A stretch of DNA of 64,000 bases from Trichocoleus desertorum ATA4-8-CV12 (GTDB lineage: Bacteria > Cyanobacteriota > Cyanobacteriia > FACHB-46). Below are positions 1-64,000 of this stretch, piece after piece. Below the pieces are notes generated by a model, which was given only the letters and a program-made list of their open reading frames with translations, did not search any database and was not told where the DNA came from. The translations under genes were made by a program, and so were the position numbers. Numbering within the stretch: position 1 is the first letter of the stretch; every line of letters starts with the position of its first letter. Location of the stretch: the NCBI GenBank assembly GCA_019358975.1, contig JAHHIL010000006.1, forward strand, positions 124,001-188,000, written 5' to 3'.

Positions 1-50
1 ACTTAAGTCTTACAGAAACTATCAGGCCATACGGCAGTGAATTCGGGTAA
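1..50 (+). CDS. possible 3' end of a gene entering from the left edge
   Basis: One plus-strand frame is open from the window edge to a TAA at 48-50 and reads LSLTETIRPYGSEFG. A terminator-like hairpin follows 15 bases later, which fits a plus-strand gene ending here. The fragment is too short to identify, and an open frame of this length could be chance. Confidence 0.3.
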   Translation, partial: LSLTETIRPYGSEFG

Positions 51-64
51 AGCGGCACAAAAAA

Positions 65-98
65 AGCCAGCTCCCATAGCTGGCTACTTTTAATTTTT
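65..98 (+). terminator. rho-independent terminator
   Basis: A perfect 8-bp stem, AGCCAGCT (65-72) and AGCTGGCT (78-85), closes a 5-base loop. It is preceded by a run of A and followed by a T-rich tract (ACTTTTAATTTTT). It could serve a plus-strand gene ending at 50 and, by the A run, the minus-strand rqcH ending at 299. Confidence 0.75.
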
Positions 99-298
99 AA
101 TGACGTTGTCTTCTCAATTTGGAGGAACCTAAGCTGCGCGTTCCCACACTTGCAGCAGGTATAGGGTTATTGTTCCCGACTCCAGAAGTATTGTAACAAG
201 ATACACAAACTTTTTGTCATGAATGTTTACAGCAATTTTTGAGAAGCTGCATCACTCTTTAGCTGGAGCCAGATGACATCCTACCATTCATTTCAACT

Positions 299-2041
299 TT
301 AATTCTCTGGCACGGTTAAATAAAGGCGGGCTCGCTGAGGTTGGCCCCAAATCACTTGCTCTTGCTTATAAATTGCCATCCCTGGTTTTGCCCCCTTGGG
401 CTTGTAGACATATTTTGGCTCTGTGTAAACCACAGGAACTTGCTCGCTCTGACGGGCACGACTGTAATAGGCGGCTAAGTCAGCCGTAAATTGTAGGTCT
501 GCTTCTTCAGGAACCTTTCCTGGTTCTAGCCGCAAGAGGACATGACTGCCAGGAATTTCTTGAGTGTGGAACCATAGGTCATAATCGCCAGCGAGTCGGA
601 AGGTTAACTGATCATTTTGGCGATTATTGCGACCAATGAGTAACTCAAATCCGCTCGGCGTTTGAAAGCGATAGAATTCTGTACTAGTCTTACTCTCCGG
701 GCGACTGCGATACTCCAGTGACTCCAAATATTGCTGCTGAATCAATTCATCGCGAATTTCTTCTAAAGCGATCAGGTCAGCGGGGACTTGATAGCTAGCC
801 ATCTGCAATAGGGCCGCTTCTACTTGCTCCAGATAGTCCACCTCTACTTGTACCTCAGCTAGCAACGGCTCCACGGCCAAACGGGCTCGCTTAAGTTTCT
901 GGTGTTTTTTGTAGAGAGACTGAGCATTCTGTACGGCGTTTTTCTCCGGATCGAGGGCGATCGCCACAGGTTGCTCAGTATGAAAATCTGCCAACGTCAT
1001 AGCTTTCATTCCGGGTTGCCATTCTTGCAAATGGGCCATCAATAAGTCTGCTTGCTCTCGGTATTGGTCGGCTTGGTCCGATTGCGCCAAGCGCTGCCGA
1101 AACAAGTCAGCTTTGAGCCGCACTTTGGCCAAGACATTATTTACTTTTTGGGTCAACTGATGATGAAGCTGCGCAAACTCCTGGCGATTGAGTTGGGCGG
1201 TGTAGTACTGGTTGAGCAAGGTTTGTACAGACTCGACCGCTTGCGTCTGACCCCAACCCAAAACGGTATACCCCTGCTGAGTCCAGCCTGGATGCAGTTC
1301 ACAACTTTCTAGCGATCGCAACCAAGTTTGCCAAGCTGCAAACAACCGCTGCCACTCTGACTCGTCTAGGTCTTCTGTCGATCGCTCTGGGTCAAGTTCT
1401 ATCGCCTGCAACATTGACAACACTAAGGCTGAGCTTAAGCCACGATAATTCTTGATTAAGGTGCGCCGCAAAGCCCCAGGCACCAGGCTAATCCGTTCTC
1501 GCCAACGTTCATACGGCTCACTTAAGCTAGGGGCTGGATCAGTAAGTGCAGGCGGTAATTCATAGGGTTGTCCTGTGAGAATGGGGCGAACGCTGGACTG
1601 CTGGGCACTGACTTGATGAGCCGCTGTCACAATCAAGTTCTCCTGGTTCGCCAGGATGGCATTGCTGTACTTGCCCATAATTTCGACATACAGGTGCCAC
1701 AACGGGGGATCTCCAGGCCGTCGCGCAAACTGTAAATCCAAAGCACGTTCCCAAGGGGCGATCGCCTCAATCGCAACCAGGGCCAAGCCGCCCAGTTGAT
1801 GTTGGAGTTGCTGGCTAAAGGTAAATGTGTCAGGGGTGCGAGGGGGTGGGTCGCCCATGCAAAGACGGGCTGCTTGCGGGTGCCAGGAAATAGTCAGCCA
1901 ACTCCGGTGCTTTAGAGTTCGCAAGGCAATGGCCAGAGTAAAGCGATCGCGCTGATAGACCTGCTCCAGTCGGGATGGCAGCCAATCAGCTCGAAGTTCA
2001 CAGCAGGCAGCAGTTAGCGTAGTAAAGTCAACAGGTTGCAA
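299..2041 (-). CDS. rqcH: RqcH/Rqc2-type NFACT family ribosome quality-control protein
   Basis: The 580-residue protein has the NFACT layout: an N-terminal NFACT-N domain (about 1-220), a long helical coiled-coil section (about 270-430) and a C-terminal NFACT-R domain (about 450-560) with the signature DLWFHTQEIPGSHVLLRL. Family members bind obstructed 50S subunits carrying peptidyl-tRNA and recruit tRNA-Ala to add alanine tails that mark stalled peptides for degradation. Older annotations call it fibronectin-binding protein A. Its length matches cyanobacterial homologues. It starts with ATG and is divergent from remA. The function is inferred from the family. Confidence 0.9.
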   Translation of the reverse strand: MQPVDFTTLTAACCELRADWLPSRLEQVYQRDRFTLAIALRTLKHRSWLTISWHPQAARLCMGDPPPRTPDTFTFSQQLQHQLGGLALVAIEAIAPWERALDLQFARRPGDPPLWHLYVEIMGKYSNAILANQENLIVTAAHQVSAQQSSVRPILTGQPYELPPALTDPAPSLSEPYERWRERISLVPGALRRTLIKNYRGLSSALVLSMLQAIELDPERSTEDLDESEWQRLFAAWQTWLRSLESCELHPGWTQQGYTVLGWGQTQAVESVQTLLNQYYTAQLNRQEFAQLHHQLTQKVNNVLAKVRLKADLFRQRLAQSDQADQYREQADLLMAHLQEWQPGMKAMTLADFHTEQPVAIALDPEKNAVQNAQSLYKKHQKLKRARLAVEPLLAEVQVEVDYLEQVEAALLQMASYQVPADLIALEEIRDELIQQQYLESLEYRSRPESKTSTEFYRFQTPSGFELLIGRNNRQNDQLTFRLAGDYDLWFHTQEIPGSHVLLRLEPGKVPEEADLQFTADLAAYYSRARQSEQVPVVYTEPKYVYKPKGAKPGMAIYKQEQVIWGQPQRARLYLTVPEN

Positions 2042-2276
2042 AGTGAAAAATCGTACAAGTCACAGGATCGCTGCTCAGTCTAACGCTAATTGCACCGGAT
2101 CGATCACCGAGCTGAGGGATTAGTGAGTCAGATCTATACCCAAAGGTAGAAAGCTCCCTAGCAAGCCAAAAAACTCTGTTATGCTGCGAATTTTAGCCTT
2201 GTTAGTCCAAATTTTTGTAGATACCATTGAAATTAAGTATTTATGAACTCCTTACGCAGCCAAGCCGCAGTTCATT

Positions 2277-2543
2277 ATGGATATTAAGCTGATCAATATC
2301 GGTTTTGGCAATATTGTGTCTGCCAACCGAGTGGTTGCCATTGTCAGCCCAGAGTCCGCCCCCATCAAACGAATCATTACGGATGCCAGAGATAGGGGGC
2401 AACTGATTGATGCAACCTATGGGCGGCGCACCAGAGCAGTTATCATCACCGATTCGGGCCATATTATTCTTTCTGCTATTCAGCCTGAGACCGTCGCCAA
2501 CCGCTTCATTGTCAGTAAAGACGGAGCGGGCAACGATGAATAA
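2277..2543 (+). CDS. remA: RemA/DUF370 family regulator
   Basis: The 88-residue protein begins [12 protein letters not shown] and carries the conserved SPESAPIKR and [13 protein letters not shown] segments of the DUF370/RemA family. In Bacillus, RemA is a DNA-binding activator of biofilm matrix genes; the cyanobacterial role is not settled. It lies just upstream of gmk on the same strand, the arrangement common in cyanobacteria and Firmicutes, so the two are probably cotranscribed. An acidic tail of about 8 residues follows the core. Confidence 0.88.
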
Positions 2544-2664
2544 CGACCGTGTCAAGCTCCTACTACAATCCTAATCCCTGCGGCTCCTACCGTTGAATCG
2601 ATCGCCTACAGATAGTGCTACCCTAAGAGGTTTAAGCAACGTAACTCGAACGGGTAGTGAGAGC

Positions 2665-3237
2665 ATGCAAGTAGGCAAATTGGTTGTATTGACTGGGCCG
2701 AGTGGAGTCGGAAAAGGCACCTTACTGCGATCGCTTCTACAACGCCATCCAGACCTCTATGTTTCTATTTCAGTCACTACTCGTGCTCCCCGCCCTGGCG
2801 AAGTTGATGGGCAGCATTACTACTTTGTGAGTCGTACCGAATTTGAGCGCATGGTCGCTGGTGGTGAGCTCTTAGAATGGGCAGAATTTGCGGGAAATTG
2901 TTATGGCACGCCCCGCCTAGCGGTAGAGCAACAGGTTCAGCAAGGCAAGTGTGTGATCTTAGAAATCGAGCTGGAAGGAGCTAGACAAGTTAGGCAAACC
3001 TTTCCGACTGCCTTTCGCATCTTTATCCTGCCACCTTCTTTGAATGAACTAGAGTTTCGCATTCGCAATCGGGCTCAAGACTCAGAAGAAGCGATCGCTC
3101 GACGCTTGCAGCGGGCACAAGCCGAAATGGATGCTGCCAGCGAGTTCGACATTCAAATCATCAATGATGATTTTGAGAAAGCTTTAACTGAGATTGAGGC
3201 TGCTTTGCTTGCGCCTGTTCATTGCTACAGCGTCTAG
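2665..3237 (+). CDS. gmk: guanylate kinase
   Basis: Phosphorylates GMP to GDP with ATP in purine nucleotide synthesis. The P-loop GPSGVGKG lies near the N-terminus. It is followed by the GMP-binding segment [11 protein letters not shown] with DGQHYYFVS, the lid region and the RxxxAxxE-like stretch [11 protein letters not shown]. The ATG at 2665 gives [14 protein letters not shown], a compact 190-residue enzyme. The frame is also open back to a TTG at 2593, which would add 24 residues, but that start has no visible ribosome-binding site. It follows remA closely and ends just before a structured intergenic repeat shared with convergent psaL. Confidence 0.93.
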
Positions 3238-3257
3238 TTGGCAGTTAAACCATAAAT

Positions 3258-3359
3258 TAAGGCAGTCAATCACACTTCCATTCCGACTAAAGCTACCAGT
3301 GAAGTGAATATATCAAGCTGGCAACTTTGAAGACTAAAAGTGAACGATTGACTGCCTTA
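3258..3359. repeat. 102-bp element bounded by a perfect 14-bp inverted repeat
   Basis: TAAGGCAGTCAATC at 3258-3271 is repeated in inverted form at 3346-3359 with no mismatch. The 74 bases between them hold a second inverted pair (CACTTC and GAAGTG). A 15-base palindrome, ATTCTTGTCAAGAAT, lies just beyond at 3373-3387, next to the psaL stop. The block sits between convergent gmk and psaL, so a bidirectional terminator, a small structured RNA or a tiny non-autonomous mobile element are all possible. No clear target duplication flanks it. Confidence 0.6.
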
Positions 3360-3389
3360 GAAATAACTCTAGATTCTTGTCAAGAATGA

Positions 3390-3911
3390 CTAGAAGGGAT
3401 TTTGCAGGAGTTGGATGTTAGCGAGTAGGGCGTAAGCAAAAGCTGCTCCACCAATTCCACCAATCAAGAATCCGCTGGCAAATTCGTTCCAACCCTCTTG
3501 GGCAGTCAAAGCTGCGGGTGGGTTGGGGGTGGTGATGGTTTGGGTTGGATCAGGAGGGCAACTGTTTGCATACAGCGACAAGCCGAGTGTCAAAATGACG
3601 ACTAGGCCAACAGTTGACAACAAACCAGCGAGGTTTGCCACATCTGTATCTCTCAAGGGACCTAGCTTGGCAAAGGGGCCAATGAGCCAGTAACCATGAG
3701 CCATGCCAATCTCCAAACCGCGTCGCAGTGGAGAAAGACCCCGCCGATAAGCAGGCAGGTTATTAATGTAAGCTTCTGTGAAACCTGAGGCGTTAATTGG
3801 GGTTTCCAAATTACCAGTTTGAGGGTCGCCGCCTGCAGGACGCACGACTTCCCGGTTTCTCGGATCGCCTAAGCGATCTTTTGATCTATCTATCGTTTCT
3901 ACGGGTACCAT
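3390..3911 (-). CDS. psaL: photosystem I reaction centre subunit XI
   Basis: PsaL is the membrane subunit at the contact between photosystem I monomers, needed for trimer or tetramer assembly. The 173-residue sequence shows a hydrophilic N-terminus with the conserved block TPINASGFTEAYINNLPAYRRGLSPLRRGLEIGMAHGYWL, given here only as a landmark across residues 38-77, and then hydrophobic helices including LAGLLSTVGLVVILTLGLSL and GFLIGGIGGAAFAYALLANI. The loop between them is proline-rich (CPPDP, then PNPP). It is downstream of psaF-psaJ on the same strand, 247 bp from psaJ. Confidence 0.96.
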   Translation of the reverse strand: MVPVETIDRSKDRLGDPRNREVVRPAGGDPQTGNLETPINASGFTEAYINNLPAYRRGLSPLRRGLEIGMAHGYWLIGPFAKLGPLRDTDVANLAGLLSTVGLVVILTLGLSLYANSCPPDPTQTITTPNPPAALTAQEGWNEFASGFLIGGIGGAAFAYALLANIQLLQNPF

Positions 3912-3948
3912 ATTGCTCTTTTAGTTAATAACGTTGTAGCCCTATTTT

Positions 3949-4029
3949 AAGTGAGAAGTCTATTCTCACTTCCCGAACCAAAGTGCACTTAAAAAAAATT
4001 AATTTTACACTTTGGTCAGTAATGGTTCG
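3949..4029. promoter_or_regulatory. psaL leader with two inverted repeats
   Basis: Upstream of psaL there is a perfect 9-bp hairpin, AAGTGAGAA (3949-3957) and TTCTCACTT (3963-3971), with a 5-base loop. A second inverted pair, CCAAAGTG (3978-3985) and CACTTTGG (4008-4015), surrounds an A/T-rich core. The first stem lies about 40 bases before the psaL start, so it would fall in a 5' leader or at the promoter. Neither stem is followed by a T run. A regulatory role is inferred from position only. Confidence 0.45.
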
Positions 4030-4034
4030 GCTAG

Positions 4035-4070
4035 GAAACTCGCGACTTCAAGAGGGCGATCGCGAGTTTC
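4035..4070 (-). terminator. hairpin downstream of psaFJ
   Basis: An 11-bp perfect inverted repeat, GAAACTCGCGA (4035-4045) and TCGCGAGTTTC (4060-4070), encloses 14 bases; the right arm overlaps a HIP1 octamer. It lies 89 bases after the psaJ stop, so it could end or stabilise the psaFJ transcript. No T run follows on either strand, so it may be a processing or stability element rather than an intrinsic terminator. Confidence 0.45.
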
Positions 4071-4158
4071 TCAAGTTAAAAACCTTGATCTTTCTAGAAC
4101 CAAGGCTTGCTAACTTAGCAAAGCAAGAATTCTAGGAAAAAGAAGTTCTTAGTGCAGT

Positions 4159-4284
4159 CTAAGGAGACAGAAAGAGGCCGTCGGGAAACGTTTTATTGAT
4201 CAGAATAAACGCTGTCAGCGCACCACTCACAAACAACACTGCTAATACAGGAGCATTAGACAGATACTTGACGAAATCATTCAT
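4159..4284 (-). CDS. psaJ: photosystem I reaction centre subunit IX
   Basis: A 41-residue one-helix membrane protein. It reads MNDFVKYLSNAPVLAVLF, then a hydrophobic helix, and ends NKTFPDGLFLSP. This matches the PsaJ pattern of a charged start, the YLSxAPVLA motif and FPDxLF near the end. PsaJ sits beside PsaF at the rim of photosystem I and helps hold chlorophylls. AGGAG lies a few bases upstream of the ATG. It follows psaF by 95 bp on the same strand, the usual psaFJ operon. Confidence 0.95.
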   Translation of the reverse strand: MNDFVKYLSNAPVLAVLFVSGALTAFILINKTFPDGLFLSP

Positions 4285-4379
4285 ACCAAACTCCTAAGGA
4301 CAAGCTAAAGGAGAAATAACGAAAATGGAAGCGAGAAGGAAATCAACTAAACTCTGGCAACAGAGTTCAGAGAACTTCG

Positions 4380-4928
4380 TTAGCGAGGAGAAACAGGAAT
4401 GTTTTCCTCTTTTTCGACCAGCTCTCCGCTGAGCAATTCTTTTACTGCTGCCAAAGGCCACAGCAAACCGCCGATAAAGCATTGAATTGCCAGAGGTACG
4501 TTGATTTGAATTTCGCTGTACTCTGGATAGTCGCTCTTTTTGACAGTTCTGATATAGCTACGGCCAGACCAACCTAACCAGCCAGCCAGATACAAGAAAA
4601 GCAACCCAGGATATTGGAAATCACCCCAGTGGCTAGGACGACCATCGGTGATCAAACGGGGCAAACCTTCAGGGCCGCAAAGCATCCCTTCATAGCGTGC
4701 AAACCGTTCCCGAGCCCGCTCAATTCTGCCTTTGATAAGTGCAGCAGAGTCGCTGTTGGGATCATATTTTTGCAAGCGGGCCTCTTGGCCTCTCACAGTG
4801 TTATTTAGACGTTGCTGAAAAGCAGGAGTCTCACCGCAGGGAACTAACCCAGCTACATCTGCTGAGGCAGGGGGGGCCATACCTAGCCAGAGGCAAACAA
4901 TGAGAACTAAAGCAAACAGTCGTTGCAT
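4380..4928 (-). CDS. psaF: photosystem I reaction centre subunit III
   Basis: PsaF is the lumen-exposed subunit with a membrane helix. The ATG at 4928 gives MQRLFALVLIVCLWLGMAPPASA, a signal peptide cleaved before DVAGLVPC. The mature part has the two conserved cysteines (VPCGE, MLCGPEG), the conserved GDFQYPGLLFLYLAGWLGWSGR segment, given here in outline for about residues 100-125, and a second hydrophobic stretch near residues 145-165. The frame extends upstream only to a TTG, whereas the ATG is preceded by AAAGGAAA. First gene of psaF-psaJ-psaL. Confidence 0.96.
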   Translation of the reverse strand: MQRLFALVLIVCLWLGMAPPASADVAGLVPCGETPAFQQRLNNTVRGQEARLQKYDPNSDSAALIKGRIERARERFARYEGMLCGPEGLPRLITDGRPSHWGDFQYPGLLFLYLAGWLGWSGRSYIRTVKKSDYPEYSEIQINVPLAIQCFIGGLLWPLAAVKELLSGELVEKEENIPVSPR

Positions 4929-4944
4929 GGAATCATTTCCTTTT

Positions 4945-4993
4945 GTTACAAAACTCAAAGTTTGTTGTACAAAAAGATTACGCTATTTGTACA
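4945..4993 (-). promoter_or_regulatory. psaF upstream region with repeated TTGTACA
   Basis: TTGTACA occurs at 4965-4971 and again at 4987-4993, 22 bp apart, with GTTACAAA at 4945-4952. Photosystem I genes in cyanobacteria are commonly controlled through the RpaB-bound HLR1 element, whose units resemble (G/T)TTACA(T/A)(T/A). These boxes are similar but not a clean HLR1 pair, so the assignment is tentative. Confidence 0.3.
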
Positions 4994-5095
4994 GGAAAGT
5001 TTGCTGAACTTGGAAGCAATCATACTCTTCCGAGTAGACCCAGTAAAGTTTTAAGTTACTAGAAATAGCTCATTCATTCAAAAAATTACCAGCGA

Positions 5096-6136
5096 ATGGC
5101 AACGGTTTTAGCACTTGAAACAAGTTGTGATGAAACAGCGGTCGCGATTGTTAAAAATCATCAAGTTTTAAGTAGTATTGTTTCTTCTCAGATTGATATT
5201 CATCAACAATATGGCGGGGTCGTACCGGAAGTTGCGTCTCGCCAACATGTAGAGATGATTAATTTAGCGATCGCTGAAGCGTTTCAGGAAGCGTCACTAG
5301 ATTGGTCTGCCATTGATGGGATTGCTGCCACTTGTGCCCCTGGGCTGGTGGGTGCCTTGCTCGTTGGCCTCACAGCCGCTAAAACCTTGGCCCTAGTTCA
5401 TCAAAAGCCCTTTGTTGGCATTCATCACCTAGAAGGCCATATTTACGCTTCGTACCTCACCGACCCAGCGCTAGAGCCACCTTTTCTCTGTTTGCTGGTT
5501 TCGGGTGGGCATACCAGCCTGATTTACGTCAAAGCTTGTGGTCACTACGAAACCTTAGGTCAAACTCGCGATGATGCCGCCGGAGAAGCCTTCGACAAAG
5601 TAGCTCGCCTGCTAAATTTGGGCTATCCCGGTGGTCCAGCGATCGATCGTCTTGCGACTCAAGGGAATCCTCAGGCTTTTCCCTTGCCCGAAGGCAATGT
5701 CTCACGGCCCGAAGGTGGTCATCATCCTTACGACTCCAGCTTTAGTGGTCTTAAAACTGCGGTGCTGCGCTTAACCCAAAAGCTTCAACAAGAAAGCAAC
5801 CAACTACCCGTTGCCGACCTCGCTGCCAGCTTTCAAGAAACTGTGGCGCGATCGCTAACTCGACGGGCGATCGCCTGTGCCCGCGATTATGGCCTCACCA
5901 CGATCACGATTGGGGGAGGCGTTGCCGCCAACAGCAGTCTACGCCGTCACTTACAAGCCGCTGCCGAAATGCACAATCTCCGAGTGCTTTTTCCACCCCT
6001 CAAATTTTGCACCGATAATGCGGCCATGATCGGGTGTGCTGCCGCTGATCACCTGAATCACGGTCATACTTCATCCCTAACCCTAGGAGCGCAGTCACGG
6101 CTGGCGATCGCCAACGTCATGCAGCTTTATCAGTAA
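5096..6136 (+). CDS. tsaD: tRNA N6-threonylcarbamoyladenosine transferase subunit TsaD
   Basis: Transfers the threonylcarbamoyl group to A37 of ANN-decoding tRNAs, working with TsaB and TsaE after TsaC makes the adenylate. The 346-residue protein starts [17 protein letters not shown], has the metal-binding HxExH-type segment [12 protein letters not shown], the [13 protein letters not shown] motif and the [12 protein letters not shown] motif, all typical of the Kae1/TsaD ASKHA fold. It is divergent from psaF. The partner tsaC is about 7 kb away; tsaB and tsaE are not in the window. Confidence 0.96.
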
Positions 6137-6165
6137 CTACCGCAACTACCGAGTAAGTTTGCCAA

Positions 6166-7110
6166 TCACCCAGTCGCTCTGCGGGGAGCTACTTGCTCCT
6201 GAACTTCGTGTCGAGCCACAATTGCGCGCAGTTGAGCCACCACGGTATCCGGTTGCTCTACCATCGCCATATGCCCACAATTGGGAATCTCAATCACGTT
6301 ATCGCCACAGGCTCGAAAAGTTGGGTGAAAACTGGCTAAGTGCCGTACGTACTTGGGCTCCATGATGGGATCTTGCGCCCCCGCCATAAAATAAACAGGC
6401 TGTGGCAAACGGGACACCACATGAGGAAGATGATGCACCTCTTCTTCGGTAGTGGAATCCAGCAACGCTCCCAAGGCCGCTTGTGGATTAGCCATGACAA
6501 AATCGATCACCCGCTGCCGTCCCCAAACACGCTCAATCGGACGAGCGACAGTGGCACGGCTAAATAGTAAATCAATCAACGGCAGTTGCGAAAACCAGCG
6601 AGGCCGAAATCTTAAAATTTTGGCTCCTGCCGAGCGAAACCGCTCAAACTCCTCTTTGAGGTAAATGCCACCCCCTGCATTCAAGCAAATCACGCCCTTC
6701 ACAGCATCGGGTAACTGATGGCCTGCCCAGAGAGCAATACTGCCACCCAGGGAATGACCTACCAACCAAGCGTTAGAGATATTCAGCTGTTTTAATAAAA
6801 CGGCTAGATCTTGAGCGTAGGCAGCGGGTGTATATCTTGAAGCTTTAGGTGAGGCGATCGCTTCCTCTATCAACTCCGCAGTCACAGGAGACAAACTGCG
6901 CTGGTGATCGGAGATCGAGCATTGGGACTCGCCGAATCCACGCAAATCATAGGACAAGCATTGATAATCCGGTGACAACCGCTCAATTAATGGTTGCCAA
7001 TATTGACGGCTCAGGAGCCAACCGTGAATAAAAACAAGGACAGAGGGAGATGCAGTAGCCGCCGTCAAATCGTAGGCGTGCGGAACTCCTAGGACGTTAA
7101 TGCTGGTCAT
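6166..7110 (-). CDS. alpha/beta-fold hydrolase
   Basis: A 314-residue predicted serine hydrolase. The nucleophile elbow GHSLGGS lies near residue 118, an oxyanion-type segment VFIHGWLLSRQYW near residue 27, a candidate acid in AGAQDPIMEP, and the base in PNCGHMAMVEQPD. The order Ser-Asp-His is canonical. The substrate cannot be read from the sequence. AGGA precedes the ATG. It is convergent with tsaD, 29 bases apart. Confidence 0.88.
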   Translation of the reverse strand: MTSINVLGVPHAYDLTAATASPSVLVFIHGWLLSRQYWQPLIERLSPDYQCLSYDLRGFGESQCSISDHQRSLSPVTAELIEEAIASPKASRYTPAAYAQDLAVLLKQLNISNAWLVGHSLGGSIALWAGHQLPDAVKGVICLNAGGGIYLKEEFERFRSAGAKILRFRPRWFSQLPLIDLLFSRATVARPIERVWGRQRVIDFVMANPQAALGALLDSTTEEEVHHLPHVVSRLPQPVYFMAGAQDPIMEPKYVRHLASFHPTFRACGDNVIEIPNCGHMAMVEQPDTVVAQLRAIVARHEVQEQVAPRRATG

Positions 7111-7209
7111 ACTTTTATCCTAGCCCGAAGTTCAACTGAAACACCCTAGGGGCTTCAGCCGACATTACAGCAACAGGCCTTGGGCATCGAGCCATCCCAC
7201 TCGCTGAGC

Positions 7210-7935
7210 TTAGTGTCGTCGTCCTAGCAACCGTTGTCGGACTCCTTCAGCAATTTTCTGGCCAAGATACTCTGGAATTAAGTTTTCGTTGGGACCTAGC
7301 AAGTACAAAATCAAACGGGTTCGGCCCCGCCACACCAAAAGATTGGCGTTGACCACCAGCAAATCCTCTTGCCAAATGGCGTACATGACTTTGTAAAACA
7401 GACCCGGTTGGTTGTCGGCCTCAATTAGTAAGGCTGGCAGGTGGAACACTGGGTCTACATAGAACTCCGTTTCTACTTGCTCTAGTCCAGCGTCTAGATT
7501 AAACTCTACCGCCAGCATTTCTTCGACTTCAAACCGCCCTGCTAATGCCTCTCGCACCGCCCGACAGACGTTCTCCGCAGTTTTCTCGGTTAAGGTCTTG
7601 CCGCCTCGTGATACAACCAGCTTGATGAAAACCAGCATGGGTGGATAAATCTGCCCATACAAGCTGAGGCTATGAATGGTTAGCCCGTAAGCTGCCAAAA
7701 CTCCAAAAATATCGCTGAGTAAAAAAGACTGATTACGGTAGGCAAAATGTAGCGCACTCTTACTACCTTCCGGCTTCAGCTCAATCACCGCTTGCTTGGT
7801 TTTATAAAGCTGGTAAGCCAACCTCAGGTTTTGTAACTGAATTTCGCTGCTAACAAATTGCTCATAAAACTGGGGAAACGCTCGGTTGAAGCGCTTCAGC
7901 AGTTCTAGTGTGGACGATTTCAAACCCGAGGCCAT
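7210..7935 (-). CDS. ACT domain-containing protein
   Basis: A 241-residue soluble protein with two ACT-like segments: FLLSDIFGVLAAYGLTIHSLSLYG (about residues 70-95, shown as a landmark) and ALLIEADNQPGLFYKVMYAIWQ followed by VVNANLLVWRGR (about 165-210). The second resembles the ACT repeats of GlnD-type uridylyltransferases, but no nucleotidyltransferase domain is present. ACT domains bind small ligands, often amino acids; a regulatory role is likely but the ligand is unknown. It is widespread in cyanobacteria. Confidence 0.8.
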   Translation of the reverse strand: MASGLKSSTLELLKRFNRAFPQFYEQFVSSEIQLQNLRLAYQLYKTKQAVIELKPEGSKSALHFAYRNQSFLLSDIFGVLAAYGLTIHSLSLYGQIYPPMLVFIKLVVSRGGKTLTEKTAENVCRAVREALAGRFEVEEMLAVEFNLDAGLEQVETEFYVDPVFHLPALLIEADNQPGLFYKVMYAIWQEDLLVVNANLLVWRGRTRLILYLLGPNENLIPEYLGQKIAEGVRQRLLGRRH

Positions 7936-8125
7936 AACGGAGAGTACAACTCACTTGCTACAACAGAAGCCTGGACGAGAGAGCGATCGCCAAGGTGCAA
8001 AACTCAACCTTAGGTCAATTTCTCACAAATTTTCATCGTTCAACTTTTATTTCCTCAGATGATTTTCCCCGACAACTCGATCAATCTGATGAATAAGTGC
8101 AACGATGAGAATCAAGTTCGGAAGA

Positions 8126-8131
8126 TATACT
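8126..8131 (+). promoter_or_regulatory. possible -10 box upstream of the GNAT gene
   Basis: TATACT lies 45 bases before the start of the acetyltransferase and is followed by AGCTA. The same 11-mer, TATACTAGCTA, occurs upstream of the tRNA-Pro gene at 8874. No convincing -35 box is seen. Confidence 0.35.
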
Positions 8132-8137
8132 AGCTAG

Positions 8138-8752
<615 letters not shown>

Positions 8753-8873
8753 GCGCAAATTCAACTTGCACCTTCCCTCTCAGTATTCCCCATCTCTCTA
8801 GCTGCTCTTACCTGGCTTACAGGTTCGTTGCCGTAAAGCTAATTTTTTTGCTCACGGATGCTTGAGAGTAGGG

Positions 8874-8879
8874 TATACT
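8874..8879 (+). promoter_or_regulatory. -10 box of the tRNA-Pro gene
   Basis: TATACT lies 16 bases before the mature tRNA 5' end, a normal distance for a tRNA promoter. The upstream -35 region is weak. Confidence 0.5.
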
Positions 8880-8895
8880 AGCTAAGTGACGTTAA

Positions 8896-8969
8896 CGGGA
8901 TGTAGCGCAGCTTGGTAGCGCGCCTGCTTTGGGAGCAGGATGTCGCAGGTTCGAATCCTGTCATCCCGA
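8896..8969 (+). tRNA. trnP: tRNA-Pro (UGG)
   Basis: A 74-nt cloverleaf. The acceptor stem CGGGATG pairs with CATCCCG, the anticodon stem CTGCT pairs with AGCAG around the loop TTGGG-type sequence with anticodon TGG, and the T arm is GCAGGTTCGAATCCTGT. The discriminator is A and CCA is not encoded. UGG reads proline codons CCN. Confidence 0.95.
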
Positions 8970-8984
8970 TTTAGACAAGATTTT

Positions 8985-9020
8985 GCAAAAGCTCAGAGCC
9001 TAAAAGTTCTGAGCTTTTGC
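8985..9020. terminator. bidirectional terminator between tRNA-Pro and the binding-protein gene
   Basis: A perfect 13-bp stem, GCAAAAGCTCAGA (8985-8997) and TCTGAGCTTTTGC (9008-9020), encloses 10 bases, with ATTTTAT after it on the plus strand. It ends 16 bases after the tRNA and 5 bases from the stop of the minus-strand neighbour, so it can serve both. Confidence 0.8.
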
Positions 9021-9024
9021 CATT

Positions 9025-10362
9025 TTATGAGCCACCCACACTGATCTGACCTTTAACAGCCAACTCGCCGTCTTCTTGAATGGTCCAGATATCGTAACTG
9101 CCCACAACATCTCCTTGGGCGTCGAGTTCTAGGGTGCCACTAGCGCCTTGGTAGTTCACATCTTTTCCTTGGCGTACGAGTTCTAAGGCTTGGCAAATAT
9201 CGGTCACTTCTTGCCCCGGTGCGCTGGCGATTTCGCGAATCTTGTCTTTGAGAGCAGGCCCCGTTGCTGCTTGAGCAGATTCAGCCGCCAAAACCATTAA
9301 AGCTGTGGCATCCCAGGTATTGGGATCGTACACACTAGGCTGACGCTTGTACTCAGCGTTGTAAAGTTGCCGAAAGGCGGCGATCGCGGGTCCTCCGGCA
9401 CTGGCTGCTGTACCGATCAATCCACTGGCAATAAATTCTCCTGCCTGATTTTTGCCGACTAGGTTGGCGATCGCAGGATCTTTCAGGCCATCGGTCGCCA
9501 ACACTTTCGTTTTCTGATCCAACAGCCCTTGTTGATAAGCAGATTTCAGAATGAGGCTGCCTGTCTCTGGATAAGCAATTAACAAGACTGCATCTGGATT
9601 GCTACTAAAGGCAACGCTCACCTCCGACTCGAATGTAGCGGCATCTGGGGGATAGCGGGTGGGTTGGCCTGACACAACTTTGCCGCCCAACGCCTCAAAA
9701 GCTGGAATGAAGGATGCTACCAAGCCATTGCCGTAGTCATTATTAATGGCCAAAATTGCGACTGTTTTAAAGCCTTGATCTTTTGCCAATTTCGCCAGGG
9801 CTTGCCCCTGGAAGGTGTCAGGTGGGGCCGTGCGAAACCAAAATCCCTGGAAGTCACCTTTCTGGGCTCTTTCCGTGAACACAGGACTGGTACTCGCAGG
9901 CGAGATTTGCGTCACTTGATTACGAACTGCAATATCCACTGCTGCGCTGGAAACGGCACTTGATGCTGCGCCTACCACCCCAGCGACTCGATCGACCTCG
10001 GCCAATTTAGTCATGGCTGAAGCACCAGCAGCAGGTTCCGTTTGGTCGTCTTCTGAGATCAGTTCTACTGGCTGGCCCAAGACTCCCCCACAGTTGTTAA
10101 CTGTTTTGACAAGTAAACGAGCACTGTCTTGCATGGGTGGACCATACTGAGCCAAGTCCCCTGTAATGGGTAACAACGTACCTAGCTTCAAGCCGTTACT
10201 GGATTGAGTGGGAGTTTGACAGCTCGATAAAGCCAACAGTGCGATCGCAACTGGACTGCGAACAACGATTTTGGGTAGCCAATAAAGTAAACCGCCAGAA
10301 AGAGTATGAAATTTAGACTCCTTAGGATGGGAGCGCTCAACGCTCGATCGATTAAAACTCAT
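9025..10362 (-). CDS. ABC transporter substrate-binding lipoprotein, branched-chain amino acid type
   Basis: A 445-residue periplasmic-binding protein of the LivJ-like family. A hydrophobic N-terminal segment ends in the lipobox LALSSC near residue 49, so the mature protein is probably lipid-anchored. The mature start, KLGTLLPITGDLAQYGPPMQDSARLLV (about residues 58-84), and the later VAILAINNDYGNGL and PDAVLLIAYPETG segments are typical of the type 1 periplasmic-binding fold. Ligands in the family include amino acids and amides. No permease or ATPase gene is adjacent, so it is an orphan component here. Confidence 0.88.
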   Translation of the reverse strand: MSFNRSSVERSHPKESKFHTLSGGLLYWLPKIVVRSPVAIALLALSSCQTPTQSSNGLKLGTLLPITGDLAQYGPPMQDSARLLVKTVNNCGGVLGQPVELISEDDQTEPAAGASAMTKLAEVDRVAGVVGAASSAVSSAAVDIAVRNQVTQISPASTSPVFTERAQKGDFQGFWFRTAPPDTFQGQALAKLAKDQGFKTVAILAINNDYGNGLVASFIPAFEALGGKVVSGQPTRYPPDAATFESEVSVAFSSNPDAVLLIAYPETGSLILKSAYQQGLLDQKTKVLATDGLKDPAIANLVGKNQAGEFIASGLIGTAASAGGPAIAAFRQLYNAEYKRQPSVYDPNTWDATALMVLAAESAQAATGPALKDKIREIASAPGQEVTDICQALELVRQGKDVNYQGASGTLELDAQGDVVGSYDIWTIQEDGELAVKGQISVGGS

Positions 10363-10994
10363 ATCAGGTCCGCATGTTATGGCAGTGTTAGTGTCAGTGA
10401 AAATCTCAAATGCTAAACACAGCTATAATCTCAACTACTCTCAACTACACAGTAGTGCTAAAAAATATGTGTCTCATTGGCACGAACTGAGCAGATATCA
10501 CATTGCCCTCAAGGAGCACGACGTTTAGCCAAGCCCAAGTACTGACTCAGTTGTGTTAGTATCCTACAAGCCAACTGGTGCCTGCCAAGAAAAGTCCCTA
10601 GCTAAACAGATTATCCCGCTTCTTTTCTGGCCCTGGAACCATTTTCGTTGGGACCAAGTCACCTGTAACTGACATCAGAGCAACGTAGATCATTTGCGAA
10701 TACGTCCTGTTCAGCAAGGTCTTTCGATGGAGTGAATTAGTGTAGAGCTAGTGTGTGAAGCTGGGTAAGAACAATAATTTTGCCACATCTCTATCTTGAA
10801 ATTCGGGCGGCACTAGTGATGAAAGATACCCAATGTTTGGTGAACTTGCAATTGCATAATTAGCAAACAGCTAGCAAACTAATTCATGACAATTCGCAAT
10901 TCGGCAAACTATCAGCCGCACCTCGATTTCTCACTCGCAAACGCTAGTTAAAAGCGTCAATATTAACTCCTTTGCAATCTTTCTAGGAGAAACA
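10363..10994. other. 632-bp intergenic region without a recognised gene
   Basis: This gap separates the divergent binding-protein and tic22 genes. A TATAAT hexamer is at 10424-10429 but lacks a paired -35 box, and CTCAACTA is repeated nearby. No ORF with homologue-like sequence, tRNA or strong hairpin was found. It probably holds the two promoters. Confidence 0.5.
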
Positions 10995-11774
10995 ATGAAG
11001 TCTTTTGTCCGTTGGAGTGCAGTTCTGGGTTTAGTTGGAGGTGCATTACTAGGCCCCTCTATCGCAGGCAATATGGCTGCTCTAGCCTTGCCTAAAGAGC
11101 AAGTATTGCAAAAACTGCGTACGGTGCCGATGTTCACGATTGCAGATGCCCAAGGAGCGCCATTGGTTGCTTCTGCACCTAAGGCCGCGAATGGTCAAAA
11201 GAATACTCCAGTGGCAGGAGTTTTTGTTAGCCAGCAGGATGCTCAAGCGTTTTTAAACAACTTGAAAACCAAGAATCCTGATCTAGCTAAGAATGTCAAG
11301 GTAATGCCTGTTTCGTTGGCAGAAGTTTATGAATTGAGTCTGGCTAACAAAAACAAACCTGATGGCCTGACCTTTGCTTTTGTGCCAACTCAGCAGCAAG
11401 TCGCATCAGCAGTTGCGCTCTTAAAGCAGAGCGGTCAAAAGGTAGAGCGCTTTAATGGTGTGCCTGTCTTTATTGCTAGAGGCGGAAAAAACAAAGGCTA
11501 TTTGACCGTGAAGCGGGGGAATCAGCAGATTATTCCTCTTTTCCTCAAGAAAGAGGAGTTGCAAAATATGGTGCAGCGCCTCAATCAGCAGCAACCCGAC
11601 TTGGCATCCAGTGTAGATATCCAGGTGGTCAACCTCGAAGGTGTGATCCAAACCTTGACAGATAGCAACAACAAAGAACTGGAAGAAATCGCCATTGTTG
11701 CACCACAAGAGTCAATTGAATTTCTGCGATCGCTTCAGCCTGCCCAAGGTCAAGCTAGACCCGCAGCGAAATAA
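10995..11774 (+). CDS. Tic22-like family protein
   Basis: The 259-residue protein has an N-terminal hydrophobic signal segment (WSAVLGLVGGALLGPSIAG) ending before LPKEQVLQKL, followed by two similar alpha/beta halves: VPMFTIADAQGAPLV with VAGVFVSQQDAQAFL, then VPVFIARGGKNKGYL with IIPLFLKKEELQNM. This duplication is typical of the Tic22 family. The plastid homologue is an intermembrane-space import factor; the cyanobacterial protein is periplasmic and implicated in outer-membrane biogenesis. AGGAG lies before the ATG. It is followed by prmC on the same strand. Confidence 0.9.
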   Translation: MKSFVRWSAVLGLVGGALLGPSIAGNMAALALPKEQVLQKLRTVPMFTIADAQGAPLVASAPKAANGQKNTPVAGVFVSQQDAQAFLNNLKTKNPDLAKNVKVMPVSLAEVYELSLANKNKPDGLTFAFVPTQQQVASAVALLKQSGQKVERFNGVPVFIARGGKNKGYLTVKRGNQQIIPLFLKKEELQNMVQRLNQQQPDLASSVDIQVVNLEGVIQTLTDSNNKELEEIAIVAPQESIEFLRSLQPAQGQARPAAK

Positions 11775-11801
11775 CTTCCTGCCTTCCCTCATGACTGTTC
11801 A

Positions 11802-12746
11802 GTGACAAACATGCACTCCCCTAAGACATGGACAGTCTCAGGACAGGAGCTTTGGCAATGGCGGGATGAAGCTTGTGCCGCAGCATTAGCTGCGGCAATT
11901 TCGTCTGCTGAAGTAGACTGGCTATTGCAGGAGTTAGCTGGCTTAGACCGTTTAACTCTACGCCTAGAGTCTTTCAAGCATTGGCCGCAAGTGCAGTTGC
12001 AGATATCCTTACCAGAACTGACAGAGCTGTGGCAGAAGCGGATTCAAGCTCGCGTTCCGGTTCAATATTTAGTTGGAACTGCACCTTGGCGACAGTTTAA
12101 TTTAACGGTGTCTCCAGCTGTCTTGATTCCACGGCCAGAAACAGAATTAATTATTGATTTGGCTGTTGCTGCGGTCAAAGCCACTGGCCTTTCAACTGCT
12201 TTCAATTCTGGCGTTAGCACTAGAGAACCGGAGATTTGGGTTGATCTAGGCACAGGCAGTGGGGCGATCGCCATTGGTATAGCAACCGCATTTCCAAAGG
12301 CAACGGTCTATGCCGTGGATTGCAGCCCTGCCGCCCTTGCCGTAGCACAGCAAAATATTACTGATTTAGGCTTGGGCGATCGCGTCCAGTTTCGCCAAGG
12401 TGCTTGGTTTCAGCCTTTAACTGGCCTAGAAGGCCAATTGTGGGGGATGGTCTCTAACCCTCCCTATATCCCTACTGCAATGGTGTCTGACTTGCAACCA
12501 GAAGTTGCTTGGCATGAGCCCCATTTGGCTTTAGATGGAGGAGAAGATGGTTTAGATAGCATTCGCCATTTAGTAGCAACGGCTCCCACATATCTCAGGT
12601 CAGGTGGCATCTGGTTGATTGAAATGATGGCAGGTCAGGCAGAGCAAGTCGTGGAATTATTAGAACGGCAGGGCGATTACGATCGCGTTCGCGTTCATGC
12701 TGATTTGGCAGGCATCGATCGCTTTGTCCTAGCTTATCGACGCTAA
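11802..12746 (+). CDS. prmC: peptide chain release factor N5-glutamine methyltransferase
   Basis: Methylates the GGQ glutamine of release factors RF1 and RF2 with S-adenosylmethionine, raising termination efficiency. The 314-residue protein has a helical N-terminal domain with PVQYLVGTAPWRQFNLTV, the SAM-binding motif VDLGTGSGAIAIG and the catalytic SNPPYIP motif. The GTG at 11802 or the ATG at 11811 could be the start, 3 codons apart. tsaC follows 47 bases downstream, a pairing seen in many bacteria where release-factor and tRNA modification genes sit together. Confidence 0.93.
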   Translation: MTNMHSPKTWTVSGQELWQWRDEACAAALAAAISSAEVDWLLQELAGLDRLTLRLESFKHWPQVQLQISLPELTELWQKRIQARVPVQYLVGTAPWRQFNLTVSPAVLIPRPETELIIDLAVAAVKATGLSTAFNSGVSTREPEIWVDLGTGSGAIAIGIATAFPKATVYAVDCSPAALAVAQQNITDLGLGDRVQFRQGAWFQPLTGLEGQLWGMVSNPPYIPTAMVSDLQPEVAWHEPHLALDGGEDGLDSIRHLVATAPTYLRSGGIWLIEMMAGQAEQVVELLERQGDYDRVRVHADLAGIDRFVLAYRR

Positions 12747-12793
12747 TGGCGCTAATTTAGTTCAGGGTTCTTCTTAGCTCAGCACTCCACGAC

Positions 12794-13423
12794 ATGCCTC
12801 AAGTTTCTTTAACTGCTTTAGTGGCCCAGGCAAAAGCGGGCGATCGCGTGATTAGCTTTCCAACCGACACGGTGCCAGCTTTAGCCGTCCGCCCTGATCG
12901 CGCCGATTTAATCTTTGCCGCCAAACAACGAAGCCAAGAAAAGCCATTGATTTTGATGGCGGCAGAGGCGAATGATTTATGGCCGTTCGTGCAGGGTGAC
13001 ACAGAGGCGCAACAAATTTGGCAACAGGTAGCGGCTCGATATTGGCCAGGGGCTTTGACGCTCGTTTTACCAGCTAGCGATCGCGTTCCCGCTGCCATCC
13101 ATCCCCATGACCCCACCAGCATTGGACTACGGGTGCCCTGCCATCCAGTCGCTCAAGCAATCTTGGCCCAAACAGGTCCTTTGGCGACTACCAGCGCCAA
13201 CTTATCGGGTCAGCCCCCTTTAGAAACAATGGACGCGATCGCCGCTCAGTTTCCAGAAGTTTTGACGCTCTTACCGCATGAATTAGCGCATCTGACTCTA
13301 GCCTGGGATGCCACTGTAACCCAGGGGCGCGAATCAGCCTCTGGCATCCCTTCCACGGTCATCAAGTGGACCGACTCCACTTGGCAAGTGCTCCGCGCTG
13401 GAGCGGTTAAGCTAGAAATTTGA
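12794..13423 (+). CDS. tsaC: L-threonylcarbamoyladenylate synthase (Sua5/YrdC/YciO family)
   Basis: Makes threonylcarbamoyl-AMP from threonine, bicarbonate and ATP, the first step of tRNA t6A synthesis; TsaD at 5096 uses the product. The 209-residue protein has ISFPTDTVPALAVRPD near the N-terminus, the KQRSQEKPL motif, WPGALTLVL, GLRVPCHP and TSANLSGQ, all family signatures. There is no C-terminal Sua5 domain, so it is the short TsaC type. The gene for a histidine-kinase-like protein starts 22 bases after its stop. Confidence 0.93.
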   Translation: MPQVSLTALVAQAKAGDRVISFPTDTVPALAVRPDRADLIFAAKQRSQEKPLILMAAEANDLWPFVQGDTEAQQIWQQVAARYWPGALTLVLPASDRVPAAIHPHDPTSIGLRVPCHPVAQAILAQTGPLATTSANLSGQPPLETMDAIAAQFPEVLTLLPHELAHLTLAWDATVTQGRESASGIPSTVIKWTDSTWQVLRAGAVKLEI

Positions 13424-13445
13424 GTTGGGCAGCAAGGGCACGTCA

Positions 13446-14273
13446 ATGGTAAACCAAGACCAAACAATCGCAGCATTGCAACAAGAGTTAGAGCAAACGC
13501 GACTGGCTTATCAAATGGCAATAGAGATGCACCAGTTCAAGTCTGGGTTTCTGGCTAGAGTCTCCCATGAGCTGCGATCGCCCCTCAACGGCCTGATTGG
13601 GATGCACCAATTGATTCTGTCTGACCTCTGCGATGACCCAGCGGAAGAAAGAGACTTTCTGGGTCAAGCGCATCAGTCGGCCCTAAACCTAATGCAGCTA
13701 CTGGATTTGATTTTGGATGTAGCGAGGTTAGAGCATGGCTCTCGGCAAATTCAACCTCAACCCTTGCAACTGGCCCAAGTCTTGCAAGAAGTTTACAACC
13801 TGACTCACTTGCAAGCACGCGATCGCAATATTCGCTTGCAGCTCTTGCCAATTTCTGAGGATATTTATGTCCAAGCTGACCCTAAATGGCTGCAACAAAC
13901 CTTAGTAAGCTTGGTTGACACCTCCATTCGTTTAACGCCTGAGGGTACTATGCGGCTATCAGCTACAGTCAAACCTGAAACAGAGCAGGTTGCCATCTGG
14001 GTTGAAGCTCCCTACCCCGTGAGCCTCTGGAGCGAACCTACCCAGCTTTTATTCACTCAGGTACCTACAACATCCAATATTCCAGCGGCTTTATCACCCG
14101 GACTCGCTTTATTGATGCATCAAAGCGTCAGTGAGTGCATGCAAGGTCGCTTAGAGATCATGGCTCTGCCTAGCGAACGAGAAGCTGTTAACTCGGATTT
14201 TGTGGATGCTACCGAGTCTACTCGCATTCAATGCATTATGCCCCTGGTGATGCCAGAGGCAGACTTAGCCTAA
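13446..14273 (+). CDS. histidine-kinase-like protein with intact H box and degenerate ATPase domain
   Basis: The ATG at 13446 gives 275 residues; the frame also opens at a TTG at 13425. Residues about 30-95 form a HisKA dimerisation domain with a good H box (FLARVSHELRSPLNGLIG). The C-terminal half has the position of an HATPase domain, but the N-box Asn is replaced (SLVDTSIRLTPEG) and no DxGxG or GxGLGL box follows. It therefore probably cannot bind ATP normally. It may act as a phosphotransfer or scaffold protein; that role is inferred. It is directly downstream of tsaC and ends 7 bases from a convergent GNAT gene. Confidence 0.78.
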   Translation: MVNQDQTIAALQQELEQTRLAYQMAIEMHQFKSGFLARVSHELRSPLNGLIGMHQLILSDLCDDPAEERDFLGQAHQSALNLMQLLDLILDVARLEHGSRQIQPQPLQLAQVLQEVYNLTHLQARDRNIRLQLLPISEDIYVQADPKWLQQTLVSLVDTSIRLTPEGTMRLSATVKPETEQVAIWVEAPYPVSLWSEPTQLLFTQVPTTSNIPAALSPGLALLMHQSVSECMQGRLEIMALPSEREAVNSDFVDATESTRIQCIMPLVMPEADLA

Positions 14274-14280
14274 TGTCGTG

Positions 14281-14760
14281 TCAGCCCGGAGCTTGGGAGG
14301 TTTGAGGCATTTCTACCATCATCGGAGCAGGAGGTTGTACCATCGGTTGATTGCAGAGCACCATCGTAGTGCTGGCATTAAGCTGAAAGCCAATTCGCTC
14401 GTAGAACTGTTGTTGATGGGTCGTCATTAAGTACACCCGCTCCACCCGATTCATGCGGGGATGGCTTAAGACAGTTTCAACTAACTTGCGGCCCAAGCCT
14501 GCTCTCTGGTAGTCGGGATGAATCACAACGTCCCAGATGGTAGCGCGGTAAATTCCATCAGAGGTAGCACGGGCAAAGCCAATCATTTGGTCTTGATCCC
14601 ACACACTGATGACTGGGTCACTGTTGGCGATCGCGATCTCTAGCTCTTCAACCCGTCGGTCTTTTGCCCAGAAAGCCGCTGCCTGAAACAATGCTTGGAG
14701 TTGATGTAGGTCGATGTGAGACCGCTGATGGGAAAACTGAATATGGCGACAATCCATCAC
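14281..14760 (-). CDS. GNAT family N-acetyltransferase
   Basis: A 159-residue GNAT protein with [20 protein letters not shown], the acetyl-CoA motif VVIHPDYQRAGLGRKLVE, and HQQQFYERIGFQL near the end. These three blocks line up with the larger GNAT at 8177-8752, so the two are paralogues of one subfamily. The C-terminus carries a proline- and methionine-rich tail of about 25 residues that the other lacks. The substrate is unknown. Confidence 0.87.
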   Translation of the reverse strand: MMDCRHIQFSHQRSHIDLHQLQALFQAAAFWAKDRRVEELEIAIANSDPVISVWDQDQMIGFARATSDGIYRATIWDVVIHPDYQRAGLGRKLVETVLSHPRMNRVERVYLMTTHQQQFYERIGFQLNASTTMVLCNQPMVQPPAPMMVEMPQTSQAPG

Positions 14761-15262
14761 AACTAGATTTCCTCTCCCTTAGGGAAATAAGTAGTGGTTC
14801 AATAGCTCCTGCAAGAACGGCAGTGGCCTCCGTAACTAGGTACAACTGGTAAAAAGGGGAGGCAACTGACTGAGTTAAGCATTCTTAATCAACAAAGATA
14901 ATGCCTATCTCGTCAATCTGGCACGCGGCGATTCCTGACTCCGTGGAGAAATGCTGACAAGTTAGCCACGCTTACCTCAATCTCCTAAATCTGATGATCC
15001 TAATTTAATGGCTATATTTATTAAGTTTTACATTTAATTTTAGCGATCGCTCTGCTGAGGCTATCTATCGCTCTCGGTAGAAATCACCACGACCCTTTTG
15101 GTAGGTTAGTGGTCAAACCAATAGCAGAGATAATTTCCCTCCCTAGCCCGCCACATTGGACTGATTTAGGTCTGGGCGTAGGCAATCTAGGCACCTGTAA
15201 GTCAAAGATCACGTCACGACAACTGTTAACATCCTGAAGTTCTTGGTAGTGAGTTCATACGC
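14761..15262. other. 502-bp intergenic region without a recognised gene
   Basis: The gap between the divergent GNAT and cytochrome c genes holds an AT-rich patch around 15000-15045 and one HIP1 site, but no tRNA, strong terminator or homologue-like ORF. It is probably promoter space for both neighbours. Confidence 0.45.
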
Positions 15263-15895
15263 ATGTCCCGCTCTTCTCAATCAACCGATACCAGAGAATC
15301 TCATCCCACCCCGCAGAAGGAGCTAAACTCCAAGCGACGACCTCGCAGGCGATCGCCCGTGATTCTCCTGGTGTTAGTTCTATTGTGGAGTGTGGCGTTG
15401 GGATGGGGCTTAGCTCAAGCAACAGAAACGCCCCAAGCCGCTCAGCTCGCTCAATTTACCCCTAGCGTAGAAAATCTCACGCCTGCGGCAACTCCTGTGG
15501 GCACCGTAGACCCAGTACCGTCCAAATACCAACTCGGTCAAGAACTTTATTTAGAAAACTGCGCTACCTGTCACATTGGTTTGCCACCCGCAATTTTGCC
15601 AACAGAAACTTGGCGGCAAATATTGCAAGACCGCCAACACTATGGTCAGCAAATCAAACCCTTGGTTGACCCACCCCGTCTCTTGGTTTGGGACTACTTA
15701 CGCACCTATTCTAGAGTCCAAGATCAAGAAGAAGAAACGCCCTACCGCATCGCCGATTCCCGCTACTTCAAAGCACTGCACCCCAGAGTTGAATTGCCGC
15801 GATCGCTGACTATGGCAAGCTGTGCCAGTTGTCACCCTGCGGCTGCTCAGTTCAACTTCCGCCGCCTCACTCCAGAATGGGAAAACTCGCCCTAA
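15263..15895 (+). CDS. membrane-anchored dihaem cytochrome c
   Basis: The 210-residue protein has an arginine-rich cytoplasmic start (residues 1-30), one hydrophobic helix (SPVILLVLVLLWSVALGWGL) that acts as an anchor or signal, then a soluble domain with two haem-attachment motifs: CATCH near residue 99 and CASCH near residue 190. Two CxxCH sites mean two covalent haems. Cyanobacteria have such dihaem cytochromes, but partners are not established; electron transfer at the lumenal or periplasmic face is inferred. Confidence 0.87.
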   Translation: MSRSSQSTDTRESHPTPQKELNSKRRPRRRSPVILLVLVLLWSVALGWGLAQATETPQAAQLAQFTPSVENLTPAATPVGTVDPVPSKYQLGQELYLENCATCHIGLPPAILPTETWRQILQDRQHYGQQIKPLVDPPRLLVWDYLRTYSRVQDQEEETPYRIADSRYFKALHPRVELPRSLTMASCASCHPAAAQFNFRRLTPEWENSP

Positions 15896-16201
15896 CTCTG
15901 CGACAGGATGGGTACAAAATGTTCACGAACCTCTAGCAGGTTGAAATTACCACTACATCGGGCGGCGATCGCGCCATGCCATGCCGTCCCACTCAGGGCT
16001 GAAATGATAGGATAAATAATGATTTGGGTCGGCAATCTGAGTCTGTAAGCGCATCGGTTGCTTAGGTGCATAGTTTGCTTCTACTTACTCAATGCAGCCG
16101 TCAACTTACAGGTTGGTTGAAAATCCCAGACCTAGCTTTGTTACATTGGACTTTTATCTCGTTAACAAAGCGCTTTCAAGGAAATATCTCTCCCTCCTGC
16201 C
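15896..16201. other. 306-bp secA upstream region
   Basis: The gap between the cytochrome gene and secA holds a HIP1 site and a TTGAAA hexamer near 16112, but no clear paired -10 box. No RNA gene or terminator was recognised. Confidence 0.4.
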
Positions 16202-18994
16202 ATGCTTAAGAATCTGCTGGGCGATCCCAACACACGCAAGCTCAAAAAATATCAACCCATTATTACCGAGATCAACCTGCTCGAAGAAGAAATCCAAGAA
16301 CTCTCTGACCAAGCGTTACGCGGCAAAACGGCAGAGTTTAAACAGCGGGTTGAACAAGGGGAATCCCTTGACGACCTTCTACCAGAAGCCTTCGCTGTCG
16401 TTCGAGAGGCTGGCAAGCGTGTGCTGGGGATGCGCCACTTCGATGTCCAGCTCTTGGGCGGCATGATCCTCCACGATGGCCAGATTGCCGAGATGAAGAC
16501 TGGGGAAGGGAAGACTCTGGTTTCTACATTGCCAGCTTACCTAAATGCTCTCCTCGGCAGAGGGGTGCACGTTGTCACCGTAAACGACTACCTAGCTCGT
16601 CGGGACGCAGAATGGATGGGGCAGGTACACCGTTTCTTGGGCTTGAGCGTGGGTCTGATTCAGCAGACCATGACCCCCAACGAGCGGAAACGCAACTACG
16701 ACTGCGACATCACCTACGCCACCAACAGTGAGCTGGGCTTCGATTACCTGCGCGATAATATGGCCACCTCAATGGTGGATGTCGTGCAGCGACCGTTCCA
16801 ATATTGCGTGATTGACGAAGTGGACTCGGTGCTGGTTGATGAAGCTCGTACTCCTTTGATTATTTCGGGTCAGGTAGAGCGACCCAGTGAAAAATATATT
16901 CGGGCCGCTGAGGTAGCAGCGCGATTGCAATCAGAGAGTCACTACGAAGTCGATGAAAAAGCTCGCAACGTCCTCCTGACAGATGAAGGCTTTATTGAAG
17001 CAGAAAAAGCCTTAGGGGTTCAGGACTTGTTTGACCCCAAAGATCCTTGGGCGCACTATATCTTCAATGCCATTAAAGCTAAAGAACTCTTTATTAAAGA
17101 TGTAAACTACATCGTCCGCGATGACGAAATCGTGATTGTAGATGAGTTTACCGGGCGGATCATGATGGGTCGTCGATGGAGTGACGGCTTGCATCAGGCG
17201 ATCGAAGCTAAAGAGCACGTAGAGATTCAGCCTGAAACTCAGACCTTAGCGACAATCACCTACCAAAACTTCTTCTTGCTCTATCCCAAACTGGCAGGGA
17301 TGACCGGAACGGCTAAGACGGAAGAAGTGGAATTTGAAAAAATCTACAAACTAGAAGTCACGATCGTTCCGACTAACCGTAAAACAGGTCGGGCTGACGT
17401 ATCGGACGTGGTTTACAAAACGGAAGAGGCCAAGTGGAATGCGGTTGCGTCTGAATGTGCTGAAATCCACCAGTTGGGCCGCCCGATCCTAGTGGGTACG
17501 ACCAGCGTAGAAAAATCAGAAGTCCTATCTCACTTGTTGCATCAGCAAGGTATTCCGCACAACCTACTGAATGCAAAGCCAGAAAACGTCGAGCGAGAAT
17601 CAGAGATTGTCGCGCAGGCAGGCCGTAAGGGAGCCTTGACCATTGCTACCAACATGGCGGGTCGAGGTACCGACATCATCTTGGGTGGTAACGCCGACTA
17701 TATGGCGCGTCTGAAGGTGCGCGAGTACTTCATGCCCCGGATCGTGCAGCCTGAGGATGAAGATACTTTTGATGTCACCAGAGTTGCAGGAGCGAGTGAG
17801 AGTCGAGGGGGTGGCCAAGGCTTTGTCCCTGGTAAGAAAGTCAAAACCTGGAAAGCTTCTCCTCAAATTTTCCCCACCCAACTGTCGAAAGAAGCCGAGC
17901 AAAAGCTCAGATCAGCCGTTGACTTTGCGGTACAGCAGTATGGTGAGCGATCGCTGCCAGAACTAGAAGCAGAAGATCTGGTTGCGGTTGCATCTGAAAA
18001 AGCACCGACTGACAACCCAGCGATTCAGCGGTTGCGGGAAGTTTATAACTTGATCCGCAAAGAATACGAACAGTTTACCGAACGTGAGCATGAAGAAGTG
18101 ATTCGCTTGGGTGGTCTGCATGTAATCGGCACCGAGCGCCATGAGTCGCGCCGAATTGACAACCAATTGCGCGGTCGGGCAGGACGGCAAGGTGACCCTG
18201 GTTCTACCAAGTTCTTCCTCAGCTTGCAGGATAACTTGTTGCGGATCTTTGGTGGCGATCGCGTCGCGGGCCTGATGAATGCCTTCCGCGTGGAAGAAGA
18301 TATGCCAATTGAATCTGGTCTTCTGACGCGATCGCTAGAAGGGGCACAGAAGAAAGTTGAAACCTACTACTACGACATCCGGAAGCAGGTTTTTGAGTAC
18401 GACGAGGTGATGAACAACCAACGTCGGGCCATCTATGCCGAAAGACGCCGGGTTCTAGAAGGACAAGACCTGAAAGAACAGGTGATTAAGTACGCTGAGC
18501 GCACGATGGATGACATTGTGGAAGCTTACGTCAACCCTGACTTACCTTCAGAAGAGTGGGATCTCGGCAGTATGGTAAGCAAGGTGAAGGAGTTCGTCAA
18601 CCTCCTGTCTGACCTAGAGCCTGATCAGCTGATCGACCTAACGATTGGAGAAATTAAAACTTTCTTGCATGAACAGGTCCGGATTGCCTACGACTTAAAA
18701 GAAGCCCAAGTCGATCAAATTCAACCGGGTTTGATGCGGCAAGCAGAGCGTTTCTTTATCTTGCAGCAAATCGATACACTCTGGCGGGAGCACCTCCAGC
18801 AAATGGACGCGCTGCGAGAATCGGTGGGACTGCGTGGCTACGGTCAGAAAGACCCTCTGATTGAGTACAAGAGTGAAGGTTATGAACTCTTCTTGGAGAT
18901 GATGACCGACATTCGCCGCAACGTGGTTTACTCCCTATTCCAGTTCCAGCCTCAAGTTCAGCCTGCGGTTGAAGCACCCACTGAGATGGTTTAA
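16202..18994 (+). CDS. secA: protein translocase ATPase SecA
   Basis: The motor that drives unfolded preproteins through SecYEG at the plasma and thylakoid membranes. The 930-residue protein has Walker A ([11 protein letters not shown]), the DEAD-like box [18 protein letters not shown], the cross-linking domain, [23 protein letters not shown] in motor domain 2 and a helical scaffold with the C-terminal segment [21 protein letters not shown] (about 860-880). A long insert between the halves of the second motor region (about residues 510-600) is usual in cyanobacteria and plastids. The C-terminal zinc-binding tail of proteobacterial SecA is absent. Confidence 0.97.
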
Positions 18995-19021
18995 GCCATT
19001 TGAATCACTGGATCTAGGTTA

Positions 19022-19057
19022 AAGGGGCAGGAGTTGAACAACCTGTCCCTTTTTCTT
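19022..19057 (+). terminator. secA terminator
   Basis: AAGGGGCAGG (19022-19031) pairs with CCTGTCCCTT (19042-19051) with one wobble pair around a 10-base loop, followed by TTTTTCTTT. It lies 28 bases after the secA stop and abuts the convergent gene ending at 19057. Confidence 0.8.
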
Positions 19058-21882
19058 TAGAAGAGGCCAGTGGTGTTGCCTCGGTTCGCGTAGACTTTGT
19101 CAGTCGGAGATCCTGCCGAAAGCGGAATCACCAAGCGGCTCAAAACGCGACCATCCTCTAACTTGTAGAGGTTGAATTCGCCTCCCATTTGCTTAATCAA
19201 AGATTGGCAAACTAGTAGGTGCAAGCCAGGGGGTTGATCCAGTGTGGAAGGAGCCAGCAAGTCTACAGAGCGTCCGGTCTGTAACTCAGCAACTAACCTC
19301 GGCTCAATCACGCCATTGTCTGTAATTGACAGCTCTAGCCAACGCTCTTCTAAAGTACGGCACCAAATATCAATACGGCCACTCGGTTGGCAACGGTGAC
19401 AAGCCGTAACTAGCAATTCATACAAAATCGCCTCAATTTTGGTGATGTCCCCGGCGATCGAGAGGTTGCCTTCGTTGTTATGTACCTGAGACCACAACTG
19501 GCGTTGCTTAATTAAGTGATCGACTCGCTCTAGCGATCGCTTGAGCAATGTGGCCAGAGGCACCGTCTCGTAGTAGGCCCGTAACCGCCACGGTTCGTCC
19601 TTAATTAGCTGACCAACGCTATTGAGGGCATCTCCAAATTGGCGGAGGTTCTGCTGAAAGCGAGTGCCCACCAGTGGATCGTTCTGAGTCGAAAGTTCGT
19701 TGAGGCGTTTGAGCGTTAAGTTGAGCGAACGATACATTTCTTCAATCCGGCGCTGTTTGTACCAGTTCAATCGCTCCAGGCTTTCCCGCTGCGCTTTTAG
19801 GGTGTCGGTCAGGAGCAAATTACGACGCGACCAAGCCAACTGGCTGACCAGGGTACCCAAAGCATTCAAATGTCGTTCTGGCCAATGCCGCGATCGCTCA
19901 TCTGCAACAATCACAATTCCAGTCGGTTCATGCTCTGGAGCGCTGCGGAGTGCTATGACTAAAATTTGACCGATTCCAGACCCAGAAAGCCATTGTCGCG
20001 TTTCTACAGTCAGATCATCAGCGGTCAAAGGTAACAGCCCGTCGGCTTGCAATGCCCACTGCACCAGCGTATCTGTCTGCACAGGCACGACTATTTCTGT
20101 ATTGATCATGAACTGACTGTTCGCCATCACTGGGGCCACAATCCGTCCCCCTCGTCGCCCTGGTAGCCACGTCACCATGATGGCAAAAGGAACTTGCAGA
20201 ATTTGAGCAATGTGCTGCAAAGCCGAGCGCTCTAGGCGATCCGGCTGGTAAGTCTGCTGGATGGTGGTGAGGCCCCACTGAATTGTCTGGGAGATTTTCT
20301 GCTGCTGTTCAGTTTGCCGCTGGAGTTGCCATTGGTGCAAAATCAAACCAATTTGCTGACTCACCACTCGGAGAATCTCTCGTTCGGGACGGCTCCAGGT
20401 GCGAGTTGCTTCATGGCAAATTACGACTAACCCTTCTAAGGGATGACCAATAGACGTACTACACATGAGGAGCGATCGCACCCCAATTTCGAGGAAGACC
20501 TCTTGCCAAGCCATCAGCTTTAAGTCTTCATCTAAATTTTCTACACCTACCGCTTCGGTGCTGCGCTCCAGCATTTGCCAATCCACATCGTTTAGCATAT
20601 TCAGCGGTGTGGTTGCGGGCCGACGATTGGCGGGTTGGCTTTGGTAGCAAATGTCAAACTTCTCTTGGTCTTTGTCGTAGAGCAAAACCAGAAAGCGTTC
20701 CGCTCGTAGGCGTTGGCAGAGTTTATCTGCACAATTTTTTAGCGTGCTCTTCCAGTCTTCGTCGCTGTAGATGGCATGGGTGACTTCGGCGGTGAGCGAT
20801 TGATCCAACCGCGTTTGTTGAATAATCTCCTCCATTTCTTCTAGGGGAGCGGTCAAAGCAATCAGTTGAGCCGCACCCCGGACATAACTTTTTTCTTCCT
20901 CTTCCCAAATCCGAGCTTCGCTGCCTTCTACGGCCAGAAACCCGATCAGCTCGTTCTGAAACAAAATCGGAGCGGCCAAGAGCGATCGCGCCTTGATCTG
21001 CTGCATCAATCGGCTGGTTGTATCCGCCTTGAGCGAACTGTGAGCTTCACCAATCGAGACCAGTTGATCAGCTGCTAGGGCTTGATAGAAACCACTAATT
21101 TCCTGCACTGTAATGCCAGAAGCTACTTGATTCGCATCACTAAACCCGGCTGTCTTCTGGTGATTACCCACTCGCCGCCAAAAATAGCGCCGTTCTCGCT
21201 CAAACCAATAGATATTGGTCCGAGAAGGCCCAATAAAATGGTGGGTTTCTTCCACGACTGCTTCTAAGCGTTGCCCTAAAGTCGGCAACATCCGCAACTT
21301 AGACAACAGCGTTAACAACGGCTCCTCTGGCCGCTTGGTTTGTTGTCGCTGCCAATCCTCTTCGATTTGGTAGAGCGCTGCGGCCAAACCACCAAAAATC
21401 ATTGAAAGTCGTGCTTTTTCATCCGAGCGGGGAGAAACTCCCCAGAGCGTTGACCCCAATAGAGACACGCCAAAGCAGCGATCCTTGTAGCGAATCGGAA
21501 ATAGCATCGTGCCCTGAATATTGAATTTCTGAGCCGCCTTCCGCCACTCTCCTGCCCGCGTTTCTTCCCGTAGATCTGGCACGCCGACCGGGCGCTGCTG
21601 AATCACCACCTGCTCCAAAATATCGCCTGGAGACAGGATGAAGCGCTGCCGCAAAAAAGAGCTGTCACCATTGGGCATAACGCCACCTTTGCCAAACAGA
21701 CGGTGCTCTAAGCGATCGTAAAGACCAATCCAGATCAAGCTATAGTCAAATTCATCCTGTAGATAATTGAGTGTAGTTTCAATTAAAACATCGACGTTTT
21801 CCTCTTCCCGTAGGGTCTGGAGGACACGACCTAAAGCAACTAGTTGTTTTTCGTAGGCTGTCGGCTCTTTCTGCTGACCCAT
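19057..21882 (-). CDS. multi-GAF protein with degenerate histidine-kinase core
   Basis: A 941-residue soluble protein with four GAF-like domains in series (about 25-185, 200-355, 370-525 and 540-700) and a C-terminal kinase-like region. The expected phosphoacceptor region reads LNWYKQRRIEEMYRSLN and has no histidine. The ATPase-like part has a weakened N box (ELLVTACHRC) and SITDNGVIEP in place of DxGxG. GAF domains bind nucleotides, bilins or other ligands; no clear chromophore cysteine was identified. It is probably a signalling scaffold or pseudokinase rather than an active kinase. Confidence 0.78.
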   Translation of the reverse strand: MGQQKEPTAYEKQLVALGRVLQTLREEENVDVLIETTLNYLQDEFDYSLIWIGLYDRLEHRLFGKGGVMPNGDSSFLRQRFILSPGDILEQVVIQQRPVGVPDLREETRAGEWRKAAQKFNIQGTMLFPIRYKDRCFGVSLLGSTLWGVSPRSDEKARLSMIFGGLAAALYQIEEDWQRQQTKRPEEPLLTLLSKLRMLPTLGQRLEAVVEETHHFIGPSRTNIYWFERERRYFWRRVGNHQKTAGFSDANQVASGITVQEISGFYQALAADQLVSIGEAHSSLKADTTSRLMQQIKARSLLAAPILFQNELIGFLAVEGSEARIWEEEEKSYVRGAAQLIALTAPLEEMEEIIQQTRLDQSLTAEVTHAIYSDEDWKSTLKNCADKLCQRLRAERFLVLLYDKDQEKFDICYQSQPANRRPATTPLNMLNDVDWQMLERSTEAVGVENLDEDLKLMAWQEVFLEIGVRSLLMCSTSIGHPLEGLVVICHEATRTWSRPEREILRVVSQQIGLILHQWQLQRQTEQQQKISQTIQWGLTTIQQTYQPDRLERSALQHIAQILQVPFAIMVTWLPGRRGGRIVAPVMANSQFMINTEIVVPVQTDTLVQWALQADGLLPLTADDLTVETRQWLSGSGIGQILVIALRSAPEHEPTGIVIVADERSRHWPERHLNALGTLVSQLAWSRRNLLLTDTLKAQRESLERLNWYKQRRIEEMYRSLNLTLKRLNELSTQNDPLVGTRFQQNLRQFGDALNSVGQLIKDEPWRLRAYYETVPLATLLKRSLERVDHLIKQRQLWSQVHNNEGNLSIAGDITKIEAILYELLVTACHRCQPSGRIDIWCRTLEERWLELSITDNGVIEPRLVAELQTGRSVDLLAPSTLDQPPGLHLLVCQSLIKQMGGEFNLYKLEDGRVLSRLVIPLSAGSPTDKVYANRGNTTGLF

Positions 21883-22300
21883 GTTATTTGGACTCCGGTT
21901 CCGGGCAGCTTATGCTTTTTACACAAAGAATTGGAAGAGAGAAATCCGAGGCACCTTTAGACCTGAAAGGGTACTTGCAGCCTGGATCAACACATTTCTA
22001 ACCCCTTTTGGGGTTGCAGCAGATAGTCACCACAGGGTCGGTAAGATGAGCAGCTGATGGCAGGCAGGTTGGTAGACCACAAACAGGATTATTTTCCCAA
22101 GCTCTCAAAATTCTATCTGGTGATGCCCCTTTTCCTCATAGATCTACTCAACCAGTTATGCAAAAGAGCTTGTAATATCTAGAATGCCCACAACTAAGAT
22201 GCCCATAAAATTGATGAGTATTTGCGTTTGCTTCTAAGCTTGACATTCTAGTTGTCTCTGTTTACCTCTGCCGTTCGATCCCTGACAATTACACAAGAAA
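21883..22300. other. 418-bp intergenic region with a short hairpin
   Basis: The gap between the divergent GAF and pyrD genes contains a perfect hairpin, AACCCC (22000-22005) and GGGGTT (22010-22015), with a TTTT loop. No T run follows. ATGCCCA is repeated near 22182 and 22199. No gene was recognised. Confidence 0.45.
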
Positions 22301-23455
22301 TTGGACATCTATCAAGTCGGTTTACGTCCCCTTCTCTTCTCTGGATTGAAAGCAGATCCAGAGAAGTTGCATCTACAAGCGCTTCAACTGCTCAGTTGGT
22401 TAGACCGCACTGGTAATCAGCTACCTGCGAGTTGGGCACAAGCTCGATTGCAGCAATCTTGTTGCTTCTCAGATCCACGACTTGAGCGATCGCTGTGGGG
22501 ATTAAGCTTCCCCAATCCTGTTGGGTTGGCTGCTGGCTTTGACAAAGATGGCGTGGCCGCTGGGGTTTGGCCTCATTTGGGCTTTGGGTTCACCGAAGTT
22601 GGCACCGTGACGTTTCAGGCCCAGCCCGGAAATCCGCAGCCTCGCTTGTTTCGCTTACCCCTGGATCAGGCGGCCTTAAACCGGATGGGCTTCAACAACC
22701 AAGGCGCAGCGGCGATGGCGGCTATGTTTGAGGCGAGGAGGCAGCGGCAAGTAACACCCAATGCTTCTCAGCTCAAAATTCCCATTGGTATTAATCTAGG
22801 CAAGTCTAAAATTACGCCCTTAGAAGAGGCAGCGGCAGATTACTTAGGCAGTTTCCGGTTGCTCAAGGATTGGGGTGATTATTTTGTGATCAATGTTAGC
22901 TCTCCCAACACCCCAGGATTGCGATCGCTCCAAGCTACTGAACAACTAGAACCGATTTTGGCCGCTTTGCAGCAAGAAAACCAACGGCAAAAGCCGATGT
23001 TAGTCAAGATTGCGCCCGATCTAGAATGGGAGGCGATCGCGGATGTGATTGCCCTGGCCCAAAAACATCACTTAGCGGGGATCATTGCTACCAACACCAC
23101 GATTCGACGGGATGGCCTCAAAACAGAGGTGATTGAAGCCACGGGCAAATCAGTGCAGGACGAAGCAGGCGGCATCAGTGGTGCTCCAGTGCGACAACGA
23201 TCCACAGAAGTCATTCGCTTTATCTACCAACAAACTCAAGGTCAGTTGCCCATCATTGGCGTCGGTGGCATTTTTACCGCAGAGGATGCTTGGGAGAAAA
23301 TTACCGCTGGAGCCAGTTTGGTGCAGGTGTACACAGGCTGGATTTACGAAGGCCCGTGGATGGTACGGCGAATTTTGACCGGGCTGGGGCAAAAGCTGGA
23401 GCAACAAGGACTCGCCACTTTAGCCGATGCAGTTGGCATCAATACGCAAGCTTAA
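22301..23455 (+). CDS. pyrD: dihydroorotate dehydrogenase, class 2 (quinone-linked)
   Basis: Oxidises dihydroorotate to orotate in pyrimidine synthesis, passing electrons to quinone. The 384-residue length and N-terminal helical extension (residues 1-60) mark the membrane-associated class 2. Signatures are [69 protein letters not shown] and [11 protein letters not shown] for FMN and orotate binding. It begins with TTG; no closer ATG fits the family start. Its stop overlaps the convergent holB stop by 4 bases. Confidence 0.95.
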
Positions 23456-24405
23456 GGTTGAGCGATCGCCATCAGAGTCACCTCCCAAACCAAGCGAGGC
23501 TGGGCATAGCTAAGGAGAGCTTGGCGAGCTTTCTCTAAGTGTTGCAGCAGTTTGGGTTGCCGCCGCGATCGCCAAAGAGCATGTTGTAGATAGTCTACTA
23601 ACCAAAGTTGTGCTTCTGTATCTAAGGCTTTGGCCAAACGCCGAGCTAGCTCTAAAGCTTCACGCGGTGAGCGCAGGGGCTGAGTCAGAGTGGCTAGCAG
23701 ATCTGGAGGAATCGCTTGCAATTGCTGCCAACTAGCGATCGCTTCTCCGGGGCTACCTTGAGCAATCTCCAACAACTCTGGATGCTGCAAGATCTCGGCA
23801 TAGCCTTCCTGCTCTAACACTTGAGCGAGTGCTTCTGTACTCAGGCGATGAAAGGGAATCCGCTGACAGCGAGATACCAATGTCGGCAACAAAGCTTCGG
23901 CTCCCGGCGCAATCAAAATCAGCGTCGCTGGCCCTGGTTCTTCTAGCGTTTTCAGCAATCCATTTGCAGCTGCTTCCGCCATTGTTTCTGCTTGCTCAAT
24001 CACTATAACGGAGCGGGTTGCTTCCATCGGGGGACGACCGAGAAACTGTGCCAATTGCCGCACTTGGTCAAGACGAATTTGAGGAGGCGCTTTCCGTTTA
24101 AGCCCCGCAGCTACAGCTTCCGCTGCTGACAGCAATTTGCCCTGATGTAAGTAGGTCGGTTCCACCCACAACAGATCAGGATGGTTACCTTGTTGCAGAC
24201 GCTGTTGCAGTCCTGGTTGTTTAGCAGACAGCGCATCTCGCTTAAATAGCAGTTCTAGAAAACACCGAGCCGCTAAACTACGTCCTACACCGGATGGGCC
24301 TGCAAACAAGTAGGCAGGCGCAATTCGCTGTTGAAGTACGGCTTGGTGCAGCAATTCCACAGCCTGCGATTGTCCGATTAGGGGTGCAAAAACGGTTGAT
24401 ACCAT
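23452..24405 (-). CDS. holB: DNA polymerase III subunit delta prime
   Basis: Clamp-loader subunit that works with delta and the tau/gamma subunits to load the beta clamp. The 317-residue AAA+ protein has [17 protein letters not shown], the P-loop-like [12 protein letters not shown] (the lysine is arginine, as often in non-hydrolysing delta prime), [20 protein letters not shown] and the sensor [10 protein letters not shown]. It overlaps tmk by 28 bp, indicating translational coupling; tmk-holB pairing is common in bacteria. Confidence 0.93.
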
Positions 24406-25061
24406 TGCGTTAAGCGCTGACTGAGAACTTGTTGAATCTGTTGGGTAACGGCCTGTTCACTCTGACTCGCATCAATGCGAATCATCCGCTCTGGATACTG
24501 CTGATGTAATGACTGAAAGCCCTGTTGCACTCGCTGGTGAAAGGCTAAATCAGCTTGTTCGATCCGGTCAGCTTGGCCTCGCTGTCGCATCCGAGCCAAA
24601 CCCACTTCGGCATCCACATCCAACCATAAAGTCAAATCACTCTCTAGGCCACCTGTTGCAGCTCGGTTGAGTTGGTCAATCAAGGCTAGATCCAACCCCC
24701 GCCCATACCCTTGGTAGGCAATTGTGGAGTCGGTATAGCGATCGCATAAAATCAGAGATCCCTGAGCTAACTGCGGCCTTAAATAGCCATCGACATGCTG
24801 CGCGCGATCGGCGGCATAGAGAAGCAACTCAGCTCGATTTTGAATTGCTTCTTGCCCTTGATAGCCCAGCAACAACTGACGTAACTCTAATCCCAGCTCG
24901 GTGCCTCCTGGCTCCCGGGTCACCAAAATGGGTGGAGCTAGATCTTGAGCTTTGAGTAACTGGAACCACTGGTTTTCAGAAAGCCATGCTTGCGATCGCA
25001 GCATTTGGGTGGTTTTCCCACTGCCTTCAACTCCTTCAAAAACAATCAACCGACCTTGCAT
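24378..25061 (-). CDS. tmk: thymidylate kinase
   Basis: Phosphorylates dTMP to dTDP. The 227-residue enzyme shows the P-loop FEGVEGSGKTTQ, the DRX-type motif ILCDRYTDSTIAYQGYGRGLD and TREPGGTELGLELR for dTMP binding. The lid region is MRQRGQADRIEQADLAFH. It is the upstream partner of holB, with overlapping reading frames. Confidence 0.96.
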   Translation of the reverse strand: MQGRLIVFEGVEGSGKTTQMLRSQAWLSENQWFQLLKAQDLAPPILVTREPGGTELGLELRQLLLGYQGQEAIQNRAELLLYAADRAQHVDGYLRPQLAQGSLILCDRYTDSTIAYQGYGRGLDLALIDQLNRAATGGLESDLTLWLDVDAEVGLARMRQRGQADRIEQADLAFHQRVQQGFQSLHQQYPERMIRIDASQSEQAVTQQIQQVLSQRLTQWYQPFLHP

Positions 25062-25492
25062 AAGCTGCTATTGAATGACTCCTCACCACGCACATAGATT
25101 CTGCCCGAAGTGCTACTGGCAGGCCACTCCCCAAATCAATTCATTGACCTTGGCCCCGACGCACTCTAGCAGAAATCGGGTACCGACAGTACATACAAGC
25201 TCGTTGCCATTAGAAATTAGTGATTTATGCCACTTCACCTGGCCTCGACTTTCTCAATTGCAAGCATTCTGTCCGGATCAGAGGCTGGTATGCTAGAAGC
25301 TGGTAAAGGCCAAGCCAAACATGCTGAGGTTAATTGCAAAGCTTCCCGCTTTTATGCAGCCTAAGCTTTGAATGGTACGATTGGCCCTTATGATTTGAGT
25401 CTTATCCTAGCTATTAACCTAAGTATGACTTAGCCATGCTTAGCGAACGTTATGATAGGAAGGTCTTAAAACTGCCACGCCTGGGGTTGCCT
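25062..25492. other. 431-bp intergenic region
   Basis: The gap between divergent tmk and the small conserved gene shows no tRNA, strong hairpin or homologue-like ORF. It should contain both promoters. Confidence 0.4.
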
Positions 25493-25840
25493 ATGGCTCG
25501 CTATACTTGTCTGTTTACCGTTGAAGTACCTGTTAACAATCTCCAGCAACAGCTGATCGGGATTCTAGAATCCTGTAATTTTGACATCATTTATGACACG
25601 GGTGATTACCTGATGGCACGTGAAGTGCCTGGTCATATTTCCTTTTCAAAACTAGTCACAGTAGAAGTTCTGATTGATAAATCGGTTGCCACTGATCGCG
25701 AGATTCGGATGAATTTTGTGATTAAAAATGAAGAACTACCCCTTCATCTCGATAATCATTGCCACCAGATGTATGAGTTGGTTAGCCGAGCTGTAGCGGA
25801 AAATCGGCATTGGCAACTCATTGAAGCAGTTGCAGGATAA
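25493..25840 (+). CDS. conserved cyanobacterial hypothetical protein
   Basis: The ATG at 25493 gives 115 residues beginning MARYTCLFTVEVPVNNLQ; the frame is open to another ATG at 25436 that would add 19 basic residues. The protein is soluble, alpha/beta in appearance and contains DIIYDTGDYLMARE and VEVLIDKSVATDREIRMNFVIKNEELPLHLDNHC (about residues 55-90). There is no signal peptide or membrane helix. I do not recognise a functional family. It is convergent with the first FHA gene and separated from it by a hairpin. Confidence 0.72.
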   Translation: MARYTCLFTVEVPVNNLQQQLIGILESCNFDIIYDTGDYLMAREVPGHISFSKLVTVEVLIDKSVATDREIRMNFVIKNEELPLHLDNHCHQMYELVSRAVAENRHWQLIEAVAG

Positions 25841-25854
25841 TGATCTTAAAAGAA

Positions 25855-25888
25855 GCTAGCCCAGATCTTAGAGATCTGACTAGCTAGC
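25855..25888. terminator. hairpin between convergent genes
   Basis: GCTAGC (25855-25860) and GCTAGC (25883-25888) form the outer stem, and CAGATC (25862-25867) with GATCTG (25873-25878) the inner stem. It lies between two convergent stops. No T run is present, so it is a probable but non-classical bidirectional terminator. Confidence 0.5.
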
Positions 25889-25913
25889 CCACAAGTAGAT
25901 ATTCACATTCAGG

Positions 25914-26336
25914 TCAATCTTCTGGATCGCCAATCATACCGGGGCTAATTAATGTAATATCGAACTCATCTGGCGGTATGGTTGACATCCCATCTTGCTT
26001 TAGCAAATAGTAGACGGCTTTTACTTGCGGTCCGAATATAATTTCGTCTTCATTCTGCAAGTCATGAGCTTGCAGTTTACGACCGTTAATTAAGAGGCCA
26101 TTCGCACTAGGTTTGCCCTTGAGGTTGCCATCTACAACTCGATAGTAATAGCTGCCATCTTCACGAGGGAGTTGTACTAAAGTGGCATGACGACGAGAAA
26201 CAAACTGAGAAATCAAACGAATATCACATTTGGGATCTCTCCCGATCGAGTAGATAGGGTTATTAAGAACAAACTCGCGGCGGCCTTTGTCATCTTCAAT
26301 AATTAATAAATGATTTTGGGGCGGTTCTGGTGCCAT
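25914..26336 (-). CDS. FHA domain protein 1 of a tandem trio
   Basis: The ATG at 26336 gives 140 residues (a TTG at 26366 also opens the frame, but the two paralogues start at this ATG). One FHA domain spans nearly the whole protein: SIGRDPKCDI, VSRRHATL with the conserved Ser and His, and NGLLINGRKL. FHA domains bind phosphothreonine. The tail reads EFDITLISPGMIG and is conserved in the other two copies. No kinase or secretion genes adjoin. It is probably a small phospho-dependent adaptor. Confidence 0.85.
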   Translation of the reverse strand: MAPEPPQNHLLIIEDDKGRREFVLNNPIYSIGRDPKCDIRLISQFVSRRHATLVQLPREDGSYYYRVVDGNLKGKPSANGLLINGRKLQAHDLQNEDEIIFGPQVKAVYYLLKQDGMSTIPPDEFDITLISPGMIGDPED

Positions 26337-26551
26337 TGCCAAGTAAGTGGTGCCGTGAACAAACAAGTTAATCGCTAGGATTGATCAAAATCAAAAATAG
26401 ACAGCCCAACTAGAACAGTCAGGTTTGGTGCCTGTATCCTAGCTTATTTTCTCTAATTATCGACCCAGCTTCACTTTAATTACTCTGTAGCTCCTCGACT
26501 GTAACAAAAGCCTGTCCAAAGCTTTTGAGCGAATATAGTAGCGATCGCCAG

Positions 26552-26983
26552 TCAATCTTCGCAAGCGGCTCCCACCATTTTGGGATCAATCAAAGTGATA
26601 TCAAATTCAGGTAGATCCAGTGTGTCCAGATCAAGGGTCTCGTTTTCTAAAACAAAGTAGGTTATTCGCACACAGGGGCCAAAAACAACGATATCTTCGT
26701 TCTTGAGATCATGACCTTGGAGTTTATGTCCATTGATTAGCAGCCCGTTCACACTAGGCTTGCCCTCTAGATCACCGTCCACAATTCGATAGGAATAGCT
26801 ACCATCGTCGTGCAACTGTTGTACTAAGTTGGCATGGTGGCGACCCACAAAGAGTGAAGAGAGGCGAATATCACACTTGCGGTCTCTACCAATTGAATAC
26901 CGAGGTTTACCAAGAACCAACTTGCGCCAACCTTTGGCGTCTTCAATAATCAATAAGTGGTTTTGGGATAGTTCTGGTACCAT
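26552..26983 (-). CDS. FHA domain protein 2 of a tandem trio
   Basis: A 143-residue single FHA-domain protein starting MVPELSQNHLLIIEDAKG. It keeps SIGRDRKCDI and NGLLINGHKL, but the core phosphothreonine motif SRRH is GRHH here, so the conserved serine is missing. Phosphate binding may be weak or lost. The tail PEFDITLIDPKMVG carries Thr with Asp at +3. It lies between two similar genes on the same strand, about 190 and 100 bp from them. Confidence 0.85.
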   Translation of the reverse strand: MVPELSQNHLLIIEDAKGWRKLVLGKPRYSIGRDRKCDIRLSSLFVGRHHANLVQQLHDDGSYSYRIVDGDLEGKPSVNGLLINGHKLQGHDLKNEDIVVFGPCVRITYFVLENETLDLDTLDLPEFDITLIDPKMVGAACED

Positions 26984-27081
26984 TGCCGCGCGGGAAGTAC
27001 AATAGACGACCTAGTTTGATGGTATAGCGGGTCAGTAACGTAAGATTGCCATCAAGAATACTAAAGTGTTAAAGGCAACCC

Positions 27082-27522
27082 TCAATCTTCCGAAGAAACT
27101 CCTACCATTTTAGGATCAATTAATGTCACATCAAATTCTGGGATATCAAGCTCATCAGGATCTAAGTTAGCCAGCTCATCTTCTTCTAAAACAAAGTAAA
27201 TAATTCGCACCGAAGGGCCAAATACCACTACATCTTTGGTTTGTAAGTCATGGCCTTGCAGCTTGTATCCATTAATCAGCAACCCATTCACACTGGGTTT
27301 ACCTTTCAGGCTGCCATCTTGGATACGGTAGTAATAGCTGCCATTTTCCTTAGGCAGTTTGACTAAGGTGGCATGCCGCCGTGACACGAACAGAGAGGCG
27401 AGACAAATATTACATTTGGAATCTCTGCCAATTGTATAGACCGAACCGTCAAGGGTAAAGTGTCGTTGCCCCTTGTCATCTTCAATGATTAAAAGATGAT
27501 TTTGCTTAAGTGCTGAAGACAT
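27082..27522 (-). CDS. FHA domain protein 3 of a tandem trio
   Basis: A 146-residue single FHA-domain protein starting MSSALKQNHLLIIEDDKG. It has the full set of motifs, TIGRDSKCNI, VSRRHATL and NGLLINGYKL, and the shared tail PEFDVTLIDPKMVG ending in ED. It is the first of the three in the transcription direction. The three proteins resemble each other from end to end, so they arose by tandem duplication. Confidence 0.86.
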   Translation of the reverse strand: MSSALKQNHLLIIEDDKGQRHFTLDGSVYTIGRDSKCNICLASLFVSRRHATLVKLPKENGSYYYRIQDGSLKGKPSVNGLLINGYKLQGHDLQTKDVVVFGPSVRIIYFVLEEDELANLDPDELDIPEFDVTLIDPKMVGVSSED

Positions 27523-27735
27523 AAGGCCGTGGGAATTTCAAATAGTTAGAAGTTATAATGCAGAGCCTGACGAGATTCTGAAGATTTTGTGCCTTGAAAC
27601 CACTAATATAAGCTATGTCTTAAGGTTACCCATCCGAACGGGCTTTTGAGCGTGATAGTGCTTCAAAACTAGCATGCAAAACCAATATTTGAAGCTTTAG
27701 CGATCGCTGTTACTTTTTGAAGCTAGAGGGTGATC

Positions 27736-30222
27736 TTAGAAGTGAGAGAAGTTTGGGTTCGTTTCATCCCTTTTAGCAGCGGGAGTATAGCGAAGTAAAA
27801 GTGAATTGGTGACGACACTGACAGAACTAAAAGCCATCATAGCGCCCGCTGCTGCTGGACTTAGAGCAAAACCTGTGGTTACGAGAAGAGCACCCGCAGC
27901 CAAGGGAATACCCAGCACATTGTAAGCAAAGGCCCAGAATAAGTTCTGACGGATTTTGTTAAAGGTAGCGCGACTCAGTCGAATTGATCGTACAACGTCC
28001 ATCAGGCGATCGCGCATCAGCACAATCTCGGCGGTTTCCACGGCGACATCGGTACCTGAATACAGGGAAATACCAATATCTGCTTGCGCTAAGGCAGGCG
28101 CATCATTGATGCCATCCCCCATCATTGCGACTCGATGCCCCTCGGTTTGTAGCTGAGCGATCGCGGCTGCTTTTCCGGCTGGACGGATCTCAGACTGCAC
28201 GTTCTCCGGAGCAATTCCAACCGCTTGAGCAACGGTGGCTGCTACTTCGGAGCGATCGCCACTTAAGAGGCAAACACGTAAGCCCATTTGCTGAAGCTGC
28301 TTGACAGTGGCACAAGCATCAGGCCGCAGGAGATCAACGGCAGCAATTAACCCAGCTAATGTACCTGCGATCGCAACATAGACAACCGTTTTGCCAGCTT
28401 TCGCTAATATTTCTGCTTGATGCTGGGCTAGGTCACTCACAGGAATGCCCTGCTGCCGCAGCCAATCAGCATTGCCGAGCACCACTGGGCGATCGCTGAC
28501 TAATGCCGAAACTCCCAGCCCCGGTTCCGTGTGGAAATCTTTGGCAGGTAGAAAATCCAAATTCTGAGCTTGGGCTTGCTGCAAGATTGCGGCGGCTAGG
28601 GGGTGACGGGCACCGTTTTCAACCGTGGCAGCGAACTGTAATAAATCCTGGGGAGAGAGTGGTTCAAGATTGGCGCTAGCAGTGACTAGAGGTAAGCAAT
28701 CGGTAACAGTGGGCTGCCCCCCAGTCAGAGTACCAGTTTTATCAAACACAATGGTGTCGAGGTGATGCACCTGCTCCAGTACATCGCCTCCTCGAATCAG
28801 CAATCCCTGCTCAGCCCCTAAGCTAGAACCCACCAAAATCGCGGTTGGAGTCGCCAAGCCTAAAGCACAGGGACAGGCAACAACCAACACGGCGATCGCT
28901 AATTTGAGGCTTAACAATAATGGCGAGGTCTGTGTCGGTAAGTCTGCTAAGTGGCTCTGCTGCATCAGGTGAGCATGAGTCGTTAGGGAAGCGATCGCTA
29001 CGGGGCGGCTCAAAACTTCGGGCCAGAGATGGGTGCCGATTCCGTACCAAAAAGCAAAGGTGACAGCCGCGATCGCCATGACCGTATAGGTGAAGTACCC
29101 AGCCACGGTGTCGGCCAAATGCTGAATCGGGGCTTTGCGAGTTTGAGCCGTTTCTACCAGAGCAATGATTTGAGCCAGCGTCGTGTCCTTGCCTGTGCGG
29201 GTGGCTTGGATGGCGATCGCTCCTGATTGGTTCAGGGTGCCTGCTGCGACCAATTCCCCAGGCTGTTTGAGCACAGGTAACGATTCACCAGTCAGCATCG
29301 ACTCATCGACTGTGGTTTGCCCAGCTACCAATTTGCCGTCTACAGGCATCTTTTCTCCCGGTAGCACTTGCAGCCACTCCCCTACTCGCACTCGCTCCGC
29401 CGGAATTTCGACACAAGTTTGTGAGGTGAGCGCAGTTTGATTGCCGGGGTCAATTGTGGGTTGGGGGATCAGTCGGGCAACCCGAGGTTGAAGCGATACC
29501 AAAGCTTCAAAAGCGGCAACGGCTCGGCCTCTAGCTCGCTGCTCTAGCGTACGGCCTAACAAAATAAACCCCACTAACATCACGGGTTCATCAAAGAAAC
29601 ACTCCCAGCCCAACCTGGGAAAAAACAGGGCAATACAACTGGCGGTGTAAGCAGTGAAGGTGCCCAAACCGACGAGTGTATTCATGTTAGGGGCGTTGCG
29701 TCGTAGCCCTCGCCAACCTTCGACTAAGATGAAACGTCCAGGCCCCAAAAGTGCCAGCGTGGCTAGACCCCAATGGAACCAAATATTGCTGAGACCCGGA
29801 AGAGTTAACCATCCCCACTGTCCGAGGTGACCTAGCCCAGACAGCAGTAGAAGTAAGCCTGCGATCGCAGTTCGGCGGGTTTGTTGTTGAATTTCAAGTT
29901 GATGGCGTTCTCTAAAGCTTGGAAAGGCAGAGTTAACTCTAGCCGTAGCATCAGTGGCTGTGGCTGCATATCTAGCTTGTGTCGGGAAGCCCGCTTCGGT
30001 CACGGCCTGAGCCAAAATAGCAGGATCAGCAATTCCTGCTGCACACTCAACTGTTGCGACCTCAGTTACTAAGTTGACTGAGGCGGAAATCACTCCCGGA
30101 TGCTGACTGAGCCGCTGTTCTACGGTTCTGACACAGCCTGCACACTTCATCCCCGCAACTTCTAAAGTCACAATTTCTGGGGAGGTTGGAGTTGCAACAA
30201 TTTGGTCTGGAGTCAGTTGCAT
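27736..30222 (-). CDS. ctaA: copper-transporting P1B-type ATPase, CtaA-like
   Basis: An 828-residue heavy-metal ATPase. One N-terminal metal-binding domain carries MKCAGC near residue 24-29, matching CtaA rather than PacS (which has a different CxxC context). Further motifs are the TGES actuator, the transmembrane ACPCALG that defines Cu-type P1B pumps, the phosphorylation site DKTGTLTGGQP, HP in GARHPLAAAI, and MMGDGINDAPAL. CtaA imports copper into cyanobacterial cells for later delivery to plastocyanin and cytochrome oxidase. It may follow the same tmk neighbourhood seen in other cyanobacteria, with the FHA genes inserted. Confidence 0.9.
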   Translation of the reverse strand: MQLTPDQIVATPTSPEIVTLEVAGMKCAGCVRTVEQRLSQHPGVISASVNLVTEVATVECAAGIADPAILAQAVTEAGFPTQARYAATATDATARVNSAFPSFRERHQLEIQQQTRRTAIAGLLLLLSGLGHLGQWGWLTLPGLSNIWFHWGLATLALLGPGRFILVEGWRGLRRNAPNMNTLVGLGTFTAYTASCIALFFPRLGWECFFDEPVMLVGFILLGRTLEQRARGRAVAAFEALVSLQPRVARLIPQPTIDPGNQTALTSQTCVEIPAERVRVGEWLQVLPGEKMPVDGKLVAGQTTVDESMLTGESLPVLKQPGELVAAGTLNQSGAIAIQATRTGKDTTLAQIIALVETAQTRKAPIQHLADTVAGYFTYTVMAIAAVTFAFWYGIGTHLWPEVLSRPVAIASLTTHAHLMQQSHLADLPTQTSPLLLSLKLAIAVLVVACPCALGLATPTAILVGSSLGAEQGLLIRGGDVLEQVHHLDTIVFDKTGTLTGGQPTVTDCLPLVTASANLEPLSPQDLLQFAATVENGARHPLAAAILQQAQAQNLDFLPAKDFHTEPGLGVSALVSDRPVVLGNADWLRQQGIPVSDLAQHQAEILAKAGKTVVYVAIAGTLAGLIAAVDLLRPDACATVKQLQQMGLRVCLLSGDRSEVAATVAQAVGIAPENVQSEIRPAGKAAAIAQLQTEGHRVAMMGDGINDAPALAQADIGISLYSGTDVAVETAEIVLMRDRLMDVVRSIRLSRATFNKIRQNLFWAFAYNVLGIPLAAGALLVTTGFALSPAAAGAMMAFSSVSVVTNSLLLRYTPAAKRDETNPNFSHF

Positions 30223-30348
30223 AAGCTTCTCGATCTACCGCCATCACGGGATACCTAAATTGGCATCTCTTCTTTGAGGGTAGGCGAAGACTCCAAAAAT
30301 TGCCGTAAAAACGCTAAGTTTTTTCCTCTCAAGCCCAAATTTGGAATC

Positions 30349-30531
30349 TCAATTGGTTTCGCGCCGGAACATAAACAGATAAATCAAAGCTCCGACTTGA
30401 ATCGGTAGCAGGGCAATAGAGCTTTTTAAGAATGGCATTACCTCTACCGTGGACATAGCACTAAAGTACCCTGCCCCAATCAGTGCCAACAAAAGAGTGA
30501 ACAATAGCCTTTTACGTTTGAGCGCTAGCAT
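30349..30531 (-). CDS. small two-helix membrane protein
   Basis: A 60-residue ORF with two hydrophobic stretches, LLFTLLLALIGAGYFSAM and SIALLPIQVGALIYLFMF, a basic start and the end RRETN. It lies in a same-strand run with the DUF2752 and TM2 genes. No family is recognised. The coding character is plausible but unproven. Confidence 0.5.
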   Translation of the reverse strand: MLALKRKRLLFTLLLALIGAGYFSAMSTVEVMPFLKSSIALLPIQVGALIYLFMFRRETN

Positions 30532-30588
30532 CGGAGCCTACCTAATAACAAAACTTCAGTTGTGCTTGACCTAAAGGGGAAATTGAGT

Positions 30589-31083
30589 TTAAGCCATGCC
30601 TGGGCTAGCGAATAGCATGTGCCCTAGAGGAGAGTGGAGAAACGCCAGACTTAATTCTCCTGATTGGGACAAGCCGTAAAGTCGCCAAATATGGTAGCTC
30701 AAAAACATTGCTAGCCCCAGATAATGCACTTGCCGCTGACTAATTAGGGCAGAATAGCCAGTCGTAATCCGTCGCCCCACTACAAGTTCAGCCAATAGAT
30801 GCACTGCCGCGATCGCCAAGCTGACAAAAAGCACAGGCCCAAACAAGTGATGAACTAAAGCCTGATTCCAGTCACCTTGAGCGATCGCCATAAACGACCG
30901 GGTCATGCCACAGGTGGGGCAAGGAATCCCTGTTAAATGCCGAATGGGACAGCCTAAAAAAGGTAAGCGGTAGCCTTGGCTATACCAGTAAGCTCCAGCA
31001 ATGGGCGCAGCACATAGGCCCAACACTCCCCAACGAATGAGCCGCCCTTGGCGAGATAAAGCATGTTTGGAGAATGCCAACAT
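30589..31083 (-). CDS. DUF2752 membrane protein
   Basis: A 164-residue membrane protein with about four hydrophobic segments and the DUF2752 signature CPIRHLTGIPCPTCGMTRSF, which contains three cysteines near residues 39-54. The function of this family is unknown. It is often next to a TM2-domain gene, as here (25 bp upstream), suggesting a joint role in the membrane. Confidence 0.88.
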   Translation of the reverse strand: MLAFSKHALSRQGRLIRWGVLGLCAAPIAGAYWYSQGYRLPFLGCPIRHLTGIPCPTCGMTRSFMAIAQGDWNQALVHHLFGPVLFVSLAIAAVHLLAELVVGRRITTGYSALISQRQVHYLGLAMFLSYHIWRLYGLSQSGELSLAFLHSPLGHMLFASPGMA

Positions 31084-31107
31084 AGTTGAAACCAGGCTTA
31101 GGTTTCT

Positions 31108-31365
31108 CTAGAACCAACCTTTTTTAGTCAATACGTAGGTGCTAACGAACTCTTCATCTGACTTGGTGAGGTAGATAATTCCTTCTACCAAACCAATCAC
31201 TCCCATAATGGCTCCGCCAATGCCGCAAGTCAGCAAAGTGCCGAGCAGCATAATAATGCCTTCGGTGTTGTAGCCCAAAATGAATTTGTGAACACCGAGG
31301 GCTCCTAGCAAAATGCCACAAATGCCAGCAGCAGTTTTTTTATCAGCTTGATTGGAGCTAGTCAT
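31108..31365 (-). CDS. TM2 domain-containing protein
   Basis: An 85-residue protein with two membrane helices forming a TM2 domain: GICGILLGALGVHKFILGY, then TEGIIMLLGTLLTCGIGG, ending MGVIGLVEGIIYL. AGGAG precedes the ATG. The TM2 family's function is not established. It is probably cotranscribed with the DUF2752 gene downstream. Confidence 0.88.
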   Translation of the reverse strand: MTSSNQADKKTAAGICGILLGALGVHKFILGYNTEGIIMLLGTLLTCGIGGAIMGVIGLVEGIIYLTKSDEEFVSTYVLTKKGWF

Positions 31366-31499
31366 TTAAGTAGGTCTCCTTGAAAAGCGGGTATGAATTG
31401 ATTCCGCAGTCAGTATGCCCAACTACACCACGCAATTAACGAGAAACGGAAACCTACTCGTCTCTGATTCAATTTTTTATCTCAACCGAATGCTTCAGC

Positions 31500-33137
31500 C
31501 TAAGTTGAGCCACTGCCCAGAATAAAGAGACTCAGCAAAGTGCCGCTATTCCAGAGGCTGTGCATCAGCATGGGAGCGAGGAGATTGCGCGATCGCGTGT
31601 AGACAAATCCCAGCACCATCCCCAAAACCATCAGCGGTAATATTTCTGACAGGCTTAGGTGAGCGAGGGCGAATAGAAAAGCACTGATTGTAATCGCTCC
31701 CCAGACAGGCACGTAGCGGGTTAGCGAGGGCAGCAGAAACCCCCGAAACATCACTTCCTCAAATAAAGGAGCTGCGATCGAGGCGGTTAGGAAAAAGATT
31801 ACCAAGGCCACATTATCTCGGCCCTCTAATACAATCGGCAAAATGGGATTGCTGCCTCCCTGCCCTTGCCAAAACTGTTGGTTGATCAACGACACCAAAA
31901 TCACTAGAGGTAGGGCCATGAAATAACCGCCTAGACCCCACCAAAACCAACTGCCTCGGCCATTGATGCGAAACCAGTCTTCATAGCCTTCATCAGGGAA
32001 GGGTAAGAATGGCTTCAAAGAGCTGTAGAGAACCAGAAGCCCGACACTTACCAGCAAGGCGTACACAGCCAGAATATAAATGGCTTGCGTCCGACTATCA
32101 AAGCTAGCGGGGTTAATCCCTAAAATCTGAAGCCCCAAGGGCAAGGCAATCTGACCGACAAAGAATTGCCCTACGAAAAACAGGACTAAAACTTGCCAAA
32201 TAGTTTCGCCACCCCAGGAAGTTGGCCAACTCAAGGCTCCATTTTGCACTAACAGGGCTTGTTTTCCTTTCAGCAGCCACTGCACGACCAAATAGATCAA
32301 AATGGCAATGCCAATCAAAAAGCCAAAGACTGGAATCCCAGCAATGAGTAACAATTTAAAGGCGGCTTGCTGAGCCAGATCTTGTTCGGCGGCCTGTAGC
32401 TCCCTGAGACTCGTTTGGCGCTGCTGCAACTCATACAACCGCGCTAGAGCCTGGTAGCGAAACCAGCCATCCAATCCTTGTTTAATTTGGAGTTCAGCAT
32501 TGGGCAAGAGCTGGGAAGGTGTACTCCACAACCCCAATAAAGCGGTTGCTGTGTTACCCAAACTACCAAATCTGCTGCTGGGCTGAGTGGTATCAATTAG
32601 CCGACTCCAAGTTGCCAGAGCCGCATCGGTTTGCCCCTGCTGGGCTTGCAAAACTCCTAACCGCAAGTCCAGATTATGGAGGCGCTTCATTTGAGCGATG
32701 GGTTCTTGGCTTTGTTCTGCTTGAGTTTTGGGAGCAGGTGTTTCTGTCACTGGAGCCACTTTGGGCTGAGTTTCTGGTTTTATAGCCCGATTGAGTTGAG
32801 GTTGCGATCGCGTTTGTAACTTGTCTAAAGCGCCTGCCACCGATTGGCGAACCTCTTGATACTGCTTCAAGGCGGCTTTGACAGGTTCATCACCAATCAA
32901 TTTATCCCGTGCCACTTTGAGATCTACCTCGCTATTGGCATCACCTTGCCACTCGGAAGCGTGCAGCAACAGATTGGTTTGATAGAGTTCTAGATCGCTC
33001 TGAACTTGAGGCTGGCTCCAGCTTTGGGCTAAAGATAAACCAATAAAAGCGATCGCAATAATCGTCAGAACCCCTAAAATCAATGACTTCAGTCTCATTC
33101 CCTTCCCCAGCAGCAAGTGCAGTGATTTCACCCCCAA
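31500..33137 (-). CDS. CPBP family intramembrane glutamic endopeptidase
   Basis: A 545-residue protein: a signal/anchor helix near residue 20-35, a soluble extracytoplasmic region with coiled-coil character (about 50-260), then about eight helices. The C-terminal part has the CPBP (Abi, CAAX-protease-like) motifs: FEEVMFRGFLLP (EExxxR), FALAHLS and HSLWNSG. These residues form the glutamate/histidine active site of intramembrane proteases. The substrate is unknown. Cyanobacteria have many such proteins; the long N-terminal soluble section is the variable part. Confidence 0.88.
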   Translation of the reverse strand: MGVKSLHLLLGKGMRLKSLILGVLTIIAIAFIGLSLAQSWSQPQVQSDLELYQTNLLLHASEWQGDANSEVDLKVARDKLIGDEPVKAALKQYQEVRQSVAGALDKLQTRSQPQLNRAIKPETQPKVAPVTETPAPKTQAEQSQEPIAQMKRLHNLDLRLGVLQAQQGQTDAALATWSRLIDTTQPSSRFGSLGNTATALLGLWSTPSQLLPNAELQIKQGLDGWFRYQALARLYELQQRQTSLRELQAAEQDLAQQAAFKLLLIAGIPVFGFLIGIAILIYLVVQWLLKGKQALLVQNGALSWPTSWGGETIWQVLVLFFVGQFFVGQIALPLGLQILGINPASFDSRTQAIYILAVYALLVSVGLLVLYSSLKPFLPFPDEGYEDWFRINGRGSWFWWGLGGYFMALPLVILVSLINQQFWQGQGGSNPILPIVLEGRDNVALVIFFLTASIAAPLFEEVMFRGFLLPSLTRYVPVWGAITISAFLFALAHLSLSEILPLMVLGMVLGFVYTRSRNLLAPMLMHSLWNSGTLLSLFILGSGST

Positions 33138-33466
33138 TTTGGAGTGATGAACCCGTTCAGCTCGATCAATGTGAGTGCAATGTTAATCAGCCTCAAAGGC
33201 ATTATCTCATTGCTAGTCCTGCTCCGTGGCCTATCAGCAGTTAGAGCCATCAGCTTTTCAGGAGAGATAGGCGATCGCGGCTACCACCGAAAGCAGAGCA
33301 GACCGTATCTTTCATGATCCAGCGCGTCTCCTCAACGGGGTAAAATTCTTCTGGTCTCTTTTCTACTGGTCTTGTTTTTCTACTGGTCTTGTTTTAAAGA
33401 GTCTGCATCGTTGGCGATCGCTCTATTTCTTACACCCTTGCCCTGATTTGATTGGAGGATAAAGCC
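33138..33466. other. 329-bp intergenic region with a 17-bp tandem repeat
   Basis: The gap between divergent genes holds the tandem repeat described separately and a HIP1 site near 33416. No other gene or hairpin was recognised. Confidence 0.45.
33346..33394 (+). repeat. 17-bp tandem repeat, about 2.9 copies
   Basis: TTCTACTGGTCTTGTTT occurs twice, exactly, at 33361-33377 and 33378-33394. A degenerate third copy, TTCTTCTGGTCTCTT, precedes them at 33346-33360. It lies 70-120 bases upstream of the phosphatase gene and could affect its promoter by copy number changes. Confidence 0.85.
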
Positions 33467-34825
33467 CTGAGTACTCGTGTCATTCTTGTGCGCCACGGCG
33501 AGAGTAGCTATAACGTTGAGCGCCGTGTTCAGGGTCACTGTGACCAATCAACCTTAACTGAAGTAGGTCGTGCTGCAGCTCAAAAGGTTGGGGCAGCTTT
33601 GAGTGGCCTCACCTTTGATGCGGTGTATAGCAGCCCACTAAAACGAGCGAAAGAAACGGCTCAGCTGGCTCTTTCCTGCTTTCCGGCGGCTACTCACTAT
33701 CCCCCCGAAATCCAGCTAACCGACAACCTCAAAGAAATCAATCTAGTGCTCTGGGAAGGCATATTGTTTGATGAGGTCGAAGCCAAATTCCCCGATGACA
33801 TCCAGTTGTGGCGAGACCAGCCCCATAAACTACGGATGGAAATCCCTGGCCCAAACGGTACGGTTGATTTCTTTCCAGTCCCAGCGCTTTACGAGCAAGC
33901 TCGACAGTTTTGGCAAGAAGTTTTACCTCGGCATGGGGATCAAACAATTCTGGTCGTCGCTCACAGCGGTATTAATCGAGCTTTGATTAGCACCGCCATT
34001 GGTCTAGATTGCGATCGCTACCAGTCTTTACAGCAATCTAACTGCGGCATCACAGTCTTAAACTTTGCAGGTGGCTTAGACGCGCCTGTGCAGGTAGAGT
34101 CTTTGAACTTGACAGCTCACTTTGGCGAACCATTGCCAAAGCGTCGCTCTGAACAAAAGGGACCTCGCCTCTTGCTAGTGCGGCACGGGGAGACGGAATG
34201 GAATCGGCAAAAGCGCTTCCAAGGTCAAATTGATGTCCCACTCAACGACAATGGGCGCGAGCAAGCTCGACAAGCGGCTGAGTTTTTGCGCTCCATTAGT
34301 ATTGATGCGGCAGTGAGTAGCTCAATGCAGCGGCCCAAAGAAACAGCAGAAATTATTCTGCAACACCACCCCACCATTGAATTAAAGCTCGACGATACCT
34401 TGCAAGAAATCAGTCATGGTTTGTGGGAAGGCAAGCTAGAGTCAGAGATTGAGGCAGAGTTTCCGGGTGAGTTGCAGCGCTGGCAAGCCACCCCAGAAGC
34501 CGTGCAAATGCCTGAGGGCGAAAACTTGCAACAGGTGTGGGATCGGGCGATCGCAGCTTGGAACGCCATTGTCGAAACAGCGGCTGCATCCCCTACCCCT
34601 CAAACTGTACTAGTGGTAGCTCATGATGCCATTAACAAGGCCATTCTGTGTCATGTGGCGGGCTTAGGGCCAGAAAACTTCTGGAACTTCAAGCAAGGGA
34701 ATGGTGCGGTGAGTGTGATTGACTACCCCAAAGGCCCAGCAGGGCAACCTGTCTTGCAAGCGATGAATATTACGTCTCACCTAGCAGGTGGAGTCTTAGA
34801 CAAAACGGCAGCAGGAGCTTTGTAA
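33467..34825 (+). CDS. histidine phosphatase protein with two phosphoglycerate-mutase-like domains
   Basis: The protein has two tandem histidine phosphatase domains (about residues 1-215 and 225-445). Each begins with the catalytic RHG motif (LVRHGESSYN and LVRHGETEWN) and has a matching second histidine (VVAHSGINRA and VVAHDAINKA). Single-domain relatives are cofactor-dependent phosphatases or mutases; double-domain forms are common in cyanobacteria, with unsettled substrates. The frame is open to a TTG at 33452, but GGAGG at 33454-33458 is 8 bases before a CTG at 33467, giving MSTRVILVRHGE, the expected family start. A CTG start is therefore proposed. Confidence 0.85.
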   Translation: MSTRVILVRHGESSYNVERRVQGHCDQSTLTEVGRAAAQKVGAALSGLTFDAVYSSPLKRAKETAQLALSCFPAATHYPPEIQLTDNLKEINLVLWEGILFDEVEAKFPDDIQLWRDQPHKLRMEIPGPNGTVDFFPVPALYEQARQFWQEVLPRHGDQTILVVAHSGINRALISTAIGLDCDRYQSLQQSNCGITVLNFAGGLDAPVQVESLNLTAHFGEPLPKRRSEQKGPRLLLVRHGETEWNRQKRFQGQIDVPLNDNGREQARQAAEFLRSISIDAAVSSSMQRPKETAEIILQHHPTIELKLDDTLQEISHGLWEGKLESEIEAEFPGELQRWQATPEAVQMPEGENLQQVWDRAIAAWNAIVETAAASPTPQTVLVVAHDAINKAILCHVAGLGPENFWNFKQGNGAVSVIDYPKGPAGQPVLQAMNITSHLAGGVLDKTAAGAL

Positions 34826-34838
34826 GTACGAAGGCACC

Positions 34839-36104
34839 ATGACTAATGAACTGCTCCAACAAGTCCGAGTCTTAGATCCTGCTACAGTGACCGATCGCGT
34901 GGCAGATGTCTTGATTGTCGATGGCAAAATTGAGGCGATCGCAGACTCTATCTCTGAGTGGCCCACCGATACTCAGATACGAGATGGTCGAGGCTTGATC
35001 TTAGGGCCAGGGTTAGTCGATTTATATAGCCACTCTGGCGAACCCGGATTTGAGGACAGGGAAAGCTTACGTTCTTTACAGCAGGCAGCGATCGCAGGTG
35101 GCTTTACGCGCCTAAATATCCTGCCTGACACGACTCCCGCCCTAGATAATCCTGCTGGACTCGCCTGGTTGGAAGACAAACGGCAATTTCAGCTTTCAGT
35201 CCAAGTTCAGGCATGGGGCGCTTTGACGCTAGCGGTGCAAGGACAACAAATGACCGAGCTAGCCGAACTAGCAGCAGCGGGCGTTGTGGGTTTTGCCGAT
35301 GGTCGAGCCTTATCTAGTTATGGGCTACTGCGGCGGTTACTGGAATATCTCAAGCCATTACAAAAACCTGTAGCACTTTGGCCTTGCGATCCCAAGCTAG
35401 CGGGTAATGGGGTGATGCGAGAGGGACCAGAGTCGATTCGCTTTGGCTTACCTGGAAGTCCTGCGATCGCCGAAACCACTGCGATCGCCGCGCTTTTAGA
35501 ACTCATTACCGCGATCGGCACCCCTGTGCATATCATGCGAGTTTCGACAGCTCGGAGCGTGGAGTTAATTCAAGCGGCTAAAGAGCGTGGCTTACCCATC
35601 ACGGCTAGCACCACCTGGATGCATTTGCTGCTCAATAGTCAGGCGATTCAAAGCTACGACCCCAACTTACGGCTGGAGCCTCCACTAGGCAATCCAGCGG
35701 ATCAAGCCGCTTTAATGGAGGGCATCAGGCAAGGCGTGTTAGATGCGATCGCCATTGACCACACTCCTTACACCTACGAAGAAAAAACAGTGGCTTTTGC
35801 CGAGGCTCCTCCAGGCGCGATCGGATTAGAACTGGCACTGCCGCTGCTATGGCAACGCTTTGTCACCAGTGGCGAATGGAGCGCTTTAGAACTGTGGCAA
35901 GCCCTCAGTAGCAATCCAGCCAAATGCTTACAGCAGCCTGTTGCAGCAGTCGGGCCTGGTCAACCTGCTGAACTGGCTCTGTTTAACCCCAACCAACCTT
36001 GGGTAGTGAGCGGACAATCTCTCAAATCCCTGTCCACTAATACACCTTGGCTCGGTCAAGAGGTGCTGGGTCAGATCGTGCAAACTTGGTGCGCTAGTGC
36101 TTAA
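34839..36104 (+). CDS. pyrC: dihydroorotase family protein, possibly inactive
   Basis: A 421-residue amidohydrolase of the dihydroorotase type, 13 bases after the phosphatase gene and probably in one operon. The amidohydrolase start GPGLVDLYSHSGEPGFEDRE is clear, but the HxH pair is YSH, the usual AHVST-type histidine is arginine (HIMRVST), the loop before LAGNGVM lacks its histidine, and only AIDHTPYTYEE keeps the aspartate site. Non-catalytic dihydroorotase paralogues that support aspartate transcarbamoylase assembly are known in Pseudomonas. Whether this one is active is uncertain. It converges with lepB, 4 bases apart. Confidence 0.78.
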   Translation: MTNELLQQVRVLDPATVTDRVADVLIVDGKIEAIADSISEWPTDTQIRDGRGLILGPGLVDLYSHSGEPGFEDRESLRSLQQAAIAGGFTRLNILPDTTPALDNPAGLAWLEDKRQFQLSVQVQAWGALTLAVQGQQMTELAELAAAGVVGFADGRALSSYGLLRRLLEYLKPLQKPVALWPCDPKLAGNGVMREGPESIRFGLPGSPAIAETTAIAALLELITAIGTPVHIMRVSTARSVELIQAAKERGLPITASTTWMHLLLNSQAIQSYDPNLRLEPPLGNPADQAALMEGIRQGVLDAIAIDHTPYTYEEKTVAFAEAPPGAIGLELALPLLWQRFVTSGEWSALELWQALSSNPAKCLQQPVAAVGPGQPAELALFNPNQPWVVSGQSLKSLSTNTPWLGQEVLGQIVQTWCASA

Positions 36105-36108
36105 CGAG

Positions 36109-36711
36109 TTATTGAGCAGGCTTGAGTTTATAAGCTGGATCTTGCCCTAGCTCTCCAACTCGGTTGGGAGGCCAGAAGCGCACCACAGCTCGACCAATAA
36201 TGCGATCGCGAGGGACAAATCCCCAATAGTGGCTGTCGTAGCTGTTATTGCGGTTATCGCCCAACACTAAATAAGAGTCAGAAGCTACCTGCACAGGCCC
36301 CCACTGGTAGCTTGGTTGCTCCTCAATGTAATCTTCTCGCAGAGGTTGATCATTAATAAAGACTCGCCCTCCCTTGACTTCCACCTTCTCACCCGGCAGA
36401 CCAATGATGCGTTTGATGAAAGCATCCTTAAAGCCTTGATCTGCTAAGGTTTGAGTCGGTGAGAACACGACAATATCACCTCGATCTAAGCTCTGGAAAT
36501 GGTAGCTGAGTTTATCTACAATGAGGCGATCGTTGATTTGTAGCGTTGGCAGCATTGACCCAGATGGGATGTAGCGTGCTTCAGCGACGAAAGTGCGAAT
36601 TCCCAAAGCTAAAATGACACTCAGCCCTATTGTCTTGAACCCCTCTAGCCAAGGATTTTCAACTTGTGGTTGGGTATTTTCTTCAGGCGCTTGATTCTGC
36701 ACACGAGTCAT
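36109..36711 (-). CDS. lepB: signal peptidase I
   Basis: Removes signal peptides from exported proteins at the membrane. The 200-residue protein has one N-terminal membrane helix ([19 protein letters not shown]), the catalytic serine in [11 protein letters not shown], the general base lysine in [13 protein letters not shown], and the box E sequence [18 protein letters not shown]. The short length fits the cyanobacterial LepB type. It is convergent with the dihydroorotase-like gene. Confidence 0.95.
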
Positions 36712-36922
36712 AGGTGTTTAGTTACCAAGGAAAAGAGCGGTATCAGTTCAGAGTTATAAGATTTACTCAGACTACCAGCCTATCAATTCAAACCTATAAA
36801 TGGGTTTGACACTGCGATGAAGCAGGGGGAGCTTGTAAAACTCTGACATAAAAATCGATATTTGGACACGCGATTATTTACGTTATCTTAGCCAGTTACT
36901 GATCTCACAAACGGTTAGCGTG

Positions 36923-37381
36923 ATGAATGCTGCCTCTCATTTACTCATCCGTCAGGCTCAAGTACTCAGATACGATCAACAGCTCTGGGAGCCAGGAAAT
37001 AATAGACGTTCAAGGACTCACTTTGTTGCCGGGAGTGATTCACCCGCAGGTCCACTTCCGCAAACCAGGTCTGGAACACAAGGAAGATTTATTTACCGCC
37101 AGTTGTGCCTGTGCCCAAGGAGGCGTTACTTCATTTCTTAGAAATGTGACGGCAGAAGTGCCTCCCAACACTTGCTACTAAATACAGATGCCTATGCCAA
37201 GATTGGCACGATGGCTCAGATAAATCCACCGCTGCGATCGCCCCACGATAATGAGGTGTTATGGCAAGCCCTACTCGATGGCGTGATTGACTTTATTATT
37301 GTCGGAGGCAAAGTCGTTTATGACCACGGAAAATTGAATAAGGACATCCGGGGTCAAGCGCTAACGTTCAGCCCAAACTGA
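36923..37381 (+). pseudogene. decayed dihydroorotase gene
   Basis: Pieces of one dihydroorotase appear in order across frames: [11 protein letters not shown] (frame of 36923), then after a frameshift near 37000 [20 protein letters not shown] and [18 protein letters not shown], then a large deletion leading to NVTAEVPPN, a one-base loss near 37168, NTDAYAKIGTMAQINPPLRS and NEVLWQALLDGVIDFI in the next frame, and after a second deletion IVGGKVVYDHGKLN and GQALTFSPN to the stop. The parent, by comparison with the usual cyanobacterial form, should be about 430-440 residues; here only about 150 codons remain and the DHAPH metal-ligand region is gone. It cannot make an active enzyme. Confidence 0.88.
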
Positions 37382-37526
37382 GGGATTTCCAGATCGTCTG
37401 AGTCTAGAGTAGGGATTGAGCCGAATTAATCTCTTGGTGATATACCAAGTTCATCTAAGTAACTGGGCATGTTTAAAGTAAAGAATTCTACGAGATTTCT
37501 TCCTTGAGTTGCCTTGATTCACTTAG

Positions 37527-39260
37527 GTGCATTCTCCCCAACAGAGCAGCATGGCAAATAGAGAACTAATACATGCGATCGCCCACGATTTAGAACAGCA
37601 CTCCAATTCCATTCGAATTAGGAAGCTGATTTTTTATATTTGCAAGCGCACTTGGGAAAATGATTTGGATACGCTGAAGTCTTATCCGCTTAATACTCTG
37701 ATTCAAGAGTTAATTCAGCTTTATCCTAAATTACCTGAGCTAGACTCTCAGCTTAATAAAGTTGCCCGTAGCTTGAGCAAACCCGCTGAATACAGCTTAA
37801 CTGCCAATCTTATCTTGCAGAAAATTAGGAAGCTTTATTCTGAGGTTCAGCCAAAGCCGAATATCGCCTCGAAACAGCAGCAAATCCTTCAAATTATTGA
37901 TAGGTTTTCTCAAGACAAAAACTCAATTAGAATCAAGAAAATCTTAGTTTATATTTGTAGAAATATTTGGGAAAATGACGGCGATCGCCTCAGTCAATAT
38001 AACCTGCAAGAGTTACTCGAAGAATTGCTACAAATTGCCCCCACTCTCGAAAGCCTTAACCTGGTACTTAACAGCGTTGTCAAAACACTGAATCGACAAG
38101 CAGAATACACTCTTGTTGCTAATACCATCTTAGGTCAAATTGGCAATTTATATCCTAAGCAGGCAGACTCAACTCAGTTAGTAACAAATGATTGTAGTAC
38201 ACAGATAGTTATTCAAACTGAATTAACAAATTTAATTATTGAACCTCAACAAACTGAAATTTCTAATCCTCTAGAACTAACTTCTTATATACAAATCGCA
38301 TCCTTTTTAGAAGCCCAGCCAGAGCAGATTCGGATTAAAAAGCTAGTTTTCTGTGCTTGTAGAAATCATTGGGAGAATGATCCAGACAATCTCCATCAAG
38401 TTTCACTAGAAGTTTTAATTCAGGAGTTGCACGCCATGGCTCCTGCGATCGCAGATCTAAAACTACTCTTATGCAATATTGTTAATACCTTAAACCGAAA
38501 AGCAGAATACTTTTTAATTGCGGATACTCTCACCCAGGCTCTCGAAGCCCTCTACTGTTGCTCAACTCATTCAGTTCCAGCAGTTCAGTCTTTAGGTCAG
38601 CAAGCTCAAGTTAGCTTAAATCAACCAACCGATCATCATTCATCACTGCCACTGGAGCCACCACAAGGAACAACCACAGCAGTAGAAAATGCTTACGATC
38701 TCTTCGAGTTGCGGCTCGAAATCATGAAGTATACCAATCCTCTGCGAGCCAAGATTTTACTCTTTTCAGTCCTTAAGCATAAGTTTTCTTTTACTACTGC
38801 CGATTGGTCTACACTCAAATCTTGTGGCTTTGATGATTTATTGCAGCAACTCTTGGAACAGTGCGACACTTTATCGACTCTGGAATCTCGGCTAGAAATT
38901 ATTGCTAGTTGCTTAGAAGATTCCGCCGAATACAATCAGGCAGCAGGGGCTATTATTCAGTGCGTTAAACCCTTTTACCCCCTCATACAACGGCAGCAAC
39001 AACTGATCTTAGCCACATCCGTCCCATCACCCATTTACTCAGGTCAGCTCTCATCTGAGCAAACCAAAATTAAACTCAATTTTGAAGAAACGCTTTTAAC
39101 CACTGGTCACACTATTGTTGAAGCGGATGATGAGCATACTCGTCAGTTTTTCTCCGCTTCAAATTCCTCCAAGAATGCTGTTGAGCGATCGCCCAGTAAT
39201 TTGGAGCAAACTTGCGAATTATCCTCCACCCTGCCACCACAAACCTCATCTTTTCAATAA
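37527..39260 (+). CDS. unrecognised protein with four copies of an approximately 93-residue module
   Basis: A 577-residue soluble protein (GTG at 37527, or ATG at 37551 eight codons later). Four homologous modules lie at about 12-104, 115-209, 252-343 and 392-484. The core pattern is an Ile-Arg-Ile-x-Lys-Lys/Leu start, a Cys in FYICK/VYICR/FCACR, WENDxDxL, a Leu-rich LIQEL helix, then LNRxAEYxLxA and a final LYP. The last copy has lost WEND and carries FTTADW instead. The C-terminal 90 residues are polar. No membrane segment or known catalytic motif is seen. The DNA is AT-rich compared with neighbours. A pentapeptide-repeat gene follows 67 bases downstream. Confidence 0.8.
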   Translation: MHSPQQSSMANRELIHAIAHDLEQHSNSIRIRKLIFYICKRTWENDLDTLKSYPLNTLIQELIQLYPKLPELDSQLNKVARSLSKPAEYSLTANLILQKIRKLYSEVQPKPNIASKQQQILQIIDRFSQDKNSIRIKKILVYICRNIWENDGDRLSQYNLQELLEELLQIAPTLESLNLVLNSVVKTLNRQAEYTLVANTILGQIGNLYPKQADSTQLVTNDCSTQIVIQTELTNLIIEPQQTEISNPLELTSYIQIASFLEAQPEQIRIKKLVFCACRNHWENDPDNLHQVSLEVLIQELHAMAPAIADLKLLLCNIVNTLNRKAEYFLIADTLTQALEALYCCSTHSVPAVQSLGQQAQVSLNQPTDHHSSLPLEPPQGTTTAVENAYDLFELRLEIMKYTNPLRAKILLFSVLKHKFSFTTADWSTLKSCGFDDLLQQLLEQCDTLSTLESRLEIIASCLEDSAEYNQAAGAIIQCVKPFYPLIQRQQQLILATSVPSPIYSGQLSSEQTKIKLNFEETLLTTGHTIVEADDEHTRQFFSASNSSKNAVERSPSNLEQTCELSSTLPPQTSSFQ

Positions 39261-39327
39261 AGCTTTTCAAAAGCGAAAACTCTAGCAGAACTGCAATTTA
39301 ACTCTCACCAAATTTTATATATCTTCT

Positions 39328-40320
39328 ATGAATGCTGACGAACTAATCGATCGCTATGCAGCAGGTGAAACGGAATTTAACGGATTAAGTTTGGCTGGCA
39401 TCAATCTCAACAGCGCAGATTTAATTGGGATTAACTTATCAAGAGCTGATTTACAAGGAGCATCACTGCTTTTTGCTTATCTCAGTCGAGCCAATTTGAG
39501 CCGAGCCAATCTCATTGGCACTAAGTTATGTGGTGCTAACCTCAATCAAGCAGACTTACATCGAGCCAACCTCAGTGACACGGACCTCCACGGCGCTAGT
39601 CTGCAAGCTGCTGATCTTCGCAGTGCGGATATTACCTTAGCGAATCTACTGGACGCTAACTTAATCGATGCTGATTTACGCAACGCTAACCTGAGCGGCG
39701 CAGATCTCACAGGGGCTTGCTTGCGAGGCGCAAATTTTCGCCAGGAAAATCGTCAATACACAGCCAATTTAAGAGGCGCAAATTTAGCCAAAACAGACTT
39801 GAGGGGCGTTAACTTAACGGGTGCAGATTTAACCAGAGTAAACCTCCGAGGCGCGAACTTGAGCGAGGCTATGTTAAGAGAAGTTGACCTGAGCGGCGCA
39901 GACCTCACAGACGCTATTCTTAACGGCGCTTTCCTTACAGAAGCCCAGCTTAGCGGTGCGATTTTAGTAGGAGCAAACATGGTTAACGCCAAACTGGAGC
40001 GAGCCATATTATGTGACGTTGATTTGACAGGAGCGAATCTGCACAACGCCATCTTGCCCGATACTAAGCTGAGCCGCGCCAAACTAGAGCAAGCCAATCT
40101 CAGTGCCGCAAAGCTGAGCCGCACTGACTTGAGCCGTGCTAATCTTCGTCACGCTAATTTGACTGATGCCAACTTAATTGATGCTTATTTAGCAAGAGCT
40201 GATTTAAGTTACGCCAACTTGACCGATGCCAACTTGGTCCGGGCCGAACTTAGTAGCACAAATTTAATGAACGCCAACCTGAAAGGAGCCAAAATGCCCG
40301 ATGGTAGAGTCAATCATTAA
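39328..40320 (+). CDS. pentapeptide-repeat protein
   Basis: A 330-residue protein that is almost wholly tandem A(D/N)LxX repeats after a 20-residue start (MNADELIDRYAAGETEFNGL). The repeats form a right-handed quadrilateral beta-helix; a short interruption, FRQENRQYTAN, breaks the series near residue 140. There is no signal peptide or second domain. Such proteins are very common in cyanobacteria and mostly of unknown function. It probably shares a transcript with the four-module protein upstream. Confidence 0.92.
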   Translation: MNADELIDRYAAGETEFNGLSLAGINLNSADLIGINLSRADLQGASLLFAYLSRANLSRANLIGTKLCGANLNQADLHRANLSDTDLHGASLQAADLRSADITLANLLDANLIDADLRNANLSGADLTGACLRGANFRQENRQYTANLRGANLAKTDLRGVNLTGADLTRVNLRGANLSEAMLREVDLSGADLTDAILNGAFLTEAQLSGAILVGANMVNAKLERAILCDVDLTGANLHNAILPDTKLSRAKLEQANLSAAKLSRTDLSRANLRHANLTDANLIDAYLARADLSYANLTDANLVRAELSSTNLMNANLKGAKMPDGRVNH

Positions 40321-40349
40321 ATTGGTTAAATCCAGTTAAATAATTGTCC

Positions 40350-43184
40350 TCAAGGACGGTTCGGTGAAGCCAAGTTGCGAAAACAGGTGAATTGCGGCTC
40401 AAATAGCAGTTTTACAGTTCCCACCGGGCCATTACGATGCTTAGTAATAATCACCTCAGCCACCCCGCGATCGGGCGTGTCCGGATTATAGTACTCGTCG
40501 CGGTAAATCATCATAATCAAATCCGCGTCCTGCTCGATCGATCCCGATTCGCGTAGGTCAGACATCATAGGTCGCTTGTTAGTACGAGACTCCACTCCTC
40601 GGCTCAACTGAGACAGAGCAATCACTGGAACACCTAGTTCCCGCGCTAAACTCTTCAAGCCGCGAGTTACTTTCGACAACTCTTGCACTCGGTTCTCTGA
40701 ACCACTGCCCTCCATTAGCTGCAAGTAATCGATCAATACAAGTCCCAAAGGTTTGCCGTTCTCTGCTTGCAAGCGACGGGCTTTGGAACGCATCTCTGTC
40801 ACGCTGATGTCCGGCGTATCGTCGATGTAAACATTCAGCTGCGATAAGGTGCTGATGGCATGCCCCAAAGGTTCCCATTCGGTCTGGCTGATCCGCCCAG
40901 AACGTAAGCGACCGCTCTCAATCCGAGACTCACTAGAGAGCAAGCGATAAACTAACTGCTCCTTGGACATCTCCAAGCTAAAAACTGCTACGGGTAGCTT
41001 ATGGAATGCCGAAATATTCCGAGCAATATTCAAAACGAAGCTCGTGTTATGAACGCAGATATCATTCGCGACAAAATTGTGTGTCTCTGGAATGGTTAAG
41101 TCATAAACTTGCTTGTATCCGACAGGTTCAATTGAAACAATTTCGTCCCAATAGATATCGCTAGTCGATAGGTTTTGCAGATCTTGATTTTCTAGAGCGG
41201 TGGCTAAAGCCAATAATCGTTCACGAGTGGGTGCCCGTTTGCCCACATGAATATTGCTATAACCAGCAATTCCAGCCCGAACTGCTAAAGCTTGCCAGGA
41301 TTCAGTGCCTTTCGCCGTCGTGATCGCTGCCCAAACCTCCATCGGAATTAAATCTCGATTGGTTTGGTATTTCTTATTGAGCAGCGCGGCTTGCACTTTG
41401 GACAAAGCTGGCTCTTTACCAAAGATGCCAATCTCAGAAATAAAAGTCTTGATAGACAAAGCATCAGTGATATCGAGTTGCCAAGCAGGTCGGCGCGTAT
41501 CTTTATACTTAACAGACCGTTGTTTAAGAGCAGCAATAATGCCAAAGCGCAGTAGCAAATGCTGGACTTGCCGAGCCAGTTTTTCACTCACCGTGGCGTA
41601 ACCTAGCTGTGCCTGCCCACTGGTTAGCACGCTAGCCCAGCCATCTGTGGCAAACAGACGGTTGAGAAATAAGGCAACCTGCGATCGCTGCAATTTAAAC
41701 ACAAGCGGCGGAATCACTTTTTCGTGGGCACTCTTACCCCACAACCTTAGTTCACGTAACCAAGCAGTGAGGGCATTTTGGCGATCGATTGCACTCCATC
41801 CTTCTGGCAGAAGCGCTGCTAGCTCCTCTCCCAGAAAATCACTCAAACTCTGCAAGTGCTGCGGGCTAGGAGTACAAATACCTTGTTGCCACTGGCAGAC
41901 TAAAGAAGCGCTCACTTCAAGTTTTTGAGCTAGTGCTTTGGCTGTCAGAGGGCTTGACTTGATCGAACCACCAAGGCGATCGCCAAAAACCTTACGATTA
42001 GCTGCGACCGTTTCCAGGTTCCTAGAAACATAGAAACTGGGAGTTCTGTCCCCAGAGATGTCTCTGCGAACTTTGAGACTAGCAAAATCAGCTACGGCTT
42101 CAGTAAAGTCCTGCTGAATCTGACTATTGCTATTTGTAAAGCCTGGGTTTGTTCTGGTTAAACAGCCATCCCCAATCAGATAGCCCAGCAATTTAACTGC
42201 ACATTCTCGCAGTGTTTCTGTCCCAAAAACTTCCAGCTTACGAGGCACGGCAATTTTGTCGCCAGGTTGTAACTCAGCTAAGGGTCGCCATCCTTGAAGC
42301 GTCAAGTAAGGATGCGTAATAGTAGTTTCAACCGATCGCCCTAGGCGAGTTGTGACTCGGAAAACAGGTTTGATGCCATCATCTACATAAGCTGAAGGGT
42401 GAGTCAGGTTAAATCGCCAGTTCTGATCCAAGGTCAGCAATTTTCCCTGGCGACGTTGATACACTTCCTCAATTGTGGCAATACTGCCGTCTTCCAAAAC
42501 AATCTCTGTCTGAGCCTCACAACACTTGCCCATTGACGGGCGACCCGCCACAATCACAAGATCCGATCGCTGGAAACCTTGAGTCATGGCATCCAGATCA
42601 TAGAAACCACAAGCGATCCCTGGCATCACCATGCCTAAGGAGCGGCTTTCAATGTCGGAAAAAGTGTCTGTAAGAATATCCGAAGTTGGGACTAGACCTT
42701 GTTGCGGGCGGTCTTGAGTGATGCTAAAAACTTTTTGCTCAGATTGATCGAGGATCTTGACTAGTTCGCTATTGGTTTCATAACCGAGCTGCGCGATCTC
42801 AGTGCCAACCTGAATCAACTTGCGGCGCAAATACTTATCCATGACCAGCGAAGCATACTGGTCAATATTGACGGCGCTGATGGTTCGATCTACCAGTTGA
42901 GCGAGTCGGCTTTGCCCCCCAACTTTTTCCAGCAGGCTGTGATCTTGCAACCAGCTTGTGATGCTCATGAGATCGGTCGGCTTACCCTGGCTATGGAGCG
43001 TGACCGCTGTGCGATAGATTTCTTGATGAGCACTAATGTAAAACGCTTCAGGCCGCAGAACATCAATCACGCGGTTGATGGCTTCTGGGTCGAGCAAGAT
43101 ACCGCCCAAAATTGCTTCTTCAGCATCAATATTTTGCGGCGGCAGGCGATCGCTCAACGGCTGAAAACTCAAGTCGTGGACCAT
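40350..43184 (-). CDS. dnaB: replicative DNA helicase DnaB with intein
   Basis: The hexameric helicase that unwinds DNA at the replication fork. The 944-residue precursor contains a 451-residue DnaB split by a 493-residue intein. The N-domain starts LPPQNIDAEEAILGGILLDPEA; the RecA-like domain has the P-loop GRPSMGK interrupted just before TSFVLNIARN, then FSLEMSKEQL, LVLIDYLQLM, and SDLRESGSIEQDADLI. The last segment, the insertion point of the well-known Synechocystis DnaB intein, is uninterrupted. Splicing must occur for activity because the Walker A threonine is separated. rplI lies upstream on the same strand. Confidence 0.95.
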   Translation of the reverse strand: MVHDLSFQPLSDRLPPQNIDAEEAILGGILLDPEAINRVIDVLRPEAFYISAHQEIYRTAVTLHSQGKPTDLMSITSWLQDHSLLEKVGGQSRLAQLVDRTISAVNIDQYASLVMDKYLRRKLIQVGTEIAQLGYETNSELVKILDQSEQKVFSITQDRPQQGLVPTSDILTDTFSDIESRSLGMVMPGIACGFYDLDAMTQGFQRSDLVIVAGRPSMGKCCEAQTEIVLEDGSIATIEEVYQRRQGKLLTLDQNWRFNLTHPSAYVDDGIKPVFRVTTRLGRSVETTITHPYLTLQGWRPLAELQPGDKIAVPRKLEVFGTETLRECAVKLLGYLIGDGCLTRTNPGFTNSNSQIQQDFTEAVADFASLKVRRDISGDRTPSFYVSRNLETVAANRKVFGDRLGGSIKSSPLTAKALAQKLEVSASLVCQWQQGICTPSPQHLQSLSDFLGEELAALLPEGWSAIDRQNALTAWLRELRLWGKSAHEKVIPPLVFKLQRSQVALFLNRLFATDGWASVLTSGQAQLGYATVSEKLARQVQHLLLRFGIIAALKQRSVKYKDTRRPAWQLDITDALSIKTFISEIGIFGKEPALSKVQAALLNKKYQTNRDLIPMEVWAAITTAKGTESWQALAVRAGIAGYSNIHVGKRAPTRERLLALATALENQDLQNLSTSDIYWDEIVSIEPVGYKQVYDLTIPETHNFVANDICVHNTSFVLNIARNISAFHKLPVAVFSLEMSKEQLVYRLLSSESRIESGRLRSGRISQTEWEPLGHAISTLSQLNVYIDDTPDISVTEMRSKARRLQAENGKPLGLVLIDYLQLMEGSGSENRVQELSKVTRGLKSLARELGVPVIALSQLSRGVESRTNKRPMMSDLRESGSIEQDADLIMMIYRDEYYNPDTPDRGVAEVIITKHRNGPVGTVKLLFEPQFTCFRNLASPNRP
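41046..42524 (-). mobile_element. DnaB intein with LAGLIDADG endonuclease and helix-turn-helix-like inserts
   Basis: Residues 221-713 of the precursor. The intein starts with Cys (CCEAQTEI) after GRPSMGK and ends ICVHN before Thr. Splicing motifs include TTITHPYL (block B, TxxH), VYDLTIPETHNFVAND (block F) and the terminal HN (block G). Two LAGLIDADG motifs, LLGYLIGDG (about 332-340) and FLNRLFATDG (about 506-515), indicate a homing endonuclease. Between them, about residues 413-452, lies a helix-turn-helix-like segment, AKALAQKLEVSASLVCQWQQ. Another similar segment is near residues 628-665 (WQALAVRAGIAGYSNIHVGK). Confidence 0.93.
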
Positions 43185-43361
43185 AACAGGTACAACTGTA
43201 AAAAGGTTTGGATCAAATGAGACGGATGAGCGGCTGACTCACCCGTCCTGCACTGAAGAACAAAACTGGTCAGTTGCAGCCTCTATGGGGCCTCACATAC
43301 TAGCCTGTTATGTATATCAGAATTTTACCGACTCCAAGCGGCAAGAATTAGCTAACAAGCC

Positions 43362-43820
43362 TTAGCTAGCGATAACTTCAATCTCAACTACAGCGCTGAC
43401 ATCAGGATGCAGTTTGATCTCCGCTCTGTAAGTACCCACCTTATTAATGTCGGGTAGAGAAATTTCGCGGCGATCGACATCTTCACCGGTTGCTGCTTGA
43501 ATTGCTTCCACCACTTCACGAGCTGTAACCGTACCAAAGATGGCATCTCCTTCGCCTACTTGCTTCTGGATAGTGAAGCGCGCTGCTTTTTCTAGAGCTG
43601 CCTTTTGCGTTTCAGCTTGCTGCTTCTGTTCGAGCAATAGTACCCGCTCTTTCTCTCTACGGCGCTCTACTTGCTTGAGAATGCCAGGATTGGTCTTAAC
43701 TGCAAAGCCTTGAGGAATTAAGTAATTGCGAGCGTAGCCGGGAGCGACTTCTACCAGATCACCAGTTCTCCCTAACTTGCTAACATCTCGATTTAAAACT
43801 AACTGAACACGTTTCGCCAT
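43362..43820 (-). CDS. rplI: 50S ribosomal protein L9
   Basis: A 152-residue ribosomal protein binding 23S rRNA at the base of the L1 stalk. The N-terminal domain has [21 protein letters not shown] and [14 protein letters not shown], followed by a long central helix rich in Lys, Glu and Gln, and the C-terminal domain ending EVIAS. AGGAAAG precedes the ATG. rplI followed by dnaB is the usual gene order in bacteria. Confidence 0.97.
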
Positions 43821-44001
43821 GATCTTTCCTGTGATTAACTGTGCGTACCTTGGGAGGTGTTGTCGCTGTCATCAGAACACTTTATCGTATCGAAATGTGA
43901 GGAGCGATCGCAAGCTGATCACCCGTCCAGTTTCCCTCAACTTCTAGCATCTCCTAACATTCCGTTTGGCCTCGCTAGCTTTGAGCCAAGTGTCCCACCC
44001 C

Positions 44002-44775
44002 CTAAAACTTCTCCTTGAGTTGACGTAGACGGGCGAAAGTTTCTACTGGCTCAGCCAACTTGACTGCTTGTTGGACACCCGGTAGATCCCAGCGTAGGAA
44101 AGGATTGATGCGTTTTTCTAAACCCAAATTTGAGGGTACAGTCGATTCCAGACGCTGACGCATCGCCTCTACCTCAGCTAAGCGAGTTTGCAAATCCAAG
44201 TTGCTGCTTTCTACACTGAGGGCAAACTGCAAATTCTTCAAAGTGTATTCATGGGCGCACCAAACCCTCGTATTGTCTGGCAAAGCCCGTAACTTGCTTA
44301 AAGATTGCACCATCTGCGCTGGAGTCCCCTCAAACAAGCGCCCGCAGCCACCCGCAAAGAGCGTATCCCCGCAAAATAGCTCTCCCGACTCTTCGGGGTG
44401 GGTAGGTAAAAAGTAGTAGGCAATATGAGCGCGAGTGTGCCCTGGAACGAACAGCACTTCTGCCTCTCGGTTAGCAAAGAAAACGCGATCGCCTTCTCGC
44501 AGAAACTTTTGTTGTCCCGGAATACGACCGCGATCGCCCTCCCCCCCGTATACACTTAACCTGGGAAATCTATTCAGTAGTTCCGTATTTCCACCCACGT
44601 GATCGCTGTGGTGATGAGTATTAAAGATTGCCACTAGCTCTGCATCAAGCTGAGACAAACACTCCAAGACTGGCCGTGCTTCCGCTGGATCTACCACCGC
44701 TGCAATCCGCTGTTCCGGCGCATGCAGAACAAAAATGTAATTATCAGAGAGGGCTGGGAGTCGATAAACTTGCAT
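44002..44775 (-). CDS. gloB: hydroxyacylglutathione hydrolase (glyoxalase II)
   Basis: Hydrolyses S-lactoylglutathione to lactate and glutathione in methylglyoxal detoxification. The 257-residue metallo-beta-lactamase-fold protein has the metal motif [10 protein letters not shown], then [27 protein letters not shown] and [13 protein letters not shown], and a C-terminal region with NPFLR-type substrate contacts ([10 protein letters not shown]). The match to GloB is complete. Confidence 0.93.
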
Positions 44776-44922
44776 CAGTCTCTATTCCTGGGCTTGTTTC
44801 ATCCTAGTCTGGTTTCTCTGAACTGACAGAACACTACGCTGGAATCAAGACTAAACTTCCCAAATTAATCGAGTCTTTACATCCTTAGGACTGCTATAAG
44901 CCAAGACAGAAAGTGAACCCAG

Positions 44923-44980
44923 AGAATTTGACAAATTCACCAAGTCTTTACTTGTTCTCATTGCAACTTTGTCAAATTCT
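44923..44980. repeat. perfect 13-bp inverted repeat with a nested hairpin
   Basis: AGAATTTGACAAA (44923-44935) and TTTGTCAAATTCT (44968-44980) match exactly over 32 bases. CAAGT and ACTTG (44941-44954) form a second stem inside. The element lies between divergent gloB and a small gene, about 80 bases before the latter, so an operator, promoter-associated RNA structure or sRNA are possible. Confidence 0.6.
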
Positions 44981-45059
44981 GTAGTTAGAGCAAAGACAAT
45001 AGCTTTATGAGGCGTGCCTCAGTGCAACCCAACAAGCTATACCAGGACAATTCATTCCT

Positions 45060-45266
45060 ATGGTTTGGACAGCACAAAGCAAGTCAAGCCTGAGTATAAA
45101 AACAACTACAGATCGAATTATTGAATCAGGACAACTTAGCCGCCAAGAACACTTGCAGCTAACATCTGTGATTCTTTCTGACTCTCAACTCTCTAACCAA
45201 GACCGTCGCCAGATCAACTTAATTTTTGACTATCTACAAACAGGTCGTCTAAAATTAGCCGACTAG
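45060..45266 (+). CDS. small conserved cyanobacterial protein
   Basis: A 68-residue soluble protein ending SNQDRRQINLIFDYLQTGRLKLAD, a C-terminal pattern found in a widespread family of short cyanobacterial proteins. The helix-rich middle (LSRQEHLQLTSVILSD) precedes it. Its function is not known. It is 39 bases upstream of the glycosyltransferase and may be cotranscribed with it. Confidence 0.72.
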   Translation: MVWTAQSKSSLSIKTTTDRIIESGQLSRQEHLQLTSVILSDSQLSNQDRRQINLIFDYLQTGRLKLAD

Positions 45267-45305
45267 GATTCTGATAGTATCGCTGTATTCAATTCTTCTA
45301 CGATC

Positions 45306-46487
45306 TTGAGCCCCCAAACAACTAAAAGTCGTACTAAGATTTCTGTCATTACACCTGACCTCTCAGGGGGTGGAGTGACACGAGCTTATTTGTTGAGCCA
45401 AGTTCTCCAGAAACTTGACTATGACGTAGAAGTTGTAGGTTTTCTCTTCGGCCAAGCGATCTATCCCACTGCCCCCATCGGTCTGACAGTTCACTCATTT
45501 CCTGGATGTGATTACCCAGGCTTGCTTGCTCCTGCCAAACAACTGCTCGATCAGGTAAGTGGTGATCTTATTTATGCTGTCAAGCCTAGGCCCACAAGCT
45601 TTGGCATGGCTTTATTGAAAGGATTATTTTCTAAACGACCCGTCATTCTAGACATTGATGATTGGGAATTAAGCTGGTATGGCGGCGACCAATGGGCTTA
45701 TCGCCCCACCGCAAGGCAGCTAGCTAGAGATATTTTGAAAAAGCAAGGGGCGCTGAGACAACCAGAACATCCACTGTACTTAAAATGGAGTGAGAATCTA
45801 GTCAGTCGGGCAAATGCCATTACTGTAGATACACAATTCCTTCAAGACCGTTTTGGCGGCACTTATCTGCCGAATGGTAAAGATACTGCCTTATTTAACC
45901 CAGAGAAATTTGACCCTGATACCAGCAGGGAGCGCTACGGTCTGTCAGGATATCGAGTCCTGATGTTTCCCGGAACACCCCGCCCCCACAAAGGGCTGGA
46001 AGATGTCCTAATAGCCCTAGAGAAATTGAACGAGCCCGACTTGAGACTAGTGATGGTGGGTGGACGCCGACCAGACGACTACGATCGCCAGTTAGTTGAG
46101 CGTTGGGGACAATGGATTATTCAACTGCCCAGATATCCAGTGGAGCAGATGCCTGAAATTGTGGCGGCAGCTCATGTGGTTGTGGTGCCCCAACGAGATA
46201 CTCCCACAGCGAAAGCCCAATTTCCGCTCAAGCTAACTGATGGAATGGCAATGGCAAAGCCAATTCTATCTACTAAAGTTGGTGATATTCCCACTATTTT
46301 GGATGGGATAGGATACCTAGTTGAGCCTAGCGCTCCAGAACAAATTGCTGAACAGATTCAAGCTATTTTTCAAGATTTTGCAGCGGCTTGCCAACTCGGT
46401 CTAAAAGCCCGGCAAAAGTGCATAGAACACTACAGCACCGATGCAATGGCCTTAACCCTAGAAAAGCTAATTGGGCAACTGAATTGA
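45306..46487 (+). CDS. glycosyltransferase, GT4-like
   Basis: A 393-residue soluble protein with the GT-B fold. The N-terminal glycine-rich loop is PDLSGGGVTRAYLLSQVLQ; the C-terminal nucleotide-sugar domain has VLMFPGTPRPHKGLEDVLIAL, VVVPQRDTPTAKAQFPLKL and DGMAMAKPILSTKVGDIPTIL. It is a retaining GT4-type transferase, but the sugar and acceptor cannot be read. It starts with TTG; no better start lies near the conserved N-terminus. Confidence 0.87.
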   Translation: MSPQTTKSRTKISVITPDLSGGGVTRAYLLSQVLQKLDYDVEVVGFLFGQAIYPTAPIGLTVHSFPGCDYPGLLAPAKQLLDQVSGDLIYAVKPRPTSFGMALLKGLFSKRPVILDIDDWELSWYGGDQWAYRPTARQLARDILKKQGALRQPEHPLYLKWSENLVSRANAITVDTQFLQDRFGGTYLPNGKDTALFNPEKFDPDTSRERYGLSGYRVLMFPGTPRPHKGLEDVLIALEKLNEPDLRLVMVGGRRPDDYDRQLVERWGQWIIQLPRYPVEQMPEIVAAAHVVVVPQRDTPTAKAQFPLKLTDGMAMAKPILSTKVGDIPTILDGIGYLVEPSAPEQIAEQIQAIFQDFAAACQLGLKARQKCIEHYSTDAMALTLEKLIGQLN

Positions 46488-46577
46488 GCCAGTTCAGTAG
46501 TGCTAAAACCCAATTTTGCAGGAGCTAGCCCAGCACTGTAGGTCAGGTTGAGGCACGTACGCATAGCGTTCTCAAAT

Positions 46578-46604
46578 AACCCAACAAAGTTAGGGTGTTG
46601 GGTT
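46578..46604. repeat. hairpin repeat between convergent genes
   Basis: AACCCAACA (46578-46586) and TGTTGGGTT (46596-46604) pair perfectly around a 9-base loop, followed by CACTCAACCCTACC. This GGGTT/AACCC-rich, short-hairpin type resembles intergenic repeats that recur in many cyanobacterial genomes. It may also work as a terminator between the glycosyltransferase and FKBP genes. Confidence 0.65.
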
Positions 46605-46669
46605 TCACTCAACCCTACCTACAATTCGGTGCAACTTTACCGAAAGTCGCAACAAGGCAGCTATAAGAA

Positions 46670-47233
46670 CTAACTAACTTTTAGTAGCTCGACATCAAAC
46701 AGCAAGGTGGCGTTAGGTGGAATCACACCGCCCGCACCTCTAGCTCCATAACCCAGCTCAGCAGGGATAATCAGCTTGCGACGACCGCCAACCTTCATGG
46801 TGCCAACGCCTTCATCCCAACCCTTAATGACCTGACCTACCCCAATTTTGAAGCTAAAGGGCTGACCGCGATCGCGCGAACTGTCAAATTTCTTGCCGTT
46901 CTCTAGGGTTCCGGTATAGTGAACCACCACCGTTTGCCCAGACTGAGGCGTAGCTCCCGTTCCCTCTTCTAACTCCACGTACTGCAAACCAGAAGGAGTT
47001 GTGACGACATCATTATTATCCATTACCACCTCAGTACTTTTAGACTTCTCTGTTGATGCTGATGCGGGCTTTTGAGCGATCAAGGTATTATCGACTGTTT
47101 CTACCGCCACTGATTGGGCCTGCGTGTTTTGCAGTTCTCCAGCGATCGCGGGGCTGCGACCACCAATCTGCGCCACGAGTAATAGGACGCAGCAAACCAG
47201 CATCACGCCCAAACTCATTAAAATTTCTCGCAA
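46670..47233 (-). CDS. FKBP-type peptidyl-prolyl cis-trans isomerase
   Basis: A 187-residue protein with an N-terminal hydrophobic segment ([18 protein letters not shown]) that makes it exported or membrane-anchored, a Ser/Thr-rich linker, and one FKBP domain (about 80-187): [52 protein letters not shown] and [16 protein letters not shown]. It catalyses proline isomerisation. Export to the lumen or periplasm is inferred from the N-terminus. Confidence 0.92.
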
Positions 47234-47362
47234 AATTCTGTTCCTCCTAGCATCGAAAATACAACTAACTTAGCGGCCAGCACGTTGCTGTTATAGGTTA
47301 GCGTATGTTTTTCAGTTTAAGCTCTGGGTTGAATGCTGCGATCGCCTACTTTGAAATGCTCT

Positions 47363-47686
47363 TTAACGCCACAGTTTATTTTCCATGTCCCGCACTTGCC
47401 GCTCTAGGCGATCGAGACGACCGCGTAACTCATCCATTTCAGACTGCTTAGGCACGCCCAAGTCTTGTAGAACATTGCGGAGCTGACGTTGCATTTGAAC
47501 ATCTAAATTGCCTTGTTCTGACTTGAGATGAGTCATCAAGTCATCCACAAATTTTTTCGCCTGTTCGGGATTGAGCTGACCTGTGCTTACCCACTCGTCA
47601 CTCACCTCCCGCAGCTTCTCCGCGACTAAAGAGGTTGTACCAATCCCAATCATAAGTAGTTGCTTGACGAAGTTATTGTTATCCAT
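47363..47686 (-). CDS. phasin-like small coiled-coil protein
   Basis: A 107-residue helical protein. It starts MDNNNFVKQLLMIGIGTTSL, has a region with GQLNPEQAKKFVDDLM, and ends with a heptad-like coiled coil (DELRGRLDRLERQVRDMENKLW). This form is annotated as phasin-like in cyanobacteria, after proteins that coat polyhydroxyalkanoate granules; no granule genes are nearby, so the role is inferred only. Confidence 0.75.
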   Translation of the reverse strand: MDNNNFVKQLLMIGIGTTSLVAEKLREVSDEWVSTGQLNPEQAKKFVDDLMTHLKSEQGNLDVQMQRQLRNVLQDLGVPKQSEMDELRGRLDRLERQVRDMENKLWR

Positions 47687-47957
47687 GCGATTTCTCGAAG
47701 TTACGCCTTTGAAACAGTAGCTAAACGTAGGCTTTTATGTAATTAATAAAGTCCTATGTGTTTTCTTCCAATCTGACTGAAGCTAGCCTACAGCTTTATT
47801 CTGTCAAATCTACAGCGTTCCTAACCTGTCTGCGTGGCAAAACACAGTTGACTATCTGTAGGCTTAGGGTGTTGCAATCGAGTCGTCACACTCATTAGCT
47901 GTTTCATGACGCTCGATCACTTCACTCATTTGCAGGAATATCGAGACTAGCGTGTTT

Positions 47958-48299
47958 ATGGTAATCGAGTGGCTCAAAATCAAGGTTGCTCCTGAAATGC
48001 GAGAGCAGTACATCCAAAAAGACGCTGAGATTTGGACTGCTTTCCTGGCAGAGTGTCCTGGTTTTTTGGGTAAAGAAGTCTGGATTAACCCAGAAGATTC
48101 TACAGAAGTTGTTTTGGTGATTCGCTGGGCTAGTAAAGAGACTTGGAAAGCTGTGCCGAGCGATCGCCTTGCCGCAATAGACCAGCGATTTGCCCAGGAG
48201 TTAGCTGGTAATTATCCGATTATTGAAGCAGGTGAGTATCAAGTGAGGAAGTTTGCTCAGTCGCAATCTGCTACTGCTAGCACTCCAAATTCCTTCTAA
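47958..48299 (+). CDS. TIGR03792-like protein of the antibiotic-monooxygenase-like (ABM) fold
   Basis: The ATG at 47958 gives 113 residues; a GTG at 47952 would add two. The fold is a ferredoxin-like ABM type with MVIEWLKIKVAPEMREQYIQ, FLAECPGFLGKEVWI and VLVIRWASKETW. Cyanobacterial members of this family have no known substrate. A zinc-ribbon gene follows 52 bases downstream on the same strand. Confidence 0.8.
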   Translation: MVIEWLKIKVAPEMREQYIQKDAEIWTAFLAECPGFLGKEVWINPEDSTEVVLVIRWASKETWKAVPSDRLAAIDQRFAQELAGNYPIIEAGEYQVRKFAQSQSATASTPNSF

Positions 48300-48351
48300 G
48301 GCTCTCTAGCGCTAGGCTAGCATACGAAAAAGACCACACACTTTCTCTGTC

Positions 48352-48711
48352 ATGCCTGAATGCCCCCGCTGCAACCAAACTGTTGAGTCACAAGCTGTCA
48401 CCTGTCCATACTGTCATCTAGCGTTGAAAGCTTACGGCCATCCTGGGATTCCGTTGTATCGAGCTGCTGGAGAAGCTTACTTGTGTGATACCTGTACTTA
48501 CCACGATGATGATACTTGTAACTTTCCGCAACGGCCTCACGCGAAAGAGTGCACTCTGTATCAAGACCGCAGCAAGAGCACTACCTCCCTCAAAACAGGA
48601 AGCGTAAGCCAGAGTTCTCGTTTAGGTCAGCTCAAAACTTGGCTCAAACGCAATGCAGGCTGGGTAGCGCTCGTTGGCTTAGTGGTGGTTAGTTTACTAT
48701 TGTCGCTGTAG
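48352..48711 (+). CDS. zinc-ribbon protein with C-terminal membrane anchor
   Basis: A 119-residue protein. Two CxxC pairs form an N-terminal zinc ribbon (CPRC and CPYC, residues 4-7 and 19-22), then CDTC at 45-48 and CNFP...HAKEC (56-72) suggest a second metal site. After a short polar linker, one C-terminal helix (WVALVGLVVVSLLLSL, about 102-119) makes it a tail-anchored protein. Its function is unknown. Confidence 0.8.
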   Translation: MPECPRCNQTVESQAVTCPYCHLALKAYGHPGIPLYRAAGEAYLCDTCTYHDDDTCNFPQRPHAKECTLYQDRSKSTTSLKTGSVSQSSRLGQLKTWLKRNAGWVALVGLVVVSLLLSL

Positions 48712-48783
48712 TGGGTGACCGTCAATCTAGCGCGATCGCCCAGCTTAAGTAGTTTCTTAGAGTTACAAGCCTAAGGATGCAAT

Positions 48784-50808
48784 CTAAGACAAAGTAGCAG
48801 GCACTGAAGCGACACTGGCATTATTTGCGTGCTCCAATGCAGGTGAGGTGTCTACTAATGTGGCTTCTTCCTGAAAAACAGCCAAATCAAACCAGAAGGT
48901 TGTGCCCACCCCTACTTCGCTGACTAAATGCACAGAACTGTAGTGCTTTTCGACAATATTTCGCACAATTGACAAGCCCAAACCTGTTCCTTCTAACGTG
49001 TGAACTCGGTTTTCCACTCGGAAGAAGCGATCGAAAATAGCTGCTTGATCTTCTTGATCAATCCCAATTCCTGTATCCGACACCTCAATCCGCACAGCGC
49101 GAGGTTGATTTTGTAAGGGTGCTGACTTTAGGCGTAGCTGCGGTTGCAGCACATAGGCCCGAATCGCGACTTTGCCACCAGATTCCGTAAACTTCAGTGC
49201 ATTACCAACCAGATTGGCAAACACTTGCAGCAGCAAATCATAGTTTCCGACTACCGCAGGCAAGTCTGGCTCAATTTCGTGGCTGAGTTCGATGCCTTTG
49301 TCTCTAGCATTGAGCTGATAAGTTCGTAAGGTTTGCTCAATGGGTTGACTAACATCTACAGCCTCGAAGTGGTAACGTTTGCAAGATTCTAGACGTGATA
49401 AATCTAAAACGTCATTCACCAAACGAGTCAGGCGATCGGTCTCTCGATTTGCGGTTTCTAAAAATTCGCATCGCTCTTCTTCAGTCAGCTCTTCGCCATA
49501 TTCATGCAAGGTTTCAATGAACGACTTGATGTTGAATAATGGCGTTCTCAACTCGTGAGAAACGTTGCTGATGAACTGGCTCTTGGCTTCGTTTAACTCA
49601 ACCTCGCGGGTAATGTCTTGAACGGTGATAGCAACGCCCTTGACACTCTCGCGGTACTGGTCAAACACAGTGGTTAGCAAAATTCGGACAGTGCGGCTAG
49701 TGGGTTCCAGTAGCGTAATCCGGAACTCTGCTCCTTCGCGATCGCCCGCTGTCAACTGGTATAGAGGCCGATTTAACTCTACTTGCACCGACGCGGGTAA
49801 GTGGTGCAGCACATTGGCCCCAATTAAGTTTTTACCGTCCCAGCCAAAAATGCGCCGAGCTGTAGGGTTCACTAAGACGACATGCATACTAGCGTCTAGC
49901 AACACTGCGCCATCCGCGATCGTTGAGACTAGGGTTTCCAGTTTGGCTTTCTCTGCGGTTAGTTCTTCAATGTTTTGCTCTTCATAGCGTTCCAAGCGCT
50001 CCGCCATGTCATTGAAGCTGAGAATTAATTCGCCTAGTTCTCCGCCTAAAGGCAAATCAATTCGCTGCTTAAAGTTTCCAGCCGCAATATTTTTAACGCC
50101 AACTAGCAGTTCTTTAATTGGTTTTGTAATCGTGAGGGCATTAAACACGGCCCCCAAAATCACCATGACCCAAATTGAGACAAAAACTGCGATCGTTACA
50201 TCGCGAGTGAGATTAGAAGAAATAACGACCGTTGGGTTGGGGTTAATGCCGATCGCTAAAACCCCTAGGTACTTGCCTTCATGCAGCAGGGGCACAAACA
50301 CATCGGTGACTTCGCCATCGGGAGTCAGGTGCTGACGTACCATTGGCAGTTCCGAGTGCTCAGCATAGTTATCGGGCAGTTGAATGCGCCGCCGAATCGT
50401 GAGCGAATTCTGCACTTCCGACTCAGAAAAGGGAATGCCGAAAAAGATGTTGCCATCCTCGTCGGCGTAGAGCATGTAGCGAATGCTAGAAGTGCTGCTA
50501 TAGAAGCGATGCGTAAAACGAGCTAGCTCCGTCCGGTTGTCGTCGGCAATCAGAGGGGCAACGTTGGCTGCCAGGAGTAGACCCAAATCCCGACCAAAGC
50601 GAGTGTCGTTCAACCGAGCATCTTGTTGAATCGTGTTGACTGCCCAGAAGGTGAGGCCACTCATCACCAGTGACACGACCAAAGTAGCAGCCGCCATCAG
50701 CTTGGTCTGGAGGGTAAACTCAGACCACCAGCGAGCCAAAATTTCTCTAATTGTCGTTAAAAGCGCCAGCAAGGTTAATCTACGCAACGAGGACAGTGAT
50801 ACCTTCAA
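48784..50808 (-). CDS. nblS: sensor histidine kinase NblS (DspA/Hik33 type)
   Basis: A 674-residue membrane kinase that adjusts high-light, nutrient-stress and photosystem gene expression, classically through RpaB. It has two membrane helices (about 35-57 and 205-228) around a sensor domain, a HAMP domain (TITKPIKELLVGVKN), a PAS domain (about 295-410), the HisKA box FISNVSHELRTPLFN, and an intact ATPase domain with NLVGNALKFTESG, VSDTGIGID and GTGLGLSI. purD is immediately upstream on the same strand, the arrangement known for nblS in other cyanobacteria. Confidence 0.95.
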   Translation of the reverse strand: MKVSLSSLRRLTLLALLTTIREILARWWSEFTLQTKLMAAATLVVSLVMSGLTFWAVNTIQQDARLNDTRFGRDLGLLLAANVAPLIADDNRTELARFTHRFYSSTSSIRYMLYADEDGNIFFGIPFSESEVQNSLTIRRRIQLPDNYAEHSELPMVRQHLTPDGEVTDVFVPLLHEGKYLGVLAIGINPNPTVVISSNLTRDVTIAVFVSIWVMVILGAVFNALTITKPIKELLVGVKNIAAGNFKQRIDLPLGGELGELILSFNDMAERLERYEEQNIEELTAEKAKLETLVSTIADGAVLLDASMHVVLVNPTARRIFGWDGKNLIGANVLHHLPASVQVELNRPLYQLTAGDREGAEFRITLLEPTSRTVRILLTTVFDQYRESVKGVAITVQDITREVELNEAKSQFISNVSHELRTPLFNIKSFIETLHEYGEELTEEERCEFLETANRETDRLTRLVNDVLDLSRLESCKRYHFEAVDVSQPIEQTLRTYQLNARDKGIELSHEIEPDLPAVVGNYDLLLQVFANLVGNALKFTESGGKVAIRAYVLQPQLRLKSAPLQNQPRAVRIEVSDTGIGIDQEDQAAIFDRFFRVENRVHTLEGTGLGLSIVRNIVEKHYSSVHLVSEVGVGTTFWFDLAVFQEEATLVDTSPALEHANNASVASVPATLS

Positions 50809-50958
50809 GGCTTCCCAGAACTTCCTGTCTCACAGCTACAGTTCCCATAGAAGCGCTTAAGTACCTATATTTTATACATGTTCCTCCAGGAGATCCGCTT
50901 TTTAGGGCTGCTCTGCCCTCCGGTCAAATGTCTTAAACTAGGCGCTGCGGTGAAGTCC

Positions 50959-52251
50959 TTAGCTGAGAGGGGTACTGGTGGTGCGGACTCGGTGCCCAAT
51001 GTCGCGGCGGTAGTAGGCTCCTTCAAAGTGAACGCGCTCTACTGCTTGGTAAGCATTGGCGATCGCTTCATCAAAGTTATTTCCAGTCGCCGTTACACCC
51101 AAGACTCTACCACCATCGCTCAAAATCTTTTGGTGTTTCAGTTGGCTCCCTGCATGGAACACCACAGCCCCAATTCCTTCAGCCTCTCCAATGCCAGTAA
51201 TTACCTGGCCTTTTTGATAAGCACCCGGATACCCCCCAGCCGCCATCACGACACAGGCCGCAGCACCGGATTTCCAGGCAATCGGTGGCATCTCTCCCAA
51301 GCGCTTTTGTGCACAAGCCATTAACAGATCAGCCAAAGGAGTTTCTAGGAGTGGCAGAATCGTTTGAGTTTCTGGATCACCAAAGCGGCAGTTAAATTCG
51401 ACGACTTTAGGCTCACCTTCTGGTGTAATCATCAACCCTGCGTAGAGCACACCTCGGTAGTCAATGCCTCGTTTCTGCAAGGTGGCGATCGCAGGCTCCA
51501 AAACCTCCTGTTGAACCCGCTGCATCAATTCTGGGGTCATAATGGGCGCTGGGGCGTAGGCTCCCATTCCGCCTGTGTTGGCTCCGGTGTCTCCGTCACC
51601 AATTCGCTTATGGTCTTGTGCGGGTAGTAGGGGCCGAATCGTCAAGCCATCGGTGAGGGCGAGTACAGAGACTTCTTGCCCCGTCATACATTCTTCAATC
51701 ACAACCCGATGGCCCGCTGCACCAAACTGACCGTCAAAGGCGGCAGCGATCGCAGCTTGTGCTTCTGCCACAGTCATCGCCACGGTCACACCTTTACCTG
51801 CCGCCAAACCATCGGCCTTGACCACAATTGGGGCACCTTGAGCCGCTACATAAGCTTGAGCAGGTGCGGCTTCAGTGAACACAGCCGCCTTAGCCGTAGG
51901 AATCCCTGCCTCTGCCATCAGCTCTTTAGCCCAAGCCTTGCTCGATTCAATTTGAGCACCTGCTTGAGTAGGGCCAAAAACAGTAATATTTTGCTGTCGT
52001 AAGTAATCTGTAATGCCTAATGATAAAGGAAGCTCAGGCCCCACTACTACTAAGGAGATGTTGTGAACGAGCGCAAAGCGGGCCATACCCTCAAAGTCAT
52101 CTACTCGTAGGGCCAGATTTTGGCAACGATTTAAGGTCGCAGTCCCTCCATTTCCGGGTACGCAAACAATCTGCTTCACTCGATCAGATTGCAGTAGCTT
52201 CCAGGCTAGGGCATGCTCACGCCCCCCATTGCCAACAACCAAAATCTTCAC
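50959..52251 (-). CDS. purD: phosphoribosylamine-glycine ligase
   Basis: Joins phosphoribosylamine and glycine with ATP in purine synthesis. The GTG at 52251, preceded by GAGGAAAG, gives VKILVVGNGGREHALAWKL, the expected family start and 430 residues; the frame extends 21 residues upstream to another start, which is less likely. Signatures are VVKADGLAAGKGV, the ATP-grasp region, HKRIGDGDTGANTGGMGAYAP (about 220-240) and VVEFNCRFGDPETQ. nblS lies 150 bases downstream. Confidence 0.95.
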   Translation of the reverse strand: MKILVVGNGGREHALAWKLLQSDRVKQIVCVPGNGGTATLNRCQNLALRVDDFEGMARFALVHNISLVVVGPELPLSLGITDYLRQQNITVFGPTQAGAQIESSKAWAKELMAEAGIPTAKAAVFTEAAPAQAYVAAQGAPIVVKADGLAAGKGVTVAMTVAEAQAAIAAAFDGQFGAAGHRVVIEECMTGQEVSVLALTDGLTIRPLLPAQDHKRIGDGDTGANTGGMGAYAPAPIMTPELMQRVQQEVLEPAIATLQKRGIDYRGVLYAGLMITPEGEPKVVEFNCRFGDPETQTILPLLETPLADLLMACAQKRLGEMPPIAWKSGAAACVVMAAGGYPGAYQKGQVITGIGEAEGIGAVVFHAGSQLKHQKILSDGGRVLGVTATGNNFDEAIANAYQAVERVHFEGAYYRRDIGHRVRTTSTPLS

Positions 52252-52603
52252 GCTTTCCTCACTCGCCACTCTTGTATGTATGCAACCAAAACATTCAGTG
52301 TTTCGCTCCAGCACCCATCGTAGAGTGCTGACAAGCAGGCTTACCTTTAACTGGGCTTACCTTTACAGCTGGTAACTATATTTATATTTGTGATTTATAT
52401 TCGTGGACCTGCCTATGCCCAGGCTTCCCAGTAGCAGTCCTAATTAATTGGGTGGTTCAAGGAATTAAACTACTGATTTGGGACATCATCGCCTTTATCA
52501 CGAACAAAGGCACATTATGCCACGCTATCTCTGTACTTTAATGCGTTTTGTTAAAAGTTCTTTCAGCTTACCTTAAAGCCCACTCAATTTCGTCAGGCCA
52601 GTT
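52252..52603. other. 352-bp intergenic region
   Basis: The gap between divergent purD and the TPR gene shows no RNA gene or strong hairpin. It is probably promoter DNA for both. Confidence 0.4.
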
Positions 52604-54013
52604 TTGCCTCTTAGCAGTCCATTACAGATGCTAAATCTAGAAACTTTCAGGCCAGAATTAGATTCTGCTTTATTTAAGATGCTTGCTTTAACTAGGATGC
52701 AACAATCCACCTCAACTATGACTTTTTCCTTTGGTTCTCTTGAGCGGCTAGCCAGCATTCATTGGCGGCGATCGCCTCAATTTCAACGCAGTGGCATTAT
52801 CACCGCCATTGCAGTGCTTTGTTTAAGTAGCTACGCTCCCAGCGCCTTTGCCCAAAAAACTGTCTCACCCGACGAGTTTCCGCCCAATCCTTTAGAGCTG
52901 AAAATTCCTGATCCACTGCTACCCCAAACTCAGACTGGCGATCGCTCACTCACAACCCAAGAGCAACAAACTTTAAGCACTGCCTTGGATGAACTCAACA
53001 CTCAGGCTACTAAACAATTTCAATCAGGCCAACTAGAGGCAGCTTTTGAGACTTGGTACCGAGAATTGCGGCTGCGACGAGTATTGGGGCTACTAGAAGA
53101 AGTAGCAGCCTTGAGTCGGGTGGGCACTATTGCTTGGGAAGAAAACCGCACCACGGATGTCAGACAAATTACAGAGCGACTGCAAGCCATTCAACAACAA
53201 GCCCCATCCTCTGGCGATGTAACGCTGTTGCGATCGCTGGGACAAGCCTATCAGCAATTGCGGGCTAAAGATTTAGCGGTAACTGTATATGAACAAATTT
53301 TGAGTGCAGTTCGTCAGCAGCAAGATTTGACCGCAGAAGCAGCTACCTTAGATACCATTGGTCAGTTGCACGTCAACTGGTTTTCCTACACCAAGGCTGC
53401 GGCAACTTATCAGCAACTCCTAACTCTGGTGCGTAACCGAGGCAGTCTTCCTGGAGCGACTCCTGAGAGAACTTTGAGTGAAATTAGCTTGCTGCAACAA
53501 CTTGCACACATTTACCAACAAGGCAAGCAGCCAGAACCTGCGATCGCTGTTCAACAGGAACTGATCAATCTCTACCAAACTCAAGATCCGACTCAGGTGC
53601 CTAGAGTAAGGCTAGCGATCGCAGATAACTATCAGGCTCTAGGCCAACGTCCTCAAGCAATAGAAAACTATCAAGCTGCCTACCTCCTAGCACAGCCACT
53701 CCAGCAATTTGCCCACGCCAGTGAAGCGCTGAAACGTCTGGGCACACTTTATCGTGCTCAAAACGAGCTAGAAGCGGCCTTACGGATTTACACGTTTCTA
53801 GTCGATGTGGAAGCTCAATCTTACAATGTCTATGGCAGAATGAATGCCTACGACACCATAGGTCAGATTCACATAGCGCGGCAGGAATATCCTCAAGCCG
53901 TGACAGCTTTTCAGCAAGGCCTCACTTTGGCTCAGCAGCTAAATTACCAACAAGCTCACTTTACTCAGCAAATTGAGCAAGCAACCCAAGCTCAAAGCCG
54001 CAAAGCACCCTGA
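52604..54013 (+). CDS. exported TPR-repeat protein
   Basis: A 469-residue frame starting with TTG; internal ATGs at 52628, 52679 and 52718 are all possible starts. A signal peptide, GIITAIAVLCLSSYAPSAFA, ends before QKTVSP, so the true start is probably one of the later ATGs. The mature part has about eight TPR helical repeats (for example AYQQLRAKDLAVTVYEQIL and YQALGQRPQAIENYQAAYLL). It is a likely periplasmic or lumenal scaffold; partners are unknown. Its stop is 3 bases from the convergent pentapeptide gene. Confidence 0.83.
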   Translation: MPLSSPLQMLNLETFRPELDSALFKMLALTRMQQSTSTMTFSFGSLERLASIHWRRSPQFQRSGIITAIAVLCLSSYAPSAFAQKTVSPDEFPPNPLELKIPDPLLPQTQTGDRSLTTQEQQTLSTALDELNTQATKQFQSGQLEAAFETWYRELRLRRVLGLLEEVAALSRVGTIAWEENRTTDVRQITERLQAIQQQAPSSGDVTLLRSLGQAYQQLRAKDLAVTVYEQILSAVRQQQDLTAEAATLDTIGQLHVNWFSYTKAAATYQQLLTLVRNRGSLPGATPERTLSEISLLQQLAHIYQQGKQPEPAIAVQQELINLYQTQDPTQVPRVRLAIADNYQALGQRPQAIENYQAAYLLAQPLQQFAHASEALKRLGTLYRAQNELEAALRIYTFLVDVEAQSYNVYGRMNAYDTIGQIHIARQEYPQAVTAFQQGLTLAQQLNYQQAHFTQQIEQATQAQSRKAP

Positions 54014-54016
54014 GGC

Positions 54017-54463
54017 TTACTCGCCACCAACGTTGAGATTGGTGCCAAAAAGCTCTGTGCCTGCAAGATTGGCTCCATTAATGGTGGCACCCCGCATGTT
54101 GGTGTGATACAGCTGGGCGCTGGTCAGATTAGCGAGGTTCAGGTTCGCCTGATCAAACACTGCATCACTGGCAAACACAGCCACCAAGCTAGCGCCTTGC
54201 AAGTTAGCGCCTGTCAAATCAGCGCCTTCTAGATTGGCACGAGTCAAAGTTGCTCCTCGTAAGTCTGCACCTCTGAGGTCAGCCCCAATCAAATGAGCTT
54301 CTGACAAGTTAGCGCCCCTTAAATCAGCGCCGCTTAAGTCACAGCCTCCGCAGATTTTGCTGGTTAGTAACTGTCTGACGTGGTCAGGGTTCTCTGCTTG
54401 CGCTGGTACAGCTACCCACAATGTGGTCAATAGTGCTGTGGCTGCTAATAGTTCTCTTTTCAT
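54017..54463 (-). CDS. exported pentapeptide-repeat protein
   Basis: The ATG at 54463, with GGAGG and AAGGA upstream, gives 148 residues starting MKRELLAATALLTTLWVAVPAQA, a signal peptide; the frame continues upstream for 33 codons. The mature part is made of A(D/N)LxX repeats after the short CGGC motif (KICGGCDLSGADLRGANL). It forms a small quadrilateral beta-helix and is probably lumenal or periplasmic. Confidence 0.9.
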   Translation of the reverse strand: MKRELLAATALLTTLWVAVPAQAENPDHVRQLLTSKICGGCDLSGADLRGANLSEAHLIGADLRGADLRGATLTRANLEGADLTGANLQGASLVAVFASDAVFDQANLNLANLTSAQLYHTNMRGATINGANLAGTELFGTNLNVGGE

Positions 54464-54754
54464 ATTCCTTGCCTCCAAGGAATGCTTGGCTCTATATATA
54501 ACTTCGCTTAACTGCCAAACTTTTACCTCCTGCATCCGGACGAGCCGCAAGGATGAAATCATCGGCTGCTCAGTCAGGTAGCAGGCTGTTTCTACCTACC
54601 TTAGTTGTAATTCCAATTTGACTGAATTCACCCATTTGAGAGAGATTCTTAACGCAGAGCTAGCTCACCAAGCCTGCGGTGGGCCATATTCTAGTCAGGT
54701 TACAGGTACGCGATCGCTCCCTTCTACCCAGTGTTTTGTCCCTGTAAGTACCCC

Positions 54755-55780
54755 TTAGTAGCGGATTCGGGGATCAACATAAGCATTCAACAGATCAATA
54801 GCAATGCTCGCCAGAACCACGATCGCCGCGAAAAATACTACAATCCCTTGCACCGTCGGGTAATCGCGGAGTGAAATTGCTTCGTACAGCCGATTGGCTA
54901 ACCCTGGCCAGGAAAAGGTAACTTCTGTCAGAATGGCCCCGCCCAGCATTGCAGCTAGAGTCAGCCCTAAAACTGTAATCACAGGAATCAGAGCATTTTT
55001 GAGAGCGTGCGACCACAGAATCTTACCCTCAGAAATTCCTCTGGCTCTAGCAGCTTCTACATAATCTGCTTTCAAGGTTTGCTTGAGATTCACTCGCACC
55101 ATCCGCTCAAAGATGCCGCTGAGCAAAATTCCTAAGGTGAGGCAGGGCAAAGCCAGATAGTAGAGGGCTACCCCAAACTGCATCAGGTTGCCACTTAGCA
55201 AACTATCAATGGTGTAAAGCCCTGTAGGGCCTTGAGGAGCAGGAATAGTAGCTGGGAACCTTGTCCCCAAAGGAAACCAACGCAGTTGTACCGCAAAGAT
55301 TAGTTGCAACAACATGCCTGCCCAGAACAATGGCACCGAGTAAGTAATGATGCCAAACAGCCGCCCGCCCACATCAAAGACGCTATCAGGCTTAGAAGCT
55401 GAGAGAATACCTACCCCAACGCCAACCACCAGCGCGATCGTCATGCTAAAGACCGCCAACTCCACAGTGGCAGGAAAATAAGCTTGAATAATCTCCCAGA
55501 CCGATTGGCCCCGACTCGTCAGCGAAGTACCCAGGTCTAGACGCAGCAAATCACCTAAGTAATTGAAGTACTGCTGCAACAGCGGCAAATCCAATCCGAG
55601 TTGTGTGCGGAGCGCTACCTTCGCCGCTTCTGGTGCTCTTGGCCCCAAAATTACATCCACCGGATCGCCAGGAGTTGCCCGCAATAAGAGAAATACGGCG
55701 GTAGTAATAGTCCACAGCATTAAGGGAGCTAAGAGCAAACGGGCGACAATATAATATTGGAGCGCTTTTGAGCGAGACAT
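54755..55780 (-). CDS. ABC transporter permease, DppB type
   Basis: A 341-residue inner-membrane permease with about six helices and the conserved EAARARGISEGKILWSHALKNALIPV loop (about residues 243-268) that contacts the ATPase. It begins MSRSKALQYYIVARLLLAPL. It lies 7 bases after the binding-protein gene and imports peptides or nickel-type substrates by family. The second permease and ATPases are not in this window. Confidence 0.9.
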   Translation of the reverse strand: MSRSKALQYYIVARLLLAPLMLWTITTAVFLLLRATPGDPVDVILGPRAPEAAKVALRTQLGLDLPLLQQYFNYLGDLLRLDLGTSLTSRGQSVWEIIQAYFPATVELAVFSMTIALVVGVGVGILSASKPDSVFDVGGRLFGIITYSVPLFWAGMLLQLIFAVQLRWFPLGTRFPATIPAPQGPTGLYTIDSLLSGNLMQFGVALYYLALPCLTLGILLSGIFERMVRVNLKQTLKADYVEAARARGISEGKILWSHALKNALIPVITVLGLTLAAMLGGAILTEVTFSWPGLANRLYEAISLRDYPTVQGIVVFFAAIVVLASIAIDLLNAYVDPRIRY

Positions 55781-55787
55781 AAAGAAT

Positions 55788-57434
55788 CTATTTGTTGATT
55801 GAGCTGAAGGGCACCTTCTGTGTCGCTTCTAGGCGAGCTCCTTCTATCCCTTTCTGGACAAACAGATACTCTTTGTTTTGCCAGAGAGGAATAAAAGGCA
55901 CATCGTTTACCAGAATGTTTTGAATTTCCGCGAAGATTTTTTGGCGAGCTTGCGGATCTTGTTCTTGGCGCTCTTGGTCAATGAGTTGGTTGACGCGATC
56001 GCTGTAGTAGAAAGAGCCTTGGCCTTTGCTAGCTCCCTCTTGGCAACCCGTAGCTTCTGAGCCTTTGGCACAGGCTAAAAACGGCTGAATATAGTTGTCG
56101 GCATCTAAAAAGTCAGGAACCCAGTCCAAAAGAAAAATGGGATACGCTCCTTTGTCTAGGTTCTGGTAAGCAGTAGCTGATTCTACACTTTTGAGGTCAA
56201 TGGTCATGGCACCCTCTAGTCTCTGTGCGGCTAAAGCCTTGAGGGTAGTGGCCACTAGTTCATTACTGGTGAGGTTAGAACGATACCAAAGCTCTAGTTG
56301 TAACGGCTTGTCCTTGGAGTAGCCCGCTTTGGCTAGTAATTCTTTCACCTTAGCGACATCCCCATCCCCATAAGACTTCTGAAACACGGGGCTGTAGGCA
56401 TCGAGACTAGAAGGGATCAAACTGTAAAGTGGCTCAACTTGCCCTTGAAATACCCGTTGTTGCAGGAGGGGACGATCCACTAAGGCGGCAAGAGCCTGAC
56501 GTACGAGCACTTGGTCTAACGGCTTGTCTTGCAGATTTAAGGTGAGGTAATAGATGCCATCACCACGACCTTCAATCACTTGCCATCCCGATCGCTGTGC
56601 CCCTTGTTGCAAACTCTGAATCTGATCGAGATCTAGGTTTTGGTAGGCAACATCTACCGCCCCGGTTTGAAATGCGTTGTACAAGTTCGCTGGGCTAGAG
56701 AGACTTTGAATATCCACGCCTTGGTTGGCAGGCTTTTCACCCCAGTACTGGTCAAATACGTCTAGCTTTAACGAATCTGTGCCATATTGAGCCAGCTTGT
56801 AAGGGCCAGTGCCAACAAAAGTTGATGGCTTAAATTTCCCTTCACCAATCTCGTAAGCTTTAGGCGACACTGCAACGGCCCCTGAAAAGGCGAGCAAATT
56901 TGGAAATGCTGCAAATGGCTTTTTCAGTTTAATCGTCAGCTCATTTTCGCCCGTGGCCTCGACTGATTCCACTGTGTCGGAAAGTAAAAAGGAAGGTTGA
57001 CCGCCATTTTCGATAAAGCGACGCAGGGAGAAAGCCATTGCTTCAGCATTAAAAGGAGTGCCGTCATGAAACACTACCCCTTGCCGTAACGGAATCTTGT
57101 AGGTTAAGCCGTCTTCACTGACCTGAGGCAGCGCTGTAGCCAACTGCGGCTTGAGATCGGTGGTGCGAGTTTCGTAGGTATAGAGGCGATCGCCCAAGTT
57201 ATAAAGCAGGTTACCCGCCCAAATATCGTAAGCATCCGCTGGGTCGAGAGTCCGCACTTTGGCCGTGGTGCCCAAAACAATCCGATCGCTGTTGGTAGAA
57301 GCGGCGGGGGAACCAGTGGGTTGAGTGGTCTGCCGAGAAGCGCAGCTAATGGCGAGGAAGCAACACAAACTGAACAAACCCAAGAATTTTCCCAGCGATC
57401 GCCACTGCCGACCAGACAAACTCAACCAATTCAT
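55788..57434 (-). CDS. ABC transporter substrate-binding lipoprotein, DppA/OppA type
   Basis: The ATG at 57434 gives 548 residues with a lipobox, FLAISC, near residue 30 after a hydrophobic signal segment. The SBP_bac_5 domain shows TAKVRTLDPADAYD, RQGVVFHDGTPFNAEAMAFSLRRF (about 130-153) and KKPFAAFPNLLAFSGA. The frame extends upstream for 17 codons. It supplies substrate to the DppB-like permease 7 bases downstream. Peptides are the typical ligand; this is not shown by sequence. Confidence 0.9.
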   Translation of the reverse strand: MNWLSLSGRQWRSLGKFLGLFSLCCFLAISCASRQTTQPTGSPAASTNSDRIVLGTTAKVRTLDPADAYDIWAGNLLYNLGDRLYTYETRTTDLKPQLATALPQVSEDGLTYKIPLRQGVVFHDGTPFNAEAMAFSLRRFIENGGQPSFLLSDTVESVEATGENELTIKLKKPFAAFPNLLAFSGAVAVSPKAYEIGEGKFKPSTFVGTGPYKLAQYGTDSLKLDVFDQYWGEKPANQGVDIQSLSSPANLYNAFQTGAVDVAYQNLDLDQIQSLQQGAQRSGWQVIEGRGDGIYYLTLNLQDKPLDQVLVRQALAALVDRPLLQQRVFQGQVEPLYSLIPSSLDAYSPVFQKSYGDGDVAKVKELLAKAGYSKDKPLQLELWYRSNLTSNELVATTLKALAAQRLEGAMTIDLKSVESATAYQNLDKGAYPIFLLDWVPDFLDADNYIQPFLACAKGSEATGCQEGASKGQGSFYYSDRVNQLIDQERQEQDPQARQKIFAEIQNILVNDVPFIPLWQNKEYLFVQKGIEGARLEATQKVPFSSINK

Positions 57435-57646
57435 AGCACACGATTCCAAGTTACTAGGCACAGCATAGGGTAAGCACTCTAGCACTACTCACTAGTAGCA
57501 GTGACTATTAGCCCTTTTAATTAAAGCCGAAAGCAGGCTCATAAGTTAAGTCGAGCGGCTCCCCACTGCTTCCCTCCGCGATCGCCCGGTTGGATCAGGA
57601 AAAATCTTCTAAGTTCAACGATGGCACCCAATTGGGTAAAGCCAAA

Positions 57647-58663
57647 TTAGATGGAATAATACAGCGGGAATGACTTGGCTTCTTTGGGTTTGACGTACAC
57701 ACGCTGCTGCGGTTCTAGGTGCAGCTCATTAAAGCGCTCTCGTGTGAGATGAGCCGTGACCACTTGCCCATCCTCTAGCGTCAATTCTGCTTGGATTTCC
57801 CAACCCAAATGAATCAAGCGGCTGATTCGTGCTGGCACCGTCGTCCCGTTGGGTGAAGTTTCGACCATGACATCATGAGGCCGCAAGAAAACTTCTGGAT
57901 GCGCTGAGTCAAAGCCATTGTCTTGAAAAATTCGAGATGAGCTAGGCAACACGTTTACAGGACCAATGAAGCTCATGACAAAGGCACTTGCCGGATGATC
58001 GTAGATTTCGGCAGGACTGCCCATCTGCTCGACACACCCCTTATTCATGACCACAATTTCGTCGGAGACTTCCATCGCCTCTTCTTGGTCATGGGTGACA
58101 AATACTGTCGTCACATGCACTTCATCGTGTAGCCGCCTGAGCCAAGCTCGCAAATCCTTCCGCACTTTGGCATCTAAAGCACCGAAAGGCTCATCTAGTA
58201 GCAACACTTGAGGCTCCACTGCTAAGGCCCGTGCTAATGCTACCCGTTGCCGCTGCCCCCCAGAGAGCTGTGAAGGATAGCGATCGCCCAACCCCCGGAG
58301 CTGCACTAGTTCTAGCAACTCTTCAACCCGCGCCTTAATCTTGGCAGGTGGCACTTTACGAATCTCTAAAGCAAAAGCGATATTTTTACGCACCGTCAAA
58401 TGCTTGAACAGGGCGTAGTGCTGAAAGACAAAGCCGATATTTCGGTCTTGGACACTTTGGTGAGTCGCGTCTCTACCAGTCAGCCAAATTTTTCCTGCAT
58501 CCGGACTTTCTAGACCCGCAATCAAACGCAATAGCGTGGACTTCCCAGACCCAGATGGCCCCAACAGCGCCACCAAAGAGCCAGTTTTTACTTCCAAGCT
58601 CACTTGATCTACGGCCTTAAAGCTGCCGAACTGCTTAGATACGTTTTCGACTACAATGCCCAT
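57647..58663 (-). CDS. cysA: sulfate/thiosulfate ABC importer ATP-binding protein
   Basis: A 338-residue ABC ATPase: Walker [14 protein letters not shown], signature [16 protein letters not shown], Walker [14 protein letters not shown]-loop [11 protein letters not shown], then a C-terminal TOBE-like regulatory domain ([20 protein letters not shown]). It groups with CysA by its overall pattern, including [19 protein letters not shown]. The usual cysT, cysW and sbpA partners are not adjacent, so the assignment rests on the ATPase alone. Confidence 0.85.
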
Positions 58664-59025
58664 TGCTAATGACCTAGGAAGGATAAAGGCGGAAGGATGT
58701 ACGCCCTTGGCGTTCCCGTAGGGTGGAGTAAATCCTACCCAAAATCCCGGTTTGCCGATGAAGTTACTGTAGTTTTATAGCACGAACTGTACTGACCTGC
58801 TGCAAGTTTGTAAGTAGATGCGGCAGATTACAGATATCTTTGCTACTTGTTGCAAACTTTTGATAGCATCCCTGACAATTTGACCAAACTGCAATCCCAA
58901 TTTCATGTCGGTATATTAAGGTCTGTTGCATTTCGGTCATATCTCCGCAGTTCAGTCTGCTGGAGAGAAAAAGTCCATGATACTATCCTCTCTTGTAGCC
59001 ATAGAAGAGATTGGGAGAAAGACCT
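58664..59025. other. 362-bp intergenic region between cysA and chlP
   Basis: This divergent promoter region has TATATT at about 58911 upstream of chlP and no clear NtcA site. A 62-codon frame at 58847-59035 overlaps chlP and has no homologue-like features. No RNA gene was recognised. Confidence 0.4.
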
Positions 59026-60249
59026 TTGGCACTAAGGGTTGCTGTTGTTGGAGGCGGTCCAGCAGGTTCTTCCGCTGCTGAGACATTAGCAAAAGCTGGT
59101 ATCGAAACTTATTTATTCGAACGCAAATTAGATAACGCTAAGCCCTGTGGTGGAGCCATTCCTCTCTGCATGGTGGAAGAATTTGATCTGCCGCTCAACA
59201 TCATTGATCGGCAGGTGAGAAAAATGAAAATGATCTCACCCTCCAATGTTGAGGTCAGCATTGGCAGCACGCTCAAAGAAGGCGAGTATATCGGCATGTG
59301 CCGTCGGGAAGTCTTGGATGGCTTTATGCGCGATCGCGCTGAAAAGCTTGGTGCCAAGTTGATTAATGGCACAGTCCACAAACTTGAGATTCCCAGCAAC
59401 AATAAAGACCCTTACACGCTGCACTACGCTGACCACTCTAATGGCAGCTTAGAAGGCACTGCTAAGACCTTGCAAGTTGATTTGGTGGTGGGGGCAGATG
59501 GAGCAAACTCCCGGATTGCCAAGGCCATTGATGCAGGGGACTACAACTATGCGATCGCTTTCCAAGAGCGTATTCGTCTGCCAGATGACAAAATGGCCTA
59601 CTACCAAGACCTGGCAGAAATGTATGTGGGCGATGATGTTTCTACCGACTTCTACGCTTGGGTTTTCCCCAAATACGACCACGTAGCTGTTGGTACGGGC
59701 ACCATGCACGTCAATAAAGCTGACATCAAAAAGCTGCAAGCAGGAATTCGCACCCGTGCTGCGAAGCGTCTAGAAGGTGGCGAAATTATCAAGGTGGAAG
59801 CTCACCCCATTCCTGAGCACCCCAGACCTCGCCGTGTGGTAGGCCGTGTGGCACTCGTTGGCGATGCTGCGGGTACGGTCACCAAGTCTTCGGGCGAAGG
59901 GATCTACTTTGCGGCTAAGTCTGCTCGGATGTGTGCTGAAGCGATTGTGGAATTCTCCAACCAAGGCCAGCGGATTCCGACCGAAGCTGACTTGAAGGTG
60001 TACATCAAGCGCTGGGACAAAATGTACGGCCTCACCTACAAGGTGTTGGACATCCTACAATCTGTCTTCTACCGCTCAGATGCCACCCGTGAAGCGTTTG
60101 TAGAAATGTGCGCTGACATGGATGTGCAGAAGCTGACTTTTGATAGCTACCTGTACAAAACCGTGGTACCTGCTAACCCCTTGGTACAACTCAAAATCAC
60201 AGCTAAAACGATTGGTAGCTTGCTACGCGGTAACGCTCTCGCTCCCTAA
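59026..60249 (+). CDS. chlP: geranylgeranyl diphosphate reductase
   Basis: Reduces the geranylgeranyl chain to phytyl for chlorophyll and tocopherol using NADPH. The TTG at 59026 is preceded by GGGAG and gives MALRVAVVGGGPAGSSAAE, the expected family start and 407 residues; the TTG at 59011 would add 5. The FAD-binding GGGPAGSSAAETLAKAG, KPCGGAIPLC, VGADGANSRIA and VALVGDAAGTVTKSSGEGI motifs are all present. It is followed by a terminator. Confidence 0.95.
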   Translation: MALRVAVVGGGPAGSSAAETLAKAGIETYLFERKLDNAKPCGGAIPLCMVEEFDLPLNIIDRQVRKMKMISPSNVEVSIGSTLKEGEYIGMCRREVLDGFMRDRAEKLGAKLINGTVHKLEIPSNNKDPYTLHYADHSNGSLEGTAKTLQVDLVVGADGANSRIAKAIDAGDYNYAIAFQERIRLPDDKMAYYQDLAEMYVGDDVSTDFYAWVFPKYDHVAVGTGTMHVNKADIKKLQAGIRTRAAKRLEGGEIIKVEAHPIPEHPRPRRVVGRVALVGDAAGTVTKSSGEGIYFAAKSARMCAEAIVEFSNQGQRIPTEADLKVYIKRWDKMYGLTYKVLDILQSVFYRSDATREAFVEMCADMDVQKLTFDSYLYKTVVPANPLVQLKITAKTIGSLLRGNALAP

Positions 60250-60289
60250 TTGATTTAGCGCAGTCCTCCATTCGCAATTACTCCAATCG

Positions 60290-60326
60290 CGATCGCTTGA
60301 CTTAACAGTTAGGCGATCGTTTTTTA
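60290..60326 (+). terminator. chlP terminator built from two HIP1-type cores
   Basis: CGATCGC (60290-60296) and GCGATCG (60313-60319) form a 7-bp stem with a 16-base loop and are followed by seven T residues. The stem arms are the common HIP1-like sequence, so the terminator appears to use HIP1 copies. Confidence 0.7.
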
Positions 60327-60418
60327 TGCTAATTAACGTATTACTCTATCTTCTTGACGAGATTAAGGCCAAAAATTTTTTAGTGGCTCATTAAACTCTA
60401 ATCACAAAGACTTAAGAA

Positions 60419-61831
60419 GTGGGAAAACTACTTTACAAAGTCGCTAACTATGAGATGCAGATGCCAACAAGAGTATTTCTATGTAATCGGGAAACTTGGT
60501 ATCACAGTGTTGAAGATGAAATAAAACAAGCAAAAGAATCATTAGCTAAAGGCGAAATTCATCAAGGTGCTTGGACTTGTGGCGGCGTTAAGTCCATAGA
60601 GGTCAACGATAATGCTTACTTCAAGAGGGTAGGCAGTGAGCCTCTTGGCTTCTTTGCGTATGGACGAATTGTTGCTGCTGAAAAAGAGTATCAACTTAGG
60701 CTAGTAGAAGAAGACTACAGTAATGTCAGTGAAGCATATGAAGCCTGCTATGACGATGAAGGAAATGTGGTTTTAGCTGTTGCTTATGAATGGCACTCAG
60801 TTGTTGATTACAATCAAACTCTAGAAATCAAACGACTCAAGCAGGATTTAGAGTTTTCAAAGACTAATTTTCATTTTCAGGGGTCAGGAGGAAGTTTTAG
60901 AGAGGAATGTATTAGCCTACTAAATGAATATTGGAGAAGGCATGTTCTGAATCTATCAAGACAAGGATTTGGAGTTCATCTAGCAGAAATTCTCTATAAA
61001 GCAGCACAAGAGAGTAGTAACCAAAAACTGTATGTAGAAGCTATTGAAAAATTCACTCAAGCTATTCACATCGACCCTAATTATGCCAAAGCTTATATTG
61101 GTCGAGGAAATGTATATCAAACGCTAGGAGATCAGCGTGAAGCTTTGCACAACTATGATGAAGCAATTCAAATAAAATCTACAAACAACTCAATCGCCTA
61201 CTACCAACGAGGAATTATTCATACTGAGTTAGGCAATAAACAGAAAGCGATAGAGGATTTTACCAAAGCTGAAAAACTGTTTCTGGACAAAGCAGATTTA
61301 GTTAACTATCAGAAAGTTCAGGAAAGAATCAAAACGTTAACTTCAGGTAAGACCTTAGAACTAAGTGAGCTTGCTGCTTTAAGAGAGCGTATTGTTGACG
61401 TTCCTAGCACAGCAAAAAGCTTGAAAGAGGCGAGAAAAGGAATCCTAGTTTCTATTATTCGACGGCAAGGCCAATCCCTATTTCGGCAAAAGCTACTTGA
61501 AGCGTATAACAACCAGTGTGCAATAACAGACTGTGGCGTAGAGGAGGCTTTAGAAGCAGCTCACATTATTCCTTACAGCGAAAATGGCAGTAATCAGATC
61601 GTAAATGGACTGTTACTGAGAGCCGATTTACATACACTCTTCGATCTCAACTTAATTGCAATAGAGCCAAAAACTTATACGGTAGTGCTCCACCCTAGCC
61701 TTCTCCAAAGTAGCTATGGTGGACTGCATCAGAAAAACTTATGCCTTCCTTCATCCACAAATTACAAGCCTAGTCAAGAAGCACTTCAACAACGCTGGAA
61801 CCAGTGTGAGTGGGCTAGAAATCATGAGTAA
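60419..61831 (+). CDS. predicted modification-dependent nuclease: EVE-like reader, TPR repeats, HNH nuclease
   Basis: The 470-residue frame starts with GTG at 60419; ATGs at 60455 and 60461 are closer to the first conserved segment. Residues about 14-175 resemble the EVE/PUA-like base readers: VFLCNRETWYHS, WTCGGVKSIEVNDNAYFKRVG (about 58-78), GFFAYGRIVAA, and the closing FHFQGSGGSFREECIS. Residues about 195-300 contain TPR repeats (YAKAYIGRGNVYQTLGD). The C-terminus (about 355-440) has the HNH_2 pattern CAITDCGVEEALEAAHIIPY then NGLLLRADLHTLFDLNLIAI. EVE-HNH combinations are found in defence against modified phage DNA. The gene is AT-rich and stands alone. Confidence 0.78.
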   Translation: MGKLLYKVANYEMQMPTRVFLCNRETWYHSVEDEIKQAKESLAKGEIHQGAWTCGGVKSIEVNDNAYFKRVGSEPLGFFAYGRIVAAEKEYQLRLVEEDYSNVSEAYEACYDDEGNVVLAVAYEWHSVVDYNQTLEIKRLKQDLEFSKTNFHFQGSGGSFREECISLLNEYWRRHVLNLSRQGFGVHLAEILYKAAQESSNQKLYVEAIEKFTQAIHIDPNYAKAYIGRGNVYQTLGDQREALHNYDEAIQIKSTNNSIAYYQRGIIHTELGNKQKAIEDFTKAEKLFLDKADLVNYQKVQERIKTLTSGKTLELSELAALRERIVDVPSTAKSLKEARKGILVSIIRRQGQSLFRQKLLEAYNNQCAITDCGVEEALEAAHIIPYSENGSNQIVNGLLLRADLHTLFDLNLIAIEPKTYTVVLHPSLLQSSYGGLHQKNLCLPSSTNYKPSQEALQQRWNQCEWARNHE

Positions 61832-61933
61832 GAGTAAGGTGCGATCGCCATGCAAAAGCTAGCCTGCATTGGTGAGGAGCGATCGCAGGCTGAGCTAGAG
61901 AGGATGAAAACTGAATTTGTAGAACGAGTGACC

Positions 61934-62677
61934 TTATTCCGCTAAGGCTGCTTCCACATCTTCCGACTTTTCATGGCTGGGTAACTCCAGGCAATAGCCT
62001 GCACCATACACAGTCTTGATGTAGCGCGGGTGACGCGGGTCTGGTTCTAGCTTGGTTCTCAAGTGCCTGACGTGAACCCGAATGGTTTCGATGTCATCAT
62101 CGGGGTCGTAGCCCCAAACTTCCTTAAGAATTTCGCTCGGTGAAACCGTTTGACCATGCCGCTGCAACAGACAATGTAAAAGTTCAAATTCTAAATGAGT
62201 TAACTTAACCGTTTGATCAAACCAGATTGCTTCAAATCGTTCTGGCACCAGAGTCAGAGGCCCGTAATTCAGAATCTCACTGTGCTTAGCCGCTTGAGGA
62301 ATGCGATCGGTACGACGCAACAAAGCTCGCACTCTAGCCAGCATTTCTTCCAGCTCAAAAGGCTTGGTGAGATAGTCATCCGCACCCGCATTAAACCCTT
62401 CTACCTTGTCTTGGGTTTGGCTCAGGGCAGTCAGCATCAGGACTGGAATGTCTGCGGTTCGCTCGTCTCGGCGGAGGCGCTGGCAAACGGTAAAACCGTC
62501 TACCTTGGGTAGCATCAGATCCAGCATGATTAAATCTGGCTGCAATTGCAAAGCTAGGGCCTGACCTTTAATGCCATCCGGCGCTTGGCTCACATCATAC
62601 CCAGCCATTTCCAGGTTGACTGCCACTAGCTCTGAAATCGCAGGATCATCATCAATAACAAGTATCCGGGGCATCAT
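61934..62677 (-). CDS. rpaA: response regulator RpaA
   Basis: A 247-residue OmpR/PhoB-type regulator: the receiver domain has the acidic pair IDDD, the phosphorylated Asp in [17 protein letters not shown] and DDYLTKPFE. The DNA-binding domain has [36 protein letters not shown] and [14 protein letters not shown]. The receiver and linker ([20 protein letters not shown]) match RpaA, which SasA phosphorylates for clock output, rather than RpaB. It is convergent with the HNH gene. Confidence 0.93.
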
Positions 62678-62865
62678 TAAGAAGTCTTCTCTACAGTGAT
62701 TTTTTAAGGTTCAATACGAACCGCTTGAGGAATGCGAAGATTCCTGTACAGATTATAAGCAACGATTCTAAATCCTTCCTAAAGGATGATGTAAGACTTG
62801 CTCAACAATCGTTTTTCATTGGCAGTAGGTTTCGATACTTAGCTTCTCATGAGGAAGGTAAAACT

Positions 62866-64000
62866 TTGATTTTGTTAGCGGTCCTGCTCCTGGCTTTGGG
62901 AGGAATCGGGCTTTTTTCAGCAAGAGTACAGCAATCGATCGCCAGTGCTCCCCAGCTACAGCCCATGCCAGCAAGTGCGATCGCAACTGAGAAACTACCG
63001 CGTGTCTCAGTCATTATTCCTGCCTATAACGAGGCTGAGAACATTCAAGAGTGCATGATGGCAGTACTCAACAGCACCCATTTGCCCCCAGAGCAATTTG
63101 AACTGTGGGTGGTGGATGACCAGTCTTCAGATAATACACTTGCGATCGCCCAAGCTTTACAGGCCAGTCTCAATGCTCCGCGACTAAAAGTTCTAGCGGG
63201 TCAGTCTCGCCCCTCAGGAGAAGTATGGGCTGGCAAAAATTGGGCTTGTACCCAAGGCGTAGAACAGGCCAATGGTGACTTCCTATTATTTATTGATGCA
63301 GACACTCGTTTACAGCCCCAAGGGCTTGAGACAGCGCTGCAAACGGCAGTTCAGGAGAACGTTGATTTATTGAGTTGTGGCCCTGGCTTGATCTGTGGGT
63401 GCTTAGCTGAGTGGCTCGTGCAACCGCTCATGTTTAATCAACTCATTGCTGCCTTCAACTTTGCCGAGGTCAATGATCCCACCACAACCACAGCCTTTGC
63501 CGCAGGCCCATTTATGCTGTTCCGGCGGACGGCTTACGAGCACCTGGGTGGTCATCGCGCCGTAGCTAGCCAAATTGTTGAGGATGTGGAACTAGCTCGA
63601 CGCACTAAACAAAATGGGCTAAAGCTGCAATACGTGATTGGGGCCAATATCGTCAAAGTGCGGATGTATCGCTCTTGGGCCGCTCTCTGGGAAGGCTGGA
63701 CCAAAAACCTCTATTTGGGGGCGCACCGGAGTATCAACTTGATGCTTTATCTAGCGTTGATTGTCTTAGTGGTTTACTCTGTGCCGTGGCTGGGACTCGC
63801 GATCGCTCTCTATCGAGTTTTTACTGGCCCCCTCAATGGGCTAGATTACGCAGCCACTGGGGTTGCTCTCATCGCAATTTTGCTCCAGTACAACCTACGA
63901 CGCATTGGTAGCCAAGCCTCTGGCAGCTCTACTCGCTATTGGTGGCTGAGTGGATTAGGGGGGCTATTGGTAGCCGCGATCGCGATTGGCTCAATTATTA
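62866..64000 (+). CDS. glycosyltransferase family 2 protein (3' end beyond window)
   Basis: The open frame starts with TTG at 62866, seven bases after GAGGAAGG, and runs off the right edge. It begins with a membrane helix (LAVLLLALGGIGLFSA), then a GT2 domain: VSVIIPAYNEAENIQ, VVDDQSSDNT, LFIDADTRLQ (DxD) and VEDVELARRTKQNG. At least two further helices follow (LALIVLVVYSVPWLGLAIAL). The layout resembles the hopene or sterol-associated HpnB-type transferases, but the substrate is not identifiable. Confidence 0.85.
   Translation, partial: MILLAVLLLALGGIGLFSARVQQSIASAPQLQPMPASAIATEKLPRVSVIIPAYNEAENIQECMMAVLNSTHLPPEQFELWVVDDQSSDNTLAIAQALQASLNAPRLKVLAGQSRPSGEVWAGKNWACTQGVEQANGDFLLFIDADTRLQPQGLETALQTAVQENVDLLSCGPGLICGCLAEWLVQPLMFNQLIAAFNFAEVNDPTTTTAFAAGPFMLFRRTAYEHLGGHRAVASQIVEDVELARRTKQNGLKLQYVIGANIVKVRMYRSWAALWEGWTKNLYLGAHRSINLMLYLALIVLVVYSVPWLGLAIALYRVFTGPLNGLDYAATGVALIAILLQYNLRRIGSQASGSSTRYWWLSGLGGLLVAAIAIGSII

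Follow-up and report, generated by a model that had tools for sequence, protein, structure and literature searches.

The window, by which we mean the whole 64-kb stretch of DNA analysed here, contains an open and complete reading frame on the forward strand at 60419-61831 (+), as the original prediction had proposed. Its GTG start probably lies 14 codons too far upstream. In the ortholog from a second species of the genus (G001), which has 78% identity over 456 residues and is flanked by the same neighbours, an in-frame TAG stands just upstream of an ATG-CCA and an AGGAG motif precedes that ATG, so the window protein probably begins at ATG 60461 and comprises 456 amino acids (60461-61831, +); residue numbers are counted from this ATG unless the 470-aa numbering is stated. 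The gene, which encodes an EVE–TPR–HNH_2 protein, is indeed AT-rich, with a GC content of about 41% against about 49% in its surroundings. The upstream gene (59011-60249) reads as a geranylgeranyl-reductase-like flavoprotein and is followed on its 3' side by a terminator-like hairpin (60289-60320, +), drawn from a consensus scan only and with a HIP1 site inside, while the downstream response regulator gene (61934-62677) is convergent to the EVE–TPR–HNH_2 gene. Taken together, the hairpin and the convergent neighbour suggest that the gene is its own, monocistronic transcription unit. The claim that it lacks a methylase neighbour also held, as the methylase families PF00145, PF01555 and PF02086 were not matched anywhere in the 64-kb window. 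HIP1 (GCGATCGC) occurs 111 times in the window, where 0.86 occurrences are expected, and none lies inside the EVE–TPR–HNH_2 gene. Elsewhere in the window we observed a 944-aa frame for a DnaB-like replicative helicase (40350-43184, -), which appears from its translation to bear an intein, and a 577-aa frame (37527-39260, +) in a low-GC stretch with apparent internal repeats.

The gene is real, maintained and under purifying selection; comparison with the ortholog gives a dN/dS of 0.17 overall, which is the value of a maintained gene. Constraint is distributed unevenly, with values of 0.11 for the EVE part, 0.14 for the HNH part, 0.22 for the TPRs and 0.92 for residues 301-318. The constrained parts are the reader and the nuclease, and EVE is the most constrained of all.

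That a PUA/EVE-like reader, TPR repeats and an HNH_2 nuclease follow one another in a single protein was claimed in the original prediction, and this order was recovered, with Pfam matches to TPR_1 (69 bits, cut-off 27.8) and HNH_2 (48.4 bits, cut-off 21) and an EVE fold by model. The reader occupies residues 1-167 (60461-60961, +). Comparing its sequence with the PDB directly gave weak EVE matches alone (2eve with an E value of 0.13, and of 1.6 in another search), and for this reason the fold was searched instead. Folded with 13 relatives, the reader gave a model with a mean pLDDT of 88.5, for which the top Foldseek matches were 2ar1, 5j3e (human THYN1 with 5mC DNA) and 2eve; the structural matches in VIA were 2ar1 (Z 11.9), 2eve (Z 10.8), 5j3e (Z 9.7) and the modification-dependent endonuclease VcaM4I (Z 9.0), the last of these standing below the first EVE rows of the VIA list and outside the best 50 Foldseek matches. 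By itself the window domain matched no Pfam family (EVE is PF01878), but Pfam EVE was matched by five of eight aligned relatives and by 6 of 14 in a wider alignment (best 1.2e-5). One relative, a canonical EVE-HNH protein from a different cyanobacterium (G049), reaches 24.1 bits for Pfam EVE, above the cut-off of 23, and matched the window reader in sequence with an E value of 8.3e-8 over residues 6-74. By its modelled fold and its remote sequence similarity, the N-terminal domain is EVE, a member of the PUA superfamily and of a type known to recognise chemically modified DNA bases; the EVE-like character claimed for it was thus upheld by the fold and by the relatives, though not by a Pfam match of its own.

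The position of a base-binding pocket is much less secure. In VcaM4I the flipped base is held by P24, W82 and Y130 (PMC7897488), and C40, Y86 and F146 of the window protein fall at or near these positions in an alignment where the window EVE shares 12-18% identity with VcaM4I relatives. For this alignment the VcaM4I sequence was seen through a 314-aa relative, together with an alignment with VcaM4I relatives, and C40 was placed by a manual shift around the conserved W38. Since the reader has no Pfam match of its own and identity is so low, the pocket is placed tentatively, as a lead and not a result.

The HNH_2 nuclease occupies residues 319-456 (61415-61831, +; core 61517-61666). When this half was compared with all PDB sequences using phmmer, VcaM4I (6yex) was the sole significant match (E 2.9e-5), and H368, N382, H391 and D395 aligned with H224, N241, D250 and D254 of VcaM4I, differing in that D250 is a His in the window protein. 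The four VcaM4I residues are discussed as HNH-motif and active-site residues; replacement of H224, D250 or D254 by Ala drastically impaired activity, and N241 is considered structural (PMC7897488). All four residues are kept in the ortholog and, judged by this alignment, the HNH (ββα-Me) active site is complete, a feature that the original prediction had named as support. The EVE fold match and the HNH match both lead to VcaM4I, so that the two halves of the window protein find their counterparts, in matching order, in one restriction enzyme.

The fold lists and the HNH half could also be read in favour of a nuclease of the same type that recognises another mark, either 6mA as read by YTH or phosphorothioate as in the ScoMcrA type. 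YTH domains are interleaved in the fold lists below the first EVE rows, but EVE structures come first in both Foldseek and VIA. Likewise, the C-terminal HNH part has a weak profile match to the NCBIfam family of ScoMcrA-type phosphorothioate-dependent enzymes (NF045808), but the match is confined to that part (338-454, 470-aa numbering) and, at 42.7 bits, lies far below the family cut-off of 180, so that membership was rejected; the window reader, moreover, is EVE by its modelled fold. We regard this reading as highly improbable.

Reader and nuclease are separated by a TPR segment (residues about 174-294; 60980-61342, +) of helical repeats, matched by Pfam TPR_1/TPR_2 in three stretches and modelled as paired helices with pLDDT around 90, and by a weakly constrained linker (residues about 295-318; 61343-61414, +) with low pLDDT. 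The full-length model is confident across EVE and TPR, and poor in the linker and HNH. The TPR segment, about 120 residues long, stands in the position that a linker helix (residues 148-178) takes in VcaM4I; this helix is autoinhibitory, and VcaM4I deprived of its EVE domain and linker is a toxic nuclease (PMC7897488). As the TPRs occupy the place of an autoinhibitory element, it is reasonable to suggest, and to go no further, that they might have a gating or partner-binding role.

The reader is rare. Among 386 sampled cyanobacterial genomes it turned up in 8 by sequence and in 9 by profile (about 2%), and genome contigs yielded 29 loci, almost all from cyanobacteria. A scan of viral contigs with the reader alignment found no relative, and phage records matched in the TPR and HNH parts only. 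Three architectures recur. EVE–TPR–HNH_2 is present in the window genus and, with about one TPR, in the Nostocales; EVE–TPR–NOV_C, ending in a PD-(D/E)XK-like NOV_C/DUF3883 domain, is found with five or more TPRs in Pseudanabaena, in some twenty genomes from that genus and its relatives, and also on a Tolypothrix plasmid; and EVE occurs in solitary form. The Tolypothrix plasmid is mobilizable, and its EVE–TPR–NOV_C gene adjoins an integrase gene; two genes beyond lies a cytosine methyltransferase. Its NOV_C domain retains the D and E-x-K residues, as GYD and E-I-K. Among the Pseudanabaena proteins, those whose motif was read (loci L047-L067) have V-I-K or I-I-K, with the Glu of E-x-K replaced, which suggests that this nuclease-like domain has lost its catalytic function; not all EVE–TPR members, therefore, need be nucleases. 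In phylogenetic terms, HNH appears to have joined EVE–TPR once or twice, as the EVE tree requires two changes of HNH label and the HNH domains joined to EVE–TPR stay together in 40% of bootstraps of the HNH tree. It is possible, if rather doubtful, that EVE–TPR is a shared cyanobacterial sensor-and-transducer module that accepts either HNH_2 or NOV_C/DUF3883, with the TPRs acting as a gate or partner-binding switch in place of the linker helix.

TPRs are typical protein-binding scaffolds, and the repeats could therefore be given the leading part: on binding a phage or host protein they would free the HNH domain, while EVE would bind nucleic acid and base modification would not be the trigger, making the protein an abortive-infection or signal-gated effector. 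Such an arrangement would accommodate a relative on a Nostoc conjugative plasmid, which has TPR plus HNH_2 and no EVE domain, and the fusion of related HNH_2 domains to pentapeptide and WD40 repeats. Yet constraint is strongest in EVE and not in the TPRs (dN/dS 0.11 against 0.22), and it is the number of TPRs that varies, roughly one in Nostocales against five or more in Pseudanabaena, with EVE retained. We therefore consider a TPR-triggered nuclease unlikely. With regard to the repeat fusions themselves, the catalytic His is apparently replaced in two pentapeptide-repeat HNH proteins (L023:3748-5037 and L024:3325-4596), which have VAYI where others have AAHI, and a WD40–HNH_2 gene (L022:2306-4792, G001 contig C89) looks interrupted by a transposase-like insertion.

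The gene lies in an exchangeable segment (60337-61834). In a sister species (G002) the same flanking genes enclose an unrelated cassette of about 1.5 kb with two other ORFs (L087:4650-6028), the first of which matches the PADLOC candidate defence family PDC-M09A (E 2.2e-29). The Nostocales copies have the same neighbours in every checkable locus, and three of them are broken in place: that of G400 by an early stop, that of Nostoc sp. UCD121 by a stop and a frame change, and that of Mojavia by a stop ahead of the HNH part. Such turnover, through slot exchange and decay, is more in keeping with a role in restriction or defence than with a core gene. Gene transfer, which the original prediction had read from the base composition, is borne out as gain and loss of this kind, but not as a recent arrival in the window genome alone; entry into that genome alone was rejected because the sister species G001 has the ortholog at the same site.

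Turnover also bears on whether the protein is concerned with defence at all. A factor that processes DNA in a housekeeping or regulatory capacity, reading a host mark or a damaged base, would be consistent with the many genomic contexts besides defence in which EVE domains occur (PMC7641849), and with the Pseudanabaena form, whose presence across the genus and its relatives is more like that of a vertically kept gene and whose NOV_C lacks the Glu of E-x-K. Against this stand the absence of the gene from a sister species, with a defence-like cassette in its stead, its repeated decay in Nostocales and its rarity in the phylum, and we find a housekeeping role distinctly improbable.

Among known systems, the closest to the window protein are the EVE-HNH modification-dependent endonucleases VcaM4I, TspA15I and CmeDI, which likewise have an N-terminal EVE domain, a C-terminal HNH domain and no methylase partner. 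The likeness to VcaM4I extends to homologous HNH halves, aligned catalytic positions and a shared EVE fold, although the EVE parts are distant in sequence and the intervening segments differ. In Bell et al. 2020 (PMC7641849), EVE-HNH and EVE-PD(D/E)XK fusions figure as putative type IV enzymes, often with additional domains. The second of these combinations, EVE with a PD-(D/E)XK nuclease, resembles the Tolypothrix relative, whereas HNH_2 is the nuclease of the window protein; the paper makes no mention of a TPR segment in its main text. The cyanobacterial HNH_2 proteins with pentapeptide, WD40 or TPR repeats share a related HNH_2 domain, but have no EVE reader. Our search of the literature for EVE or type IV with TPR and HNH found no description of an EVE–TPR–HNH fusion. 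Thus, EVE-HNH and EVE-PD(D/E)XK fusions are known, and VcaM4I is characterised, while the TPR-containing arrangement is new with respect to the literature searched.

Our essential contention is that the gene probably encodes a solitary, NTP-independent, modification-dependent (type IV-like) endonuclease with TPRs between reader and nuclease. We favour this prediction because each half resembles its counterpart in VcaM4I and the order is shared, because the segment is exchangeable and because no methylase lies alongside; modified-base specificity, DNA cleavage, a role in defence and a role for the TPRs are what we infer from these resemblances. The most likely role would be to destroy phage or plasmid DNA that enters the cell with modified bases. 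In the mechanism we propose, a modified base in foreign DNA would be flipped out and bound by the EVE domain, after which HNH_2, probably as a dimer, would cut that DNA. The TPRs might keep the nuclease in check before DNA is bound, fix the distance between reader and cut, or bind a partner.

What mark would be read is a further consideration. The window genome has a plasmid-like contig (C70) with ParA-like genes and a cytosine-C5 methyltransferase beside a restriction-like protein; were that methyltransferase active, an enzyme that cuts 5mC DNA in general might harm the host itself. The window reader may consequently recognise some mark or context other than general 5mC. The methyltransferase on this contig adjoins a HATPase protein (L083:2487-5682) that has a weak Shedu-like match at its C-terminus.

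If this reading is true, the EVE–TPR–HNH_2 proteins would add a cyanobacterial branch to modification-dependent restriction, providing defence against phages that modify their DNA. The family would also offer a natural test of how a reader is coupled to a nuclease, since a single EVE–TPR front end is combined with two unrelated nuclease types and with varied numbers of TPRs. In practical terms, EVE–TPR–HNH_2 could block the transformation of these strains with methylated plasmid DNA.
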